Of a stretch of DNA of 64,000 bases, positions 1 to 64,000 are shown in pieces. The stretch is from NCBI RefSeq assembly GCF_000016185.1, contig NC_011420.2, forward strand, positions 3,077,001 through 3,141,000, written 5' to 3'. Below the pieces are notes generated by a model. That model had not been told where the DNA came from, did no database searches, and saw only the letters and a list, made by a program, of their open reading frames with translations. The DNA comes from Rhodospirillum centenum SW (GTDB taxonomy: Bacteria; Pseudomonadota; Alphaproteobacteria; Azospirillales; Azospirillaceae). The translations under genes and the position numbers were made by a program. How positions within the stretch are numbered: position 1 is the first letter of the stretch; each line of letters starts with the position of its first letter.

Positions 1-350
1 AACCGGAAAGCCGGTCGGGCTGGCAGGCGGTATTCCGCCCCGGTCACCGCACCCGCCCCGACGTTCTTTCCCGCTCAAGGGCTTCTCCGCTCAAGGGCGA
101 GGCCCTTGCGGGCCACGTATCGCGGCAAGAGTATCGCGGCAAGAGAGGATCGGCGCCAGGGCAGCGGTAACAGGACGGCGACACGAAGCGTCCATCAGGA
201 GTTAATGATCGGACGGGCAGGTTGAAAGGGGTACGGGTCCCCGACATGCTCGGCCACCGGCCGATCACAGACCCGTTCACCGGCCCGACCACCGGGCAAG
301 CGGTCCCCGCCGGGGCCGCCCCGCAGAACCGAAGGTGGCAGGATACTCGC
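1..350. other. Intergenic region upstream of the Tim44-like gene
   Basis: I see no convincing gene here. The stretch holds two short direct repeats: a CCGCTCAAGGGC unit duplicated around 72-105, and a TATCGCGGCAAGAG unit duplicated around 118-145. It probably carries the promoter of the downstream gene and possibly that of a divergent neighbour lying before the window. An antisense open frame over 44-352 has no ribosome binding site or recognisable domain. Confidence 0.4.
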
Positions 351-1043
351 ATGGGTGAAGGTTTCTATTTCTTCGACATCCTGATCTTCGGCATGGTCGC
401 CGCGTTCCTGGTGTATCGCCTGCGCAGCGTCCTCGGGCGCCGGCATGGCGAGGAGCGGCAGCGTCCCAACCCCTTCACGCCGCCGCCGAAGGCCGGTCAG
501 GCTCCCGCCCCGGCGGAATCCGACAACGTGGTTCCGCTGCCCGACCGTGGCCGCCCGCCCGAGGCCCCGCTCCCGGTGGAAACGGGTCCGATCTCCCTGG
601 AGGAGGGGCTGCGGCAGATCCGCGCGGCCGACCCGACCTTCAACGAGAAGCACTTCCTGCAAGGGGCCAAGGCCGCCTTCGAGATGATCGTGAAGGCCTT
701 CGCCGACGGCGACACCCCGACCCTGCGCCCGCTGCTGGCGGATGACGTCTATGACGGCTTCGCCGAGGCGATCCGCAAGCGTCAGGCCGCCGGGGAGACG
801 CGGGAGACCCGCATCACCGCCTTCGAGTCCGTCGATCTGAAGGAAGCGCGGATGGATGGTCGCCATGCCATGGTCACCATCAGGTTCATCACCCATCAGG
901 TGGACTGCACGGTGAACGCCGCCGGCGACGTCGTGGACGGCGACCCGGATGAGGCGATCGAGGTCGTGGACATCTGGACCTTCAGCCGCAACACCCGCTC
1001 GCCGGACCCGAACTGGCTGCTGGTCGAGACGCGGGTGCCCTGA
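351..1043 (+). CDS. Tim44-like domain protein (TimA-type)
   Basis: 230-aa protein of the Tim44/TimA family, which in alphaproteobacteria is a membrane-anchored relative of the mitochondrial import component Tim44. An N-terminal hydrophobic segment (about residues 7-24, FFDILIFGMVAAFLVYRLRS) is followed by a Pro/Ala/Arg-rich linker. The Tim44 domain follows from about residue 90 to the end, with the typical 'F..GAK.AFE.I..AFA.GD...L..LL...VY..F' pattern and a C-terminal beta-rich half ending DPNWLLVETRVP. The ATG at 351 was chosen because it puts the membrane segment at the N terminus; a longer upstream in-frame extension is low-complexity. Its position directly before mltA is common in the order. 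The bacterial function is poorly defined, perhaps envelope protein assembly. Confidence 0.88.
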   Translation: MGEGFYFFDILIFGMVAAFLVYRLRSVLGRRHGEERQRPNPFTPPPKAGQAPAPAESDNVVPLPDRGRPPEAPLPVETGPISLEEGLRQIRAADPTFNEKHFLQGAKAAFEMIVKAFADGDTPTLRPLLADDVYDGFAEAIRKRQAAGETRETRITAFESVDLKEARMDGRHAMVTIRFITHQVDCTVNAAGDVVDGDPDEAIEVVDIWTFSRNTRSPDPNWLLVETRVP

Positions 1044-1066
1044 CGCGAGACGCGGGTGCCCCGGCG
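1025..1066 (+). repeat. 21-bp tandem duplication across the Tim44 stop codon
   Basis: The 21 bp at 1025-1045, which contain the last codons and the TGA stop, are repeated at 1046-1066 with 19 of 21 bases identical. In the second copy the stop triplet reads CGG. Confidence 0.85.
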
Positions 1067-1215
1067 ACGGGCACCCGGTTCCCGCGGGGGCAGGGCGTCG
1101 CTTCGGGGCGGACGCTCCCCGGCCATGCTCCGGGGTCCTGCCACGCTATTGCCGCTTTCCCCCCGCGCCGGGCTTGGGTAGCAAGGGGCATCCTTCCCGC
1201 GACCCCGCCCGAGCC

Positions 1216-2424
<1,209 letters not shown>

Positions 2425-2473
2425 GGCGCCCGCCGGGGCGCGGCGGCCCCGCGGGGGGCCGCCGTCCGGCCGC

Positions 2474-4585
2474 TCAGAAGCGGTAGCTCAGGGTGCCGAA
2501 GACGGTCCGCTCCGCCCCCATGAAGCAGTCGCCGCGGGCGAGGCAGGCCGAATAGTAGTCCTTGCCCAGCAGGTTCGTGGCGTTCAGCGTGAACTGCCAG
2601 TTCCGCCAGGTCACCTCGGCCAGCGCGTCCACCAGCGTGTAGGAGGGCGTGCGCAGGCCGTCGGGGAAGGCCGCCCCGTAGGACCGGCTGGCGCCGGCGT
2701 AGCGCACGCCGCCGCCCAGCCGGAGTCTGGCCTCGCTGCCGAGATCGAGCGTCTTCGTCCCCCAGAGCGAGGCGTTGTGCTTCGGCACGTTCTCCAACTG
2801 GGTGCCTTCCTCCTCGATCTCCGCCTTGGTGTAGCTGTAGCTGGCGATGATCTCGTAGTTCCCCGGCAGCAGCCGGCTCGCCTCCACCTCGAAACCCTTG
2901 GAGGTGAGCGAGCCCGCCTGGGTCTGGTCGAACGGGTCGGGCGTCGCGGGGTCGTCCACCGGCCGGTTGCTCTCCTTGATGTGGTAGCCGGTCAGGGTCA
3001 GCAGCGTGGCGTCGTCGGGATGGAACTTGACCCCGGCCTCGTACTGGCGGCCGCGCTTGGGATCGAAGGCCCCGCCGTCGCTGGCGGTGCCGGCGATCGG
3101 CTCGAAGGATTCCGTGTAGCTGACAAAGGGGGAGACGCCGGTCAGCACCTCCACGATCAGCCCGGCGCGGAGCGAGGTGGCCTCCGCCTCCTCCGTCGGG
3201 CTGCCCGCATTGGTCGTGCGGACCCGGTCGCGCCGGCCGCCCAGCACGACCGAGGCCCGGTCCCACAGCCGGATCTGGTCCTGCACATAGAAGCCGAGCT
3301 GCTTCTGCGCCACGTCCTCCGTCGGGTCGGTGGCCGGCAGGCCGCCGCCGAAGTCGGACAGGGCGTCGTAGTCCGGATCGTAGATGTCGATGATCTCGTA
3401 GCCGAACCCGCCCTTCTTGCGGACATGGTTCCAGCTGTAGTCCACGCCGGCCAGGACGACATGCTCCACCGCCGCGCCGGTGTTGAAGTCCACGCGCAGG
3501 TTGTTGTCGGTGGAGAAGATGTCCATCCGCGCCTTGCTGCCGTCGGCATAGAGGCCGATCAGGCGCCGGGCGGGGTCCAGGTAGGGGTTGGTCGGGTTGG
3601 CGTAGCTGTCGGGATAGTGGGTCAGGTAGGTCAGGTCGCTGTCCACGTAGCGCGCGCGCAGGTTCATCCGGACGCGGTCGGTGAAGCGGTGCTCCACGAT
3701 GCCGGTGCCCTGGCGCAGCCGCCCGTCATAGCGGTCCCAGCCCGGCTTGCCGATGAACAGGCTGTCCGGCAGCCGGCCGTTCGGGTTCGGCAGCAGGGTG
3801 CCGACCACCGGCAGGAACTGCGAGGTGGAGCCGCCGTCATCCTCCTGGTACAGGCCGAGCAGGGTGATGTCGGTGTCCGGCCCCGGCTGCCAGCGCACGG
3901 ACGGCGCCAGCAGGGTGCGGTCGTCGGGCACATGGTCGGTCTGGGTGCCCGACTCGCGGACGCGGGCCACCAGCCGCCCGGCCAGTCCGGGGGCGAGGGT
4001 TCCGGTCACGTCGGCCAGCGCCTCCTTGCGGTCGAAGGAGCCGTAGCGCAGCGACACCTCGCCCCCCGTCTCGAACCGCGGCGTCTTGGAGACGAGATTG
4101 ACGAGGCCGCCCAGCGAGGTGGTGCCGAACAGCACCGAGGCCGGGCCGCGCACCACCTCCACCTGGGAGAAGGTATAGGGGTCGGCACGGATGCTGGCGT
4201 AGTAGCTGAACAGGTCGCGCATGCCGTCGCGGAACTGCAACGGGTTGGTGCCGCGGATGAAGCTGCTGTCCACCCGGCTGTCCGGCCCGTAGGGATTGGC
4301 CTGTACGCCGGCGACGTAGCGCAGCGTGTCCGCGACGGAGAGCGCCCCCTGCGCCTGGTACAGTTCGGCCGGCACGATGCTGATCGGCTGCGGCGTCTCG
4401 ATCACGGGAATGTCGGTCTTGGTCGCGGCCCCGCTGCGCTGGCGGGCGCCGGTGACGATGATCTCGTCGATCGGGCGGTCGGCCGCGGCGTCCTCTCCGG
4501 TCGCGGTCCCCGCCTCCTGCGCCGACGCGGGTGCCGTCGCCGCCAGCACCGCCAGCGCGGCGTCCAGCCACCAGGTCTTCTGCAT
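2474..4585 (-). CDS. TonB-dependent siderophore receptor
   Basis: 703-aa outer-membrane receptor of the FhuA/FpvA type (TonB-siderophore family) that imports a ferric siderophore using TonB-ExbBD energy. The signal peptide is MQKTWWLDAALAVLAATAPASAQ. The plug domain (about residues 55-170) contains PQPISIVPAEL, ADTLRYVAGVQ, FIRGTNPLQFRDGMR and VEVVRGPASVLFGTTSLGG. The 22-strand barrel follows and ends GTLSYRF with the expected terminal Phe. The C-terminal strands contain two cysteines in a short loop (ACLARGDC), common in siderophore receptors. A Fur-box-like AT-rich palindrome lies about 85 bp upstream, so iron repression is likely. No siderophore synthesis or other uptake gene is adjacent. 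The ligand cannot be told from the sequence. Confidence 0.93.
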   Translation of the reverse strand: MQKTWWLDAALAVLAATAPASAQEAGTATGEDAAADRPIDEIIVTGARQRSGAATKTDIPVIETPQPISIVPAELYQAQGALSVADTLRYVAGVQANPYGPDSRVDSSFIRGTNPLQFRDGMRDLFSYYASIRADPYTFSQVEVVRGPASVLFGTTSLGGLVNLVSKTPRFETGGEVSLRYGSFDRKEALADVTGTLAPGLAGRLVARVRESGTQTDHVPDDRTLLAPSVRWQPGPDTDITLLGLYQEDDGGSTSQFLPVVGTLLPNPNGRLPDSLFIGKPGWDRYDGRLRQGTGIVEHRFTDRVRMNLRARYVDSDLTYLTHYPDSYANPTNPYLDPARRLIGLYADGSKARMDIFSTDNNLRVDFNTGAAVEHVVLAGVDYSWNHVRKKGGFGYEIIDIYDPDYDALSDFGGGLPATDPTEDVAQKQLGFYVQDQIRLWDRASVVLGGRRDRVRTTNAGSPTEEAEATSLRAGLIVEVLTGVSPFVSYTESFEPIAGTASDGGAFDPKRGRQYEAGVKFHPDDATLLTLTGYHIKESNRPVDDPATPDPFDQTQAGSLTSKGFEVEASRLLPGNYEIIASYSYTKAEIEEEGTQLENVPKHNASLWGTKTLDLGSEARLRLGGGVRYAGASRSYGAAFPDGLRTPSYTLVDALAEVTWRNWQFTLNATNLLGKDYYSACLARGDCFMGAERTVFGTLSYRF

Positions 4586-4666
4586 GTCTCCCCCTCCGGG
4601 ATCTTCGGATCGTCGGTTCCTGGATCGTCGCGGGGGATCGGGCCGCCCGCGGTCCGGGAGGGGCTA

Positions 4667-4686
4667 TAGTAATAATTATTCTCATG
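4667..4686 (-). promoter_or_regulatory. Fur-box-like operator of the siderophore receptor
   Basis: The core AATAATTATT at 4671-4680 is a perfect palindrome, flanked to give TGAGAATAATTATTACTA on the minus strand. This resembles the Fur-family consensus GATAATGATAATCATTATC. It stands out in a 70% GC background and lies about 85 bp upstream of the receptor start. Binding by Fur or an Irr-type relative is inferred. Confidence 0.7.
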
Positions 4687-4735
4687 CGCAACGACCAAAA
4701 CGGGCCGCCACGGATGTCACCCGCGCCGGGCCGGT

Positions 4736-5809
4736 TCAGGCCGCGCCGGCGCTGCGCTCGATGGCGTTGATGTGGTCCAGGCCCGGCAGGATCTCCGAGC
4801 GCACGAACTCCACCCGCTTCTGCGGGCCGCCGCCGCCATGGGGGAAGCGGTCCCGCCAGAGCGCCATCTTCACCGCCAGCCCGCAGAGCACGCCGCCGAT
4901 CGTGACATGGTGGCTCTCGATCTGGTGCCGCACGGTGCGGAAGCTGTCGGCGCTGATGTCGGTCCAGAAATCCTTGCTGCGGCGGTCGAACGCCTCGAAC
5001 CGGCCGGTGATGGAGGTGGTGATGCCGGTCAGCTTCGACTGCACCTCCGACAGCATCTTCATCATCTGCCGGTCGCGGGAGATCAGTTCGCTGTCCGCCG
5101 CGTCCAGGGCCCATTTCATGAATCGCTGCACGTCGGGCACGAGGCCGTCCAGGCAGCTCCGGAAATAGGCCAGCGACAGGAAGGTATCGCCGTACTCCTC
5201 CAGGAAGTCGGGGATGTCCTGCAACCCGACCTTCAGCTTGTCGGACAGCATGCGCAGGTTCCGCAGCGCCTCGTCCCGGTCGGGATTGGCCAGCATCTTC
5301 AGGATGTCGGAGACATCGTCGATGCTGCGCTCCTCGCCGCCATAGACCTGCTGCAGCAGCGGCCGGGTGAAGTGCTTCATGTAGCCGGTCAGCTCCGACC
5401 GCTTGCTGTCGGACAGGCGCAGGTGGCGCTCGTCGTTGACCGGGATGCCGATGCGGCGCAGCTCCTTGCGCAGGGTGTAGATGTCGAAGCTGTTCAGCCG
5501 GACCAGCTTGCCGACCTGCACCAGATCGGTGCGCAGTTCCTTCTTGTGCGTGGGGAACAGCGAGCCGAGATGGTCGGCGCTGACCTGACCGCTGCCGGAC
5601 TGGCGGTCGTGGAACAGTTCCACCACGGTTTCCAGGCGCGCGTTCTTGATCAGCTTGGCCCGGCGCAGGCCGGGCGTGGCGATCGGCAGCATGCCCAGCG
5701 GCAGAATGTGCAGCGCGTCCCGCGACTCGTCGTCGAAGACAAGCCCGTCATGATCCTCTGGCCGGTCCTCGGCGGTACCGGGAGTTGCGGAAGCATCGCT
5801 GTCGGTCAT
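4736..5809 (-). CDS. Conserved hypothetical protein, 357 aa
   Basis: I do not recognise this family. It is a soluble, charged, probably largely helical protein without signal peptide or membrane segment. After an acidic, disordered N terminus (MTDSDASATPGTAEDRPEDHD) comes PLGMLPIATPGLRRAKLI and a stretch on thresholds and helices (LETVVELFHD, HLGSLFPTHKKELRTDLVQVGKLVRLNSFDIYTLR given in two parts). A long helical middle (about 130-300) follows, then a conserved-looking C terminus. It is not an obvious enzyme. It lies upstream of the siderophore receptor on the same strand, but the Fur-like site between them suggests separate transcription. The start is ATG at 5809. It is probably real: codon use is like its neighbours and the full frame is open. 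Confidence 0.7.
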   Translation of the reverse strand: MTDSDASATPGTAEDRPEDHDGLVFDDESRDALHILPLGMLPIATPGLRRAKLIKNARLETVVELFHDRQSGSGQVSADHLGSLFPTHKKELRTDLVQVGKLVRLNSFDIYTLRKELRRIGIPVNDERHLRLSDSKRSELTGYMKHFTRPLLQQVYGGEERSIDDVSDILKMLANPDRDEALRNLRMLSDKLKVGLQDIPDFLEEYGDTFLSLAYFRSCLDGLVPDVQRFMKWALDAADSELISRDRQMMKMLSEVQSKLTGITTSITGRFEAFDRRSKDFWTDISADSFRTVRHQIESHHVTIGGVLCGLAVKMALWRDRFPHGGGGPQKRVEFVRSEILPGLDHINAIERSAGAA

Positions 5810-6016
5810 CGCTGAAAGGTCGCTGCGGTGGCATCGGGGGACAATCCCAACTTAAGGATAGGACATTCCGCCCCTCCGCGTCCCCCTCTGCATGCGTCTG
5901 AACTGTTGAATATTCATCGAACGGCGGTCGGTGCCCCGGTTCTCCAATGTTCCGAATATATCCCTCCGATATTTTTTCATTCTTCCGTTTGCAGAACAGG
6001 GTGTCTGTCGCCTAAA

Positions 6017-6046
6017 TTGGCTGGTCATTCGGGGTGGCTTTATTGC
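6017..6046 (+). promoter_or_regulatory. Candidate sigma70-type promoter of the histidine kinase
   Basis: TTGGCT (6017-6022), an 18-bp spacer and TATTGC (6041-6046) lie about 50 bp before the kinase start, in a locally AT-rich stretch (5890-6050). This is pattern evidence only. Confidence 0.4.
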
Positions 6047-6098
6047 TAGGGGCGGTCCGTCCGGACGGGGATGTCCGGGGGCCGGTCAGGAGGAGTGC

Positions 6099-8543
<2,445 letters not shown>

Positions 8544-8555
<12 letters not shown>

Positions 8556-8649
8556 CCCGCACGGGTTGCCAGGTGCGGGGGTAGCCCGCACGGTGTTTCA
8601 GGTGCGGGGTTGACCCGCACGGGGTTCCGGACGCGGGGTTGACCCGCAC
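8544..8649 (+). repeat. Four tandem 29-bp hairpin repeats after the kinase
   Basis: Four units start at 8544, 8573, 8602 and 8631, an exact 29-bp period. Each has a 19-bp core GTGCGGGGTTGACCCGCAC, or a close variant, forming a GTGCGGG/CCCGCAC stem, followed by a 10-bp spacer that varies. The kinase stop codon TGA at 8553 lies in the first loop. No T tract follows, so these are not classical terminators. Confidence 0.85.
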
Positions 8650-8796
8650 GGGACCGGGGGCAGGGAAGGGACCAGGGCGGGCGCGGGCTTCCGCCCGGGC
8701 GGCGGCATGCTATCGTGGCGTGTTTGCGTTCCGCCCCCGCCCCTGCCCCTGCCCCGCCCTGCCCCACTGGGGGCCGATACCGCCCGGAAGCCCGCC

Positions 8797-10035
8797 ATGC
8801 CGATCCTGCACGACCTGCCCGGTCTCCGTCCCGTCGTGGCCGGGCTGGAGGAGACCCGCATCGTCCAGATGGTCCAGTACGGCCGCGGGCGGGAGGGGCT
8901 GATCCCGCTCTGGGTCGGGGAGGGCGACGTGCCCACGCCCGACTTCATCCGCGAGGCCTGCGACCGCGCCATCCGCGACGGGCGCGTCTTCTATACCTGG
9001 CAGCGCGGCCTGCCGGAGCTGCGCGAGGGGCTGGCTGCCTATCTTTCAGGCAACCATGGCGTGGCGGTCGGGATGGAGCGGATCACCGTCGCCTCCTCCG
9101 GCATGCAGGCGATCATGCTGGCCTTGCAGGCGCTGGTCGGGCCGGGGGACGAGGTGGTGGTGGTCACCCCGGTCTGGCCCAACGTGATGTCGGCGGTGAC
9201 GCTGCTGGGCGGCGTCGTGGTGCCGGTGCCGCTGGAGCCCGGCCCCGGCGGCTGGCGCCTGAACCCCGGCCGGGTCGCCGCCGCCATCGGGCCGCGGACC
9301 CGGGCGCTGTTCGTCAATTCCCCCAGCAACCCGACCGGCTGGATGCTGGACCGGGACGGTCTGCGCGACCTGTGGGCGCTGGCCCGGCGGACGGGGATCT
9401 GGCTGATCGCGGACGAGGTGTACGGCCGTCTGGTCTATGACCGCGCGCCGGGCCAGCGGGCCGTCGCGCCGTCCTTCCTGGAGCTGGCGGGGCCGGAGGA
9501 CCGGCTGATCGTCGTCAACAGCTTCTCCAAGAACTGGGCCATGACCGGCTGGCGCCTGGGCTGGCTGGTGACCCCGCCGGCGCTGGGGCTGGTGCTGGAG
9601 AAGCTGGTGCAGATCAACACCTCCGGCACGCCGGAATTCATCCAGATGGCGGGGCTGGCGGCCCTGGAGCAGGGCGAGGACTTCCTGGCGGCGACACTGG
9701 AGCGCTGCCGGACCGGGCGGGGGATCGTCACGGCGGCGCTGGCGTCCGTGCCGGGGGTGCGGCTGCTGCCGCCGGCCGGGGCCTTCTATGCCTTCCTGGC
9801 CGTGCCGGGGGTGACGGACACGCTGGCCTTCGCCAAGGATCTGCTGGACCGCTGCGGCGTCGGGCTGGCACCCGGCTGCGCCTTCGGTCCGGGCGGGGAG
9901 GGGCATCTGCGCCTGTGCTTCGCCAGCTCCGCGGAGCGGCTGCACGCGGCGATGGCGCGTCTGGTGCCGGCCCTGGACGCGCTGGCACCCGCTGCGGACC
10001 GGGATAGCGCGGACCGGAAGAACAACGCCGAATGA
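8797..10035 (+). CDS. PLP-dependent aminotransferase, class I/II
   Basis: 412-aa fold-type I aminotransferase of the aspartate/aromatic group, cytosolic. The N-terminal segment has IPLWVGEGDVPTPDFI and FYTWQRGLPELREGLAAYL. ASSGMQAIMLAL makes the PLP phosphate cup, NSPSNPTGWMLD contains the substrate-contacting Asn, and IADEVYGRLVYD holds the PLP-pyridine Asp/Tyr. The Schiff-base lysine is Lys245 in SFSKNWAMTGWRLGW. The ATG at 8797 fits the family start; the longer upstream frame is low complexity. The donor/acceptor pair cannot be assigned, and no pathway gene is adjacent. It is convergent with the TorF-type porin gene and separated from it by a strong hairpin. Confidence 0.93.
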   Translation: MPILHDLPGLRPVVAGLEETRIVQMVQYGRGREGLIPLWVGEGDVPTPDFIREACDRAIRDGRVFYTWQRGLPELREGLAAYLSGNHGVAVGMERITVASSGMQAIMLALQALVGPGDEVVVVTPVWPNVMSAVTLLGGVVVPVPLEPGPGGWRLNPGRVAAAIGPRTRALFVNSPSNPTGWMLDRDGLRDLWALARRTGIWLIADEVYGRLVYDRAPGQRAVAPSFLELAGPEDRLIVVNSFSKNWAMTGWRLGWLVTPPALGLVLEKLVQINTSGTPEFIQMAGLAALEQGEDFLAATLERCRTGRGIVTAALASVPGVRLLPPAGAFYAFLAVPGVTDTLAFAKDLLDRCGVGLAPGCAFGPGGEGHLRLCFASSAERLHAAMARLVPALDALAPAADRDSADRKNNAE

Positions 10036-10064
10036 AAACGGCCGGCGCCTGGGGCGCCGGCCGT
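10035..10064 (-). terminator. Intrinsic terminator between convergent genes
   Basis: Perfect 12-bp stem ACGGCCGGCGCC (10038-10049) with GGCGCCGGCCGT (10053-10064) and a 3-base loop. On the minus strand it is followed by TTTT, so it best ends the porin transcript. For the plus strand it has no T tract but may still impede transcription. Confidence 0.75.
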
Positions 10065-10089
10065 CGCACGAACCGGAGATGATTCCGGA

Positions 10090-10785
10090 TCAGAAGGACT
10101 TGGAGACCGTGAACACGACGCGCTCGTCGGCCAGGTCGGCGTCCATGTCGGTGTCGTGGTAGCGCAGGGCGAAGTCCAGGCCGAAGTGGCTGGCGGTCAC
10201 GCCGAACGACCAGTCAACCACGTCGTCGGCCCAGGCGTCGCCCGTCTGGAGGCCGACATTGACGTCCACGCCCAGGTTGTCCGTGACCGCGGCGGCCAGA
10301 CCGCCGGAGACGTACCAGGCGTCACCCGCATCGCCGAAATACTCCGGCGAGTAGTACACGGAGGCCTTCGGGGTGAAGCGGCCGATGGTGTACTCGACGT
10401 TCAGGCCCACTTCCCAGTAATTGTAGTCCAGGTCGCTGTCGGCGCCCGGATAGGTGTAGTACAGAACCTGGGCGGTGTAGCCGAAGTTGCCGATGGTGTT
10501 CGTGTAGCCGATGAAGTAATCCAGCTCGGCGCTGGCCTCGTCACCGTCGTTGAAATCGACGTTGGAGCCCCAGATGCCGGCGAAGACGCCGTAGTTGGTC
10601 TCCAGGTTCAGGCCGGCCTGGGCGGCGACGCCCTCGTCGGTCTGGCTGATGCCGCGGAACACGTAGTCCGTGGTCAGGGTGGCGGAACCCGTGATGGTGA
10701 ACGGGGCATCCTGGGCCTGGGCGGCGGCGGCGCCGAACAGCAGGGCCGCGGCGGCGGTGGTAGCGAACAACCGGCTCATACGCAT
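10090..10785 (-). CDS. TorF-type putative porin (outer-membrane protein)
   Basis: 231-aa exported protein with a typical signal peptide (LFATTAAAALLFGAAAAQAQ, cleavage before DAPF). The mature part is an alternating beta-barrel type sequence rich in Asp, Tyr and Gly. It matches the TIGR02001/TorF family start SATLTTDYVFRGISQTDEGVAAQ and middle LDYFIGYTNT, LDYNYWEVGLNVEYTIG, and ends VVFTVSKSF with the terminal Phe of outer-membrane proteins. A good AAAGGAG ribosome site precedes the ATG. Family members are predicted porins, often found near nitrogen or organic-solute functions; the substrate is unknown. It is transcribed alone, with the intrinsic terminator at 10038-10064 just downstream. Confidence 0.85.
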   Translation of the reverse strand: MRMSRLFATTAAAALLFGAAAAQAQDAPFTITGSATLTTDYVFRGISQTDEGVAAQAGLNLETNYGVFAGIWGSNVDFNDGDEASAELDYFIGYTNTIGNFGYTAQVLYYTYPGADSDLDYNYWEVGLNVEYTIGRFTPKASVYYSPEYFGDAGDAWYVSGGLAAAVTDNLGVDVNVGLQTGDAWADDVVDWSFGVTASHFGLDFALRYHDTDMDADLADERVVFTVSKSF

Positions 10786-11192
10786 GGAACCGCTCCTTTG
10801 AGGCTTATTCGTTTCGAAGAGGCTTTTTTTGTGTTCTGCGCCGCAGCAACAAGGGTGCCAGCGGCGTCCGCGCTGATGAAGCCGCCGAAGCGTCTGATTT
10901 GCAAGGGTTTGCCCTGACGCAGGGGGCGTCCGGTGTGACTTTGCGCAGAAGTGTTGCAGAAAAAATACGCAGTTGCAGCCAGATCGGGCAGTGCCAGTTC
11001 AGCCTGTCGCGGCGCCGGTCCCGCGGAACGCGGCCCGCCGGGGCCGCTTCATCAGGGGCTTGTCTTGATAATGCGGACCGTTCGCAGTTCGGGGCGGGAT
11101 CACCGCTTCCGGTTGCGCCCGCGGAATGCCAGCGGTGGACAGTGGCGGGGACAGTGGCGGGGAACGGTGCGGCGACCGTTCCCCCGCCGGGG
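10786..11192. other. Intergenic region between the porin and decarboxylase genes
   Basis: About 400 bp between two minus-strand genes. It should contain the porin promoter and the decarboxylase 3' end. A run of seven T (10825-10831) and a run of six A (around 10970) are the only low-complexity tracts. I see no gene in it. Confidence 0.4.
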
Positions 11193-12323
11193 TCAGATGT
11201 AATAGGCCTGGAGCGGCGCGAAACCGTTGAAGTTCACGGCCGAGTAGCTGGTGGTGTAGGCCCCGGTGGCGCGGATCGCCACGCGGTCGCCGATCCGGAG
11301 ATCCACCGGCAGCCGGTACTCCGCCCGCTCGTACAGCACATCGGCGCTGTCGCAGGTCGGGCCGGCCAGGATCACCGGCTCGGCCGGGCCGCCGTCGCGC
11401 TCCGTCTCGATCGGGTACTGGATCGCCTCGTCCATCGTCTCGGCCAGCCCGCCGAACTTGCCGATGTCGAGATAGACCCAGCGGCGCAGATCGTTGGCCG
11501 ACTTGCGCGAGATCAGCACCACCTCGGACTGGATGATGCCGGCATCGCCCACCATGCCGCGGCCCGGCTCCACGATGGTCTCCGGGATGCGGTTGCCGAA
11601 GTGGCGGCGCAGCGCCTCGTCGATGGCGAAACCGTACTCATCGGTACCCGGCACGTCGGTCCGGTAGCGCGTCGGGAAGCCGCCGCCCATGTTGACCATG
11701 CGCAGCGCCACGCCCTTCTCCTCCAGGTCGCGGAAGATCGCGGCCGTGGTGGACAGGGCGGCATCCCACTGGGCCAGGTCGCGCTGCTGGCTGCCGACAT
11801 GGAAGGAGACGCCGTAGGGCACCACGTCCAGGGCGGCGGCGCGCAGCAGCAGGTCGCGCGCCATCTCCGGATCGCAGCCGAACTTGCGCGACAGCGGCCA
11901 GTCCGCCCCCTCGCCGGAGGTCAGGATGCGGCAGAAGACGCGGCTGCCGGGGGCGTTGGCCGCGATCTTCTCCAGCTCCGCCTCGCTGTCGAAGGCGAAC
12001 AGGCGCACGCCCAGCTCGTAGGCGCGGCGGATGTCGGCGGCCTTCTTGATGGTGTTGCCGTAGCTGATCCGGTCGGGCGTGGCGCCGGCGGCGAGGCAGT
12101 CCTCGATCTCCGGCACGCTGGCCGTGTCGAAGGACGAGCCCAGGCCGGTCAGCAGGCGCAGGATCTCCGGCGCCGGGTTGGCCTTCACGGCGTAGTAGAT
12201 CTTCGCGTCCGGCAGGGCGCCGGACAGCCGGTCGTAATTGCGGGCGACGACGTCCAGATCGACCACGAGGCAGGGCGTGGCGGGACGGTTCTCGGCGAAG
12301 AATCGGGCAATCTTCTCGGTCAT
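11193..12323 (-). CDS. Fold-type III ornithine-type amino acid decarboxylase
   Basis: 376-aa PLP enzyme of the alanine-racemase/ODC fold (group IV decarboxylases: ornithine, lysine, diaminopimelate), which most likely makes putrescine from ornithine in the cytosol. The Schiff-base Lys47 is in YYAVKANP, the PLP-phosphate Gly loop is NMGGGFPTRY, EPGRGMVG binds the phosphate, and Cys324 of PTCDSADVLYE is the ODC catalytic cysteine donated to the partner subunit. FHVGSQQRD holds the PLP-stacking His. The length and CDSADV motif favour ornithine or lysine decarboxylase over LysA. It is distinct from fold-I SpeC/SpeF of enterics. A ~380-nt leader with a small ORF precedes it, suggesting post-transcriptional control by polyamine or amino acid. 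Confidence 0.92.
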   Translation of the reverse strand: MTEKIARFFAENRPATPCLVVDLDVVARNYDRLSGALPDAKIYYAVKANPAPEILRLLTGLGSSFDTASVPEIEDCLAAGATPDRISYGNTIKKAADIRRAYELGVRLFAFDSEAELEKIAANAPGSRVFCRILTSGEGADWPLSRKFGCDPEMARDLLLRAAALDVVPYGVSFHVGSQQRDLAQWDAALSTTAAIFRDLEEKGVALRMVNMGGGFPTRYRTDVPGTDEYGFAIDEALRRHFGNRIPETIVEPGRGMVGDAGIIQSEVVLISRKSANDLRRWVYLDIGKFGGLAETMDEAIQYPIETERDGGPAEPVILAGPTCDSADVLYERAEYRLPVDLRIGDRVAIRATGAYTTSYSAVNFNGFAPLQAYYI

Positions 12324-12430
12324 CTCAGGACTCCGAGGCGGCAGGCGGCCGGGATGTGCGGGAAACGGGAAACGCCGGGCCTCGCGGGCCCGGGATCGCT
12401 CAGGCAGGCCTTACGGCGGGCCTGGGCGGG

Positions 12431-12568
12431 TCACATACAGGGTTTGCTGCCGGAATCCGGAGACTGACCTGCGAAGCCCGTCGGTGCGGGCTGGACCTGG
12501 AAGGACAGGAACGCGGGAGAAAGCAGACAGGCGGGCGCGGTCGGCCCACCGACAACAACATCAACCAT
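12431..12568 (-). CDS. Candidate 45-aa leader ORF upstream of the decarboxylase
   Basis: A 45-codon frame begins at ATG 12568, just 5 nt after a GGAGG site, the best ribosome site in this leader, and ends 108 nt before the decarboxylase start. The product MVDVVVGGPTAPACLLSPAF... ends GSKPCM and has no recognisable domain. It may be a regulatory leader peptide like the speFL ORF that controls ornithine decarboxylase in enterics, but the sequences are not alike. Translation is not shown; it could be chance. Confidence 0.35.
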   Translation of the reverse strand: MVDVVVGGPTAPACLLSPAFLSFQVQPAPTGFAGQSPDSGSKPCM

Positions 12569-12709
12569 CGTAGCCTCCAATTCGCCGCCTTGTTTAAGGG
12601 ACGGTCGGGGGTACGCGTTGCGTCGTTGCATAACCCCACCGGGCTGACGGCGCCGCCCGTTGCGGGGGCGGGAGTGGGGGCCATAGGCACGTGCGCTGCG
12701 ACTGCGCGC

Positions 12710-12738
12710 TATATAGGGCAAGCCCCGGCGGCGCAAAA
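12710..12738 (-). promoter_or_regulatory. Candidate promoter of the decarboxylase transcript
   Basis: On the minus strand TTTTGC (12738-12733), 17 bp, then TATATA (12715-12710). This is an AT-rich -10 in GC-rich surroundings. It predicts a start near 12703 and so a leader of about 380 nt. Alphaproteobacterial ornithine decarboxylase genes are known to carry a structured speF leader RNA; whether this leader matches that motif needs a covariance search. Confidence 0.45.
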
Positions 12739-13084
12739 GGGATTTTTCGGCTACGGCGGCGCAGACGGACCCTGCACGGAGCGCCGGGCCCGCGGCGCTG
12801 CCCGGGGTCCAGAATCCGGGGCCGGCCTCTCCAGGAAAACCGAAGTCGTCGGCAGGGCCGGCAGGGGTCCAGAGGGTGGCGGACAGTCAAATCACCGCAG
12901 GGCGAAATCACATTTTCGCCACTTTCCCGGTCAAATTAGGACATAGGACGGTGGCTTCATCCTTCACAGGGGTCGCCACGGTGCGCACGAGACTCCCCGT
13001 CTCACGGTCCTTCTCCCGGGGTTTCCTTTTCAGGGGCCCCGATGACGGACACCCCGGCCAGCCTTGCCCCGGCTGGCGGATTTT
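12739..13084. other. Intergenic region before the triple terminator
   Basis: No protein gene is supported here. An inverted repeat GGCGAAA-TCACAT-TTTCGCC lies near 12900-12920. A smaller hairpin CCAGCC/GGCTGG followed by TTTTA lies just before the three strong terminators (13060-13084). A short plus-strand RNA ending in those terminators is possible, but no promoter is convincing. Confidence 0.35.
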
Positions 13085-13214
13085 ACGGCCACCGCAGCCA
13101 GCCCCCCGCGGTGGCCGTTTCTTTTTTTTACGGCCACCGCAGCCAGCCCCCGCGGTGGCCGTTTCTTTTTTACGGTCCCCGCAGCCAGCCTGCCGCGGGG
13201 ACCGTTTCTTTTCC
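13085..13214 (+). terminator. Three tandem intrinsic terminators
   Basis: Hairpins at 13085-13118, 13130-13162 and 13172-13205 each have an 11-bp stem (ACGGCCACCGC with GCGGTGGCCGT) around an AGCCAGCC-type loop. Each is followed by a T-rich tract: TTCTTTTTTTT, TTCTTTTTT and TTCTTTTCC. In the third copy both arms have changed together (ACGGTCCCCGC with GCGGGGACCGT), so pairing is kept. The polarity is plus strand only. Confidence 0.85.
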
Positions 13215-13434
13215 GTGCCGGCCCCGGGGGCCTGCTCCCTTCATCCTCACATCCGGTCACGGGGACCAACGCGCGATCCCGGCCGTTCATCCGGCCTGCG
13301 GCAAAGCGGCGTGCTTTCCCGCCCGTCCGCCGGAGTCTTGCCCGGTTCACAGCGCCGGCCGGGCGTGGCATGGTGCGCCCCCGCCGCCCGGCGCTCCGCC
13401 TCACCGTCACCGGGTCCCTCTGCTCCGGCCCCCC

Positions 13435-14103
13435 ATGCTCTCTGGCTCCATGCTCTTCGAAGGTCGTGACCTGATCTGCCTGCGCGGTGCCCGCGTCGTC
13501 TTCTCCGGCCTCTGCTTCGGGCTTGAGGCCGGCGGTGCCCTGGTGCTCGTGGGGCCCAACGGCAGCGGCAAGTCCAGCCTGCTGCGGCTGCTCTCCGGCC
13601 TTTCCAGGCCGTTCGCGGGCACCCTGCTGTGGGACGGCCGGCCGGTCGCCGACGATCCGGACGGCCATCGCGGCCGGGTCCGCTATGTCGGCCATCTGGA
13701 CGCGGTGAAGCCGGCCCTGACGGCGCAGGAGAATCTCGCCGGCTGGGCCGGGCTGCAGGGCGCCGCCGATCCCATGGCGGCGGCCGCCGCCGCGCTGGAG
13801 CGCTGGGACCTGGGGCACCTGGCCGAGGTGCCGGGCCGCTATCTCTCCGCCGGGCAGAAGCGTCGGGTCAATCTGGCCCGGCTCGCCCTGGCGCCGGCCG
13901 CCCTGTGGCTGCTGGACGAACCCTCGACCGCGCTGGACCGTGCCGCCGTGGCCCGGCTGGCGGCGGAGATCGCCCGCCACCGCCGCGACGGCGGCATGGT
14001 GGTGCTGTCCACCCACACCGATCTGGACCTGACCGATCCCGCGGTGCTGGACGTCTCGCACTTCGCCGTGGCGCCCGACGATGCGGAGGAGCCCGCGGCA
14101 TGA
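13435..14103 (+). CDS. ccmA: Heme exporter ATP-binding subunit CcmA
   Basis: 222-aa ABC ATPase of the CcmAB(C) complex, which drives release of holo-CcmE during cytochrome c maturation at the inner membrane. Walker A is GPNGSGKSS (residues 40-48), the signature loop is YLSAGQKRR, Walker B is LWLLDEPSTALD, and the switch His is in VVLSTHTDLDL. Length is typical. The start is ATG 13435 (ATG 13450 is an alternative); the frame upstream runs through the tandem terminators and is not coding. It overlaps ccmB by ATGA. It is insulated from upstream transcription by three terminators, so a promoter is expected between 13215 and 13434. Confidence 0.95.
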   Translation: MLSGSMLFEGRDLICLRGARVVFSGLCFGLEAGGALVLVGPNGSGKSSLLRLLSGLSRPFAGTLLWDGRPVADDPDGHRGRVRYVGHLDAVKPALTAQENLAGWAGLQGAADPMAAAAAALERWDLGHLAEVPGRYLSAGQKRRVNLARLALAPAALWLLDEPSTALDRAAVARLAAEIARHRRDGGMVVLSTHTDLDLTDPAVLDVSHFAVAPDDAEEPAA

Positions 14104-14765
14104 GCATCTTCCTGCGCCTGATCCGCCGCGACCTGCGCCTCGCCCTGCGGCAGGGGGCCGACGCCGCCACCGCGGTGCTGTTCTTCGTGCTCTGCGTCGT
14201 GCTGTTTCCCTTCGGCGTCGGGCCGGAGCCGAACATCCTGGCCCGCATCGCGCCGGGCGTGATCCTGGTCGGGGCGCTGCTGGCCTCGCTGCTGTCGCTG
14301 GAGCGGCTGTTCCAGGCCGACCATGAGGACGGCTCGCTGGAGCTGCTGGCCCTGTCCCCGCTGCCGCTGGAGGCGGTCGCCCTGGCCAAGGTCGCGGCGC
14401 ACTGGCTGATCACCGGCGTGCCCCTGATCCTGGCGGCGCCGCTGCTGGCGCTGCTGCTCAATCTGGAGGCGGGGGCCTTCGGCGTGCTGCTGCTGACGCT
14501 GGTGCTGGCGACACCGCTGCTCAGCCTGATCGGGGCCGTCGGCGCCGCCCTGACGCTGGGCGCGCGGCGGGGCGGCGTGCTGCTGCCGCTGCTGATCCTG
14601 CCGCTCTACATCCCCGTGCTGATCTTCGCCGCGGCGGCGATCGACGCCTCGCTGGCCGGGCTCACCCCGCGCCCGCACCTGCTGCTGCTGGGCGGCCTGC
14701 TGGCCGCCGGCGTGACCCTGGCCCCGTTCGCCTCGGCCGCGGCCCTGCGTACCGCTCTGGATTGA
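14100..14765 (+). CDS. ccmB: Heme exporter membrane subunit CcmB
   Basis: 221-aa six-helix inner-membrane permease, partner of CcmA. The ATG at 14100 overlaps the ccmA stop (ATGA), showing translational coupling. Helices are visible at ATAVLFFVLCVVLFPFGVG, APGVILVGALLASLLSL, ITGVPLILAAPLLALLL, VLLLTLVLATPLLSLIGAVG, LLPLLILPLYIPVLIFAAAA and LLLLGGLLAAGVTLAPFASA. The FQADHEDGSLELL cytoplasmic segment, which contacts the ATPase, is family-typical. ccmC does not follow directly; an M23 peptidase-bactofilin pair intervenes. Confidence 0.94.
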   Translation: MSIFLRLIRRDLRLALRQGADAATAVLFFVLCVVLFPFGVGPEPNILARIAPGVILVGALLASLLSLERLFQADHEDGSLELLALSPLPLEAVALAKVAAHWLITGVPLILAAPLLALLLNLEAGAFGVLLLTLVLATPLLSLIGAVGAALTLGARRGGVLLPLLILPLYIPVLIFAAAAIDASLAGLTPRPHLLLLGGLLAAGVTLAPFASAAALRTALD

Positions 14766-15052
14766 GCAACGCATTCGCAGCAGAGCTTCTGGCGCGTTTC
14801 TGACGTTCCCGACGGTCACCGTGGCTCTTCGCCGCGGTTGAAAGCTGGTGCCCGAATGTCCCTGCCGTGAATCACGACTTGTCGCGTCGCCCCGGATACC
14901 ATAGGATTTACCTCGAATTGAGGAGAAATTCGCCTCCAACTGGAGGTTTATTCTCCGCGGGGGAGTAATTCTTCCTCCGTATGAAGAAGTTTATCTAACC
15001 CGTTGGATTCACGCGATTCCGGCGGGGTCGGGGAGACTGTCCGGGGGGCGCG
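14766..15052 (+). promoter_or_regulatory. Regulatory region with clustered dyads before the M23 gene
   Basis: Between 14911 and 14989 four small dyads lie about 20-22 bp apart: CCTCGAATTGAGG (14911), CCTCCAACTGGAGG (14933), CTCCGCGGGGGAG (14953) and TTCTTC/GAAGAA (14969-14988). An overlapping CGAATT/AATTCG pair lies at 14914-14932. The stretch is AT-rich relative to the genome and precedes the peptidase-bactofilin pair. A repeated operator or a structured leader are both possible. Confidence 0.4.
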
Positions 15053-16477
15053 GTGCTGAGTTCCATCACCCGAAGCGAACGCATCATCATCGTCGAGGAC
15101 GACCGGGTCCGGTCCGTCGTCATCGGTCCGCAGCAGCGGCTGCGGCCGGCTCTGCACCTCGCCGCTGCCGGCGCGGTCTGTATCGGTCTGCTGGCCGGCT
15201 GGCTGCTGACGGTCGTGGAACTGCGCGACACACGACGCAGCGTCGCCATGCTGGCGGACACCGGGGACACGCTGGCGGCTCAGCTCGCCGACAGCCGCTC
15301 CCGGCTCGCGGCTCTGGGCGGCGAACTGGACACGGCGCGCGAGGCGCTGGCCGGCGTTCTGGCCGGCGATGCGGAACTCCGGGGGAAGCTGGAAACCGTG
15401 CTGGCGACGCTGGACGGCGCCGCCGGCGACACCACGGTGAAGGGGCTGCGCCAGACCCTGACGGCCGCGCGCGACGGGCTGCAGCCGCTGACCACCGGCG
15501 CGGGCGACCATCTGGCCGCCGCCGGCCGCTCGCTGGAGCAGGTCGGCCAGGCCAGCCTGGAAGCGGCCGCCCGCCGCGCCCAGGCCGCGCTGACCGCGCT
15601 GGAGATGGCCGCCGCCGACCGGCTGGGCGCCACCGCTGCGGACGATGCTGGTGACGGGGACGGCGGGCTGATGAGCGTGCTGGCGGAGACGCGGGCGGAG
15701 GTGCGCCAGCTCCGCATCGCCGTCGCCGTGGCCGATGCCCGGCGTGAGGAAGCCGAACAGAAGACCACGGAGACCGAGCGCCGGATGGCTGCCGTCACCG
15801 ACGGTCAGGTGGCCCTGATCGGGCAGCTCAGCGAACGGGCGGAGCTGCGCATCGGCGAGATCGAGTCGGTGCTGCGCGAGACCGGAATCGACCTGAACGC
15901 CGTGCTGGCGGATCTGGAGAACAGCCGTTTCGGCCGTGGCGGTCCGCTGGTGGACATCCCCGAAGCGGCCGCGCTGGCGATGGCCCCGGCGGCCGGGGAG
16001 GCCATGAGCCGGCTGGAAGGGCTGCTCGACCGGCAGGCCCGGCTGCGCGCCCTGTTCACCCTGCTGCCGCTCGGCGCCCCGCTGAACGATTTCTATGTTT
16101 CCAGCAACTTCGGCAAGCGGCTCGACCCCTTCACCAACGAATGGGCCATGCACACCGGCCTGGATCTGGTGTCCCAGCTCCGCTCCCCCGTCGCCGTCAC
16201 GGCCCCGGGCGAGGTGGTCTTCGCCGGCTGGGACAGCGGCGGCTACGGCCGCATGGTGCTGGTCGATCACGGCTTCGGCATCAACACCCGCTACGCCCAT
16301 CTGGACAAGCTGATGGTGAAAGCGGGACAAAGTATCAATCAGGGCGATACTGTCGGCACGCTGGGTAATACCGGCCGGAGCCAGGGTCCGCATCTGCATT
16401 ACGAGGTGCTCGTGGACGGGCGCCCGGTCAACCCGCTGCGTTTCATGGAGAGAGGGCGGCATGTTTGCGAAGGGTAA
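15053..16477 (+). CDS. M23 family metallopeptidase (LytM-type), membrane-anchored
   Basis: 474-aa peptidoglycan endopeptidase-like protein. The start is GTG 15053. A cytoplasmic N terminus (about 30 aa) is followed by one membrane helix (LHLAAAGAVCIGLLAGWLL, about 33-52) and a long Ala/Glu/Arg-rich coiled-coil region (about 55-330). The C-terminal M23 domain (about 345-465) has zinc and catalytic motifs MHTGLD (HxxxD) and HLHY (HxH), plus RYAHLDKL. All catalytic residues are present, so it should be active in the periplasm, cutting stem-peptide crosslinks. The stop overlaps the bactofilin start by 17 bp. This pairing is the known peptidase-bactofilin shape module (for example LmdC-BacA), which suggests a role in cell curvature. 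Confidence 0.92.
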   Translation: MLSSITRSERIIIVEDDRVRSVVIGPQQRLRPALHLAAAGAVCIGLLAGWLLTVVELRDTRRSVAMLADTGDTLAAQLADSRSRLAALGGELDTAREALAGVLAGDAELRGKLETVLATLDGAAGDTTVKGLRQTLTAARDGLQPLTTGAGDHLAAAGRSLEQVGQASLEAAARRAQAALTALEMAAADRLGATAADDAGDGDGGLMSVLAETRAEVRQLRIAVAVADARREEAEQKTTETERRMAAVTDGQVALIGQLSERAELRIGEIESVLRETGIDLNAVLADLENSRFGRGGPLVDIPEAAALAMAPAAGEAMSRLEGLLDRQARLRALFTLLPLGAPLNDFYVSSNFGKRLDPFTNEWAMHTGLDLVSQLRSPVAVTAPGEVVFAGWDSGGYGRMVLVDHGFGINTRYAHLDKLMVKAGQSINQGDTVGTLGNTGRSQGPHLHYEVLVDGRPVNPLRFMERGRHVCEG

Positions 16478-17210
16478 GGAAACCGTCGAGCCGGTCGCGC
16501 GGCCACCGCAGCGGCGCAGCGGTCCGCCGCCGACGGGTCCCGGGATGCCCTCCATCATCGGGCCGGACATGGTGGTCACCGGCAATCTCGCCACCCCGGG
16601 CGAGGTGCATGTGGAAGGCCGGATCGACGGCGACGTCTCCTGCGCCCGCCTTGTGGTCGGGGCTACCGGCGCGGTGCATGGCGCCGTCAACGCCGAATCG
16701 GTCCGTGTCCACGGCCGGGTCGAAGGGTCGATCCGGGCGGAGGAGGTGTTCCTGCTGAGCGGGTCGCACACCATCGGCGACATCATCCAGACCTCCCTGG
16801 AGATCTCCCCCGGCGCGCTGTTCGAAGGGACCGTCCGCCGCCGCGGCAGCGAAGAGGTGGCCCCGCCCGCGGCGCTGCCCGCCCCCACGCCGCCGGCTTC
16901 CGCCCAGGCCGCTCCGGCACAGCCGGGCCGTCCGGCGGTCATCCACGCCCCGGCCCCCGCCGAACCGCGGCCCGAGCCCCGTCCGGAGCCGCAGACGGTC
17001 GCACCGGCTCCGGCCCCGGCTCCGGCTCCGGTCGTCCCCCCGGTTGCCGAGGCGCCGGCCGCTGCCCCGGAGGCGGAGGTTCCGCCGGCCGCCGCCAACG
17101 AGCAGGAGGAGCCCGCCGCCCCGGCTTCCGGCGCGTCGCCGGCCGCGGACGGAACGGAGCCGGATTCGCCGCCCACGCCGCCGCGCACCCGGCTCTGGGG
17201 CGTCCGCTAG
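16461..17210 (+). CDS. Bactofilin family cytoskeletal protein
   Basis: 249-aa bactofilin (DUF583), a nucleotide-free filament-forming protein that scaffolds cell-wall enzymes at the membrane. The N terminus (residues 1-35) is basic and Pro-rich. The right-handed beta-helix core (about 38-135) shows the repeating VVTGNLATPGEVHVEGRIDG and VHGAVNAESVRVHGRVEGS pattern. The tail (about 140-249) is very Pro/Ala/Glu-rich (PAPAPAPAP) and probably disordered. It is translated from an ATG inside the 3' end of the peptidase gene, so the two proteins are made together. It lies inside the ccm locus, which is an unusual place for a shape gene. Confidence 0.93.
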   Translation: MFAKGKETVEPVARPPQRRSGPPPTGPGMPSIIGPDMVVTGNLATPGEVHVEGRIDGDVSCARLVVGATGAVHGAVNAESVRVHGRVEGSIRAEEVFLLSGSHTIGDIIQTSLEISPGALFEGTVRRRGSEEVAPPAALPAPTPPASAQAAPAQPGRPAVIHAPAPAEPRPEPRPEPQTVAPAPAPAPAPVVPPVAEAPAAAPEAEVPPAAANEQEEPAAPASGASPAADGTEPDSPPTPPRTRLWGVR

Positions 17211-17377
17211 GCTGCTGCCTTCCGGTCCGGTCGGGAGGTCCGTTCCGGGGGGGCGCCCCCGGAACGGTCCCTTCCCGGGACCGGCGGCCCGTGATCTGGG
17301 TCAAATCATGCGGCCGTGCCGGTGCGGCGCCGTGATCGGGTGTGAAACGCCGGCGCCCCGTGCTAACTTCCCCGGCC

Positions 17378-18106
17378 ATGCACCGATACGCCAATCCCGC
17401 GCGCTTCCTGCGCATTGCCGGCATCGTCCAGCCCTGGGCGATCGGCATCACCGTCCTGGCCTTCGCCGTGGGCCTGTGGTTCGCGCTCGTCGCCTCCCCG
17501 CCGGACTACCAGCAGGGGGACACGGTACGGATCATGTACATCCACGTCCCGGCGGCCTGGATGTCCCTGTTCGTCTACAGCTCCATGGCGATCGCGGCCT
17601 TCGTGGCGCTGGTCTGGCGCCATCCGCTGGCCGAGGTCTATGCCCGTGCCGCGGCCCCCATCGGGGCGGGCTTCACCTTCCTGTGCCTGGTCAGCGGCTC
17701 CCTCTGGGGGGAGCCGATGTGGGGCACCTGGTGGGTCTGGGACGCGCGCCTGACCAGCGTGCTGATCCTGTTCTTCCTCTACCTGGGCTTCATGGCCCTG
17801 GTGAACGCCTTCGACGACCCCAACCGGGGGGCCAAGGCGGGCAACGTGCTGCTGCTGGTCGGTGCGGTGAACGTGCCGATCATCAAGTTCTCCGTCGAAT
17901 GGTGGAACACGCTGCACCAGCCGGCCAGCGTCTTCCGCGCCGACGGGCCGACGATCTCGTCGGAGATGCTGTGGCCCCTCTTCATCATGGCCGGGGCCTT
18001 CCACGCCTATTTCGTGGTGGTGCTGATCCTGCGCATGCGCGGCGAGCTGACGGCGCGCAAGATCCAGGCGATCCGCCTGACCCAGGCGGCCGCTGCGGCG
18101 GAGTGA
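17378..18106 (+). CDS. ccmC: Heme export/handling protein CcmC
   Basis: 242-aa six-helix membrane protein that loads heme onto CcmE in System I cytochrome c maturation. The periplasmic tryptophan-rich WWD loop is WGTWWVWDARLT. Conserved heme-ligand His residues flank it, in MYIHVPAAWMS and EWWNTLHQPASV. ATG 17378 is preferred over an upstream GTG at 17342 because MHRYANPARFLRIAG is the usual family start. It is separated from ccmB by 2.6 kb of peptidase and bactofilin genes. The downstream ccmD start is 166 bp away. Confidence 0.95.
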   Translation: MHRYANPARFLRIAGIVQPWAIGITVLAFAVGLWFALVASPPDYQQGDTVRIMYIHVPAAWMSLFVYSSMAIAAFVALVWRHPLAEVYARAAAPIGAGFTFLCLVSGSLWGEPMWGTWWVWDARLTSVLILFFLYLGFMALVNAFDDPNRGAKAGNVLLLVGAVNVPIIKFSVEWWNTLHQPASVFRADGPTISSEMLWPLFIMAGAFHAYFVVVLILRMRGELTARKIQAIRLTQAAAAAE

Positions 18107-18272
18107 CGCCGTGGCGCGGGATCGGCGGGCGGCGGCCTGGGATGGTCTTCACAACAGCCCGCCGGCGGGCCACATCGGGGCAGCCGGCGGGCCGCCCCGC
18201 CGGACCGGATACCCCGGACCGGCGACCGGGCGGAGCCGGCAGACATGACAGCCGGGCGGATGGGATAGGGAG

Positions 18273-18503
18273 ATGAGCGAGTTCTTCTCGATGGGCGGCT
18301 ATGCCGCCTATGTCTGGGGCAGCTACGGGCTGGCGCTGATCGTGCTGGTCGGCATCCTGGTCGCCAGCGTGCGCTACCTGCGCTCCACCGAGACGATGCT
18401 GAAGGCGCTGGAGCAGGCGCGACCGCAGCGCCGCCGCGCCCGGGGGGCCGGCGCCCTGCCGCTGACCGCCGGCGAAGCCGCCGGGGAAGGGGGCGCGGCA
18501 TGA
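18273..18503 (+). CDS. ccmD: Heme exporter protein CcmD
   Basis: 76-aa small inner-membrane protein. It has the family N terminus MSEFFSMGGYAAYVWGSYG and a single membrane helix (ALIVLVGILVASVRYL), then a charged cytoplasmic tail. CcmD tethers CcmE to the CcmABC complex for release of holo-CcmE. An ATGA overlap with ccmE (18500) shows translational coupling. The Ala/Gly-rich tail is a little longer than average. Confidence 0.9.
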   Translation: MSEFFSMGGYAAYVWGSYGLALIVLVGILVASVRYLRSTETMLKALEQARPQRRRARGAGALPLTAGEAAGEGGAA

Positions 18504-19006
18504 CCCGCAAGAAGCGTCGCCTCTACATGCTGGGCCTCGCCCTGCTGGGGCTGGGCACCGCCACGGCGCTGACCCTGTCGGCGTTCGAGGAGAACATCGT
18601 CTTCTTCTACAGCCCCTCGGATCTGGTGGTGCAGCCGCCGGGCGACCGCTCCGTGCGGCTGGGCGGGCTGGTCGAGGACGGCAGCGTCCAGAAGCAGGCG
18701 GACGGCCTGACCATCACCTTCCGCGTGACCGACACGGCCAACACCGTCCCCGTCACCTACAAGGGCATCGTCCCCGACCTGTTCCGTGAGGGTCAGGGCG
18801 TGGTGGCGGAGGGCCGGATGGGCGGCGACGGGGTGTTCGTCGCCCGTGAGGTGCTGGCCCGGCATGACGAGAACTACATGCCGCCCGAGGTCCATGACGC
18901 GCTGCAACGCGCCGGCGCGGTCAAGACCGAGGTGCCCGGCCGCTCCATCTACACCCCGGCGGATTCGGACGACAAGGTTCACGCGACCACCACGCTGAAA
19001 CCCTAG
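18500..19006 (+). CDS. ccmE: Periplasmic heme chaperone CcmE
   Basis: 168-aa heme chaperone anchored by an N-terminal helix (residues 9-27). The OB-fold domain includes FFYSPSDL, RLGGLVEDGSV and VTYKGIVPDLFREGQGVVAEG. Covalent heme attachment is at His122 in ARHDENYMPPEV, with Tyr126 as axial ligand. It receives heme from CcmC and hands it to CcmF/H. It is encoded directly after ccmD with a 4-bp overlap and is followed 7 bp later by an unrecognised gene placed before ccmF. Confidence 0.96.
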   Translation: MTRKKRRLYMLGLALLGLGTATALTLSAFEENIVFFYSPSDLVVQPPGDRSVRLGGLVEDGSVQKQADGLTITFRVTDTANTVPVTYKGIVPDLFREGQGVVAEGRMGGDGVFVAREVLARHDENYMPPEVHDALQRAGAVKTEVPGRSIYTPADSDDKVHATTTLKP

Positions 19007-19013
19007 CACCGGG

Positions 19014-19799
19014 ATGCCGCGGGGGCGTGCCCTGGCCGCGGCCCGGGCAGGGCCGGCCCCCGCAGGCGTCCCCCCGCAGGCCCCCCCGGGCCCGTCAGCC
19101 CCCCCAGGACCCAGGCAGGCATCCTTGGACTCCCCCGAAGTACACGCGCCGCACGCCGGACACACCGGCCACCGCTGGCTGGACATCGCCATGGCCTGCG
19201 CCGCCCTGCTGGTGTCCTGCGTCTCGCTCTACGTCGCCGTCCACCATGGCGAGACCATGGAGAAGATGGTCGCGGCCGCCAGCTGGCCGAACCTGGAGGC
19301 GAACGTCACCGTCGGCGGACAGGACGGGCCGGATACGGCCCGTCTCGGCATCGCCATCTCCAACACCGGCGTCGGTCCGGCCCGGCTTGAGACGCTGGAG
19401 ATCTGGCACGGCGACACCCCGCTGTCCGACGCGCGCGCCCTGATCGACGCGCTGGCGGCCGAGGCCAAGCCCGCCATCCCCTCGCTGTCCGCCCGGCTGG
19501 AGGCCAGAAGCCTCGTCGGCACCGTGATCGGCGCGCGGGAGGACAGCGCCCTGCTCACGGTCGCGCCTGAGGACTCCGGGGCATGGCAGTTGCCGATCAT
19601 CCGTTTCGCCGTCAGGGTCCAGTCCCGGCTCTGCTATTGCTCTGTCTTCGATGAATGCTACGTCAGCGACACGCGCGCCCGGCGGGGCCGTCCCGAGCGC
19701 GTGGCGCACTGTCCGGAACCCGCCGTCCCTTACCGGGACGACACCACCGACCTGATCGACGCGATGCCGGCCGCCCCCGGCCCCGTTACGAAGCCCTGA
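19014..19799 (+). CDS. Membrane-anchored hypothetical protein within the ccm locus
   Basis: 261-aa protein of unknown function between ccmE and ccmF. The N terminus (1-55) is Pro/Ala-rich and His-containing (HAPHAGHTGHRW). One membrane helix follows (about 57-76, DIAMACAALLVSCVSLYVAV), then a C-terminal domain, probably periplasmic. That domain starts SWPNLEANVTVGG and has ISNTGVGPARLETLEIW, a beta-sandwich style sequence often seen in uncharacterised envelope proteins. Three cysteines (LCYCSVFDEC) near residue 205 could form a disulfide or bind a metal. It is flanked on both sides by coupled ccm genes and is likely cotranscribed. An accessory role in heme or thiol handling is only a guess from position. 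The N-terminal start is uncertain. Confidence 0.65.
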   Translation: MPRGRALAAARAGPAPAGVPPQAPPGPSAPPGPRQASLDSPEVHAPHAGHTGHRWLDIAMACAALLVSCVSLYVAVHHGETMEKMVAAASWPNLEANVTVGGQDGPDTARLGIAISNTGVGPARLETLEIWHGDTPLSDARALIDALAAEAKPAIPSLSARLEARSLVGTVIGAREDSALLTVAPEDSGAWQLPIIRFAVRVQSRLCYCSVFDECYVSDTRARRGRPERVAHCPEPAVPYRDDTTDLIDAMPAAPGPVTKP

Positions 19800-19815
19800 G
19801 CGGCGAGAGGAAGCC

Positions 19816-21816
19816 ATGATCCCCGAGATCGGCCATTACGCCCTGGTACTGGCCCTGCTGCTGGCGACCGTGCAGGCCACGCTGCCCCTGCTGGGTGCTG
19901 CCCGCGGCAACGCCGCCTGGATGGAAGTGGGCCGCCCGGCGGCCTATGCCCAGTTCCTCATGGTGGTGGTCGCCTTCGCCGCCCTGATGTGGGCCTACGT
20001 CGTCTCCGACTTCAGCGTGCAGAACGTGGTAGAGAACAGCCACTCGCTGAAGCCGATGCTCTACAAGGTCAGCGGCGTCTGGGGCAACCATGAGGGCTCG
20101 ATGGTCCTCTGGGTCCTGATGCTGGCGGCCTTCGGTGGCGCCGTGGCGGCCTTCGGCGGCAACCTGCCGCCGACCTTGAAGGCGCGGGTGCTGGGCGTGC
20201 AGGGCATGGTCGGCGTCGGCTTCCTGCTGTTCACGCTGCTGACCAGCAACCCCTTCCTGCGGCTGGATCCGGCCCCGGCGGACGGGCGCGATCTGAACCC
20301 GCTGTTGCAGGACCCCGGTCTCGCCTTCCATCCGCCCTTCCTCTATCTGGGCTATGTCGGCTTCAGCATCGCCTACTCCTTCGCCATCGCCGCCCTGATC
20401 GAGGGCCGGGTCGATCCCGCCTGGGGCCGCTGGGTGCGGCCCTGGACGCTGGTCGCCTGGGCCTCGCTGACCCTGGGCATCGCCCTGGGGAGCTGGTGGG
20501 CCTACTACGAGCTGGGCTGGGGCGGCTGGTGGTTCTGGGACCCGGTGGAGAACGCCTCGCTGATGCCCTGGCTGGCCGGTACGGCGCTGCTGCACTCCGC
20601 CATCGTGGTGGAGAAGCGCGACGCCCTGAAGACCTGGACCATCCTGCTGGCGGTGCTGACCTTCGCGCTCTCGCTGATGGGCACCTTCCTGGTCCGCTCG
20701 GGCGTGCTGACCTCGGTCCACGCCTTCGCGGTGGACCCGGAGCGCGGTGTCGCCATCCTGCTGCTGCTGGCGCTGGCCACCGGCGGCGGGCTGCTGCTCT
20801 ACACCCTGCGCGCCGCGTCGCTGAAGGCCGGCGGGCTGTTCGCCCCGATCAGCCGCGAAGGCTCGCTGGTGCTGAACAACCTGCTGCTCTCCACGGCCTG
20901 CGCCACGGTGTTCCTGGGCACGCTCTATCCGCTGTTCCTGGACACCGTGGGCGGGTCCAAGATCTCGGTCGGCGCGCCCTTCTTCAACACCACCTTCGTG
21001 CCGCTGATGGTGCCGCTGGTCGCCGCCATGGCGGTCGGGCCGATGCTGGCCTGGAAGCGGGCGGACCTGCCCGGCGCGCTCGCCCGGCTCTGGGTCGCGG
21101 CCGTGCTGGTCGTGGTCTGCGTGCTCTGGGCGCTGTGGGCGCACGGCTTCCGCCCGGTGATGGCGCTGGTCGGCATCGGCATGGCGGCCTGGGCCTTCTT
21201 CGGCGCCTTCGCCGAACTGGCCGAGCGCGTCCGGCTGTTCCGCATCCCGCTGGGCGACAGCCTGTCCCGCGCCGCGGGCCTGCCGCGCAGCGCCTGGGGG
21301 GCGGCCATCGCCCATGCCGGCCTGGGCATCTCCATCGCCGGCATGGTCGGCACCAGCGCCTGGATGAGCGAGGATGTCCGCATCATGCATCCGGGCGACA
21401 GTGCCAGCCTCGCGGGTTACGAGTTCCGCCTTGAGTCGGTCGAGCCGGCGCAGATCGCCAACTACGCCGCCCAGCGCGGCACCGTCACGGTGACGCGCGA
21501 CGGCCAGGCGGTGGCGACGCTCCATCCCGAGCAGCGCTTCTACCCCGTCGCCAAGATGACGACGACCGAGGCCGCCATCCACACCACCTTCGTCTCCGAC
21601 ATCTATGTCGCCCTGGGCGGCAAGGCGGAGGAGGGGGACGGCTGGACGGTGCGGCTCTACTACCACCCGCTGGTGCCCTGGATCTGGTTCGGCGCCGTGG
21701 TCATGGTGATCGGCGGGCTGATCAGCCTGTCCGACCGCCGCTACCGCCTGGGCGTGCCGGTCCGCCGCGCCAGCCCTGCCGTCGGCGGCCGGTCCGCCGC
21801 CCAGCCTGCCGAGTGA
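19816..21816 (+). CDS. ccmF: Holocytochrome c synthase component CcmF
   Basis: 666-aa polytopic membrane protein that, with CcmH/I, ligates heme to apocytochrome c. It starts MIPEIGHYALVLALLLATVQ as expected. The periplasmic WWD domain is GWGGWWFWDPVENASLMPWL. Conserved His pairs lie in WGNHEGSMVLWVL, AFHPPFLYLGYVG and the segment LTSVHAFAVDPERG. The large periplasmic loop near the C terminus (about 520-605) precedes the last helix, VPWIWFGAVVMVIGGLISL. Length is normal. The stop overlaps the following ccmG start (GTGA). Confidence 0.96.
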   Translation: MIPEIGHYALVLALLLATVQATLPLLGAARGNAAWMEVGRPAAYAQFLMVVVAFAALMWAYVVSDFSVQNVVENSHSLKPMLYKVSGVWGNHEGSMVLWVLMLAAFGGAVAAFGGNLPPTLKARVLGVQGMVGVGFLLFTLLTSNPFLRLDPAPADGRDLNPLLQDPGLAFHPPFLYLGYVGFSIAYSFAIAALIEGRVDPAWGRWVRPWTLVAWASLTLGIALGSWWAYYELGWGGWWFWDPVENASLMPWLAGTALLHSAIVVEKRDALKTWTILLAVLTFALSLMGTFLVRSGVLTSVHAFAVDPERGVAILLLLALATGGGLLLYTLRAASLKAGGLFAPISREGSLVLNNLLLSTACATVFLGTLYPLFLDTVGGSKISVGAPFFNTTFVPLMVPLVAAMAVGPMLAWKRADLPGALARLWVAAVLVVVCVLWALWAHGFRPVMALVGIGMAAWAFFGAFAELAERVRLFRIPLGDSLSRAAGLPRSAWGAAIAHAGLGISIAGMVGTSAWMSEDVRIMHPGDSASLAGYEFRLESVEPAQIANYAAQRGTVTVTRDGQAVATLHPEQRFYPVAKMTTTEAAIHTTFVSDIYVALGGKAEEGDGWTVRLYYHPLVPWIWFGAVVMVIGGLISLSDRRYRLGVPVRRASPAVGGRSAAQPAE

Positions 21817-22382
21817 AGACCAGCATGTCGCGCCTTCTCATCGCCCTGCCGTTGATCCTGTTCGCCGCCCTGGCCGGGGTCTTCGTCTATCTGCTGGTGC
21901 TGAAGCCCGAGATCACGGGCCAGCAGCACGACCCGACCCTGCTGCCGTCCATGCTGATCGACCGGCCGATGCCGGCGCTGGATCTGCCCCCCCTCTATGA
22001 GGGGCAGCCCGGCGTCACGACGGCCGAGCTGAAGGGCACGCCGCAGCTCGTCAACATCTTCGCCTCCTGGTGCACGCCCTGCCGGATCGAGCATCCGGTG
22101 CTGATGCGCCTGTCCAAGGAGGAGGGGATCGTCGTGCGCGGCATCGCCTACAAGGACAAGCCCGAGGACAGCCGCCGCTTCCTGGAGCAGTTCGGCAATC
22201 CCTTCACCACCATCGGCGTCGATCAGGACGGCCGCGCCGGCATCGAGCTGGGCGTGACCGGCGTGCCGGAGACCTTCGTGCTGGACGGTCAGGGTCGCAT
22301 CCGCTACCGCCACCAGGGCCCGCTGGGTCCGGCGGTGGTGGACAAGGAAATCCTGCCGCTCCTGCGCGATCTGTCCAGGTAA
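21813..22382 (+). CDS. ccmG: Thioredoxin-like thiol:disulfide oxidoreductase CcmG/DsbE
   Basis: 189-aa membrane-anchored thioredoxin-fold protein that reduces the CXXCH cysteines of apocytochrome c before heme ligation. N-terminal anchor helix about 7-29. Active site Cys87-Thr-Pro-Cys90 in FASWCTPCRIEHP. The cis-Pro segment is GVPETFVLD. GTG 21813 overlaps the ccmF stop; ATG 21825 (MSRLLIALPLIL) is an equally reasonable start. The acidic groove region GIAYKDKPEDSRRFLEQFGNP is typical for CcmG. Confidence 0.95.
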   Translation: MKTSMSRLLIALPLILFAALAGVFVYLLVLKPEITGQQHDPTLLPSMLIDRPMPALDLPPLYEGQPGVTTAELKGTPQLVNIFASWCTPCRIEHPVLMRLSKEEGIVVRGIAYKDKPEDSRRFLEQFGNPFTTIGVDQDGRAGIELGVTGVPETFVLDGQGRIRYRHQGPLGPAVVDKEILPLLRDLSR

Positions 22383-22477
22383 CGCGGACCGACCGGGCCG
22401 GGCAGCCGGCCCCGACAGACGGGGACGGCTGCGCCGGCCGCCCCCGCGACATCCCACCGGCGGCGGAGTAGACCCCC

Positions 22478-22969
22478 GTGAAGAAGCTCGCCCCCCTTGC
22501 CCTGTCCCTGGCGCTGCTGGCCGGCCCGGCGCTGGCCGTGATGCCGGACGAGAAGCTGAAGGACCCCGCCCTGGAAGCCCGCGCGCGGGAGATCAGCAAG
22601 GAACTGCGCTGCGTCGTCTGCCAGAACCAGTCGATCGACGACAGCAACGCGCCCCTGGCCCGCGACCTGCGCATCCTGGTGCGCGAACGGCTGGTCGCCG
22701 GCGACAATGACGAGCAGGTGCTGGACTACGTCCACGACCGCTATGGCGATTTCGTGCTGCTGCGCCCGCCGGTGCAGCCCTACACCTGGGTGCTCTGGTT
22801 CGGCCCGGCGGTCGTGCTGCTGCTGGGCGGCATCGGTGCCGCCCGCTATCTGCGGGGCCGGCGCGGCGACGCCTCCCTCTCCACCGGGCTGACCCCGGCG
22901 GAGGAGGCGCGGCTCGCGGCCCTGTTGTCCGAAGAAGATAAGGCCGCCCCCGGCCGGAAGGGTTCCTGA
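22478..22969 (+). CDS. ccmH: Cytochrome c maturation thiol protein CcmH (Ccl2-type)
   Basis: 163-aa protein with a signal peptide (LAPLALSLALLAGPALA), the family motif Leu-Arg-Cys45-Val-Val-Cys48-Gln-Asn-Gln-Ser, and a C-terminal membrane helix (YTWVLWFGPAVVLLLGGIG). It exchanges disulfides with apocytochrome c and works with CcmF and CcmG. The start codon is GTG 22478. The stop codon TGA shares bases with the ccmI ATG (TGATG), so the two are coupled. ccmH and ccmI are separate genes here, as usual in alphaproteobacteria, whereas E. coli fuses them. Confidence 0.95.
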   Translation: MKKLAPLALSLALLAGPALAVMPDEKLKDPALEARAREISKELRCVVCQNQSIDDSNAPLARDLRILVRERLVAGDNDEQVLDYVHDRYGDFVLLRPPVQPYTWVLWFGPAVVLLLGGIGAARYLRGRRGDASLSTGLTPAEEARLAALLSEEDKAAPGRKGS

Positions 22970-24393
22970 TGGGCATGATGGTCTTCTGGCTGGTCGCCGC
23001 CGTACTGACGGCAGTGGCCGTGGGCATGCTGCTGCGCCCGCTGACGCGGCCGACGCAGGGGCTGGCCGGCAGCGCCGCCGAGCACACCCGCCGCGTCTAT
23101 GCCGACCAGGTGGCGGAGATCGAGCGCGACCTCGCCCGCGGCGTGCTGTCGGCCGATCAGGCCCGGGCCGCCCGGGCCGAGGCCGGACGCCGCCTGCTGG
23201 GCGCCGCCGCCGAGGCGGACAAGGCCAAGGCGAAGCCCGCCGTGGCCCAGCCCAGCCCGCGGCTGGCCATGGTCGTGACGCTGCTGCTGCCGGTGGCCGC
23301 GCTCGCCATCTACATCCCGCTGGGCCGGCCGGACCTGCCGTCGCAGCCCTTCGCCTCGCGCACCGATCTCGCCGCCAACGAGATCCCCGACAATGTGCTC
23401 AAGGCCGCCGAGGAGCTGGCCCGGAACCTGGAGCAGAATCCCGATGACCTGCGCGGCTGGGCGCTGCTGGCCTCCACCTACGCCGCCATGGGCCGCAACG
23501 CCGAGGCGGCGGACGCGTACCGCCGTGCCGTCGGGCTGAGCCAGGGCGACGCCGAGCTGACGGCCGCCTTCGGCGAACAGCTCACCTATGCCGCCGGCGG
23601 TGTCGTCAGCGAGGAGGCCCGCCGCGCCTTCGAGGCGGCGGTCGAGAAGAACCCGAAGGAGCCGCGCGCCCGCTACTTCCTGGCCGTGGCCCGCCTGCAG
23701 GCGGGCGACGTGCGCGGCGCCATCGACCGCTGGGGCGAGCTGCTGAAGGACAGCCCGGCGGACGCGCCCTGGGTCGGCGTCGTGATCTCCCAGATCGCCC
23801 GCGCCGCCGACCAGATCGGCATCGATCCGGCCACCGTCACGCCGCAGCCGCTGCCCCCCGCCGGACCCCCGGCCGGCAGTGCCGAGGGCGCCGACGGCGC
23901 CGCCCCGGCGCTGACGCAGGAACAGATGGACCAGATGCAGGCCCTCTCTCCGGAGGAGCAGGAGAAGATGGTCCGCACCATGGTGGACTCTCTGACCACG
24001 CGCCTGGAACAGCAGCCCGACGATGTCGAGGGCTGGCTCCGGCTGGGCCGCGCCCGGCAGGTGCTGGGCGAGCCCGAGGCGGCCCGCGAGGCGCTGCGCC
24101 GGGCGACCGGGCTGGCCCCGGAGCGCGCCGATGTCTGGCTGGCCTATGCCGGCACGCTGGCGCCGGAGGACAAGGCGGCCCCGTCGCCGGAGTTCCTGGC
24201 GGCGCTGGACCGGGTGCTGGCGATCGAGCCGGACAATCTCCAGGCGCTCTGGCACCGGGGCGAGGCCGCGGCCGGCACCGGCGACACGGCCCGGGCGCGC
24301 GCCTCCTGGCAGCGTCTGATCGGGCTGCTGCCGGAGGACGCCCCGGCCCGGGCGGAGATCCAGAAGCGCATCGACGCCCTGCCGGCCCCCTGA
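22969..24393 (+). CDS. ccmI: Apocytochrome c chaperone CcmI (CycH), TPR protein
   Basis: 474-aa inner-membrane protein that binds the C-terminal helix of apocytochrome c and delivers it to CcmF/H. It starts MGMMVFWLVAAVLTAVAVGM (first helix). The cytoplasmic loop has VYADQVAEIERDLARGVLS, a family hallmark, and a second helix follows at about 99-118 (MVVTLLLPVAALAIYIPLG). The periplasmic part carries several TPR units (WALLASTYAAMGRNAEAADAY, EKNPKEPRARYFLAVARLQ, GWLRLGRARQVLGEPEAA, LQALWHRGEAAAGTGD). It is the last gene of the ccm locus. Confidence 0.94.
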   Translation: MGMMVFWLVAAVLTAVAVGMLLRPLTRPTQGLAGSAAEHTRRVYADQVAEIERDLARGVLSADQARAARAEAGRRLLGAAAEADKAKAKPAVAQPSPRLAMVVTLLLPVAALAIYIPLGRPDLPSQPFASRTDLAANEIPDNVLKAAEELARNLEQNPDDLRGWALLASTYAAMGRNAEAADAYRRAVGLSQGDAELTAAFGEQLTYAAGGVVSEEARRAFEAAVEKNPKEPRARYFLAVARLQAGDVRGAIDRWGELLKDSPADAPWVGVVISQIARAADQIGIDPATVTPQPLPPAGPPAGSAEGADGAAPALTQEQMDQMQALSPEEQEKMVRTMVDSLTTRLEQQPDDVEGWLRLGRARQVLGEPEAAREALRRATGLAPERADVWLAYAGTLAPEDKAAPSPEFLAALDRVLAIEPDNLQALWHRGEAAAGTGDTARARASWQRLIGLLPEDAPARAEIQKRIDALPAP

Positions 24394-24572
24394 GGGTCGG
24401 CCGGGGCTCTTCCCCGACGGTTCCCCGCCCCCCGGCGGGGTGGGGAACCGGCCCCCGGCCGCGGGTCAGTCCGCGGCCGGAGAGCGGGGGCAGGGAGCGG
24501 GGGCCGGGTGCTGGGGCCGGGCGCAGCCCGTCGCGGACCGGCAGCCGTTTCAGCCCCCTCTCCCGACGGCGG

Positions 24573-26753
24573 TCAGGCCGCCCGCACCTTCGCCAGGAAG
24601 GCGGTCACGACGTCGCGCAACCGGGCCGACTCGTCCGCAAGCTGGCCGGAAACCGTCAGCACCTGGGCCGAGGACTCGCTGGCCTCGCCGGCGGCCTGCC
24701 GCACGCCGTCGATGTTGGAGGTGACCTGCTGGGTGCCGTTGGCCGCCTGCTGCACGTTGCGGGCGATCTCCAGCGTCGCGGAATTCTGCTGCTCCACGGC
24801 CGCCGCGATCGTGGTCGAGATCTCGTTGATCTGCCCGATGATGCCGCCGACGCCCTTGATGACCGTCGTGGTCTCCGTGGTCACGCGCTGCATGTCGCTG
24901 ACCTGACCGGCGATCTCCTCCGTGGCCTTGGCCGTCTGGTTGGCGAGGCTCTTCACCTCACCGGCCACGACGGCGAAGCCCTTGCCGGCCTCCCCCGCCC
25001 GTGCCGCCTCAATCGTGGCGTTCAGGGCCAGCAGGTTGGTCTGGGCGGCGATCGACTGGATGAGCTGCACGACGGTGCCGATCTTCTGGGCGGCGTCGTT
25101 CAGGCCCAGGACCTGTCCGTTGGCCTGCTGCGCGGCCTCCACGGCGTTGCGGGCGATCTCGGCGGAGCGGTTGACCTGCTGGCCGATCTCGCGGATCGAC
25201 CCCGACAGTTCCTCCGTCGCCGCCGCGACCGTCTGGACGTTCACGTTGGCTTCCTCCGACGCCGCCGCGACGATGGTCGCCTGCTCGCTGGTCCGGGTCG
25301 CGGTGTTCGTCATGCTCCGGGCGGTGGTGCCCATGCTCCGCGCGGCACCGTCCACGCCTTCCACCACGCTCATCACGCGGGATTCCAGATCGTCGGCAAG
25401 CTGGAGCATGGCCGCCCGGCGTTCCGATTCGGCCCGCTTCTGGTCCTCCGCCCGCTGCGCGTTCCGCCGCACGAGATCGGACTGCATCGTGCGCAGCGAG
25501 TCTGCCAGTACCCCGACCTCGTCCACCTGCCGCACCTCCAGCGCCTGATCGAAGCGGCCGGCGGCGATGCCCTCGGCGAAGGCGACGCAGGCGCGGATCG
25601 GCCGGGCAACGCCGCCCGCCATCACCCACATGCCGCCCACCGCGGCGACCGCGACCAGCAGGGCGATCCCGGCCTGCCAGAGGACGCTGGAGCCGGCCCG
25701 GTCGTCCAGCGCCGCGCCCAGGGTGACGCTGTCCGCCAGCACCACGTCCTGGGGCACCTGGATCAGCACCGCCCAGGGCTTGCCGGTGTGGCCGAGCTGG
25801 ATGGGGGCGAAGGTCCGCAGCATCCGGGCGTCGCTGTCCATCTCGACCTTCGGCTGGCCGGAGCGCACGATGGCGAGATCCTGTTCCCAGTCGCGGGTGA
25901 TCGTCGAGATCGACTGGCCGATCAGATCGGGCTTGGCGCTGTGCGCCACGATCAGCCCCATGTTCGACACGATCACCACTTCGTTGCGGCCGTCGAAGAT
26001 CGCGCTGCTGACCTGGCTTGCCAGCTTCTGCACGAAGTCCAGGTTGAAGTCCGCCCCGGCGACGCCCTGGAACCGGCCCCCCACCATGATCGGCACGGAC
26101 AGGGTGGCCAGGAAGACCTGCTGGCCCTGCACGATGTAGGGCAGGGGATCGAGCACGCTTTCCTTCCCGGTCTCCTTCGGACCGATGTACCAGCCGCCCT
26201 TCATCACGCCGTTGGGGTGCAGGTCGCGGCTGTCGTATTCCACGAGCGGCTGCATGGCGATGTGGCCGCGCTGGTCGCGGTTCCAGTAGGGGATGAAGCG
26301 GCCGGTGGCATCGGTGCCGGTGTCCGCCCGGTTGCGGAAGGCCGCGTCGCGGCCGTCCAGCGCATCGGGCTCCCAGGCGGTGTAGGTGCCGTTGAACAGC
26401 TCATTGTTCTTCAGCACGTTCAGCAGAAGCCCGTTCAGCGCGTCGCGGCGCTGCTCGACCGGAACGGAGCCGGGATTCTGGGGATCGACCATGGTGGCGA
26501 AGGCGTGCGCCATGGTGCGCGCGGCATTCAGCGCCGTCTCGAACTCGGAGCGGATCAGGCCGGCCTGCGTGGAGGCCATGTTCTGGATGCTCTCCTCCGT
26601 CTTCTTCTCCAGCATTCCGGACACGGTCTGCCCGACGAAGGCGTTCGTCCCGTTGGTCGAGGCGATGCCGAAGCCCACCAGCACCGCGATGGTGCCGGCG
26701 ACGCACAGGCCCGCCAGCGAGGCGATCTTGATTTGCAGCGATCTTATCTTCAT
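24573..26753 (-). CDS. Methyl-accepting chemotaxis protein (dCache-HAMP-MCP)
   Basis: 726-aa chemoreceptor. First membrane helix at residues ~10-30, a large periplasmic dCache-type sensor (about 45-375, with [41 protein letters not shown] and [12 protein letters not shown]), second helix ([21 protein letters not shown]) and HAMP. The long signalling coiled coil has the conserved hairpin tip [20 protein letters not shown] followed by [13 protein letters not shown]. The sensor resembles those that bind amino acids or small organic acids; the ligand is unknown. ATG 26753 ([15 protein letters not shown]) is preferred over an upstream in-frame ATG without membrane features. No che genes are adjacent; it is transcribed alone. 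Confidence 0.94.
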
Positions 26754-27241
26754 GTCCGTCCACCCCGATGCAGAGACTGGGATGGCGAAGGACAGGCAAA
26801 GACTTCCCCCTCCGGAACGCATCCCGTGCTGGGCGCACCAGACTTGCCGTAGTGAAGGCAAGCGCATGTGCACGCATGAAGACTGGATCGAAGACAGTTA
26901 AAATCCAGTTGAATGTAAGGATATATCCTGAGGGGCAGGGGCGCCCGGGTCTGCGCGCCATATCATGGGGAGGCCGGTCGCCCGCAGAGGTCCCCCGGCT
27001 CTTGCCGCACCGCACCCTTTTCCGCACCGCGCTGCCGTGGCCCGATGGACCGCTTGCGCTGCAGAACCAGGATGTTCCGCCCTTTTTTCACAGGGCTGAC
27101 CGGGCGATGCCGCATTGCGGCCATTTTGCGCTGCGATATATGGTAGCAACCGCTGTTGGGGGAGATGACCCGCGCGGTCCTCCTCCTTCCAGCCGGGCGC
27201 CCGGGCACGGGCGCCGGCGCGGCCAGTAGAACAGGGCAATC
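26754..27241. other. Divergent intergenic region
   Basis: 488 bp between the chemoreceptor (minus) and a small gene (plus). A perfect 12-bp palindrome AGGATATATCCT lies at 26918-26929 in an AT-rich patch (26895-26930) and could be an operator. No additional gene is supported. Confidence 0.4.
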
Positions 27242-27433
27242 ATGACCACCACCGAACAGAACATCGCCTTCGTGACCGCCTGCGACCAGCTCGGCCTGGA
27301 TCCGGCGAACGCCAACCATTTCATCCTGGAATGCGCGCGCCAGGGCCTCGACCCGCGCTCGACCAGCATGTCCGACCTGGACCGCAACGCCTCCGAACTG
27401 TGGGCCGCGGTCCGCCGCCTGAAGCGGGCCTGA
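27242..27433 (+). CDS. Small hypothetical protein, 63 aa
   Basis: Unrecognised 63-aa soluble protein. It is helical and not repetitive: TACDQLGLDPANANHFILE, QGLDPRSTSMSDLDRNASEL, ending WAAVRRLKRA. No signal peptide. The ATG at 27242 has only a weak upstream purine stretch. The amino-acid composition looks natural and it has no larger overlapping frame with better support, so it is probably a real small gene. It is followed by three 26-bp hairpin repeats. Function unknown; a DNA- or protein-binding role is only speculation. Confidence 0.55.
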   Translation: MTTTEQNIAFVTACDQLGLDPANANHFILECARQGLDPRSTSMSDLDRNASELWAAVRRLKRA

Positions 27434-27777
27434 TCCCGCCTCCGCCCTCTGCGTCTCCTGCCCCTCTGCGCCTCCTGCGCGGTCCGGTCCCCCTGGGCCA
27501 CCCGGCCGCCGCCGCAGGCGGCATCGTTTCCCCGCCGCCGCAGGCGGCACCCTTTCACCGCCGCCGTTGGCGGGACCCTTTCGGTGTAAGGGGCCGGATC
27601 ATCGGAGCACTCCCCCGATCCCACCAATGAATAGCGGCAGGCCGTCGGGCCAGCCGCTAGTCTTCCGGCCGGAAGGCAACGGTGCGGCACGGGCCGCGCC
27701 GTTCCGCCCGGTGCGGCACCGATCCGGTGCGGCACCGACCCGCGCGGAACGGGCCGGTGCGGAAAGGGAGACGACCG
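27434..27777 (+). other. Repeat-rich intergenic region before the receiver gene
   Basis: 344 bp without a gene. It holds the 26-bp hairpin repeats (27506-27584). Further on, several copies of GGTGCGGCACCG-type motifs (about 27679-27760) form short inverted repeats just upstream of the receiver gene. Confidence 0.5.
27506..27584 (+). repeat. Three 26-bp tandem hairpin repeats
   Basis: Units start at 27506, 27532 and 27558, an exact 26-bp period. Each has CCGCCGCCGCAGGCGGC (third copy CCGCCGCCGTTGGCGGG), forming a GCC-rich stem, then a tail ending in TTTC. They resemble weak tandem terminators after the small gene. Confidence 0.75.
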
Positions 27778-28197
27778 ATGAAGATCCTGGCCGTCGATGA
27801 CGATGCCATCACGGCACTCGATGTCGAGCAGACCCTGCGGGCGACGGGGGCGGAGATCCTGACGGCGTCGGGTGCCGACGAGGCGCTGGCGCTGGCCGAA
27901 CGCATCCAGTTCGACCTCGCCCTGCTGGACGCCCGGCTGGGCTATGGCGAAAGCGGCTTCATGCTGGCGCAGATGCTGCTGGAGCGGCACGCGGTCCCGT
28001 CGCTGCTGGTGACGGGCATGACCGAGGTGCCCGACCATGTCGGGGCCTATGCGCTGGGGGTGCTGCACAAGCCCTTCTCCCCGGCCGATCTGGTCGCCGC
28101 CGTGGTGACCGTGCGCTCGGCCCTGACCGGCGGCCCGGCCGGCGGCGGTCCGCCGGGTCTGACGCTGTTCGCCAACCGGGAGACCTCGGCCGCCTGA
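27778..28197 (+). CDS. Stand-alone response regulator receiver protein
   Basis: 139-aa single-domain receiver (CheY-like) without an output domain. The acidic pair is Asp-Asp-Asp in ILAVDDDAIT, and the phospho-accepting Asp is in FDLALLDARLG (residue ~52). Thr in LLVTGMTE and Lys in VLHKPFSPADL complete the active site. About 20 extra residues at the C terminus (GGPAGGGPPGLTLFANRETSAA) are flexible. The start is ATG 27778. No kinase is adjacent, so it may take phosphate from one of the orphan kinases or an HPt protein, for example the one at 34167. Confidence 0.9.
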   Translation: MKILAVDDDAITALDVEQTLRATGAEILTASGADEALALAERIQFDLALLDARLGYGESGFMLAQMLLERHAVPSLLVTGMTEVPDHVGAYALGVLHKPFSPADLVAAVVTVRSALTGGPAGGGPPGLTLFANRETSAA

Positions 28198-28389
28198 TCT
28201 GCGGCTTCCCGACTCGGCCGAGACGGTGCCGGCGCATGGAGACGCCGCCGGCGGGCCTCCCCCGAAGCCGACCGGCGGCGCTCCGCCCGGCCGCTCTCTC
28301 CCCCTCGGTGCGGCCGGACCTCGTCCAGTGCAGCAGACTTCGCCCCTCCCGTCCATGGGACGGGACGTCCGGGGGGGCGTATCCGGGGC

Positions 28390-29574
28390 TCAGGCCACGG
28401 GTGCCGCGCCGTCGGCACAGGGGCGGCGTTCCACCTGGATGGTGGCGTGTCCGATCCCGAACTCCTCCCGCAGGGTGCGGGTCAGCGCGCGCAGCACGGT
28501 GTCCGGCTCCGCCCCGTCGGCCACGGTGGCGTGCAGGGTCAGCAGCGGCTGTTCCGGCGTCAGCGACCAGGCATGGACATGGTGGATGTCGGCCACGCCG
28601 GGCACGGCCTGCAGCGACCGTTGCAGCCGGTCCAGGTCCAGCCCTTCGGGCGCCCCTTCCATCAGGACGTGCCAGGCCGGCGTCACCAGCGCCCAGGCGC
28701 TGCGCAGAATCAGCAGGGAGACGACGGCCGACAGGATCGGGTCGATCGGCGTCCAGCCCGTGGTCAGGATCACGGCGGCCGCGGCCAGTGCTGCGACGGA
28801 CCCCAGCAGGTCGCCCAGCACGTGCAGCGCCGCCCCGCGCACGTTCAGGTTCGCCTTGTCGCCGCCGTTCAGGATGGTGAAGGAGGCGATGTTCACCGCC
28901 AGCCCCAGGGCGGCGATGGCCAGCATCGGGCCGCCCAGCACGGGCACCGGCTCGAACAGCCGGCGCGCCGCCTCGACGACGATCCAGAGCGACAGCAGCA
29001 GCAGCGCCGCACCGTTGATGAAGGCGGCCAGCACCTGGAAACGGTGCCCGCCATAGGTGCGGGCGGCTCCGGCCGGCCGGCGGGCGGCGCGGAAGGCGTA
29101 CCAGGCGAGTGCCAGCGCCGCCGTGTCCGCCAGCATGTGCCCGGCATCGGCCAGCAGCGCCAGCGAGCCGGAGATCAGCCCGCCCACCACCTCCGCCGCC
29201 ATGAAGCCGCCGGTCAGCAGCAGCGCCGCGCGCACCCGCGCCTCGTTGCCGCCGCCCGGTTCCAGCCCGTGGACATGGGAATGCCCGTGCCCCCCGTGCC
29301 CGTGCTCCCCGTGCCCGTGTGCATGGCTGTGTCCATGTGCGTGCCCATGGCCATGCGACGCTCCCGGTGCGGCGCTCCGGACCGGGGCCGCGGCGCAGGG
29401 CGGCGGTCGGAATCCGTCCCCCGCGGCGGGCGGGGATGCTTCCGCCCCGTGGGCAGGCACCCCGTGGGCATGGCCCCCGTGCGCATGGCCCGGTCCGTGC
29501 TGATGCCCGCCATGGTCATGCCCGCCATGGTCAGGACCGTGGGGGGCGGGGCCGGCGGATGGATCGTGGGGCAT
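28390..29574 (-). CDS. Cation diffusion facilitator (CzcD/ZnT-type Zn2+ exporter)
   Basis: 394-aa inner-membrane CDF transporter, presumably exporting Zn2+ (possibly Co2+ or Cd2+) in exchange for protons. The N-terminal ~115 residues are extremely His-rich (more than 30 His; HGGHDHGGHQHGPGHAHGG and HGHGHAHGHSHAHGHGEHG), a metal-binding cytoplasmic extension. Six membrane helices follow. Transport sites are in helix II (LLADAGHMLADTAAL, HxxxD) and helix V (HVLGDLLGSVAA, HxxxD), the Zn-type arrangement. The C-terminal cytoplasmic domain has HHVHAWSLTPEQP and LREEFGIGHATIQVE. The operon neighbour upstream is a DUF808 membrane protein (87-bp gap). Confidence 0.93.
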   Translation of the reverse strand: MPHDPSAGPAPHGPDHGGHDHGGHQHGPGHAHGGHAHGVPAHGAEASPPAAGDGFRPPPCAAAPVRSAAPGASHGHGHAHGHSHAHGHGEHGHGGHGHSHVHGLEPGGGNEARVRAALLLTGGFMAAEVVGGLISGSLALLADAGHMLADTAALALAWYAFRAARRPAGAARTYGGHRFQVLAAFINGAALLLLSLWIVVEAARRLFEPVPVLGGPMLAIAALGLAVNIASFTILNGGDKANLNVRGAALHVLGDLLGSVAALAAAAVILTTGWTPIDPILSAVVSLLILRSAWALVTPAWHVLMEGAPEGLDLDRLQRSLQAVPGVADIHHVHAWSLTPEQPLLTLHATVADGAEPDTVLRALTRTLREEFGIGHATIQVERRPCADGAAPVA

Positions 29575-29661
29575 GGGGCTTTCCTCTCGCTCCGGAATCG
29601 TCCGGCCGGGGCCTGCCTGCGACCGGGCGTCTTCCGGCGGGCGCCGTCCGGGATCACCGTG

Positions 29662-30762
29662 TCAGTGGGCCGCCGGCTCCTGCCCCGTGTCGGAGCGGCC
29701 GCGCAGGCGGGCCACCAGGGGCGCGATGCCCTTGTGGACCAGCGGGATCAGCAGCGCCCCCAGGGCCAGCCCGAACAGCCCGGCCCCGGCGGCCCCGACC
29801 AGCCATTCCAGGGTCGCGGCCAGGGCGGGCGACGTCGCCGCCAGGGCGTGGCCGGCGGCATGGGCGGCATCGTGGACCGCGTGGCCCAGGGCGGGCAGGC
29901 CGTACACCTCCAGCCCGTGCAGGACGATGCCGCCGCCGACCCAGAGCATGGCGGCCGTGCCGACCAGCCCCAGCAGCTTCAGGAAGACGGGCATGAACCG
30001 CACCAGCCCGCGGCCCAGCCCCTGCGTCAGCCCGGCCAGCGCCCGGTCGGCTCCCGTCGGGTCAGTCGCCGTCGGGTCGGCCGCCGCGGCGCGGCGCAGG
30101 CCCAGCAGGGTGGAGACGGGGCGGGGATTGCGCGCCAGCGCAAGGCCCACATCGTCCGCCTTCACGATCAGGGCGACGGTGCCGTAGACCGCCAGCGTGA
30201 TGCCGATGCCGACGATGGCCAGCACCGCGGCCTGTCCCCAGAAGGAGGAGGTCTCCTCCGCCACGGTGCTCAGCGTGATGGCCATGATCTCGGCCGACAG
30301 GATGAAGTCGGTCTTGATGGCGCCGCTGACCTTCTCTTCCTCCAGGGCGCGGGCGTCCTGGATCGTGGCGGCCACGGCGCCGCCGGGTCCGTGCGTGACG
30401 GCATGCGGCCAGACGGCCTCGTACACCTTCTCCGCCCCCTCGTAGCAGAGGAAGGCGCCGCCCAGCATCAGCAGCGGCGTGATCGCCCAGGGCGCCACCA
30501 GACTGAGCAGCAGCGCCAGCGGCAGCAGGTACAGGAGCTTGTTCTTCAGCGAGCCGACGGTGATGCGCCCGATGATCGGCAGCTCGCGCTCGGCGCTGAA
30601 TCCGGTGACATAGCGCGGCGTGACGGCCGCATCGTCCACCACCACGCCCGCGGCCTTCGCCCCGGCGCGGGAGGCCTGCCCCGCCGCATCGTCGATGGAG
30701 GCCGCGGCCACCTTGGCCAGCCCGACCACGTCGTCCAGCAGGGCGATCAATCCGGTGCTCAT
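29662..30762 (-). CDS. DUF808 family membrane protein (YedI-like)
   Basis: 366-aa polytopic membrane protein of the DUF808/YedI family, function unknown. The family start MSTGLIALLDDVVGLAKVAA and the segment DDAAVTPRYVTGF followed by ELPIIGRITVGSLKNKLL are characteristic. Helices at LLYLLPLALLLSLVAPWAI, AAVLAIVGIGITLAVYGTVA, VFLKLLGLVGTAAMLWVGG and the C-terminal LVGAAGAGLFGLALGALLIP. An internal low-complexity loop (AAAADPTATDPTGAD) is present. It probably forms a transcription unit with the downstream CDF exporter, which hints at an ion-related envelope role, but there is no direct evidence. Confidence 0.88.
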   Translation of the reverse strand: MSTGLIALLDDVVGLAKVAAASIDDAAGQASRAGAKAAGVVVDDAAVTPRYVTGFSAERELPIIGRITVGSLKNKLLYLLPLALLLSLVAPWAITPLLMLGGAFLCYEGAEKVYEAVWPHAVTHGPGGAVAATIQDARALEEEKVSGAIKTDFILSAEIMAITLSTVAEETSSFWGQAAVLAIVGIGITLAVYGTVALIVKADDVGLALARNPRPVSTLLGLRRAAAADPTATDPTGADRALAGLTQGLGRGLVRFMPVFLKLLGLVGTAAMLWVGGGIVLHGLEVYGLPALGHAVHDAAHAAGHALAATSPALAATLEWLVGAAGAGLFGLALGALLIPLVHKGIAPLVARLRGRSDTGQEPAAH

Positions 30763-30980
30763 GGACCCTCTGCATGCTGCCTGTCAGACCGGCAGCTTGG
30801 CCTTAACAGCCCGCCGCCGTCCAGGCAACACCGTCCTGCGGCCGCAGCTCACGGGAGGAGCGAGACGTCCCGCCGTTCCGGTCCGGGCGACCCGCCGGGC
30901 CTTCTCCGCCGGCGCTTTCGACAGGGCGGCCCGCCCTGGGCTATCGTCGTCCCCAACGACAATGGCCGGGAGGACCACCC

Positions 30981-32684
<1,704 letters not shown>

Positions 32685-32700
32685 CCGGCGGGCGGAGAAG

Positions 32701-32777
<77 letters not shown>

Positions 32778-33085
32778 GCTGGGAACCGGCGCCGGGGCAT
32801 CGCCCGGCGCCGGGCCATATAGCACAGAACGGGCCGTTGCACAGCCCCGACCGCGGCCCGTCCGGGACCGGCCGGGGGTGCCACGGGGCCGCAGGGCAAG
32901 GCCGGCAGGGCAAGGCCGGCAGGGAAGGCGGGCAGAAAGACCACAGCCGCCCCGCCGCCCGTCTCCGGTTTCCGTCTCCGGTTCGCGCTGCCGTGACCGC
33001 AGGCCGAACGGGCGGGCGGCGGGCGTTGAGGGGCGGCGGGGGATGGGGTAGCGTCCGCCGTTCCGAAACGGGAGGACGCAGAAGA

Positions 33086-33916
33086 ATGGCCGAGAACCGC
33101 AGCCTGAGCGGCAAGACCCTGTTCATCACCGGCGCCAGCCGCGGCATCGGCAAGGCCATCGCCCTGCGCGCCGCGCGCGACGGCGCCAATGTCGCCATCG
33201 CGGCGAAGACGGCCGACCCGCACCCCAGGCTGGAAGGCACCATCTTCTCCACCGCCGCCGAGATCGAGGCGGCCGGCGGCCGCGCCCTGGCCGTGCAGGT
33301 GGACATCCGCGACGAAGGCGCCGTGGCCGACGCCGTCGCCCGCACGGTGGAGACGTTCGGCGGCATCGACATCCTGGTCAACAACGCCAGCGCCATCAGC
33401 CTGACCGGCACGCTGGACACGCCGATGAAGCGCTACGACCTGATGCAGGGCGTGAACGCCCGCGGCACCTTCGTCTGTTCCCAGGCCTGCCTGCCGCACC
33501 TGCTGGCGGCGCCGAACCCGCACATCCTGACGCTGTCGCCGCCCCTGAACCTGGACCCGAAATGGTTCAAGGGCCATGTCGCCTACACCATGGCCAAGTA
33601 CGGCATGAGCATGTGCGTCCTGGGCATGGCCGAGGAGTTCCGCAGCCGTGGCGTGGCCGTCAACGCGCTGTGGCCGCGCACCGGCATCGCCACCGCGGCG
33701 ATGCGGATGCTGGGTGGCGGCGAGGTGCCGCCGGGCTGCCGCGACGTGGCGATCATGGCCGATGCCGCCCACCTGATCCTGACCTCGGACTCGCGGTCCA
33801 CCACGGGCAACTTCTTCATCGACGAGGATGTGCTGCGCGCGGCGGGGGTCACGGATTTCGGACCCTATGCCATCGACCCGTCGCAGCCGCTTTTCCCCGA
33901 CCTGTTCCTGGACTGA
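33086..33916 (+). CDS. Short-chain dehydrogenase/reductase (HSDL2-like)
   Basis: 276-aa classical SDR. NAD(P)-binding TGASRGIGKAIALRAARDG, structural NNAS (ILVNNASAISLTGTLDT), and catalytic Tyr-x3-Lys in VAYTMAKYGMSM. The catalytic Ser position is LTLSPPLNLDPKWF, a loop typical of the HSDL2/SDR13C group. AKTADPHPRLEGTIFSTA after the first strand is also diagnostic of that group, whose members have been linked to fatty-acid metabolism. GGGAGGAC precedes the ATG at 33086. It lies close to an acyl-CoA synthetase (with a tRNA gene between), in line with a lipid role. Cytosolic. Confidence 0.92.
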   Translation: MAENRSLSGKTLFITGASRGIGKAIALRAARDGANVAIAAKTADPHPRLEGTIFSTAAEIEAAGGRALAVQVDIRDEGAVADAVARTVETFGGIDILVNNASAISLTGTLDTPMKRYDLMQGVNARGTFVCSQACLPHLLAAPNPHILTLSPPLNLDPKWFKGHVAYTMAKYGMSMCVLGMAEEFRSRGVAVNALWPRTGIATAAMRMLGGGEVPPGCRDVAIMADAAHLILTSDSRSTTGNFFIDEDVLRAAGVTDFGPYAIDPSQPLFPDLFLD

Positions 33917-34166
33917 ACCCGGCGGGGGGCCGCCCCGCGGCGGCGGGGCGTCGCAGGGCGGGACCGGGGCAGGCGCCGGGCCGCGCCCGGGCCATGTCCG
34001 GGCGGTGCGGGAAAACCGTTCCGGTCCAGGTCCTTGCGGGCCGCTGGCGGGGGCCGGGCGGGGCGGGAGGGGGGCCGCTCCGACCGCCCCGACCCTGACC
34101 TTTTGGACGCGCCGGTGCCGTGCCCCGGGTGCTAGCCTGCATCCATCAGCATGCGGGGACCGACGG

Positions 34167-34538
34167 ATGACAACCGAAGTCGTGAGCGGATCGTTGCCTG
34201 AACAACCTGTGCTTGATTCGCGCAAGATCATGGACCTGGAAGCCGCCATGGGCGCCGGTCCGCTGAACGACGTGCTGCGTCTGGTGCCGGATTCGGCCCG
34301 GGCCGAGCTGGTCCGGGTGGACGGGGCGCTGGCCAGCGGCGATCTGGAGGGGGCCCGGCGGGCCGCCCATGCGCTGAAGGGCTTCGCCGCCAATCTGGGG
34401 TTGAACCGGCTGTCGCTGGCGGCAGCCCAGCTCGATCAGGTGCTGCGGGCGCAGGACGCCGTTTCCGCCCGGCCCTGCCGCGATGCGCTGGACCGGGCCA
34501 TGGCGGATACCGAGGCGGCGCTGGCCAGCCGCGGCTGA
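34167..34538 (+). CDS. Orphan HPt (histidine phosphotransfer) domain protein
   Basis: 123-aa single-domain phosphotransfer protein. The HPt helix with the phosphorylatable His is AAHALKGFAANLGLNRL (His around residue 70), in the pattern H-x-L-K-G. The rest forms the usual four-helix bundle (LVPDSARAELVRVDGALASG and LSLAAAQLDQVLRAQ). The start is ATG 34167. No kinase or receiver is adjacent, so it must relay between proteins encoded elsewhere; the single receiver at 27778 is a candidate partner by type only. Confidence 0.85.
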   Translation: MTTEVVSGSLPEQPVLDSRKIMDLEAAMGAGPLNDVLRLVPDSARAELVRVDGALASGDLEGARRAAHALKGFAANLGLNRLSLAAAQLDQVLRAQDAVSARPCRDALDRAMADTEAALASRG

Positions 34539-34578
34539 CGCTGCCGCCGTCCGGCCCGGGGTTCCCGGCGCTGGCCGC

Positions 34579-34989
34579 TCAGCTCAGGACCAGGCTGACG
34601 ATCAGCACGTCCTCGACCATCGGCGCACCGATCGCGTCGTTCACCAGGTCGCGCAGCCGCTCCTTCAGGTGCAGCACCTCCGCCGCGCTCACGCTGCGCG
34701 ACATGAAGCGTTCCGCCGACAGGGCCTCGGTCAGCCGGCCGATGATGCGCGGTCGCAGATTCTGCACCTGCTGCACCTCGACCGCGGCCTCATCGCCCTC
34801 CCGCACCACCAGTTCGGCGACAAGCTGGACATAGGAGAAGCGGTCCTTGCCCGGCAGGCTGAAGGGGGTCAGCCGGATGTTGCGGGACACCTCCCCGCCG
34901 CCGCCGCCGCTCGCCAGAGCGCTGCCCGCCGGCAGGGCGGCGGACAGCAGCACGGCCAGCGCAAGCGCCAGCAGAAGCGGCCGGGTCAT
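34579..34989 (-). CDS. Secreted FliL-like protein
   Basis: 136-aa exported protein with a clear signal peptide (MTRPLLLALALAVLLSAALPAGSALA, cleavage before SGGGGG). The mature part has a FliL-like layout: a flexible Gly linker, a beta-strand segment (FSYVQLVAELVVREGDEAAV), helices (QQVQNLRPRIIGRLTEALS) and a C-terminal strand (VEDVLIVSLVLS). FliL proteins associate with the flagellar stator, but usually keep an uncleaved membrane anchor; here the anchor may be cleaved. No flagellar genes are adjacent. An upstream in-frame ATG (35064) would add a short duplicated segment and is less likely. Confidence 0.65.
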   Translation of the reverse strand: MTRPLLLALALAVLLSAALPAGSALASGGGGGEVSRNIRLTPFSLPGKDRFSYVQLVAELVVREGDEAAVEVQQVQNLRPRIIGRLTEALSAERFMSRSVSAAEVLHLKERLRDLVNDAIGAPMVEDVLIVSLVLS

Positions 34990-35020
34990 CGACAGGAGAA
35001 GACGGCGCGGACGCACCGTC

Positions 35021-35131
35021 CCGATTGGCGACGAAGGCAGGATTGGCGACGAAGGTATGTTCATCAGACGATCTTACGATTCGAATCTTAACAACCTACC
35101 ACCAATGCAGGTCGATCACCAATGTAGGTCG
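35021..35131 (-). repeat. Two short tandem duplications upstream of the FliL-like gene
   Basis: An 18-bp unit containing GATTGGCGACGAAGG is duplicated around 35024-35056. A 17-bp unit CACCAATGCAGGTCGAT / CACCAATGTAGGTCGAT lies around 35098-35131. They sit in the promoter or leader area of the FliL-like gene. Confidence 0.7.
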
Positions 35132-35220
35132 ATGCCGCGTTCCGCCCAGCAGCGTCCCGCCGGACGCCGGGCGGCGGCCGGGCGGGAGGCTCCCGCGACG
35201 GGGACCGGCAGAGACGGGGG

Positions 35221-36549
35221 TCAGAACACCGGCACCTGGCCGGCCGCCGGGTCGGTCCGCGGCGGGAAGGTCTGCGGCGCAGGATCCACCGTGGCGAAGC
35301 CCGCGCGGGTCACCTCCAGCACCGCCAGCCCGCGTTCCGTCAGCCCGTCGGGCAGCAGCCGGAACAGCCCGTCCGCCCCCAGGAAGCCCTGCGGGTCGGT
35401 CAGCATCTCCGGTCGCAGGGCTTCCCGGTCACCGCTGCGCACCAGGGCCGCGGCCAGGGCCGTGGCGTCGTAAGCCAGCGTGGCGAGGCGCTGCGGCTTC
35501 TGGCCGTAGGTCTCTTCGTAGCGGCGTTCGAAGGCCTGCCGGGCTTCGGGCGGCGGGGCGGCGAACCAGCCGCCGACCAGCGACGCCTCGCGGCCCAGGC
35601 CCGGTTCCTCCCACTGGCCGATGCCCAGGAACCGCACCGGGCCGGGATCGACGTCGAAGAAGGGCAGCAGCGTCGCCAGCGTGCGGAGCTGGCCGCCGCC
35701 GTCCGCCAGCATGACCGCCTGGAACGGCAGGCCGGTCGCGGCCGCTCCCGGTTCTGCTGTGGCCGGCGCCGGCATGGCCTGATGCTGGGCGAAGCGGCGC
35801 ACCATCTCCGTCAGGTCCTGCTGGTCGGCGCCGTAGCGTTCGATCCGGGTCACCGTGCCGCCGGCCTGCCGGGCGGCGTCGATCAGGCTCTGCTGCACCA
35901 CCTCGCCCGACGGCGTGGCCGGGGCCAGCAGGCCGAAGCTGGTGATCCCGCGCGACGCGGCGAAACCGACGACGCGGGCCACCTGCTCCTGCGGCTGGAA
36001 GCCCAGCACCCAGACGCCGCCGCCTGCCACCGTGCGGTCGCTGGAGAAGCTCAGCACCGGCACGCCTGCCGGGGCGGCCACGGTGCGCACGGCGGCGGCA
36101 TCGGCGCTGAACAGCGGCCCCAGGATCAGGCGGGCGCCGGCCGTCACGGCGTCGCGCGCCGCGGCCTCCGCCCCGGACGGCGTGCCGCCGGTGTCGCGCG
36201 GCAGCAGCAGGAACTGCCCGTCGGCCACGTCGAAGACGGCGAGCTGGGCCGCGTCCAGCATGGACTGGCCGATCGCCGCCCCGCGCCCGCTGAGCGGGAC
36301 CAGCAGCGCCACCCGCACCTTGCCGTCGTCCACCGCCACGGGCGGCGGCGGGGCCACGGGCTCGGGCATCACCGGCTGGGGTTGCGGCGGGGGCGGCGGG
36401 GGCGCTACGGTTGCGGGGCTGGCACAGGCGGCCAGACTAGCCGCCAGGACCAGGGCGGCGATCAGCCGTCCCGCCCGCGTCCCCGCGGTCCTTCTGCGCT
36501 CCGTCCCCTCGCGCTCCGCTCCCTCGTGCCTTGCACTGGCCTTGCTCAC
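35221..36549 (-). CDS. Penicillin-binding protein activator-like lipoprotein (LpoA/YraM type)
   Basis: 442-aa lipoprotein with a periplasmic-binding-protein fold, related to the C-terminal domain of E. coli LpoA, which stimulates PBP1A from the outer membrane. Basic N terminus, hydrophobic LIAALVLAASLAAC lipobox, then a Pro-rich linker. The type-1 periplasmic-binding domain begins KVRVALLVPLSGRGAAIGQSML, followed by LILGPLFSADAAAV, VPVLSFSSDRTVAG and LATLAYDATALAAAL. It lacks the N-terminal TPR domain of enteric LpoA. GTG 36549 is preferred because GGGGGAGAGG lies upstream; GTG 36573 has no such site. It is divergent from rsmI with almost no gap, as in the conserved rsmI-lpoA-yraN neighbourhood. 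Confidence 0.88.
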   Translation of the reverse strand: MSKASARHEGAEREGTERRRTAGTRAGRLIAALVLAASLAACASPATVAPPPPPPQPQPVMPEPVAPPPPVAVDDGKVRVALLVPLSGRGAAIGQSMLDAAQLAVFDVADGQFLLLPRDTGGTPSGAEAAARDAVTAGARLILGPLFSADAAAVRTVAAPAGVPVLSFSSDRTVAGGGVWVLGFQPQEQVARVVGFAASRGITSFGLLAPATPSGEVVQQSLIDAARQAGGTVTRIERYGADQQDLTEMVRRFAQHQAMPAPATAEPGAAATGLPFQAVMLADGGGQLRTLATLLPFFDVDPGPVRFLGIGQWEEPGLGREASLVGGWFAAPPPEARQAFERRYEETYGQKPQRLATLAYDATALAAALVRSGDREALRPEMLTDPQGFLGADGLFRLLPDGLTERGLAVLEVTRAGFATVDPAPQTFPPRTDPAAGQVPVF

Positions 36550-36550
36550 G

Positions 36551-37516
36551 ATGATGCCTCTCCCCCAGGACACGGATGATTCCGGCAGCGATGATTCCGG
36601 CCCCGAGCCTAGCGGCAGCGATCCGGGCCGTAAACCGGGCGCGGTGCGCCCGCCGCCGGGGCTCTACGTCGTCGCCACCCCGATCGGCAATGCCGGCGAC
36701 ATCACCCTGCGCGCGCTGGAGACGCTGCGCGGCGTGGATGCGGTAGCGTGCGAGGATACCCGCATCACCGGCAAGCTGCTGCACCGTTACGGCATCGCAG
36801 CACCGCTTCTCCAGTATCACGAACACAATGCGGCGCGGATGCGGCCGGTCCTGCTCGGCCGCGTCGCGGCGGGGGAGGCGATCGCGCTCGTCTCCGACGC
36901 CGGCACGCCGCTCGTCTCCGATCCCGGCTACAAGCTGGTGCGGGAGGCGCGGGAGCAGGGCCTCGCCGTCACCCACCTGCCCGGTGCCAGCGCCGCGCTG
37001 ACCGGGCTGGTGCTGTCCGGCCTGCCCAGCGACCGCTTCCTGTTCGCAGGATTCCTGCCGCCGAAGACGGCTGCCCGCCGCACGGCGCTGGAGGAGCTGA
37101 AGCCCGTCCGGGCCAGTCTGATCCTGTTCGAGAGCGCGCAACGGCTGGCCGACCTGCTGGCCGACGCGGCCGCCGTGCTGGGCGCGCGGGAAGCGGCCGT
37201 CAGCCGGGAGCTGACGAAGCTGTTCGAGGAGGTGCGCCGCGGCGACCTCGCCGGGCTGGCGGCGCACTATGCCGAGGCCGGCCCGCCGAAGGGGGAGGTG
37301 GTGGTGGTGATCGGCCCGCCCGCGCCGGAGGAAGCCCCGGCCGGGGCCGACCTGGACGCCCTGCTGGCCGAGGCGCTGGCCGGGATGAGCGTGCGCGACG
37401 CCGCCGCCAGCGTCGCCGCCGCCACCGGCCTGCCGCGCAAGGCGGTCTATGCCCGCGCGCTCGACCTGGGGCGGCGGACGGGGGCGGGCCATGGCCCCGG
37501 TCCGCAGCAGGACTGA
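36551..37516 (+). CDS. rsmI: 16S rRNA 2'-O-ribose C1402 methyltransferase RsmI
   Basis: 321-aa SAM-dependent methyltransferase (tetrapyrrole-methylase fold) that 2'-O-methylates C1402 in the ribosomal P site. Family motifs: GLYVVATPIGNAGDITLRAL, VDAVACEDTRITGKLL, HEHNAARM, ALVSDAGTPLVSDPGYKLV and RFLFAGFLPPK. The C-terminal helical domain is present (SVRDAAASVAAATGLPRKAVYARAL). The start is ATG 36551 or 36554; the first 35 residues are an acidic Ser/Asp/Pro-rich extension. The gene begins back-to-back with the divergent LpoA-like gene and overlaps yraN at its 3' end by 26 bp. Confidence 0.95.
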   Translation: MMPLPQDTDDSGSDDSGPEPSGSDPGRKPGAVRPPPGLYVVATPIGNAGDITLRALETLRGVDAVACEDTRITGKLLHRYGIAAPLLQYHEHNAARMRPVLLGRVAAGEAIALVSDAGTPLVSDPGYKLVREAREQGLAVTHLPGASAALTGLVLSGLPSDRFLFAGFLPPKTAARRTALEELKPVRASLILFESAQRLADLLADAAAVLGAREAAVSRELTKLFEEVRRGDLAGLAAHYAEAGPPKGEVVVVIGPPAPEEAPAGADLDALLAEALAGMSVRDAAASVAAATGLPRKAVYARALDLGRRTGAGHGPGPQQD

Positions 37517-37871
37517 CTACCGCACGGCCGAACGGCTGGGCCGGCGGGCCGAATGGCTCTGCCGGCTGGCCCTGCTGCTGAAGGGCTACCGCATCCTGGC
37601 GACCCGGCTGCGCACCCCGGCGGGGGAGGTGGACATCCTGGCCGAACGGCGCGGCCTGCTGGCGGTGGTGGAGGTGAAGGCCCGGCCGGGCCTGGAGGCG
37701 GCCCGCGCCGCCGTGACGGAGGCCGACTGGCGCCGCATCGCCCGCGCCGCCCAGGGCTACGCCGCCGCCCGGCCGCGGCTGGCCGGGCACGCCATCCGCT
37801 ACGACCTGATGGTCGTGCTGCCCGGCCGCTGGCCCGTCCATCTGGAAGATGTGCGGCGCTCGGGCCGGTAG
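37491..37871 (+). CDS. yraN: UPF0102 family endonuclease-like protein YraN
   Basis: 126-aa protein of the YraN/UPF0102 family with a restriction-endonuclease-like (Holliday-resolvase-like) fold. It has the core RLGRRAEWLCRLALLLKGYR, the active-site motif GEVDILAERRGLLAVVEVKAR (Asp and E-x-K), and R-YD near the end (IRYDLMVV). The role is not established in detail. ATG 37491 lies within the rsmI 3' end, so the two are translationally coupled. The LpoA-like gene, rsmI and yraN together preserve the E. coli yraM-yraL-yraN grouping. Confidence 0.92.
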   Translation: MAPVRSRTDYRTAERLGRRAEWLCRLALLLKGYRILATRLRTPAGEVDILAERRGLLAVVEVKARPGLEAARAAVTEADWRRIARAAQGYAAARPRLAGHAIRYDLMVVLPGRWPVHLEDVRRSGR

Positions 37872-37939
37872 AACGCCCGCCCCTCTCGACACCCGGCGCG
37901 ATCCTGCGCTATGTCGGGTCTGCCCGAGCGTCATCCGTC

Positions 37940-38803
37940 ATGGACCCCCGCGAGGAGCCCGTGAATACCCGCCCCAAGGCCCTGGAGATCCTCCGCGCCG
38001 TCGGCCGCCTGCCGGACGACCGTATCGACCTCGCTGAAACGGCGCTGGCGCTGGCGGCGCTCGATCGGCCGGAGGCGGGCTTCGAGCCCTACCACCAGCA
38101 CCTGGCCGAACTGGCGGCCGAGGTGGCGGACATGAGCGGCCGGCCGCTGACGCTGGCCCAGCGGGTCGAGGTGCTGCGCCATGTCCTGGCCGACCGCCAC
38201 GGCTATCATGGCGATACCGAAACCTACGAGGACATGCAGAACGCCAACCTGATGCGGGTGATCGACCGCCGCAGGGGGCTGCCGGTGGCGCTGGGCATCC
38301 TCTACATCCACGCCGCCCGCGCCCAGGGCTGGGAGATCGTCGGGCTGAACTTCCCCGGCCATTTCCTGATGCGGCTGGACCATGACGGGGAACGGGTGAT
38401 CCTGGACCCCTTCAACCAGGGCGAGCCGAAGGAGCCGCGCGCCCTGCGCGAGCTGCTGAAGCAGACCGCCGGGCTGGATGCCGAGCTGACGCCCGAGCAC
38501 TACGCCACCGTCTCCAACCGCGAGGTGCTGCTGCGGCTTCAGAACAACCTGAAGCTCCGGCACCTGCGCAACGACCGCGCCGACAAGGCGGCGGAGGTGG
38601 TGGAGAACATGCTGCTGTTCGCCCCCGACCATCCCGGCCTGTGGCGGGAGGCGGGGCTGCTGAACGCCCATTCGGGCAACCTGTCCGCCGCCATCCGCGC
38701 CTTCGAGACCTTCATGGATCTGGGCAGCCGGCTGGGCGCCTCCTCCCAGCTGCTGCACCAGACGGCGACGCTGGTGCAGCAGCTCCGCACCCGGCTGAAC
38801 TGA
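37940..38803 (+). CDS. SirB1/transglutaminase-like TPR protein
   Basis: 287-aa protein of the SirB1 family. The transglutaminase-like N-terminal domain has QRVEVLRHVLADRHGYHGD, LMRVIDRRRGLPVALGILYI and GLNFPGHFLMRL. The usual catalytic Cys is absent and replaced by other residues, as in most of the family. C-terminal TPR-like helices: DKAAEVVENMLLFAPDHPGL and EAGLLNAHSGNLSAAIRAFE. Family members are cytosolic, of uncertain function. ATG 37940 was used; GTG 37961 with GCGAGGAG just upstream is an alternative. Confidence 0.9.
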   Translation: MDPREEPVNTRPKALEILRAVGRLPDDRIDLAETALALAALDRPEAGFEPYHQHLAELAAEVADMSGRPLTLAQRVEVLRHVLADRHGYHGDTETYEDMQNANLMRVIDRRRGLPVALGILYIHAARAQGWEIVGLNFPGHFLMRLDHDGERVILDPFNQGEPKEPRALRELLKQTAGLDAELTPEHYATVSNREVLLRLQNNLKLRHLRNDRADKAAEVVENMLLFAPDHPGLWREAGLLNAHSGNLSAAIRAFETFMDLGSRLGASSQLLHQTATLVQQLRTRLN

Positions 38804-38819
38804 CGGCCGCAACCCGGCG

Positions 38820-38851
38820 CTTCAGAGCCCGGCCCCTCAGAGACCGGCCGT
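38820..38851 (-). repeat. 16-bp duplication across the mtnK stop codon
   Basis: Plus-strand CTTCAGAGCCCGGCCC and CTCAGAGACCGGCCG lie in tandem with a 16-bp period. The second copy contains the mtnK stop (TCA on the plus strand at 38837), the first a near-identical copy downstream of it. Confidence 0.75.
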
Positions 38852-40129
38852 CCGCACCTCCGACCGGATGGACCGGCAGGCGGCGCTGACGTCGGCGATG
38901 CCGCGGAAGCGGCCCGGTTCCAGCATCAGCCGGCGGGCCAGCGTCAGGCAGCGCGTCTCGCACAGCGCCCGCAGGTCCGGGTCGGCGATCCATTCCAGGT
39001 CGATGTTGTGGGCGATGCCCAGGATGCGGCGGGTGATCTTCGCCCCGGCGAAGGCCAGGGAGTCGATGAACAGCCGGTCCATGTAGGCCTGCCGCTCCGC
39101 CTCCAGCGCCCGGATGGCGTCCGGGTCGCCGTCGAAATGCGCGGCCGGGTAGGCGTCGCCCGTGGCGCCGCCCCGCCACAGCGCCAGGAAGCGTTCGCGG
39201 AAGCCGGTCCAGACCGCCTCCGCCGTCTCCAGCACCCAGTCCTGGTACTCCGCCCGCGGGCTCTCCGCCGTGGCGTGGCCGTCCTGGGCGAAGAAGTTGA
39301 TCCAGAGATTGCCCAGCATGGCACCCACGTCGAAGCCCATGGGGCCGAAGAAGGCGAATTCGGGGTCGATCACGCGGGTGTCGTCCGCCGTCACCATGAC
39401 GGAGCCGGTGTGCAGGTCGCCGTGCAGCAGCGCCTCGGGCGAGGCCAGGAACTTCAGCTTCAGCCGGGCCGCCGCCAGCTTCCACTCGGTATCGGCGCGC
39501 ACCCTGGCGGCGGTGGCGTCGAGCTGCGGGCTGGTCCAGCGGTTGTGAGGGTGGACCATGTAGGGCTGGGTGAAGATCACCTCTTCCGTCAGGCCGCACA
39601 GTTCCCAGTTGCCGCAGAACTCCGCCATCAGCTCCTTCTTGCGCCGGGCCGGCAGGGCCAGGTCGCTGGTGTGGAACAGGCTGTTGGCCATGTAGTCGGC
39701 GATCTGCGCCGCAAGCCGGGGATAGCGGGTGCCCGCCACCATGCCGCGGCGCAGGATGATGTGCGGCGACAGCTTCTCCATCACGATGGCGAACAGCGTC
39801 GGGTCGTAGTGCAGGATCTGCGGCACGGCGCGGCCGACATGCGGCGCCACCACATGGGTGGCAAGCTGCTCGAAATGCGCCCGTTGCAGGCCCAGCGGCC
39901 AGCCCTCGCCGACCAGCCGCAGATAGGGCAGGGCCTGCTTCACGCAGACCGACCCGTGCGGCCCGTCCACCAGATAGACATAGTTCAGGTTGCCGTCGCC
40001 GACCTCCCGCACCGACCAGTCGGCCGGGCCGCCGCCCAGCCGCTCCGGCACGCCCGGCACCGCGGCCAGGAAGGCGGCCACCTTCTCCTCGCCCAGCGGC
40101 TCGTATCCCGGTGGAACCTCGATCGCCAT
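38837..40129 (-). CDS. mtnK: S-methyl-5-thioribose kinase (MtnK)
   Basis: 430-aa kinase of the methionine salvage pathway that phosphorylates 5-methylthioribose to 5-methylthioribose-1-phosphate. Family features: YEPLGEEKVAAFLAAVPGV, VREVGDGNLNYVYLVDGP (ATP loop), VCVKQALPYLRLVGEGWPL, the catalytic loop LLHGDLHTGSVMV, and VIDPEFAFFGPMGFDVGAML (metal-binding). Length is typical. GGGGAGG precedes the ATG at 40129. mtnA and other salvage genes are not adjacent. Cytosolic. A 16-bp duplication repeats its stop region. Confidence 0.95.
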   Translation of the reverse strand: MAIEVPPGYEPLGEEKVAAFLAAVPGVPERLGGGPADWSVREVGDGNLNYVYLVDGPHGSVCVKQALPYLRLVGEGWPLGLQRAHFEQLATHVVAPHVGRAVPQILHYDPTLFAIVMEKLSPHIILRRGMVAGTRYPRLAAQIADYMANSLFHTSDLALPARRKKELMAEFCGNWELCGLTEEVIFTQPYMVHPHNRWTSPQLDATAARVRADTEWKLAAARLKLKFLASPEALLHGDLHTGSVMVTADDTRVIDPEFAFFGPMGFDVGAMLGNLWINFFAQDGHATAESPRAEYQDWVLETAEAVWTGFRERFLALWRGGATGDAYPAAHFDGDPDAIRALEAERQAYMDRLFIDSLAFAGAKITRRILGIAHNIDLEWIADPDLRALCETRCLTLARRLMLEPGRFRGIADVSAACRSIRSEVRTAGL

Positions 40130-40218
40130 GTCGCCTCCCCTGTTCCGGCTTCCGTGGGCGGCGAAATTAGCCCAGCGCCGCCGGCCTGGGGAGGGGAGGC
40201 GGCAAACGACCACGGCCC

Positions 40219-40260
40219 GGCCCTGCCGGTTCAGGCCCGGACCGGGCCCTGCCGGTTCAG
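40219..40260 (-). repeat. Direct repeat across the stop of the small minus-strand gene
   Basis: GGCCCTGCCGGTTCAG occurs at 40219-40234 and again at 40245-40260, identical copies with a 26-bp period. The second contains the stop codon of the 78-aa gene (TCA at 40257). Confidence 0.85.
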
Positions 40261-40493
40261 ACGATGACGTCCAGGAACATGCCGCGGCGGTAGCGGGCGG
40301 GCAGGCGCAGGATGCCGTCCACCATCAGCGCCGCCAGTTCCCGCGCGCTGGGCCAGCGGTTGCCGGGCCGGCCGCGGACGGCGGCCGGGGCGGGAGCTTC
40401 GGCACGGGCGACGGCGCCGGTGCGGCGCTCGCCGTCGGGGATCGGACCGCCGGTGCGCGGCGACCCCGGCAGGGTGGGGCGTGTCTCGACCAT
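40257..40493 (-). CDS. Small hypothetical protein, 78 aa
   Basis: Unrecognised 78-aa protein, divergent from the FlgC-like gene. The N-terminal half is Pro/Arg/Ala-rich and probably disordered. The C-terminal half looks structured: NRWPSARELAALMVDGILRL then ARYRRGMFLDVIV. GAGGGAACGACC precedes the ATG at 40493, a reasonable ribosome site. It may be a regulator or partner of the neighbouring gene, but nothing in the sequence shows this. The competing frame over the same DNA is low complexity. Confidence 0.5.
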   Translation of the reverse strand: MVETRPTLPGSPRTGGPIPDGERRTGAVARAEAPAPAAVRGRPGNRWPSARELAALMVDGILRLPARYRRGMFLDVIV

Positions 40494-40636
40494 GGTCGTT
40501 CCCTCGCGGTGAAGCGCCGACCATAGCGGAAAACGCCCCGGCCCGGAAGCCGGGGACCGGCGAAGGTCCCTATCCTCCGGACCAGTTGCGCCGCCGCCCT
40601 GACGGACCGATACTCCCTCCGGAAGAGGACGGAACC

Positions 40637-41077
40637 ATGGTCGATCCCATCGCCATTGCCGGCAGCGGCATGACCGCCCAGGCCCGGCGTCTGGCCGCCG
40701 GGGCGGACAACATCGCCAACGCCCGCAGCACGGGCGCGCTGCCCGGCAGTGCGGCCGGTGCCCCGGCCGGCGCCACCGGGGCCGACACGCCGCGGCCCTA
40801 TGCCCCGGTCAGTTCCGGCCAGACGGCCGTCACCGGCCCGGACGGGCAGGGGATGGGCACCCGCGCCGTCTTCCGCGCCACCCAGCCGGCCTTCGTGCCG
40901 GAATTCTCCCCCGACAGTCCCTTCGCCGACGCTGACGGCATGGTCGCCGCCCCCAATGTCGATCTGGTCGGGGAGACGGTCGCCATGACCCAGGGCCTGG
41001 ACGCCTACAAGGCCAACCTCCGCGTCTTCGAGGCGGCGGACGAGCTGACGCGCGAGGCGCTGAACCTCACCGCCTGA
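40637..41077 (+). CDS. FlgC-like flagellar rod protein
   Basis: 146-aa protein with both ends of the flagellar rod/hook family. The N-terminal rod motif is IAGSGMTAQARRLAAGADNIANARSTG (given in parts: GSGMTAQARRL, ADNIANARSTG). The C-terminal D0 helix is MVAAPNVDLVGETVAMTQGL followed by ANLRVFEAADELTREAL. A variable Gly/Ala/Thr-rich middle lies between. It is close to FlgC, the proximal rod protein, but stands alone without flg genes, so it may be a paralogue rather than the canonical FlgC. GGAAGAGGACGGAACC precedes the ATG at 40637. Confidence 0.8.
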   Translation: MVDPIAIAGSGMTAQARRLAAGADNIANARSTGALPGSAAGAPAGATGADTPRPYAPVSSGQTAVTGPDGQGMGTRAVFRATQPAFVPEFSPDSPFADADGMVAAPNVDLVGETVAMTQGLDAYKANLRVFEAADELTREALNLTA

Positions 41078-41091
41078 TCCCCGTCTGATCC
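41070..41091 (+). repeat. 11-bp duplication across the FlgC-like stop codon
   Basis: CCGCCTGATCC (41070-41080, with the TGA stop) is followed directly by CCGTCTGATCC (41081-41091), 10 of 11 bases identical. Confidence 0.65.
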
Positions 41092-41230
41092 GGCCGGACC
41101 CGCGCCCGGTTCCCTGGCCGGGGTCCCTGCCCGTATCCGGCCCGCGGCCATGCGGGAAGGTCCGCTTGCGCCGGCGGGGCGGGGGGATTATCTAGATTTC
41201 ACAGTCCATGACCGTGGTTCAGGGGGCCCC

Positions 41231-42535
41231 TTGGCCGACCATTCCCATCTGCGGGGCAGGCGGGTCCTGCTGATCGTCAGCGGCGGCATCGCCGCCTACA
41301 AGACGCCCGAACTGGTCCGCCGCCTGCGCGAGCGCGGCTGCGCCGTGCGCTGCGTGCTGACCGACGGCGGTGCGCGCTTCGTCACCCCGCTCGCCCTCCA
41401 GGCGGTCAGCGAGGACACGGTCTACCGCGACCTCTGGGATCTGACGGACGAAAGCGAGATGGGCCACATCCAGCTTTCCCGGCAGGCCGACGTGCTGCTG
41501 GTCGCCCCGGCCAGCGCCAACATCCTGGCGAAAATGGCGCACGGGCTGGCCGACGATCTGGCCAGCACGGTGCTGCTGGCGACCGACAAGCCGGTGCTCG
41601 CCGCCCCGGCGATGAATGTCCGCATGTACGACCACCCGGCGACGCAGGCGAACCTCGCCACCCTGGCGGGCCGCGGCGTGGTGCTGGTCGGCCCGAACGA
41701 CGGCGTCATGGCCTGCGGCGAGTACGGCCCCGGCCGGATGAGCGAACCGCTGGAACTGGTGGACGCGCTGGCGGACTTCTTCGCGGCCCGGGCGGCCCGG
41801 GCGCCCCAGGCGACGGCACCGGCGCCCTTGGCCGGCCGGCACGCGCTGGTGACCAGCGGCCCCACCCACGAACCCATCGACCCGGTGCGCTACATCGCCA
41901 ACCGCTCCAGCGGCAAGCAGGGCCATGCCGTGGCCGCGGCCCTGGCGGAGCTGGGGGCGCGCGTCACCCTGGTCACCGGGCCGGTCGCCCTGCCCGATCC
42001 TTCCGGTGTCGAAACGATCAAGGTGGAGACGGCGGCCGAGATGCTGGCCGCGTGCCGCCGGGCGCTGCCGGCCGACATCGTCGTCGCCGCCGCGGCCGTG
42101 GCCGACTGGCGGGTGGCGGAGGAGGCGCCCCGGAAGCTGAAGAAGGACGGCGGCCCGCTGCCCCCGCTGCGCCTGGCGGAGAACCCGGACATCCTCGCCA
42201 CCCTTGCCACCGCCGGCCCGGACCGCCCGGAACTGGTGATTGGTTTCGCAGCCGAAACGACCGATCTGGTGGCCTATGCGCGGGCCAAGCTGGCGCGCAA
42301 GGGCTGCGACTGGATCGTCGCCAACGATGTCTCCCCCGCCACCGGCACCTTCGGCGGCGACAGCAACACGGTCCACCTGATCCGCCGCGACGGCGGGGAA
42401 GAGGCGTGGCCGCCCCTGCCCAAGGCGGAGGTGGCGCGGCGGCTGGCCCGCGCCGTCGCCGCCCGCTTCGCGCCCGCCGTTCCGGCCGACCCGGCCGCCG
42501 GCACCGACACCGTCCAGCCCGGGATTCCCGCATGA
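41231..42535 (+). CDS. coaBC: Bifunctional phosphopantothenoylcysteine decarboxylase/synthetase (CoaBC)
   Basis: About 434-aa enzyme for two steps of coenzyme A synthesis: 4'-phosphopantothenate to phosphopantothenoylcysteine (CTP-dependent CoaB), then decarboxylation to 4'-phosphopantetheine (FMN-dependent CoaC). CoaC part: [20 protein letters not shown], the [20 protein letters not shown] region with the catalytic His, [14 protein letters not shown], and [12 protein letters not shown] with the catalytic Cys. CoaB part from ~residue 190: [31 protein letters not shown], and [11 protein letters not shown] 41231 after GGGGG is my preferred start, since homologues begin just before the GGIAAYK segment; ATG 41150 is possible. 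ATGA overlap with dut. Confidence 0.94.
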
Positions 42536-42987
42536 CCGACCTCAGCATCGCCGTCACCCGGCTGCCGCACGGGGCCGACCTGCCGCTGCCCGCCTATGCC
42601 ACGGAGCATGCCGCCGGCATGGACCTGCTGGCGGCGGTGGCGGAGCCCGTGATCCTTGCGCCGGGGGAGCGCCGGCTGATCCCCACCGGCCTCGCCATCG
42701 CCCTGCCCGACGGCTACGAGGCGCAGGTGCGCCCGCGCTCCGGGCTGGCGCTGAAGCACGGCATCACCCTGCTGAACAGCCCCGGCACGATCGACGCGGA
42801 CTACCGCGGCGAGGTCGGGGTGATCCTCGCCAACCTGGGCGCCGACCCCTTCACGGTCGAACGCGGCATGCGCATCGCCCAGATGGTGATCGCCCGCTAC
42901 GCCCGCGCCGCCTGGGACGTGGTGGACAGCCTGCCCGCCAGCGCCCGCGGCAGCGGCGGCTTCGGCTCGACGGGGACGCGGGGATGA
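42532..42987 (+). CDS. dut: dUTP diphosphatase (Dut)
   Basis: 151-aa trimeric dUTPase that hydrolyses dUTP to dUMP and PPi, keeping uracil out of DNA. All five motifs are present: AGMDLLAAV (1), [12 protein letters not shown] (2), [15 protein letters not shown] (3), [11 protein letters not shown] (4) and [13 protein letters not shown] (5). ATG 42532 overlaps the coaBC stop (ATGA). coaBC-dut is a widely conserved pair in proteobacteria. Confidence 0.97.
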
Positions 42988-43052
42988 ACCGGCACCGCCG
43001 TCCGCGTTTGTCTGATCGATACTACGTCCGTCTCTTGCGCCATCGCAGCGCA

Positions 43053-43070
43053 TGTCGTATTGATACGACA
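43053..43070 (+). promoter_or_regulatory. Palindromic operator of the Phd-PIN module
   Basis: TGTCGTA-TTGA-TACGACA is a perfect 7-bp inverted repeat, 21 bp upstream of the antitoxin start. Phd/YefM antitoxins autoregulate by binding such palindromes, so this is the likely operator. Confidence 0.7.
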
Positions 43071-43090
43071 AGTGCTTCCGGGAGGGTCAG

Positions 43091-43348
43091 ATGGAACCTG
43101 TGACCAGTCTCACCGGCAGGGATTTCAACCGCGACATCGGCGGCGCCAAGTCATTGGCCGACCAGGGGCCGGTCATCGTCACGGATCGCGGCGCACCGGC
43201 CTACGTCCTGATGACCTATGAGACGTTTCGGCGTCTCGCGGGCGCCGGCCGCAGCGTGGCGGACGTGTTGGACGATCCGGCCGGATACGACATCGACTTC
43301 GAGCCTGAGGCGGTCTCCCTGGGCCTCCGGTCGGCGGACCTCGGCTGA
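43091..43348 (+). CDS. Phd/YefM-family antitoxin
   Basis: 85-aa antitoxin. The Phd-type N terminus (SLTGRDFNRDIGGAKSLADQ) is followed by GPVIVTDRGAPAYVLMTYE, the typical beta-hairpin of the DNA-binding domain. The acidic C-terminal tail (DDPAGYDIDFEPEAVSL) should wrap the toxin. GGGAGGG precedes the ATG. The stop overlaps the start of the PIN toxin gene (TGATG), so the pair is translationally coupled. Confidence 0.9.
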   Translation: MEPVTSLTGRDFNRDIGGAKSLADQGPVIVTDRGAPAYVLMTYETFRRLAGAGRSVADVLDDPAGYDIDFEPEAVSLGLRSADLG

Positions 43349-43752
43349 TGTACCTTCTGGACACCGTGACGGTATCCGCGCTGCGGACGCTTGCACGGCA
43401 GCCCGCCGCCGTGCAGGACTGGGCCCGCCGGCTGCCGGTCGCCGATTGCCGCCTGTCGGCCGTGACGGTGCTGGAACTCGACCTTGGACGGCTGCGGGTG
43501 GCGCGGCGGGACGCGGCCCAGGGGGATCGCCTGTCGGCGTGGATCGACAGGATCGTGGAGGCCTATCCGGTTCTGGCGGTGGACCTGGCCGTCGCCCGCC
43601 GGGCCGCCACTCTCCACATCCCCGACCCCCGGCCGGAGCGGGACGCGCTGATCGCCGCCACGGCGCTCGTGCACGGGCTCACGCTGGTGACGCGGAACGT
43701 CAGGGACTTCGAGCCGACGGGTGTGCCGCTGCTGAACCCCTGGGCGGGCTGA
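43348..43752 (+). CDS. PIN-domain toxin (VapC/FitB-like ribonuclease)
   Basis: 134-aa PIN-domain RNase, the toxin of the pair with the Phd-type antitoxin. Metal-binding acids: Asp5 in YLLDTVTVSAL, Glu in AVTVLELDLGRLR, and Asp in PERDALIAATALVHGLTL followed by TRNVRDFEPTGV. All four expected acidic positions appear present, so it should be active. A YefM/Phd-type antitoxin with a PIN toxin is a common mixed pairing (FitAB-like or VapBC-like). Confidence 0.9.
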   Translation: MYLLDTVTVSALRTLARQPAAVQDWARRLPVADCRLSAVTVLELDLGRLRVARRDAAQGDRLSAWIDRIVEAYPVLAVDLAVARRAATLHIPDPRPERDALIAATALVHGLTLVTRNVRDFEPTGVPLLNPWAG

Positions 43753-43930
43753 CACCCCGAAAGGAATGAGCGCGATGGTCCCCGGCAAGCACCGCCCGAT
43801 CGACGCGATGCCCGCCGCCACTCTCTGCATCACTCCTCCATCCGATTTGGGTATGGTCTGCCGGATCAGGCCTGTCCCGGAGCCCCCTTCCTCTCCCTTC
43901 CGTTTCCGCCCAACACCAGGTCCGCCGACC

Positions 43931-44386
43931 ATGCTCCGCCTTTCCAAGAAACTGGTCTTCGCCATCGAGACGGTGCTGGACATCGCCTACAACGCCGGCT
44001 CAGCGCCGGTGCAGTCGGCGGAGATCACGGCCCGCCAGGGCATTCCCAAGCGCTATCTGGAGCAGGTGCTCCAGGCCCTGGTGCGGGCCGGGGTGCTGGC
44101 CGGGGTGCGGGGGCCGCGCGGCGGCTACCGGCTGGCGAAGGAGCGCCGCCGCATCACGGTGGGCGAGATCGTGCGCGTCGTCCGCTCGCTGGAGCAGGCG
44201 ACCGATCCCATCGAGGAACCGGCCGGCTCGGAACTGGGCATGCGCGTCGTCCGTCCGCTCTGGGCCGAGTTGCAGGAAGAGGTGATGCAGCGGCTGGACC
44301 GCACCAGCATCGAGGATCTCTGCCTGCGCGCCCACCAGGAGGGAATCCGCAGCGAGGCGCAGACGAAGCTCGATTTCTCCATTTGA
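43931..44386 (+). CDS. Rrf2 family transcriptional regulator
   Basis: 151-aa winged-helix regulator of the Rrf2 family. Helix-turn-helix and wing: FAIETVLDIAYNAGSAPVQS, ITARQGIPKRYLEQVLQAL, VRGPRGGYRLAKERRRITVG. It lacks the three-cysteine cluster of IscR/NsrR-type members (only one Cys, in IEDLCLRAHQ), so it is unlikely to hold an Fe-S cluster. Members without cysteines, such as CymR, respond to cysteine synthase or its metabolites. It lies 72 bp upstream of cysK on the same strand, which supports control of cysteine synthesis. The start is ATG 43931. Confidence 0.88.
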   Translation: MLRLSKKLVFAIETVLDIAYNAGSAPVQSAEITARQGIPKRYLEQVLQALVRAGVLAGVRGPRGGYRLAKERRRITVGEIVRVVRSLEQATDPIEEPAGSELGMRVVRPLWAELQEEVMQRLDRTSIEDLCLRAHQEGIRSEAQTKLDFSI

Positions 44387-44404
44387 GCCGGCGGCATCCG
44401 GGCT

Positions 44405-44433
44405 TATATACATCTGTGACCGCGAAATTCGCG
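44405..44433 (+). promoter_or_regulatory. Candidate cysK promoter and operator
   Basis: An AT-rich TATATA element (44405-44410) is followed by the perfect palindrome CGCGAAATTCGCG (44421-44433), 26 bp before the cysK start. The palindrome could be the operator for the Rrf2 regulator encoded upstream; this is inferred from position. Confidence 0.5.
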
Positions 44434-44458
44434 CTATTCACAGTTATGGAGGCGTACA

Positions 44459-45460
<1,002 letters not shown>

Positions 45461-45522
45461 CGCGACACTGACCCCGCCCGCGGGCCCGGCCAGGGCCGCG
45501 GGCGGCGGGAAGCGACGCTTCT

Positions 45523-45930
45523 TTACTCGGGTGCCAGCCAGTCTTCCGCGATCAGTCCTTCAACGCGGCGGAATTCGCCGAGATTGCCAGTCACGACCGT
45601 AAGCCCTCGGCTGCGCGCATGTCCCGCAATCATGAGGTCATAGGGCCCGATAACCTGGCCAATCCGTTCGAGCGACGCCCGGATATCCGCGAAATGCCCG
45701 GCTGCATCCGCATCGAAGGCAAGAACATCAAGACGTTCGGCGAACCGCTCCACGTCCTCTCTGACGGCTGCCGGACGGGCCGACCGGGCGGCACCATGCA
45801 GAAGCTCGCCCAGGGTAACGACTGAAATGCAAAGGCTGCCAGCCTCGTCGTTGAAGCGTTGGCGCACGCCCTGCGGCCGGTCCCGAAGGACCCGGATGCA
45901 GACATTCGTGTCCAACATGAAACGAAGCAC
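45523..45930 (-). CDS. vapC: VapC-type PIN-domain toxin
   Basis: 135-aa PIN ribonuclease. Classical motifs FMLDTNVCIRVLRD (first Asp), SVVTLGELLHGAARS (Glu), GPYDLMIAGHARSRGLTVVT (Asp) and NLGEFRRVEGL. This is the VapC/FitB group that typically cuts tRNA or rRNA. The GTG at 45930 directly follows the vapB stop; ATG 45918 (MLDTNV) is an alternative start. It forms an operon with the upstream VapB. Confidence 0.93.
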   Translation of the reverse strand: MLRFMLDTNVCIRVLRDRPQGVRQRFNDEAGSLCISVVTLGELLHGAARSARPAAVREDVERFAERLDVLAFDADAAGHFADIRASLERIGQVIGPYDLMIAGHARSRGLTVVTGNLGEFRRVEGLIAEDWLAPE

Positions 45931-46155
45931 TCAGAAGCTCTCCCGCTTCTGTGCGGCAGGTTGCGCGCGCTCCGGCAGGTCGGTGCCCGGGGCATCGAAG
46001 AAATCGTCCCAGGCTCCGGTTGCCGGGACGATCAGCCGGGCGGCACCCTGCTTCAGGATCATCACGTCCCGCACACCGTCGGGAAAGGCGATCTCCTTCG
46101 GCAGCCGGACCGCCTGCCGGCTGTTCGACCGGAGCAGTTTCGTGCGAACGGTCAT
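45931..46155 (-). CDS. vapB: VapB-type antitoxin (AbrB/MazE fold)
   Basis: 74-aa antitoxin with a swapped-hairpin SpoVT-AbrB DNA-binding domain: TKLLRSNSRQAVRLPKEIAF and VRDVMILKQGAARLIVP. The C-terminal tail (WDDFFDAPGTDLPERAQ) is the VapC-binding region typical of VapB. The start is ATG 46155. The neighbouring toxin gene starts immediately at its stop codon. Confidence 0.92.
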   Translation of the reverse strand: MTVRTKLLRSNSRQAVRLPKEIAFPDGVRDVMILKQGAARLIVPATGAWDDFFDAPGTDLPERAQPAAQKRESF

Positions 46156-46254
46156 GCCGTCCTCCCTTCTCGTCGGAACGACTATATGCCCCTTGCCGCC
46201 GGGCCGGCAACGGGGCCTCGCCACGTCCTCCCGTCCCCGCTATCATCCCGCGCC

Positions 46255-47085
46255 ATGACGCCCGCGAGCCCCCTTTCCGACGACCAGATCGAGCGGTACG
46301 CCCGGCACATCATGCTGAAGGAGGTGGGCGGCCGCGGGCAGGAGCGGCTGCTGGCCTCCTCCGTGCTGGTGGTGGGGGCCGGCGGGCTGGGCTCGCCGCT
46401 GCTGCTCTATCTCGCCGCCGCCGGCGTCGGCCGCATCGGCGTGATCGACCACGACTCGGTGGATCTCTCCAACCTGCAACGGCAGGTGATCCATGACGGC
46501 GCCTCGGTCGGCCGCCCGAAGGTGGAGAGTGCGGCCGCCCGCATCGCCGCCCTCACGCCCGACGTGCGGGTGGAGGCGCATGCCGAGCGGCTGACCCCGG
46601 CCAACGTGCTGGGGCTGGTCTCCCGCTACGACGTGGTGGCCGACGGCTCGGACAATTTCGCCACCCGCTTCCTGCTGAACGATGCCTGCTTCTTCGCCGG
46701 GAAGACGCTGGTCAGTGCGGCCATGCTGCGCTTCGATGCCCAGCTTTCCGTCTTCAAGGCGCATCTGGGGGAGCCGCACCCCTGCTACCGCTGCATCTTC
46801 CGCGAGCCGCCGCCGCCCGGCACCATCCCGTCCTGCTCCGAAGGCGGGGTGCTGGGGGCGCTGCCGGGGGCGATGGGCTCCCTGCAGGCGATCGAGGTGC
46901 TGAAGGAACTGCTGGGCATCGGGGAGAGCCTGTCCGGCCGGCTGCTGCTGGTCGCCGCGCTGGAGACCAGCTTCCGCACGGTCAGGGTGCGGCGCGATCC
47001 GGGCTGCCCGCTCTGCGGCGGCGATCCCGTCTACCGGGACCTCTCGCACCATCTGCCGCCCCAGGGGCAGGCCGCCCATGGCTGA
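46255..47085 (+). CDS. moeB: MoeB/ThiF-type adenylyltransferase
   Basis: 276-aa E1-like enzyme that adenylates the C-terminal Gly of a MoaD- or ThiS-type sulfur carrier. N terminus LSDDQIERYARHIMLKEVGG, ATP-binding VLVVGAGGLGSPLLLYLAAA, and DHDSVDLSNLQRQVIHDG. Zinc cysteines: CYRC and CPLC. The conserved Cys in IPSCSEGGVLGALPG is the candidate active cysteine. No rhodanese domain. No moaD or thiS gene is adjacent; molybdopterin synthesis (MoeB) is the usual assignment, but a ThiF or thiocarboxylate role cannot be excluded. The start is ATG 46255, and the 3' end overlaps the next gene by 8 bp. Confidence 0.9.
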   Translation: MTPASPLSDDQIERYARHIMLKEVGGRGQERLLASSVLVVGAGGLGSPLLLYLAAAGVGRIGVIDHDSVDLSNLQRQVIHDGASVGRPKVESAAARIAALTPDVRVEAHAERLTPANVLGLVSRYDVVADGSDNFATRFLLNDACFFAGKTLVSAAMLRFDAQLSVFKAHLGEPHPCYRCIFREPPPPGTIPSCSEGGVLGALPGAMGSLQAIEVLKELLGIGESLSGRLLLVAALETSFRTVRVRRDPGCPLCGGDPVYRDLSHHLPPQGQAAHG

Positions 47086-47503
47086 CGCCGCTCCCGGTCT
47101 CGCCCTCATCGTGCAGTCCGGCGGCTTCGACCGGGTGCATTACGCCTTCGCCCTGGCCGCGGCGGCGGCGGCCATCGGCCGTCCGGCGATCCTGTTCGTC
47201 ACCGGCCGCGCCCTGCCCGTGCTGACGCCGGAGCCCGGCTGGCACGCCCTGGACCCGGCCGACGACGGCTCCCCGCCGGCGGCGCGCGAGCGGTATCTCG
47301 CGGAGCGCGGCCTCGCCACCCTGGCGGAACTGGTGGATTCCTGCGGCGCCCTGGGCGTGCGCGTCATCGCCTGCGAGCTGGGCTGGCGCAGCCTGGGACA
47401 CGACGCCGCCCCGCCGACCCGCCCGGAGCTGCGGGTGGAGACGGCGGGGCTCGTCACCCTGCTGACGACGGCGGGACCCGGCTGGCAGATGGTCTTCGTC
47501 TGA
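47078..47503 (+). CDS. DsrE-like protein
   Basis: 141-aa small protein resembling DsrE/DsrF-type sulfur-handling proteins: LALIVQSGGFDRVHYAFALA, AAIGRPAILFVTGRALPVL, LVDSCGALGVRVIACELGWR. Two cysteines (VDSCG and IACELG) lie at positions often used for sulfur transfer in this fold. It is translated from an ATG overlapping the moeB stop, so it is probably a partner in sulfur transfer to a carrier protein. Function not proven. Confidence 0.75.
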   Translation: MADAAPGLALIVQSGGFDRVHYAFALAAAAAAIGRPAILFVTGRALPVLTPEPGWHALDPADDGSPPAARERYLAERGLATLAELVDSCGALGVRVIACELGWRSLGHDAAPPTRPELRVETAGLVTLLTTAGPGWQMVFV

Positions 47504-47579
47504 TGCCCGTCCCGCTGCCGCCCGCCTGAAACCACCTGTCTGACGCCACCTGCCCGCGCCGTTCCCCCGAGGACGTTCC

Positions 47580-48452
47580 ATGCCCGAACTGCCCGAAGTC
47601 GAGACGGTCCGCCGCGGCCTGGAGATGAAGATTGCGGGCCGGGTGCTGGTGCGGGTGGCGCAGTACCGTCCCGACCTGCGCTTTCCCCTGCCCGAGCGGT
47701 TCGCCGCGCGGCTGACCGGGCTGCGCGTGGCCGGCCTGTTCCGCCGGGCCAAGTATCTGCTGATCCGGCTGGAGGGCAGCGCCGAGGGGCCGCTGGTCTG
47801 GCTGGTCCATCTGGGCATGTCCGGCACCCTGGTGGTGCGCCGCGGCCCGCCGGGTCCGCCGGGGCCGCACGACCATCTGGTGTTCGAGACCGATCCCCCG
47901 CCCGGCGAGGCGCAGGGCTGGGTCGTCACCTACAACGACGTGCGCCGTTTCGGCTTCATGGACCTGTTCCCGGAAGCGCTGCTGGACAGCCACCCGATGC
48001 TGGCTTGCCTGGGGCCGGAGCCGCTGGGCAACGGCTTCGATGCCGAGGAACTGTCGCGCCGGCTGGCCGGGAAGATCACGCCGATCAAGGCGGCGCTGCT
48101 GGACCAGACGGTGGTGGCGGGCCTTGGCAACATCTATGTCTGCGAATCGCTGTTCCGCGCCGGCATCAGCCCGCGCCGGCTGGCGCACACGGTGGCCGGC
48201 CGGCGGGCCGGGCGGCTGGTCCCGGCGATCCGCGACGTGCTGACCGAGGCCATCGCCGCCGGCGGTTCCAGCCTGCGCGACTATGTGCAGTCGGACGGCG
48301 AACTGGGCTATTTCCAGCACAGCTTCAAGGTCTATGGCCGGGAGGGCGAGCCCTGCCCCGGCTGCGACTGCGACCCCGTCCGCACCGGGGGCATCGCCCG
48401 GATCGTCCAGTCCGGCCGGTCCACCTTCTATTGTCCCCGCCACCAGCGCTGA
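47580..48452 (+). CDS. mutM: Formamidopyrimidine-DNA glycosylase (Fpg/MutM)
   Basis: 290-aa base-excision repair enzyme that removes 8-oxoguanine and formamidopyrimidines and nicks DNA by beta,delta-elimination. Catalytic Pro2-Glu3 in [17 protein letters not shown], Lys in [10 protein letters not shown], helix-two-turns-helix with [19 protein letters not shown], and [13 protein letters not shown]. The C-terminal zinc finger has CPGC ... CPRH: the fourth ligand, usually Cys, is His here. The start is ATG 47580. Confidence 0.95.
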
Positions 48453-48466
48453 TGTAGGACAGCCCG

Positions 48467-48868
48467 ATGCGCCCGCCCGCCTCCCCCCGCCCGTTGCTGT
48501 TGACGGCCGTTCTTCTGGCGGGTCTGGTGGCCCTGCCGACGCCCTGGACCCGGACGGGACAGGCGGCGGACGGCGCCTTCGTGGCGGGGACGGAGGACCT
48601 GCCGCTGATGCCCGGCTTCGTTCTGCTGGCGGACGAGACGCTGGTGTTCGACAAGCCGGACGGCCGCATCGTCCAGGCGGTGGCGGCCGGGCCGGCGGCG
48701 CTGGCCGAGGTCCGCGCCTTCTACGACGGCACCCTGCCGCAGCTCGGCTGGAAGCCGGCCGGGGCGGGGCGCTGGCTGCGCGAGGGCGAACGGCTGGAAC
48801 TGCGGCTGGACCGGGCCCAGGGGCGTACCCTGGTCCGCCTCACCCTGGCGCCGCAGGACAGGAACTGA
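48467..48868 (+). CDS. Exported hypothetical protein, 133 aa
   Basis: 133-aa protein with a signal peptide (LLLTAVLLAGLVALPTPWTRTGQA, cleavage before ADGAFV). The mature domain (DLPLMPGFVLLADETLVFDK, IVQAVAAGPAALAEVRAFYD, LPQLGWKPAGAGRWLREGER) is seen in alphaproteobacterial periplasmic proteins of unknown function. It begins 14 bp after mutM and may be cotranscribed with it and the enoyl-CoA hydratase gene. Confidence 0.75.
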   Translation: MRPPASPRPLLLTAVLLAGLVALPTPWTRTGQAADGAFVAGTEDLPLMPGFVLLADETLVFDKPDGRIVQAVAAGPAALAEVRAFYDGTLPQLGWKPAGAGRWLREGERLELRLDRAQGRTLVRLTLAPQDRN

Positions 48869-48895
48869 CGATCCAACCCGGAGAGGAAAGCGACA

Positions 48896-49672
48896 ATGCC
48901 TTACGAGAACATCCAGGTGGAGACGCGGGGCCGCGTCGGCCTTGTCCGGCTGAACCGCCCCAAGGCGCTGAACGCCCTGTCCGACGGGCTGGTCACCGAC
49001 CTCCAGGCGGCGCTGGACGCCTTCGAGGACGATCCGGAGATCCATGTCATCGTCGTCACCGGGTCGGAGAAGGCCTTCGCGGCCGGCGCCGACATCAAGG
49101 AGATGGCGGACAAGTCGCACATGGATGCCTATCTGGGCGACTTCATCACCCGCAAATGGGGCCGGCTGGGCACCTGCCGCAAGCCGACCATCGCCGCCGT
49201 CGCCGGCTATGCCCTGGGCGGCGGCTGCGAACTGGCGATGATGGCGGACATCATCATCGCCGCCGACACCGCGAAGTTCGGCCAGCCGGAGATCACCATC
49301 GGCACCATCCCGGGCTCCGGCGGCACGCAGCGCCTGACCCGGCTGGTGGGCAAGTCCAAGGCCATGCTGATGTGCCTGACCGGCTGGCAGATGACGGCGG
49401 AGGAGGCGGAGCGCGCCGGACTCGTCGCCAAGGTGGTGCCGGCCGCCGACCTGCTGGACGAGACGCTGAAGATCGCCGACCGCATCGCGTCGATGTCGCT
49501 GCCCGTGGCGATGATGACCAAGGAATGCGTCAACCGCTCCTATGAATCGACCCTGGCCGAGGGTATCCTGTTCGAGCGGCGGGTCTTCCATTCCACCTTC
49601 GGGCTGGAGGACCGGAAAGAGGGGATGAGCGCCTTCGTCGAGAAGCGCCAGCCCAACTTCCGCGACCGCTGA
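48896..49672 (+). CDS. Enoyl-CoA hydratase
   Basis: 258-aa crotonase-fold enzyme that hydrates trans-2-enoyl-CoA in beta-oxidation. Oxyanion-hole segments [16 protein letters not shown] and [16 protein letters not shown], and catalytic Glu residues in [13 protein letters not shown] and [21 protein letters not shown]-terminal trimerisation tail [24 protein letters not shown] precedes the ATG at 48896. The full catalytic pair suggests a true hydratase of the FadB1/PaaF type. Cytosolic. Confidence 0.94.
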
Positions 49673-49810
49673 TCCCAGTTTCCGCCGCAAGGGGCTGCGG
49701 CACATGGGACGGGTGCGCAGCCCCCCGCTCTGACTCGCTTGACGCGCACCCTGTCCCCGAACTATAAGCGCCGCTTCCAACGGCACCGGCGTGTCCGCGA
49801 AGGGTCTCCT

Positions 49811-50077
49811 ATGGCAAATCATAAGTCCGCTGAAAAGCGTATCCGTCAGATCAAGAAGCGCACCGAGATCAACCGGGCGCGCATCAGCCGTATCCGCACC
49901 TTCGTGAAGAAGGTCGAGCTGGCGATCGCCAGCGGCGACAAGGCGGCGGCCAATGAGGCCTTCCGTGAGGCCCAGCCCGAGCTGATGCGCGGCGCCACCA
50001 AGGGCGTCCTGCACCGCAACACGGTCTCGCGCAAGCTCTCCCGCCTGAACCAGCGGATCAAGGCGCTCGGCGCCTGA
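49811..50077 (+). CDS. rpsT: 30S ribosomal protein S20
   Basis: 88-aa helical ribosomal protein that binds 16S rRNA early in 30S assembly. The sequence starts [20 protein letters not shown] and ends [15 protein letters not shown], both family signatures. The start is ATG 49811. It is followed by a strong intrinsic terminator and then dnaA, the usual order in many alphaproteobacteria. Confidence 0.98.
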
Positions 50078-50113
50078 TCCCCTGCTCCGGCGGACCGGGT
50101 CCGTCCCGGCGAC

Positions 50114-50147
50114 GGCCGCGCAGTCCTGCGCTGCGCGGCCTTTGTTG
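50114..50147 (+). terminator. rpsT intrinsic terminator
   Basis: Perfect 10-bp stem GGCCGCGCAG (50114-50123) with CTGCGCGGCC (50131-50140), a 7-base loop, then TTTGTTG. It lies ~37 bp after rpsT. Confidence 0.85.
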
Positions 50148-50262
50148 TGCCCGCATGGCGGCGGCAAGGTTCCGCCGCCCCGGCCGCGAGTCCCGGCATG
50201 TCCGCGACTCCGCCGCCGGGCGCACGATTTTTGCTTTTTATGCCGTTCCCTTTTCGATCCTG

Positions 50263-50291
50263 TTGCGAGTCCGGAGCCGGGCGACTAGCAT
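50263..50291 (+). promoter_or_regulatory. Candidate promoter upstream of dnaA
   Basis: TTGCGA (50263-50268), a 17-bp spacer and TAGCAT (50286-50291) give a good sigma70-like match. Transcription would start near 50298, about 395 nt before dnaA, so either dnaA has a long leader or a small RNA is made. Confidence 0.5.
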
Positions 50292-50692
50292 CTCCCGACG
50301 CGCGAAGGGGCTAAACGCAAGCGAAGAAAATCCTTCGTCTCTTCTGTGCTGAAGGGCTGGGAAGCAGACCTGGAATGATCATTCGGCTTCATCCTGAAGT
50401 TCTGGCGATCCCACTCTTCCTCTGAATTACAGATGTATTCACGGATACCCAACGTCCCTTGCAAAAAGGGCGCCGGGAAGGGTTTTGGTTCGTCTGTATG
50501 ACTCTGGGGCGGATTGCTTTTCATCGTGTGGCCGGTCGGCAACTGACAGGGCTGCGATCCCATGGGGCGGACCCCGGCCGGGACCGTCACAGCGGGGTTT
50601 GACGTTTGCGTATCGGGGCACGGGTAGGATGCTCCGGTCCGGCGCGCTCCTGGCGCGGCGGGCGGGGCAGGGGACTGGCGGGAGCGGTGTAG

Positions 50693-52216
50693 ATGTCGGT
50701 TCAGCAGGGATCGCTCGATCAGCAATGGGCCAAGGTCCGCGGGCGGCTCAAGGACGAAGTCGGGGAAACCGCCTACCGGAGCTGGCTGAAGCCTCTGACG
50801 GTCGGGGATTTCGACGGCGGGCAGGTCCGCATCATGGTGCCCACGCGCTTCATGCGCGACTGGATCAGGACCCACTACGCCGACCGCATCCGCGCCCTCT
50901 GGTCCGGTGAGAATCCCGGCGTCCAGTCGGTGGAGATCGTCGTCGCCACCAGCCAGAAGTCCGAGACCCGGGCATCCGAGCCCCCTGCATCCGAGATCCG
51001 GGCATCCGAGATCCGGGCACCCGAGACCCGGGCGCCCGCTTCCGGCCCGGCCCCCGCCCGGTCCCGGGCGCGCGCCGTCGCCGAGCCGGCGCTCGACGGC
51101 GCCGCAGCGGCCGTGGCCCCGTCCGCCCCGGCCTACGCCGAGGCGGAGCCCGCCCCCGTGGCCGCCGTCGGCGGGGCAGAGGAGCGGGAGGACCTGTCCG
51201 CCCCGCTCGATCCCCGCTTCACCTTCGAGAATTTCGTCGTCGGCAAGCCGAACGAGCTGGCCTTCGCCGCCGCCCGCCGGGTGGCCGACGCCTCCGCCGT
51301 GACCTTCAACCCGCTGTTCCTCTACGGCGGGGTCGGCCTCGGCAAGACCCACCTGATGCACGCCATCGCCTGGCACATCCGCAGGAAGGACCCCTCGCGG
51401 CGGGTGATCTACCTGTCCGCCGAGAAGTTCATGTACCAGTTCATCCGGGCGCTGCGCTTCAAGGACACCATGGCGTTCAAGGAGCAGTTCCGCTCCGTGG
51501 ACGTGCTGATGATCGACGACGTGCAGTTCATCAGCGGCAAGGACTCCACGCAGGAGGAGTTCTTCCACACCTTCAACGCCCTGGTGGACCAGAACCGGCA
51601 GGTCATCATCTCCGCCGACAAGAGTCCGTCGGACCTGGAGGGGATGGAGGAACGGCTGCGCTCCCGCCTGGGCTGGGGGCTGGTGGCGGACATCCACCCC
51701 ACCACCTACGAGCTGCGCCTGGGCATCCTGCAGCAGAAGGCGGACCAGATGGGGGCCAAGATCCCCCAGAAGGTGCTGGAATTCCTGGCCCACAAGATCA
51801 CCAGCAACGTGCGCGAACTGGAAGGGGCGCTGAACCGCATCGTCGCCCATGCCGAACTGGTCGGCCGCGCCATCACGCTGGAATCCACGCAGGAGGTGCT
51901 GCACGACCTGCTGCGCGCCAGCAACCGCCGCGTGACGATCGAGGAAATCCAGAAGAAGGTGGCGGAGCATTTCAACATCCGCCTCTCCGACATGAGCAGC
52001 GCCCGCCGGGCCCGGGCCGTGGCCCGGCCGCGGCAGGTGGCGATGTACCTCGCCAAGCAGCTCACCCAGCGCTCCCTGCCGGAGATCGGCCGCAAGTTCG
52101 GCGACCGCGACCACACCACCGTGATGCACGCCGTGCGCAAGGTGGAGGAGCTGTGCGGCACCGATCCGGCCTTCGCCGAGGACGTGGAACTGCTGCGCCG
52201 CATGCTGGAGGGCTGA
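50693..52216 (+). CDS. dnaA: Chromosomal replication initiator DnaA
   Basis: 507-aa AAA+ initiator that binds DnaA boxes and opens oriC. Domain I ([20 protein letters not shown]), then a long linker with five 5-residue repeats of S/P-E-x-x-A type (about residues 90-114). Domain III: Walker [16 protein letters not shown], Walker [21 protein letters not shown], and the initiator motif [15 protein letters not shown]. Domain [20 protein letters not shown], which recognises the DnaA box. The start is ATG 50693. The linker repeats are a local oddity; otherwise the length is slightly above average. Confidence 0.98.
50961..51035 (+). repeat. 15-bp tandem repeats in the dnaA linker
   Basis: Five 15-bp units (CCGAGACCCGGGCAT-like) start at 50961, 50976, 50991, 51006 and 51021. 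They code [20 protein letters not shown] and PETRA in domain II of DnaA. Confidence 0.85.
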
Positions 52217-52264
52217 CGCGGCCGGCCGGCCCGCCGCTTCTGCCCCGGCCCTGCCCGCCGTGGG

Positions 52265-53308
52265 CTAGAGCGTCGGCGGGATCGCCGGTGGCGGCGGGCT
52301 CAGCAGCGTGCCGGCCGGCCCGTCCGGCAGCACCACGGTCAGCCGTGCCCCGCCGCCCGGCCGGTTGCCGCCCTGCAGTCCGCCGCCGAGCTGGCGCGAC
52401 AGCCGGCAGACGAGATAGAGCCCCAGCCCCAGCCCGCGCCCCGCGATCAGGGGGTCGCCGCCGCGCAGGAACGGCTCGCCCAGCCGGGCCAGCACCTCCG
52501 CCGGCAGGCCGGGGCCGGTATCCTCCACCACCAGCATGACACCGCCCGGGGTCGCCGCGGCCGAAACCGTGACGGCGGTGCCCATCGGCGTGTGCCGGAT
52601 GGCGTTGTCCATCAGCGCGAACAGGATCTGGCGCAGCGCCGTCCCGTCCGTCCGCAGCACCGTGTCCGGGTCGATGTGGACGGTCACGGGGCGGCGCTCG
52701 GCCGTATGCCGGGAGACGGCCAGCCGCAGGGTCCGCTCCACTTCCTCCAGCAGGTTGACCGACTCGATCCGCATGCGCTGGCCGGCATCGGCCTCGGCCA
52801 CGGCGGTGATGTCCTGCACCAGGGCCAGCAGTCCGCGGCCGCCGACGCCGATCTCCCCGGCATAGTCGCGGATCTGGTCCGGCGTCATCTGCCCGGCCAT
52901 GGTCTCCATCAGCTCGGCGAAGCCGATCACGGCGTTCAGCGGGGTGCGCAGCTCGTGGCTGATGCTGGCCATGAACTGCGACTTGGCGCGGGCCAGCGCC
53001 TCCGCCTCCAGCCGGGCCCGCTCCTGCGCGTGCTCGGCCCGGATCGTCTCGGCCAGCGCGGCGGAGGAGCGGTCGGCGATCTGCCCCACCCAGTGGCGCA
53101 CGGCCAGGAACAGGAATCCGGCGGAGACGGCGACGAAGAACAGCCCCTTGACCGTCTGCACCAGATCCGGGGCCACGATGTGGGCCAGCAGCGTCCCGGC
53201 CGCGTAGTCCGACCCGACGATCCAGAGCGCGCCGACCACCACATAGATGGCGGTGACCCGCAGGGCCACCTCCCTCGGCGCGGTTTGCAGCCACGATGTC
53301 CGCAGCAC
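52265..53308 (-). CDS. Membrane histidine kinase (HisKA-HATPase)
   Basis: 347-aa orphan sensor kinase. Two membrane helices near the N terminus (VTAIYVVVGALWIVGSDYA, TVKGLFFVAVSAGFLFLAV) with only a short periplasmic loop. HisKA His in SISHELRTPLNAVIGFAEL, N box in ALMDNAIRHTPMGTA, G1 DTGPGL, G2 GRGLGLGLYLV. No HAMP or PAS. GTG 53308 was chosen because GGGGAGAGG precedes it and it places the helices at the N terminus. It is divergent from the AlkZ-like gene and close to dnaA, but no cognate regulator is adjacent. Confidence 0.9.
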   Translation of the reverse strand: MLRTSWLQTAPREVALRVTAIYVVVGALWIVGSDYAAGTLLAHIVAPDLVQTVKGLFFVAVSAGFLFLAVRHWVGQIADRSSAALAETIRAEHAQERARLEAEALARAKSQFMASISHELRTPLNAVIGFAELMETMAGQMTPDQIRDYAGEIGVGGRGLLALVQDITAVAEADAGQRMRIESVNLLEEVERTLRLAVSRHTAERRPVTVHIDPDTVLRTDGTALRQILFALMDNAIRHTPMGTAVTVSAAATPGGVMLVVEDTGPGLPAEVLARLGEPFLRGGDPLIAGRGLGLGLYLVCRLSRQLGGGLQGGNRPGGGARLTVVLPDGPAGTLLSPPPPAIPPTL

Positions 53309-53472
53309 GGCCTCTCCCCGGGTACGGCCCAGGCGATGGAACCGGAACCCGGTGCCTGGAGCGGAATACCGACATGACGGCCGGATTCTGGCCTGCCGGC
53401 TTTCGCATTTCAAGGTTGCCGCACCGGCTGCGGCGGCTTGCCAGAACCGGAACGGACAGGCAACATCCTGGC

Positions 53473-54669
53473 ATGTCCGATCCCGACATCTCCGATGACG
53501 CCCCTCCGGCCCCGGCCCCGGTTTTACCAACGGGCGTCCCTCTCGCCGTCGGGCTGCCGCAGGCGCTCGCCTTCCGCCTCGCCCGCCAGCATCTGGTGCT
53601 GCCCGCCGATGATCCCGTCAGCGTGGCGCGGACGCTGCTGGGGGCGCAGGCGCAGGTGCAGTCGGCGGCCGTGCTCCAGCTCCGCGCCCGCACCGCGGGC
53701 TTCCCCGACGCCGTGCTGGACCGGGCGCTCTACACCGACCGCACCCTGGTCAGGCTGTGGGCGCAGCGCTCCACCCTGCACCTGACGGCGCGGGACGATC
53801 TCGGGCTGATCCTGGCCCTGCGCCGCCTCTACGCCGGCGGCTACCATCGCTGGTACGCGCGGGAGGGGCTGGAGCCCGACCAGGTGGACCGGCTGGTCAC
53901 CGCCGTGGCCGAGGCGGTGGCGGCGGGACCGCACAGCCGGATGGACCTGTCCCGTCTGCTCACCCCGCGGCTGGGCGCATGGGCGCAGCCCTGGCTGGAG
54001 CACAGCTGGGGCGGCATCATCAAGCTGGCCGCGGCGCTCGGCCATGTCTGCCACGGCCCCGCCCGGACCGAGGGCGAGGCGGGGGTGGAGGCGCTGTTCG
54101 TCAGCCTGCCGCGCTGGGTGGATTTGCCGCCCGTGCCGGAGGGGCGGGTCGCCATGGCGGCGCTGCTGCGCCGCTACCTCGCTGTCTACGGTCCGGCCGG
54201 GGTCGGCGACTTCCGCAAGTTCACCGGCCTGCCGGGCGCGGCGGTGCCGCAGGCCTTCGCCGATCTGGGGCCGGAGCTGCTGCCCGTCGATCTGGCCGGG
54301 CGCCGCGCCTTCGTTCTGGCCGCGGACGAGGCGGCGCTGCGCACGGCCGAGCCGGAGCCCGGCCACCTGACGGCCCTGCCCCTGTTCGACCCCTGGCTGC
54401 TGGCCCATGCCGACACCGGACAGTATCTGGACGACCGCCACCGCAAGGCGGTCTACCGCACGGCCGGCTGGATCAGCGCCGTGGTGCTGCGCCAGGGCCG
54501 GGTGGTGGCGACCTGGACGCACCGGCGCACCGCCGCGGGCTGGTGCGTCACCGTGCAGCCGCTGGAGACGCTGGCCCGGCGGGAACTGGCACCGCTGCGG
54601 CGTCGGCTGGCCCTGCTGGCCGGGCTCCGCCCCGGTCAGATCGAAGTCGTCGTGGATAAGACCAGATGA
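53473..54669 (+). CDS. AlkZ-like DNA glycosylase/winged-helix protein
   Basis: 398-aa protein of the HTH_42/AlkZ family (DUF1006 type), with several winged-helix domains. The family includes AlkZ-type glycosylases that unhook alkylated or interstrand-crosslinked DNA. The Q-rich catalytic-like loop LLGAQAQVQSAAVLQLRART fits the Q-x-Q motif of the family. Further features: WAQRSTLHLTARDDLGLIL, LTALPLFDPWLLAHAD and the terminal WTHRRTAAGWCVTVQPL. The start is ATG 53473. It may repair a DNA-damaging metabolite or act as a nucleic-acid-binding regulator; the activity is not certain. Confidence 0.85.
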   Translation: MSDPDISDDAPPAPAPVLPTGVPLAVGLPQALAFRLARQHLVLPADDPVSVARTLLGAQAQVQSAAVLQLRARTAGFPDAVLDRALYTDRTLVRLWAQRSTLHLTARDDLGLILALRRLYAGGYHRWYAREGLEPDQVDRLVTAVAEAVAAGPHSRMDLSRLLTPRLGAWAQPWLEHSWGGIIKLAAALGHVCHGPARTEGEAGVEALFVSLPRWVDLPPVPEGRVAMAALLRRYLAVYGPAGVGDFRKFTGLPGAAVPQAFADLGPELLPVDLAGRRAFVLAADEAALRTAEPEPGHLTALPLFDPWLLAHADTGQYLDDRHRKAVYRTAGWISAVVLRQGRVVATWTHRRTAAGWCVTVQPLETLARRELAPLRRRLALLAGLRPGQIEVVVDKTR

Positions 54670-54797
54670 CAGGCCGATCCGATCCGGTTAATCCTCTCTT
54701 TCGGGTTGTGTCATTTGTGCTCTCTCTGTCGGTTTGATTGACGCCGGCTTCGCCGTTGGTCTAAACGGACCCTCCGTTCTGACGGAACACATCCCTG

Positions 54798-56423
54798 ATG
54801 GAACATCGGCGCTGGCGGACAAGGCATCTCATCTGCGCGACCGCCGCGTTCTTCATGATCGCCGCCGTCACCAGCCGCGCGGCCTTCCTCTGGTACGAAT
54901 ACGGTCAGGCCCTGGAGCACGGGGCCGCCGCCACCCGTGACATGGCGCATGTGCTGGAGGAATACGCCGCCCGGACCTTCGACGTGAACGAACTGGTGGT
55001 CGAGGACGTGGTGGAGCATGTCACGGCCCGGGGCGGGGCGAAGATGCTGGCCGGCCGGCCGGAAACGGTCCGCTTCCTGCGCGGTCTGTCCGCCCGCACC
55101 GCCAACAACGACTATCTGATGATCGTGGATCCCGCGGGCCGGCCGGTCGCGGGCTCGGCCTGGGAGGTTCCGCCCGGCGCCGATCTGTCCGACCGCTCCT
55201 GGTTCCGGGCCCATGCCCGGGAAGGCCGGGACAGCTATATCGGCGCGGCCATCCTCAGCCGCATGACGCACGAGATCCTGTTCACCTACACCCGCGCCGT
55301 GCGGAGCGGGGACGGGGCGCTGGACAGCATCGTGCAGGTCGCCGTGCGCCCCGCCTTCATCCAGGATGTCTCGCTGGGCAGCGATGTCGGCCGCGGGCTG
55401 GTGCTCTCCCTGGTCGGCGAGGACGGCCGGCTGATCGCCCGCACCGGGCTGACCGCGGACCAGCTCGGCCTGACGGCGGCGGACCTGCTGCCCCCCGCCG
55501 TCCTGACGGAGGCGCAGGGCACGGCCGTCTTCACCCCGCCGCGGGCGGGCGGGGAGGTGATGGTCTCCTGGCGGCGGCTGGAGCGCTGGCCCGTGGTGGT
55601 GGCAGCCAGCCTGCCCATGGCCGAGGTGCTGGCCCCCGTCCGCGTCAGCCTGGGCTGGAGCGTGGCGCTGCTGGGCCTGATCGCCGCCGTCACGGCCGGG
55701 CTCGGCATCGTCGGGCTGCGGCTGGCCGCGCGCGAGGAGCGCGCCCTGGAGGAGGCGGAGGCCGCCGGTCGGCGCCTGTCCGCCGCCCTTGCGGAGCGCG
55801 ACCTGCTGGTGCGGGACATCCATCACCGGGTGAAGAACAACCTCCAGGTCACGGTCAGCCTGCTGATGATCCAGGCCGGCCGGTTCACCGATCCGGCGGT
55901 GCGGACCGCCTTCGCCGACACCCAGGAACGCCTGCAGTCGATCGGCCTGCTGCACGAGGTGCTGTACCAGTCCGACACGGTGGCCCGGGTCGATCTGGCG
56001 GGCTACATCCGGCGCCTGGCCGGCGCGCTCGCCGATGCCTACGGCGCCGCGGAGCGGGGCATCGGGCTCGACCTCGACCTGACGCCGCTGCAGATCGACC
56101 CGATGAAGGCGGTGCCCTTCGCCCTGATCCTGTCGGAAGTCGTCTCCAACGCCTTCAAGCATGCCTTCGCCGGCCGCGGCGGGCGCATCGGCATCACCCT
56201 GCGGCCCGGCGGGAGCGATGCTGCGGACGCTTCCGGCGACGGGAGCGCGGACGGCCTGTTCCTGCGCATCCGCGACGACGGTCCCGGCCTGGCCGCGGAA
56301 CCGCCCCGCAGCGGCTCTGTCGGCCTGACCCTGATCGAGGCCCTGGTCCGGCAGGCCGGCGGCCGCCACCGCCTCTACAGCGACGGCGGCACCGTCTTCG
56401 AGCTGACGGTGGACCGGCTCTGA
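54798..56423 (+). CDS. dCache sensor histidine kinase (HisKA_2 family)
   Basis: 541-aa sensor kinase of the HWE/HisKA_2 group. N-terminal helix (HLICATAAFFMIAAVTSRAA), dCache-type periplasmic sensor (about 35-280, with MIVDPAGRPVAGSAWEVPP, SYIGAAILSRMTHEILF and VVVAASLPMAEVL), second helix (VALLGLIAAVTAGLGIVGLR). The HisKA_2 phospho-acceptor His is in RDIHHRVKNNLQVTVSLLM. ATPase: SEVVSNAFKHAFAG (N box), RDDGPG (G1), SVGLTLIEALVRQ. No receiver or regulator is attached or adjacent; such kinases often signal to EcfG/PhyR-type general stress systems. Confidence 0.92.
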   Translation: MEHRRWRTRHLICATAAFFMIAAVTSRAAFLWYEYGQALEHGAAATRDMAHVLEEYAARTFDVNELVVEDVVEHVTARGGAKMLAGRPETVRFLRGLSARTANNDYLMIVDPAGRPVAGSAWEVPPGADLSDRSWFRAHAREGRDSYIGAAILSRMTHEILFTYTRAVRSGDGALDSIVQVAVRPAFIQDVSLGSDVGRGLVLSLVGEDGRLIARTGLTADQLGLTAADLLPPAVLTEAQGTAVFTPPRAGGEVMVSWRRLERWPVVVAASLPMAEVLAPVRVSLGWSVALLGLIAAVTAGLGIVGLRLAAREERALEEAEAAGRRLSAALAERDLLVRDIHHRVKNNLQVTVSLLMIQAGRFTDPAVRTAFADTQERLQSIGLLHEVLYQSDTVARVDLAGYIRRLAGALADAYGAAERGIGLDLDLTPLQIDPMKAVPFALILSEVVSNAFKHAFAGRGGRIGITLRPGGSDAADASGDGSADGLFLRIRDDGPGLAAEPPRSGSVGLTLIEALVRQAGGRHRLYSDGGTVFELTVDRL

Positions 56424-56518
56424 CCCGACCGGACCGGAACGCCGGGCTGCATACCCGGCGTTCCGGGCACCCGGTGTTCCAGGCTCCCGGCGGGGCGGGT
56501 CCGGCGGGGAGCCCGGGC

Positions 56519-57244
56519 TCAGCCCGCCGTGCCGGTGCGGGGCTCCTCCGCCCGTTCCTCCTCGCGGATCACCTGTTCCACCTGCTCGCCGAGCCGGAGC
56601 ATCTCCTCTCCGATGCGGCGGCCGCTGCGGAACCACAGCTCCAGCCCCGTGCGCAGGTACTCGCCCTGGGCCGCGGCCAGTTCGACCGGGGAGCGGGCCC
56701 GGCTGATCCTGTTCAGGGCATCGAGCTGGACCTGGGCGGCCTGCTGCGAGTAGGCGACCAGTTCCTGGACGATCGGCTGCGACCGCTCGGCGACGGCCGT
56801 GCCGCAGCGGGCGACGACCCGCATGTTGCGCGAGGTCCGCTCCACCGCGTCCCGTGCCTCGGGCGTGGAGAGATCGACCATCCGGTTCATCTGCTCGGAG
56901 ACCTGGCGCAGCACGGACGAGCCGGCGTCGGTCGCTGAGCGGACGGCCGTCCGCGTCGTCTCCGTGTTGCGCTGGGCGATGGTGGCGCCGCCATCGGCCA
57001 GATCGCGGCCGGTGTCGGCCACGCGGTCGGCCACCTCCCGGGCCGTCCGGCGGGTCTTGTCGAGCGCCTCGGCGCTGTCGTTCCGGGCGGTCTCCGCGGT
57101 GCGCCGGTCCTCGGTTTCCTGCCGGGAGGCGGTGTCGCGCCGGGTATCGCCGCCGTCGCGCTGCGGTGACTGTCCGGCGCGCGGGGTATCGGCCTGCGAC
57201 GTGCCGGCGGACGTGCGGGCATCGGTCTGGTTCTGTGCAGCCAT
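56519..57244 (-). CDS. Phasin family protein
   Basis: 241-aa protein with a C-terminal phasin domain (PHA-granule-associated): VERTSRNMRVVARCGTAVAE, QELVAYSQQAAQVQLDALNR, GEYLRTGLELWFRSGRRIGE. The N-terminal ~80 residues are charged, Gln/Asp/Arg/Thr-rich and probably disordered (QADTPRAGQSPQRDGGDTRR). ATG 57244 was chosen as the start. Phasins coat polyhydroxyalkanoate granules and control their size; PHA genes are not adjacent. It is divergent from dnaN. Confidence 0.85.
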   Translation of the reverse strand: MAAQNQTDARTSAGTSQADTPRAGQSPQRDGGDTRRDTASRQETEDRRTAETARNDSAEALDKTRRTAREVADRVADTGRDLADGGATIAQRNTETTRTAVRSATDAGSSVLRQVSEQMNRMVDLSTPEARDAVERTSRNMRVVARCGTAVAERSQPIVQELVAYSQQAAQVQLDALNRISRARSPVELAAAQGEYLRTGLELWFRSGRRIGEEMLRLGEQVEQVIREEERAEEPRTGTAG

Positions 57245-57715
57245 GGCGGGATGATCCTTGCCTTGGGGCCCCTGGGGGCAGGGCCCTGGTTCGTGGGAGC
57301 GTGCCTCGGTGGTCATGTCCGGGGGCGCCCGCCAAGACGGGGGCGCAGGCGGCATATGGCGGGGGCCGCCCCATGCTGCATTGCGGCAGGAGGGGGAGGG
57401 CTGGCGCGGATGGCTGAGGTCTTCGCCGTTCACCCGGCGGGTCCCCGGCGGGTCCGGTGCCTGCGCGCCGCTTTCCCGCCGCCGCCGCCCTGCCGCGGTC
57501 GTCGGCGCGCGGTCGTCGGCGCGCGGTCGTCGGCGTGCGGTTGCCGGCGTGCGGTTAACGAAGCGCTGTCCCCGCGCCCCGTCTATGCTATGGTGGCGGC
57601 CCTCCGCGGGGGAGGCGAGAGAAAGTGCAACACCCGCCGCGCCGCACCCGACGGCGCACGCACGCCCCGCACGGGCGGCCGCGAGGCGGAAAAAGAGACG
57701 GAACGCGATACCGCG
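57245..57715. other. Divergent intergenic region phasin-dnaN
   Basis: 471 bp with no supported gene. It contains a 14-bp tandem repeat array (57495-57560) about 160 bp before dnaN. Promoters for both genes are expected here. Confidence 0.5.
57495..57560 (+). repeat. 14-bp tandem repeats upstream of dnaN
   Basis: Units of GCGGTCGTCGGCGC start at 57495, 57509, 57523 and 57537, an exact 14-bp period. The fourth is a variant (GCGGTTGCCGGCGT), followed by a partial fifth GCGGTTAACG. Confidence 0.85.
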
Positions 57716-58840
57716 ATGAAGATCACGATCGAGCGTGCGGCCCTTCTTCGATCCCTCGGGCATGTGCAGAGCGTCGTCGAACGGCGCAACACCATTCCGA
57801 TCCTCTCCAACGTCATGCTGCGCGCCGAGAACGGCGAGCTGTCGCTGACCGCGACCGACATGGATCTGGAGATCGTGGAATCCGTGCCGGCCGACATCGC
57901 GCGCCCCGGTTCCGCCACGGCCCCCGCCCACACCCTCTATGACATCGCCCGCAAGCTGCCCGACGGCAGCCAGGTGGAGCTGGACTCCACCGGCGACATG
58001 CTGACCCTGCGCTCGGGCCGCTCGCAGTTCAAGCTGGGCACCCTGCCGGTGGACGATTACCCCGCCATGTCCGGCGGCGACATGGGCCACCGCTTCTCGC
58101 TCTCGGCCGCCGACCTCAAGGCGCTGATCGACCGCACCCGGTTCGCCATCAGCACGGAGGAGACGCGCTACTACCTGAACGGCATCTTCCTGCACGCCTC
58201 GACCGCGCGCGGGGCGGGGGGCGAGACGCCGGTGCTGCGCGCCGTCGCCACCGACGGCCACCGGCTGGCGCGGGTGGAGATGCCGCTGCCCGAGGGGGCG
58301 GCCGGCATTCCCGGCGTGATCATCCCGCGCAAGGCGGTGCTGGAGGTGCGCAAGCTGCTGGACGAGGCGGCCGACCGGATCGAGGTGCAGCTCAGCGACA
58401 CCAAGGTGCGCTTCGCCTTCGACGCCATCACCCTGACCTCGAAGCTGATCGACGGCACCTTCCCGGACTATGAGCGGGTCATCCCCACCGGCAACGACAA
58501 GGTGCTGGAGGTCGATCCCCGCCTGTTCGCGGGCGCCGTGGACCGCGTCGCCACCATCTCCACGGAGAAGTCGCGGGCGGTGAAGCTCAGCCTCGACCGG
58601 GGCGTGCTGACGCTCTCCGCCTCCTCGCCGGAGGCCGGCTCCGCGACGGAGGAGCTGGAGGTGGTGTACGACGCACCGGCGCTGGAGATCGGCTTCAACA
58701 GCCGCTACCTGCTGGACATCACCCAGCAGATCGAGGGCGAGGGCGCCCGCTTCACCATGGCCGATGCCGGCAGCCCCACCCTGGTGCGCGACGTGGCCGA
58801 CGCCAGCGCGCTCTACGTGCTGATGCCGATGCGGGTCTGA
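57716..58840 (+). CDS. dnaN: DNA polymerase III beta subunit (sliding clamp)
   Basis: 374-aa sliding clamp that tethers Pol III to DNA. It starts MKITIERAALLRSLGHVQSVVERRNTIPIL, here split as SLGHVQSVVERRNTIPIL. The three repeat domains are seen as LSLTATDMDLEIVES, GILHA-like FLHASTARG and RAVATDGHRLARVEMPLPEG, and the end is YVLMPMRV. The start is ATG 57716. It is followed by recF and gyrB, the common replication-gene order, here about 5.5 kb after dnaA. Confidence 0.97.
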   Translation: MKITIERAALLRSLGHVQSVVERRNTIPILSNVMLRAENGELSLTATDMDLEIVESVPADIARPGSATAPAHTLYDIARKLPDGSQVELDSTGDMLTLRSGRSQFKLGTLPVDDYPAMSGGDMGHRFSLSAADLKALIDRTRFAISTEETRYYLNGIFLHASTARGAGGETPVLRAVATDGHRLARVEMPLPEGAAGIPGVIIPRKAVLEVRKLLDEAADRIEVQLSDTKVRFAFDAITLTSKLIDGTFPDYERVIPTGNDKVLEVDPRLFAGAVDRVATISTEKSRAVKLSLDRGVLTLSASSPEAGSATEELEVVYDAPALEIGFNSRYLLDITQQIEGEGARFTMADAGSPTLVRDVADASALYVLMPMRV

Positions 58841-59024
58841 CCGGGCCGGTCCCTCCAGAGGCCGTGAGAGGCAGGGGCGCGGGCATGGGGGCGCAGGCAT
58901 GGGGACCACCCGGCCCGGGGCGCTCCCCGCCCCCCGGGCGGCCTTCCCTTCGCGGCCCGCTCCGCCCATATTCCGCCCGTCCGCCGGCCCCTGACCGGGC
59001 CGCCCGCTCATCCTGGATTCCGTC

Positions 59025-60224
59025 TTGACGCCTGCGGTCCTTTCCAGCCCGGACCCGCGGTCTTCCGACCGGACGCCGGCCCGCCTCGCCGTGACCCGGC
59101 TGACCGTGACCCGCTTCCGGTCCTACCTGACGGCGCGGCTGGACTGCGATGCGCGGCCGGTCGTGCTGACCGGGCCGAACGGGGCGGGCAAGACCAACCT
59201 GCTGGAGGCGGTCAGCTTCCTCGCCCCCGGCCGCGGCCTGCGCCGCGCCCGGCTGGCGGAGATCGAGCGGACCGGCCCGGCGGAGGGCTGGGCCGGTCCC
59301 GGCTGGGCCGTCGCCGCCACGCTGGAGACCCCGGCCGGCCCGGTGGAGATCGGCACCGGCCGCGATCCCGCCGCCGGCCCGGAGAGCGAGCGCCGGCTGG
59401 TGCAGATCGACGGGCGCGCGGCCAAGGGGCAGATCGCGCTGGCCCGGCATGTCGCCGTCGTCTGGCTGACGCCGCAGATGGACCGGCTGTTCCTGGAGGC
59501 GGCGTCCGGCCGCCGGCGCTTCCTGGACCGGCTGGTGTTCGGCTTCGATCCCGCCCACGCCGGCCGCCTGTCGCAGTACGAGGCCGCCCTGCGCGAGCGG
59601 GCGCGGCTGCTGCGCGAGGGGCCGGCCGATCCGGCCTGGCTCACCACCCTGGAGGACCGCATGGCGACGCTGGGCGTCGCCGTCGCCGCGGCCCGGGCCG
59701 ACATGGTGGCGCGGCTGGCCGCCGCCGCGGCCCTGGGGGTGGGGCCGTTCCCCGCTCCCGGCATGGCCATGGCGGGCGGGGTGGACGATCTGGTCGCCGC
59801 CGGTCCCGCGCTGGCGGCGGAGGATGCGCTGCGCCGCACCCTGCGCGACAGCCGCCGCCGCGACGCCGAGGCGGGCGGCGCGGCCATCGGCCCGCACCGC
59901 AGCGACCTCTGCGTCACCTGTCGGGCCAAGGAGATGCCGGCCGAGCGGGGCAGCACCGGCGAGCAGAAGGCGCTGCTGATCGCCATCGTGCTGGCGAACG
60001 CCCGGCTGATGAAGGCCGAGACCGGCACGGCCCCGCTGCTGCTGCTGGACGAGGTGGCGGCGCATCTGGACGCCGACCGCCGCGCCGCCCTGTTCGCGGA
60101 GATCCTGGCGACGGGGTCGCAGGCCTGGATGACCGGCACCGACGCCCAGGTCTTCGCCGAGCTGGGGGCCGCGGCCAGCCATGTGCGGGTGGAGGATTCC
60201 CGTCTCGCCCCCGCCAAAATCTAG
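59025..60224 (+). CDS. recF: DNA replication and repair protein RecF
   Basis: 399-aa SMC-like ATPase that helps load RecA at gaps. Walker A LTGPNGAGKTNLLEAVSFLA, RecF signature SGRRRFLDRLVFGFDPAHAG, PHRSDL, the D-loop/Q-loop region GSTGEQKALLIAIVLANARL, and Walker B PLLLLDEVAAHLDADRR. The start is uncertain: TTG 59025 gives the full frame, but GTG 59091 (VTRLTVTRFRSYL) would give a more usual N terminus. It lies between dnaN and gyrB. Confidence 0.93.
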   Translation: MTPAVLSSPDPRSSDRTPARLAVTRLTVTRFRSYLTARLDCDARPVVLTGPNGAGKTNLLEAVSFLAPGRGLRRARLAEIERTGPAEGWAGPGWAVAATLETPAGPVEIGTGRDPAAGPESERRLVQIDGRAAKGQIALARHVAVVWLTPQMDRLFLEAASGRRRFLDRLVFGFDPAHAGRLSQYEAALRERARLLREGPADPAWLTTLEDRMATLGVAVAAARADMVARLAAAAALGVGPFPAPGMAMAGGVDDLVAAGPALAAEDALRRTLRDSRRRDAEAGGAAIGPHRSDLCVTCRAKEMPAERGSTGEQKALLIAIVLANARLMKAETGTAPLLLLDEVAAHLDADRRAALFAEILATGSQAWMTGTDAQVFAELGAAASHVRVEDSRLAPAKI

Positions 60225-60270
60225 TATGGTCCGCCCTCTTTTCAGACGTCTTTCCCGCCCGATCTGGTAA

Positions 60271-62910
<2,640 letters not shown>

Positions 62911-63180
62911 GGGGGCTGTGGTATTGCCTGACATACTGCTTCGGACGATCGATTAAATTCGTAGGATTGGAGCGGGATGCCCAGGAGAACATTCATGCTC
63001 TCATCTTGATAAGCTAATACTTTAATGGTGGTTTCTTAAGATGGAGCGGAGTTGGTTCGATGTTGTGGCATGTGTGACTTCAGTCGGAATCATGGTCGCT
63101 GATAATCAATCTATTGTTTTTAAGTCCTGGCGACGGACGACAATGGCAACTCTGTTGGAGTTCGAGGACTGCGCGTCCGC
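62911..63180. other. AT-rich junction after gyrB
   Basis: 270 bp with a clear fall in GC content and no recognisable gene. A 62-codon frame at 63041 lacks support. It probably holds the gyrB end and the promoter of the foreign-looking NTPase gene. Confidence 0.5.
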
Positions 63181-64000
63181 ATGCGGAAACTCGCCATACG
63201 TCTGCTCGAAAGGCTCGTTGCTCGCCTGAAGGCTGAGCCCAAGCGATCCGATTCTGGGAACGCGCGAGCACCCTTTCCGAGGGTCGAGATGCAGGTCGAC
63301 CGTCCGATCCGAACAGGCGACGAAGATTTGTTCGATCGGCGTAGCTTCGCGGAGCGCATTGCGGACGTGATCGCTTCACGGTCCGACCCGTCATCGCTCG
63401 TGATTGGTGTCTACGGCCCCTGGGGCGATGGCAAGACATCGACCCTGAACATGATCCGTGCGCGCCTCTCCTCAAGGTCAGACATCGTCCAAATCAACTA
63501 CAATCCATGGCAGTTCAGCGCGGATCGGGACCGCATCGCGCACAGCTTCTGGAATATGCTCGTCGCGGCTTTGCAGGAGATTCTAGTCGACATTGACAAG
63601 GCCGGGGAGGCGGTCAGCACCTTGGCATCGTTCGTTCCCGTGTACGGTGAAACCCTCTCGAAGGCGGTGGACAAGCACCTCACCCGCGACCTCGAGCAGG
63701 TAAGGCGGGGTGTCTCAGACAAGTTGGAGGTCTCGGACAGGCGGATCGTCGTTTTCATCGACGACATCGACAGGCTGGAGCGAGCGGAAGTCCAGGCCCT
63801 CTTCCGCCTTGTCAAGCTGTCGGGCGACTTTCCCAAGGTCACCTACGTGCTGGCGTTCGACGACAAGATGGTCGCCGCCTCGATTGGCGAAGCCTACGGG
63901 AATGGCGATGTCGCGTCGGGCCGTCGTTTTCTCGAGAAGATCGTGCAGGTTCCGCTCCATCTACCTCCGGCGGACCGCAACGCGCTCAGGGAGATGATGT
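63181..64000 (+). CDS. KAP-family P-loop NTPase (5' part, cut by window end)
   Basis: At least 273 residues of a KAP-type P-loop NTPase; the gene continues past the window. Possible starts are ATG 63181 (MRKLAIRLLERLVARL) or ATG 63289 (MQVDRPIRTGDEDLFDRRSF), which resembles typical KAP N termini. Walker A is GVYGPWGDGKTSTLNMI, the KAP-characteristic NPWQF occurs in INYNPWQFSADRDRIAHSFW, and Walker B is VVFIDDIDRLERAEVQALF. Then comes FRLVKLSGDFPKVTYVLAFD and FLEKIVQVPLHLPPADR, as in the family. GC content and codon use are lower than in gyrB, suggesting horizontal transfer. KAP NTPases occur in several anti-phage systems (for example as the ATPase of Qat), so a defence role is possible but unproven here. 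Confidence 0.85.
   Translation, partial: MRKLAIRLLERLVARLKAEPKRSDSGNARAPFPRVEMQVDRPIRTGDEDLFDRRSFAERIADVIASRSDPSSLVIGVYGPWGDGKTSTLNMIRARLSSRSDIVQINYNPWQFSADRDRIAHSFWNMLVAALQEILVDIDKAGEAVSTLASFVPVYGETLSKAVDKHLTRDLEQVRRGVSDKLEVSDRRIVVFIDDIDRLERAEVQALFRLVKLSGDFPKVTYVLAFDDKMVAASIGEAYGNGDVASGRRFLEKIVQVPLHLPPADRNALREMM

Follow-up and report, generated by a model that had tools for sequence, protein, structure and literature searches.

A predicted small RNA gene with tandem terminators near ccmA in Rhodospirillum centenum

The closest studied counterparts of the locus described here are the alpha-r14 or cuckoo RNAs (NfeR1, SmelA075; RF02344), alphaproteobacterial small RNAs that carry several hairpins with C-rich, anti-Shine-Dalgarno-like loops. 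A three-hairpin layout is also found in the alpha-r7 RNAs (RF02342), and two hairpins with C-run loops in 6C RNA (RF01066), an actinobacterial family. In the passages of PMC10746234 and PMC3927594 that define alpha-r14, CCUCCUCCC lies in the unpaired part of each of the three hairpins, and the first of these sources gives the promoter signature as CTTAGAC-N17-CTATAT. The alphaproteobacterial RNAs of the alpha-R8 group (MmgR, SisA-D) combine a C-rich seed with an intrinsic terminator; according to the relevant sections of PMC12559287, they are recognized by a single-stranded UUUCCUCCCU core, through which SisA pairs with mRNA upstream of the start codon in reporter-based experiments. Ordinary tandem intrinsic terminators, finally, share with the present locus GC-rich stems followed by T tracts. 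The DNA analyzed here is a window of 64,000 nucleotides from R. centenum SW, in which three hairpins at 13085-13213 of the plus strand probably terminate a conserved small RNA gene that has a dedicated promoter and encodes a trans-acting RNA.

At this locus no Rfam family exceeds its cut-off. The alpha-r14 model scores 38.9 bits (E 2e-5 in a 1.2-kb scan) against a gathering cut-off of 58.8, and CCUCCUCCC is absent from 12944-13213, two reasons for rejecting membership. Genome-wide, RF02344 has no match in the host genome at E <= 1e-3 and passes its cut-off in none of 20 relatives and none of 14 control genomes. The RNA differs further in its linkage to ccmA and in its promoter box, which does not correspond to the CTTAGAC-N17-CTATAT signature as stated in the promoter passage of PMC10746234. 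The only two RF02344 matches at E <= 1e-3 in the 20 relatives (32.8 and 31.5 bits) both fall on the RNA locus, so a distant relationship to alpha-r14 is possible; ten other loci gave one weak match at E <= 0.05. Membership of alpha-r7 was likewise rejected (40.3 bits, E 4e-6 in the 1.2-kb scan, cut-off 60), and genome-wide this model matched none of the 20 relatives, the control genomes being silent as well. The alpha-R8 core UUUCCUCCCU does not occur in 12944-13213, and alpha-R8 genes usually adjoin a different gene. 6C RNA was excluded by its score (25.1 bits, cut-off 47), the penultimate loop here having four C, and 6S RNA by the lack of an RF00013 match in the window at the gathering threshold; the 6S match of the host genome sits elsewhere (C1:1865539-1865697). 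A plasmid-borne relative was rejected after a first search without match; a second one returned three short matches (E 0.3-1), one of which is a different terminator in Skermanella. In the main-text passages of open-access papers that were searched, no description of a ccmA-linked small RNA was found. The main text of the A. brasilense Sp245 small RNA paper contains neither ccmA nor any of six tested motif strings, and the RNA is not described in the available portions of the R. centenum ChIP/RNA-seq paper and the Magnetospirillum transcriptome paper.

Reading and folding of the locus bear out the first-pass annotation, which had described three tandem plus-strand hairpins with 11-bp stems and T tracts, the third changed on both arms with its pairing kept. 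The hairpins occupy 13085-13118, 13130-13162 and 13172-13205, or 13085..13129, 13130..13171 and 13172..13213 with their T tracts, and repeat at spacings of 45 and 42 nt. In each of them the 11-bp stem is followed by TTTCTTTT or a longer run. Folding energies are -22.4, -22.5 and -26.1 kcal/mol for copies 1, 2 and 3, with z-scores of -4.9, -4.8 and -5.7, and for each copy 0 of 200 shuffles folded equally well. Copy 1 is the conserved one and copy 2 has the same stem, while copy 3 has drifted: with respect to copy 1, a C-G pair has become T-A and an A-T pair C-G, two compensatory double substitutions that leave the stem intact. In all three hairpins a U tract comes immediately after a GC-rich stem, the defining arrangement of an intrinsic terminator. 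A generic terminator scanner reported none of them because its loop limit is 3-8 nt and copies 1 and 2 fold with loops of 11-12 nt. No plus-strand protein gene was seen just ahead of the hairpins, in agreement with the annotation; going upstream, the first convincing gene (11193-12323) is encoded on the minus strand.

The conservation claimed for the AGCCAGCC loop holds among the three copies of the window; relatives keep instead a run of C on the 3′ side of the loop, mostly GCCCCCC, which is broken and partly lost in copy 3. The shared AGCCAGCC is thus more probably a trace of duplication than a motif under selection, the C-run being the part that relatives keep. Unlike ordinary tandem terminators, these hairpins are conserved as the 3′ end of a particular RNA gene, and a triple copy was seen only in the host.

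A conserved promoter box, covariation and presence through most of the family lend good support to the suggestion that an unannotated short RNA ends at the hairpins, with the correction that its predicted start lies nearer to 12944 than to 12740. The predicted RNA (12944..13127, plus strand) would measure ~184 nt up to the first terminator, its start being placed from the -10 element and its end from the T tract; read-through would give longer forms ending at ~13171 and ~13213. The 12944..13127 segment folds at -84 kcal/mol (z -2.9), and one of 200 shuffles did as well. The predicted fold includes a hairpin with a C-rich loop, GAGAC-TCCCC-GTCTC, at 12989..13003, similar to hairpins seen by eye in four other loci (L029, L034, L037, L043), and the penultimate hairpin CCAGCC-TTGCCCC-GGCTGG at 13058..13076. 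In 26 aligned loci the conserved box is followed by a variable stretch, then by a hairpin with a loop that is mostly GCCCC, and at the 3′ end by a single terminator with a C-run loop. Such a conserved intergenic unit, with its own terminator and a promoter recognized by conservation, is what is expected of an independent small RNA gene. At the level of sequence comparison, box, covarying hairpins and terminator form a conserved unit, whose terminator was seen in triplicate only in the host.

The promoter box ATCACATTTTCGCCACTTTC (consensus ATCAMAATTTCGCCAYTTTC) lies at 12907..12926 of the plus strand. With the terminator as anchor, so that the box itself played no part in aligning the 26 loci, 9 of its 20 columns are invariant. 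This count is the evidence retained, as the pattern behind the logo of a wider set of 38 distinct sequences itself demanded five invariant letters (GCCA and the final T). In this wider set a CCTAnAT block stands 6 nt beyond the box; in the host it reads CAAATT (12932..12937, plus strand) and would represent the -10 element, with a predicted start near 12944. A scan for consensus sigma-70 promoters found none at the RNA locus, which makes the involvement of an activator or of a special holoenzyme likely. The box was also recovered by an independent scan of named genomes with a pattern for the last two hairpins. Among the 33 records matched, 23 have the terminator as well as the box core, which stands 112-160 nt ahead of the penultimate hairpin; they belong to Azospirillum, Nitrospirillum, Skermanella, Oleisolibacter, one ‘Roseomonas’ record and three metagenome bins (Azospirillaceae, Rhodospirillaceae and Rhodospirillales). 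The other ten (Nocardia, Modestobacter, Pseudoflavonifractor, Roseivivax and six metagenome bins) have neither box core nor terminator and were taken as chance. In the host genome the 12-base core occurs exactly twice, at the RNA locus and in an apparent coding region, and with one mismatch six times, against three for the reversed control. A near match (CTTCGCCACTTT) on the minus strand at G000:C1:4185591-4185602 (L115) is accompanied by an AT-rich stretch at -10 distance and may perhaps mark a second member of a regulon.

Conservation extends through most of the host family, understood here as Azospirillum, Nitrospirillum, Skermanella and their kin. When 12900-13260 was used as a DNA query, matches came from 26 of 59 genomes, the host genome included, the best-kept parts being ~13048-13128 and a block near 12905-12945; L047-L050, which are extra pieces of loci already included or unrelated matches, were left out of the alignment. 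A covariance model named R1 was built from the last two hairpins; of the 82 family genomes, 75 contain a single strong match to it at 54-89 bits, 26 of these 75 having served to train it and 49 not. The seven genomes without such a match include all five of one genus (g5). R1 also produced 47 weaker second matches in family genomes (26-41 bits); ten of them were inspected and none has the upstream box, these being terminators of apparent coding genes or unclear cases. Weak R1 matches alone prove little.

Covariation was assessed in an alignment fitted to the model (A4), containing 44 matches in 37 distinct rows: 36 family loci, copy 2 of the host and 7 loci of other families. In this alignment 98.8% of cells pair, double changes occur at 10 of 16 pairs (5 of 6 in the penultimate hairpin), and the double-changed cells number 35, against 6.1 ± 2.0 in shuffles and at most 4 in slid controls, with the reservation that a model-fitted alignment leans towards its own structure. 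An earlier, unfitted alignment points in the same direction more weakly, with 6 double-changed cells against 1.3 and 3 double-changed pairs, which 14 of 500 shuffles attained. In the long alignment the terminator helix is the only one predicted by RNAalifold. The double changes preserve RNA pairing, which argues against the reading of the conserved segment as the gene of a small protein whose mRNA the hairpins would terminate. An ATG frame at 13042 does stay open through the hairpins, but among the 26 loci only the host has ATG at those columns, two having TTG, and indels are numerous near the start columns; this reading is very improbable. Still harder to sustain is that of a mobile or repetitive palindromic element of REP type. 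It would fit the tandem arrangement of the copies, but a pattern search of the 4,355,543-base host genome found no second array, with 75 matches at <=2 mismatches compared with 55 for the reversed control, and relatives present the same neighborhood.

Downstream of the hairpins, an open reading frame at 13435..14103 of the plus strand is taken to be ccmA, encoding the heme exporter ATP-binding subunit, following the label of the first-pass annotation; it is probably a separate unit. The main rival to an independent small RNA gene is that the segment constitutes a regulated 5′ leader of ccmA, whose hairpins would sense the heme or cytochrome state and whose terminator would act as an attenuator into the gene. 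The linkage is old: ccmA follows the RNA in 21 of the 26 family loci (at ~1.2 kb in L041) and in at least 8 of 32 genomes outside the family. A leader should always lie upstream of its gene, but five of the 26 loci (L032, L033, L036, L038, L039), all from one Skermanella-like genus (g7), have no ccmA in the 1.5-kb flank and still possess box, hairpins and terminator. In G006, 532 kb separate the RNA from the best match to ccmA. The RNA is therefore kept without an adjoining ccmA and is not only a leader of this gene. Furthermore, no competing anti-terminator appears in the single-sequence fold, and a -10-like element is present past the terminator, as expected of a separate ccmA promoter. This element was found in 27 of 47 loci, many of them close relatives and some genomes being counted twice, against 3% of letter-shuffled 342-nt stretches from other parts of the same loci; in 24 loci it reads GTGCTATAGC, and the host genome has no match to the pattern. 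Taken together, the attenuator reading is unlikely. In Azospirillum loci (e.g. L045, L046, L135), the conserved GTGCTATAGC stands 26-74 nt past the terminator and before ccmA, and looks like an extended -10 of ccmA itself.

The alternative already raised in the first-pass annotation, namely that the hairpins merely insulate the ccm operon from upstream plus-strand transcription, the upstream RNA being noise, would account for three strong terminators standing consecutively ahead of ccmA and for partial tail repeats at the same place in Azospirillum loci. It does not hold as the primary explanation, given that the single ancestral terminator belongs to the RNA. This terminator persists in the five loci lacking ccmA within the 1.5-kb flank, and it is conserved together with the promoter box and the covarying penultimate hairpin, so that insulation alone has a low probability, below that of a leader. 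Extra insulation of ccm may, however, be a reason for the presence of three copies in the host.

Outside the family, the small RNA gene is more thinly represented. In a class-wide sample of 385 genomes, R1 matched 37 at E <= 0.001, and 32 of the 37 do not belong to the family. At least eight of these 32 matches (G121, G193, G041, G144, G228, G405, G378, G379) lie 85-388 nt upstream of a ccmA relative on the same strand. Thirteen of the 32 were inspected, of which six were judged real (L084, L086, L087, L088, L089, L091) and seven chance-like; two further inspected matches adjoining ccmA, in G378 and G379, look real. The exact box pattern occurs in 10 of the 385 genomes, seven of them outside the family, against two for the reversed control, and two of the five family genomes in the sample lack it. 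Beyond the family, exact box and RNA stand together ahead of ccmA in G228, G050 and G202; the box matches in G371, G317, G265 and G344, where no such RNA is visible by eye, were taken as chance. Inspection of regions upstream of ccmA revealed the RNA also in G370 and G447, where three of the hairpins have the loops CCUCCCC, AUCCCCCC(C) and UCCCCC, and less certainly in G109, G261, G295 and G187. None of the RNA features were seen in 28 of the 39 outside-family loci judged in this way; 7 of 50 loci, without Walker motif, were left unjudged. In other families the loops read CCUCCCC and CCCCCCC. The RNA family at large probably exceeds what R1 can see. Upstream of ccmA in G378 (L220) and G379 (L221), weak R1 matches are situated inside clusters of C-loop hairpins, accompanied in L221 by CCTCCCC and a box-like AATTGCCACATTTC. 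In G295 (L206), two successive hairpins have the same loop context GGCGCCCCTCC and different stems, which may be a second instance of duplicated hairpins in this RNA.

Full terminators were counted from the first one to 170 nt past it. Of 47 loci, 38 carry a single copy, 8 carry two under a loose criterion (second stems of 8-11 bp), and the host genome is the only one with three. Azospirillum loci repeat part of the tail GGCCGTTTCTTTTT at the terminator site, which suggests that growth of the RNA 3′ end may recur. A broader scenario can be sketched, tentatively and with more doubt than confidence: an ancient alphaproteobacterial small RNA that lies ahead of cytochrome c maturation genes in many families, switched by a regulator through its strongly conserved 20-bp box, in which, in the host genome, terminator duplication would produce nested isoforms with one, two or three C-loops. 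If so, duplication of terminators would be a route to multi-hairpin anti-Shine-Dalgarno RNAs.

As to function, transcription, start site, Hfq binding, trans action and targets are predictions. Box (12907-12926) and -10 element (12932-12937) would start the RNA at ~12944; the transcript would fold into several hairpins with C-rich loops and end at the first intrinsic terminator, leaky transcripts ending at copy 2 or 3, with lengths of ~184, 228 and 270 nt. The UCCCC, GCCCC and GCCCCCC loops would pair with G-rich ribosome-binding sites of several mRNAs and lower their translation, and Hfq would probably bind the U tail. Trans action through loops covering G-rich ribosome-binding sites is the most likely mode by analogy, because the closest studied RNAs carry such loops. 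In 25 scored RNAs (L044 and L070 cut short by the regular expression, L121 left out), means per RNA are 58 C and 44 G, of which 24.6 C and 7.2 G are unpaired. Dinucleotide shuffles give 25.5 unpaired C and 7.7 unpaired G; unpaired C is thus not above the shuffles and the C-richness of the loops may be compositional, so the case for C-loops rests on invariant loop columns and not on enrichment. Should the small RNA gene be real, Rfam lacks a separate entry for an RNA that is kept through most of a bacterial family and occurs in several others; the promoter box would offer a handle on its regulator, the ccmA link would suggest a tie to cytochrome c, heme or respiration, and the triplicated terminator would be a natural example of the way in which multi-hairpin small RNAs may originate.

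Across the whole window, Rfam models exceed their threshold at a single place, a tRNA (Arg, CCT anticodon) on the minus strand at 32704-32777. A second conserved stretch is the leader (12323-12720, minus strand) of the neighboring gene, presumably an ornithine/lysine decarboxylase, where nucleotides are strikingly conserved in 14 aligned relatives and no Rfam match was obtained at E <= 5. It contains GCACGTGCC, preceded in most relatives by a TATATAG-like element, a CCCCAC/GTGGGG hairpin in many of them, and a segment beginning ATGCAACGACGYAACGCG (MQRRNA..., start at 12631). The corresponding frame is interrupted early in L022, L029 and L042 and undergoes a shift in L026; the stretch therefore has the appearance of an RNA element, or else of a very short leader peptide.
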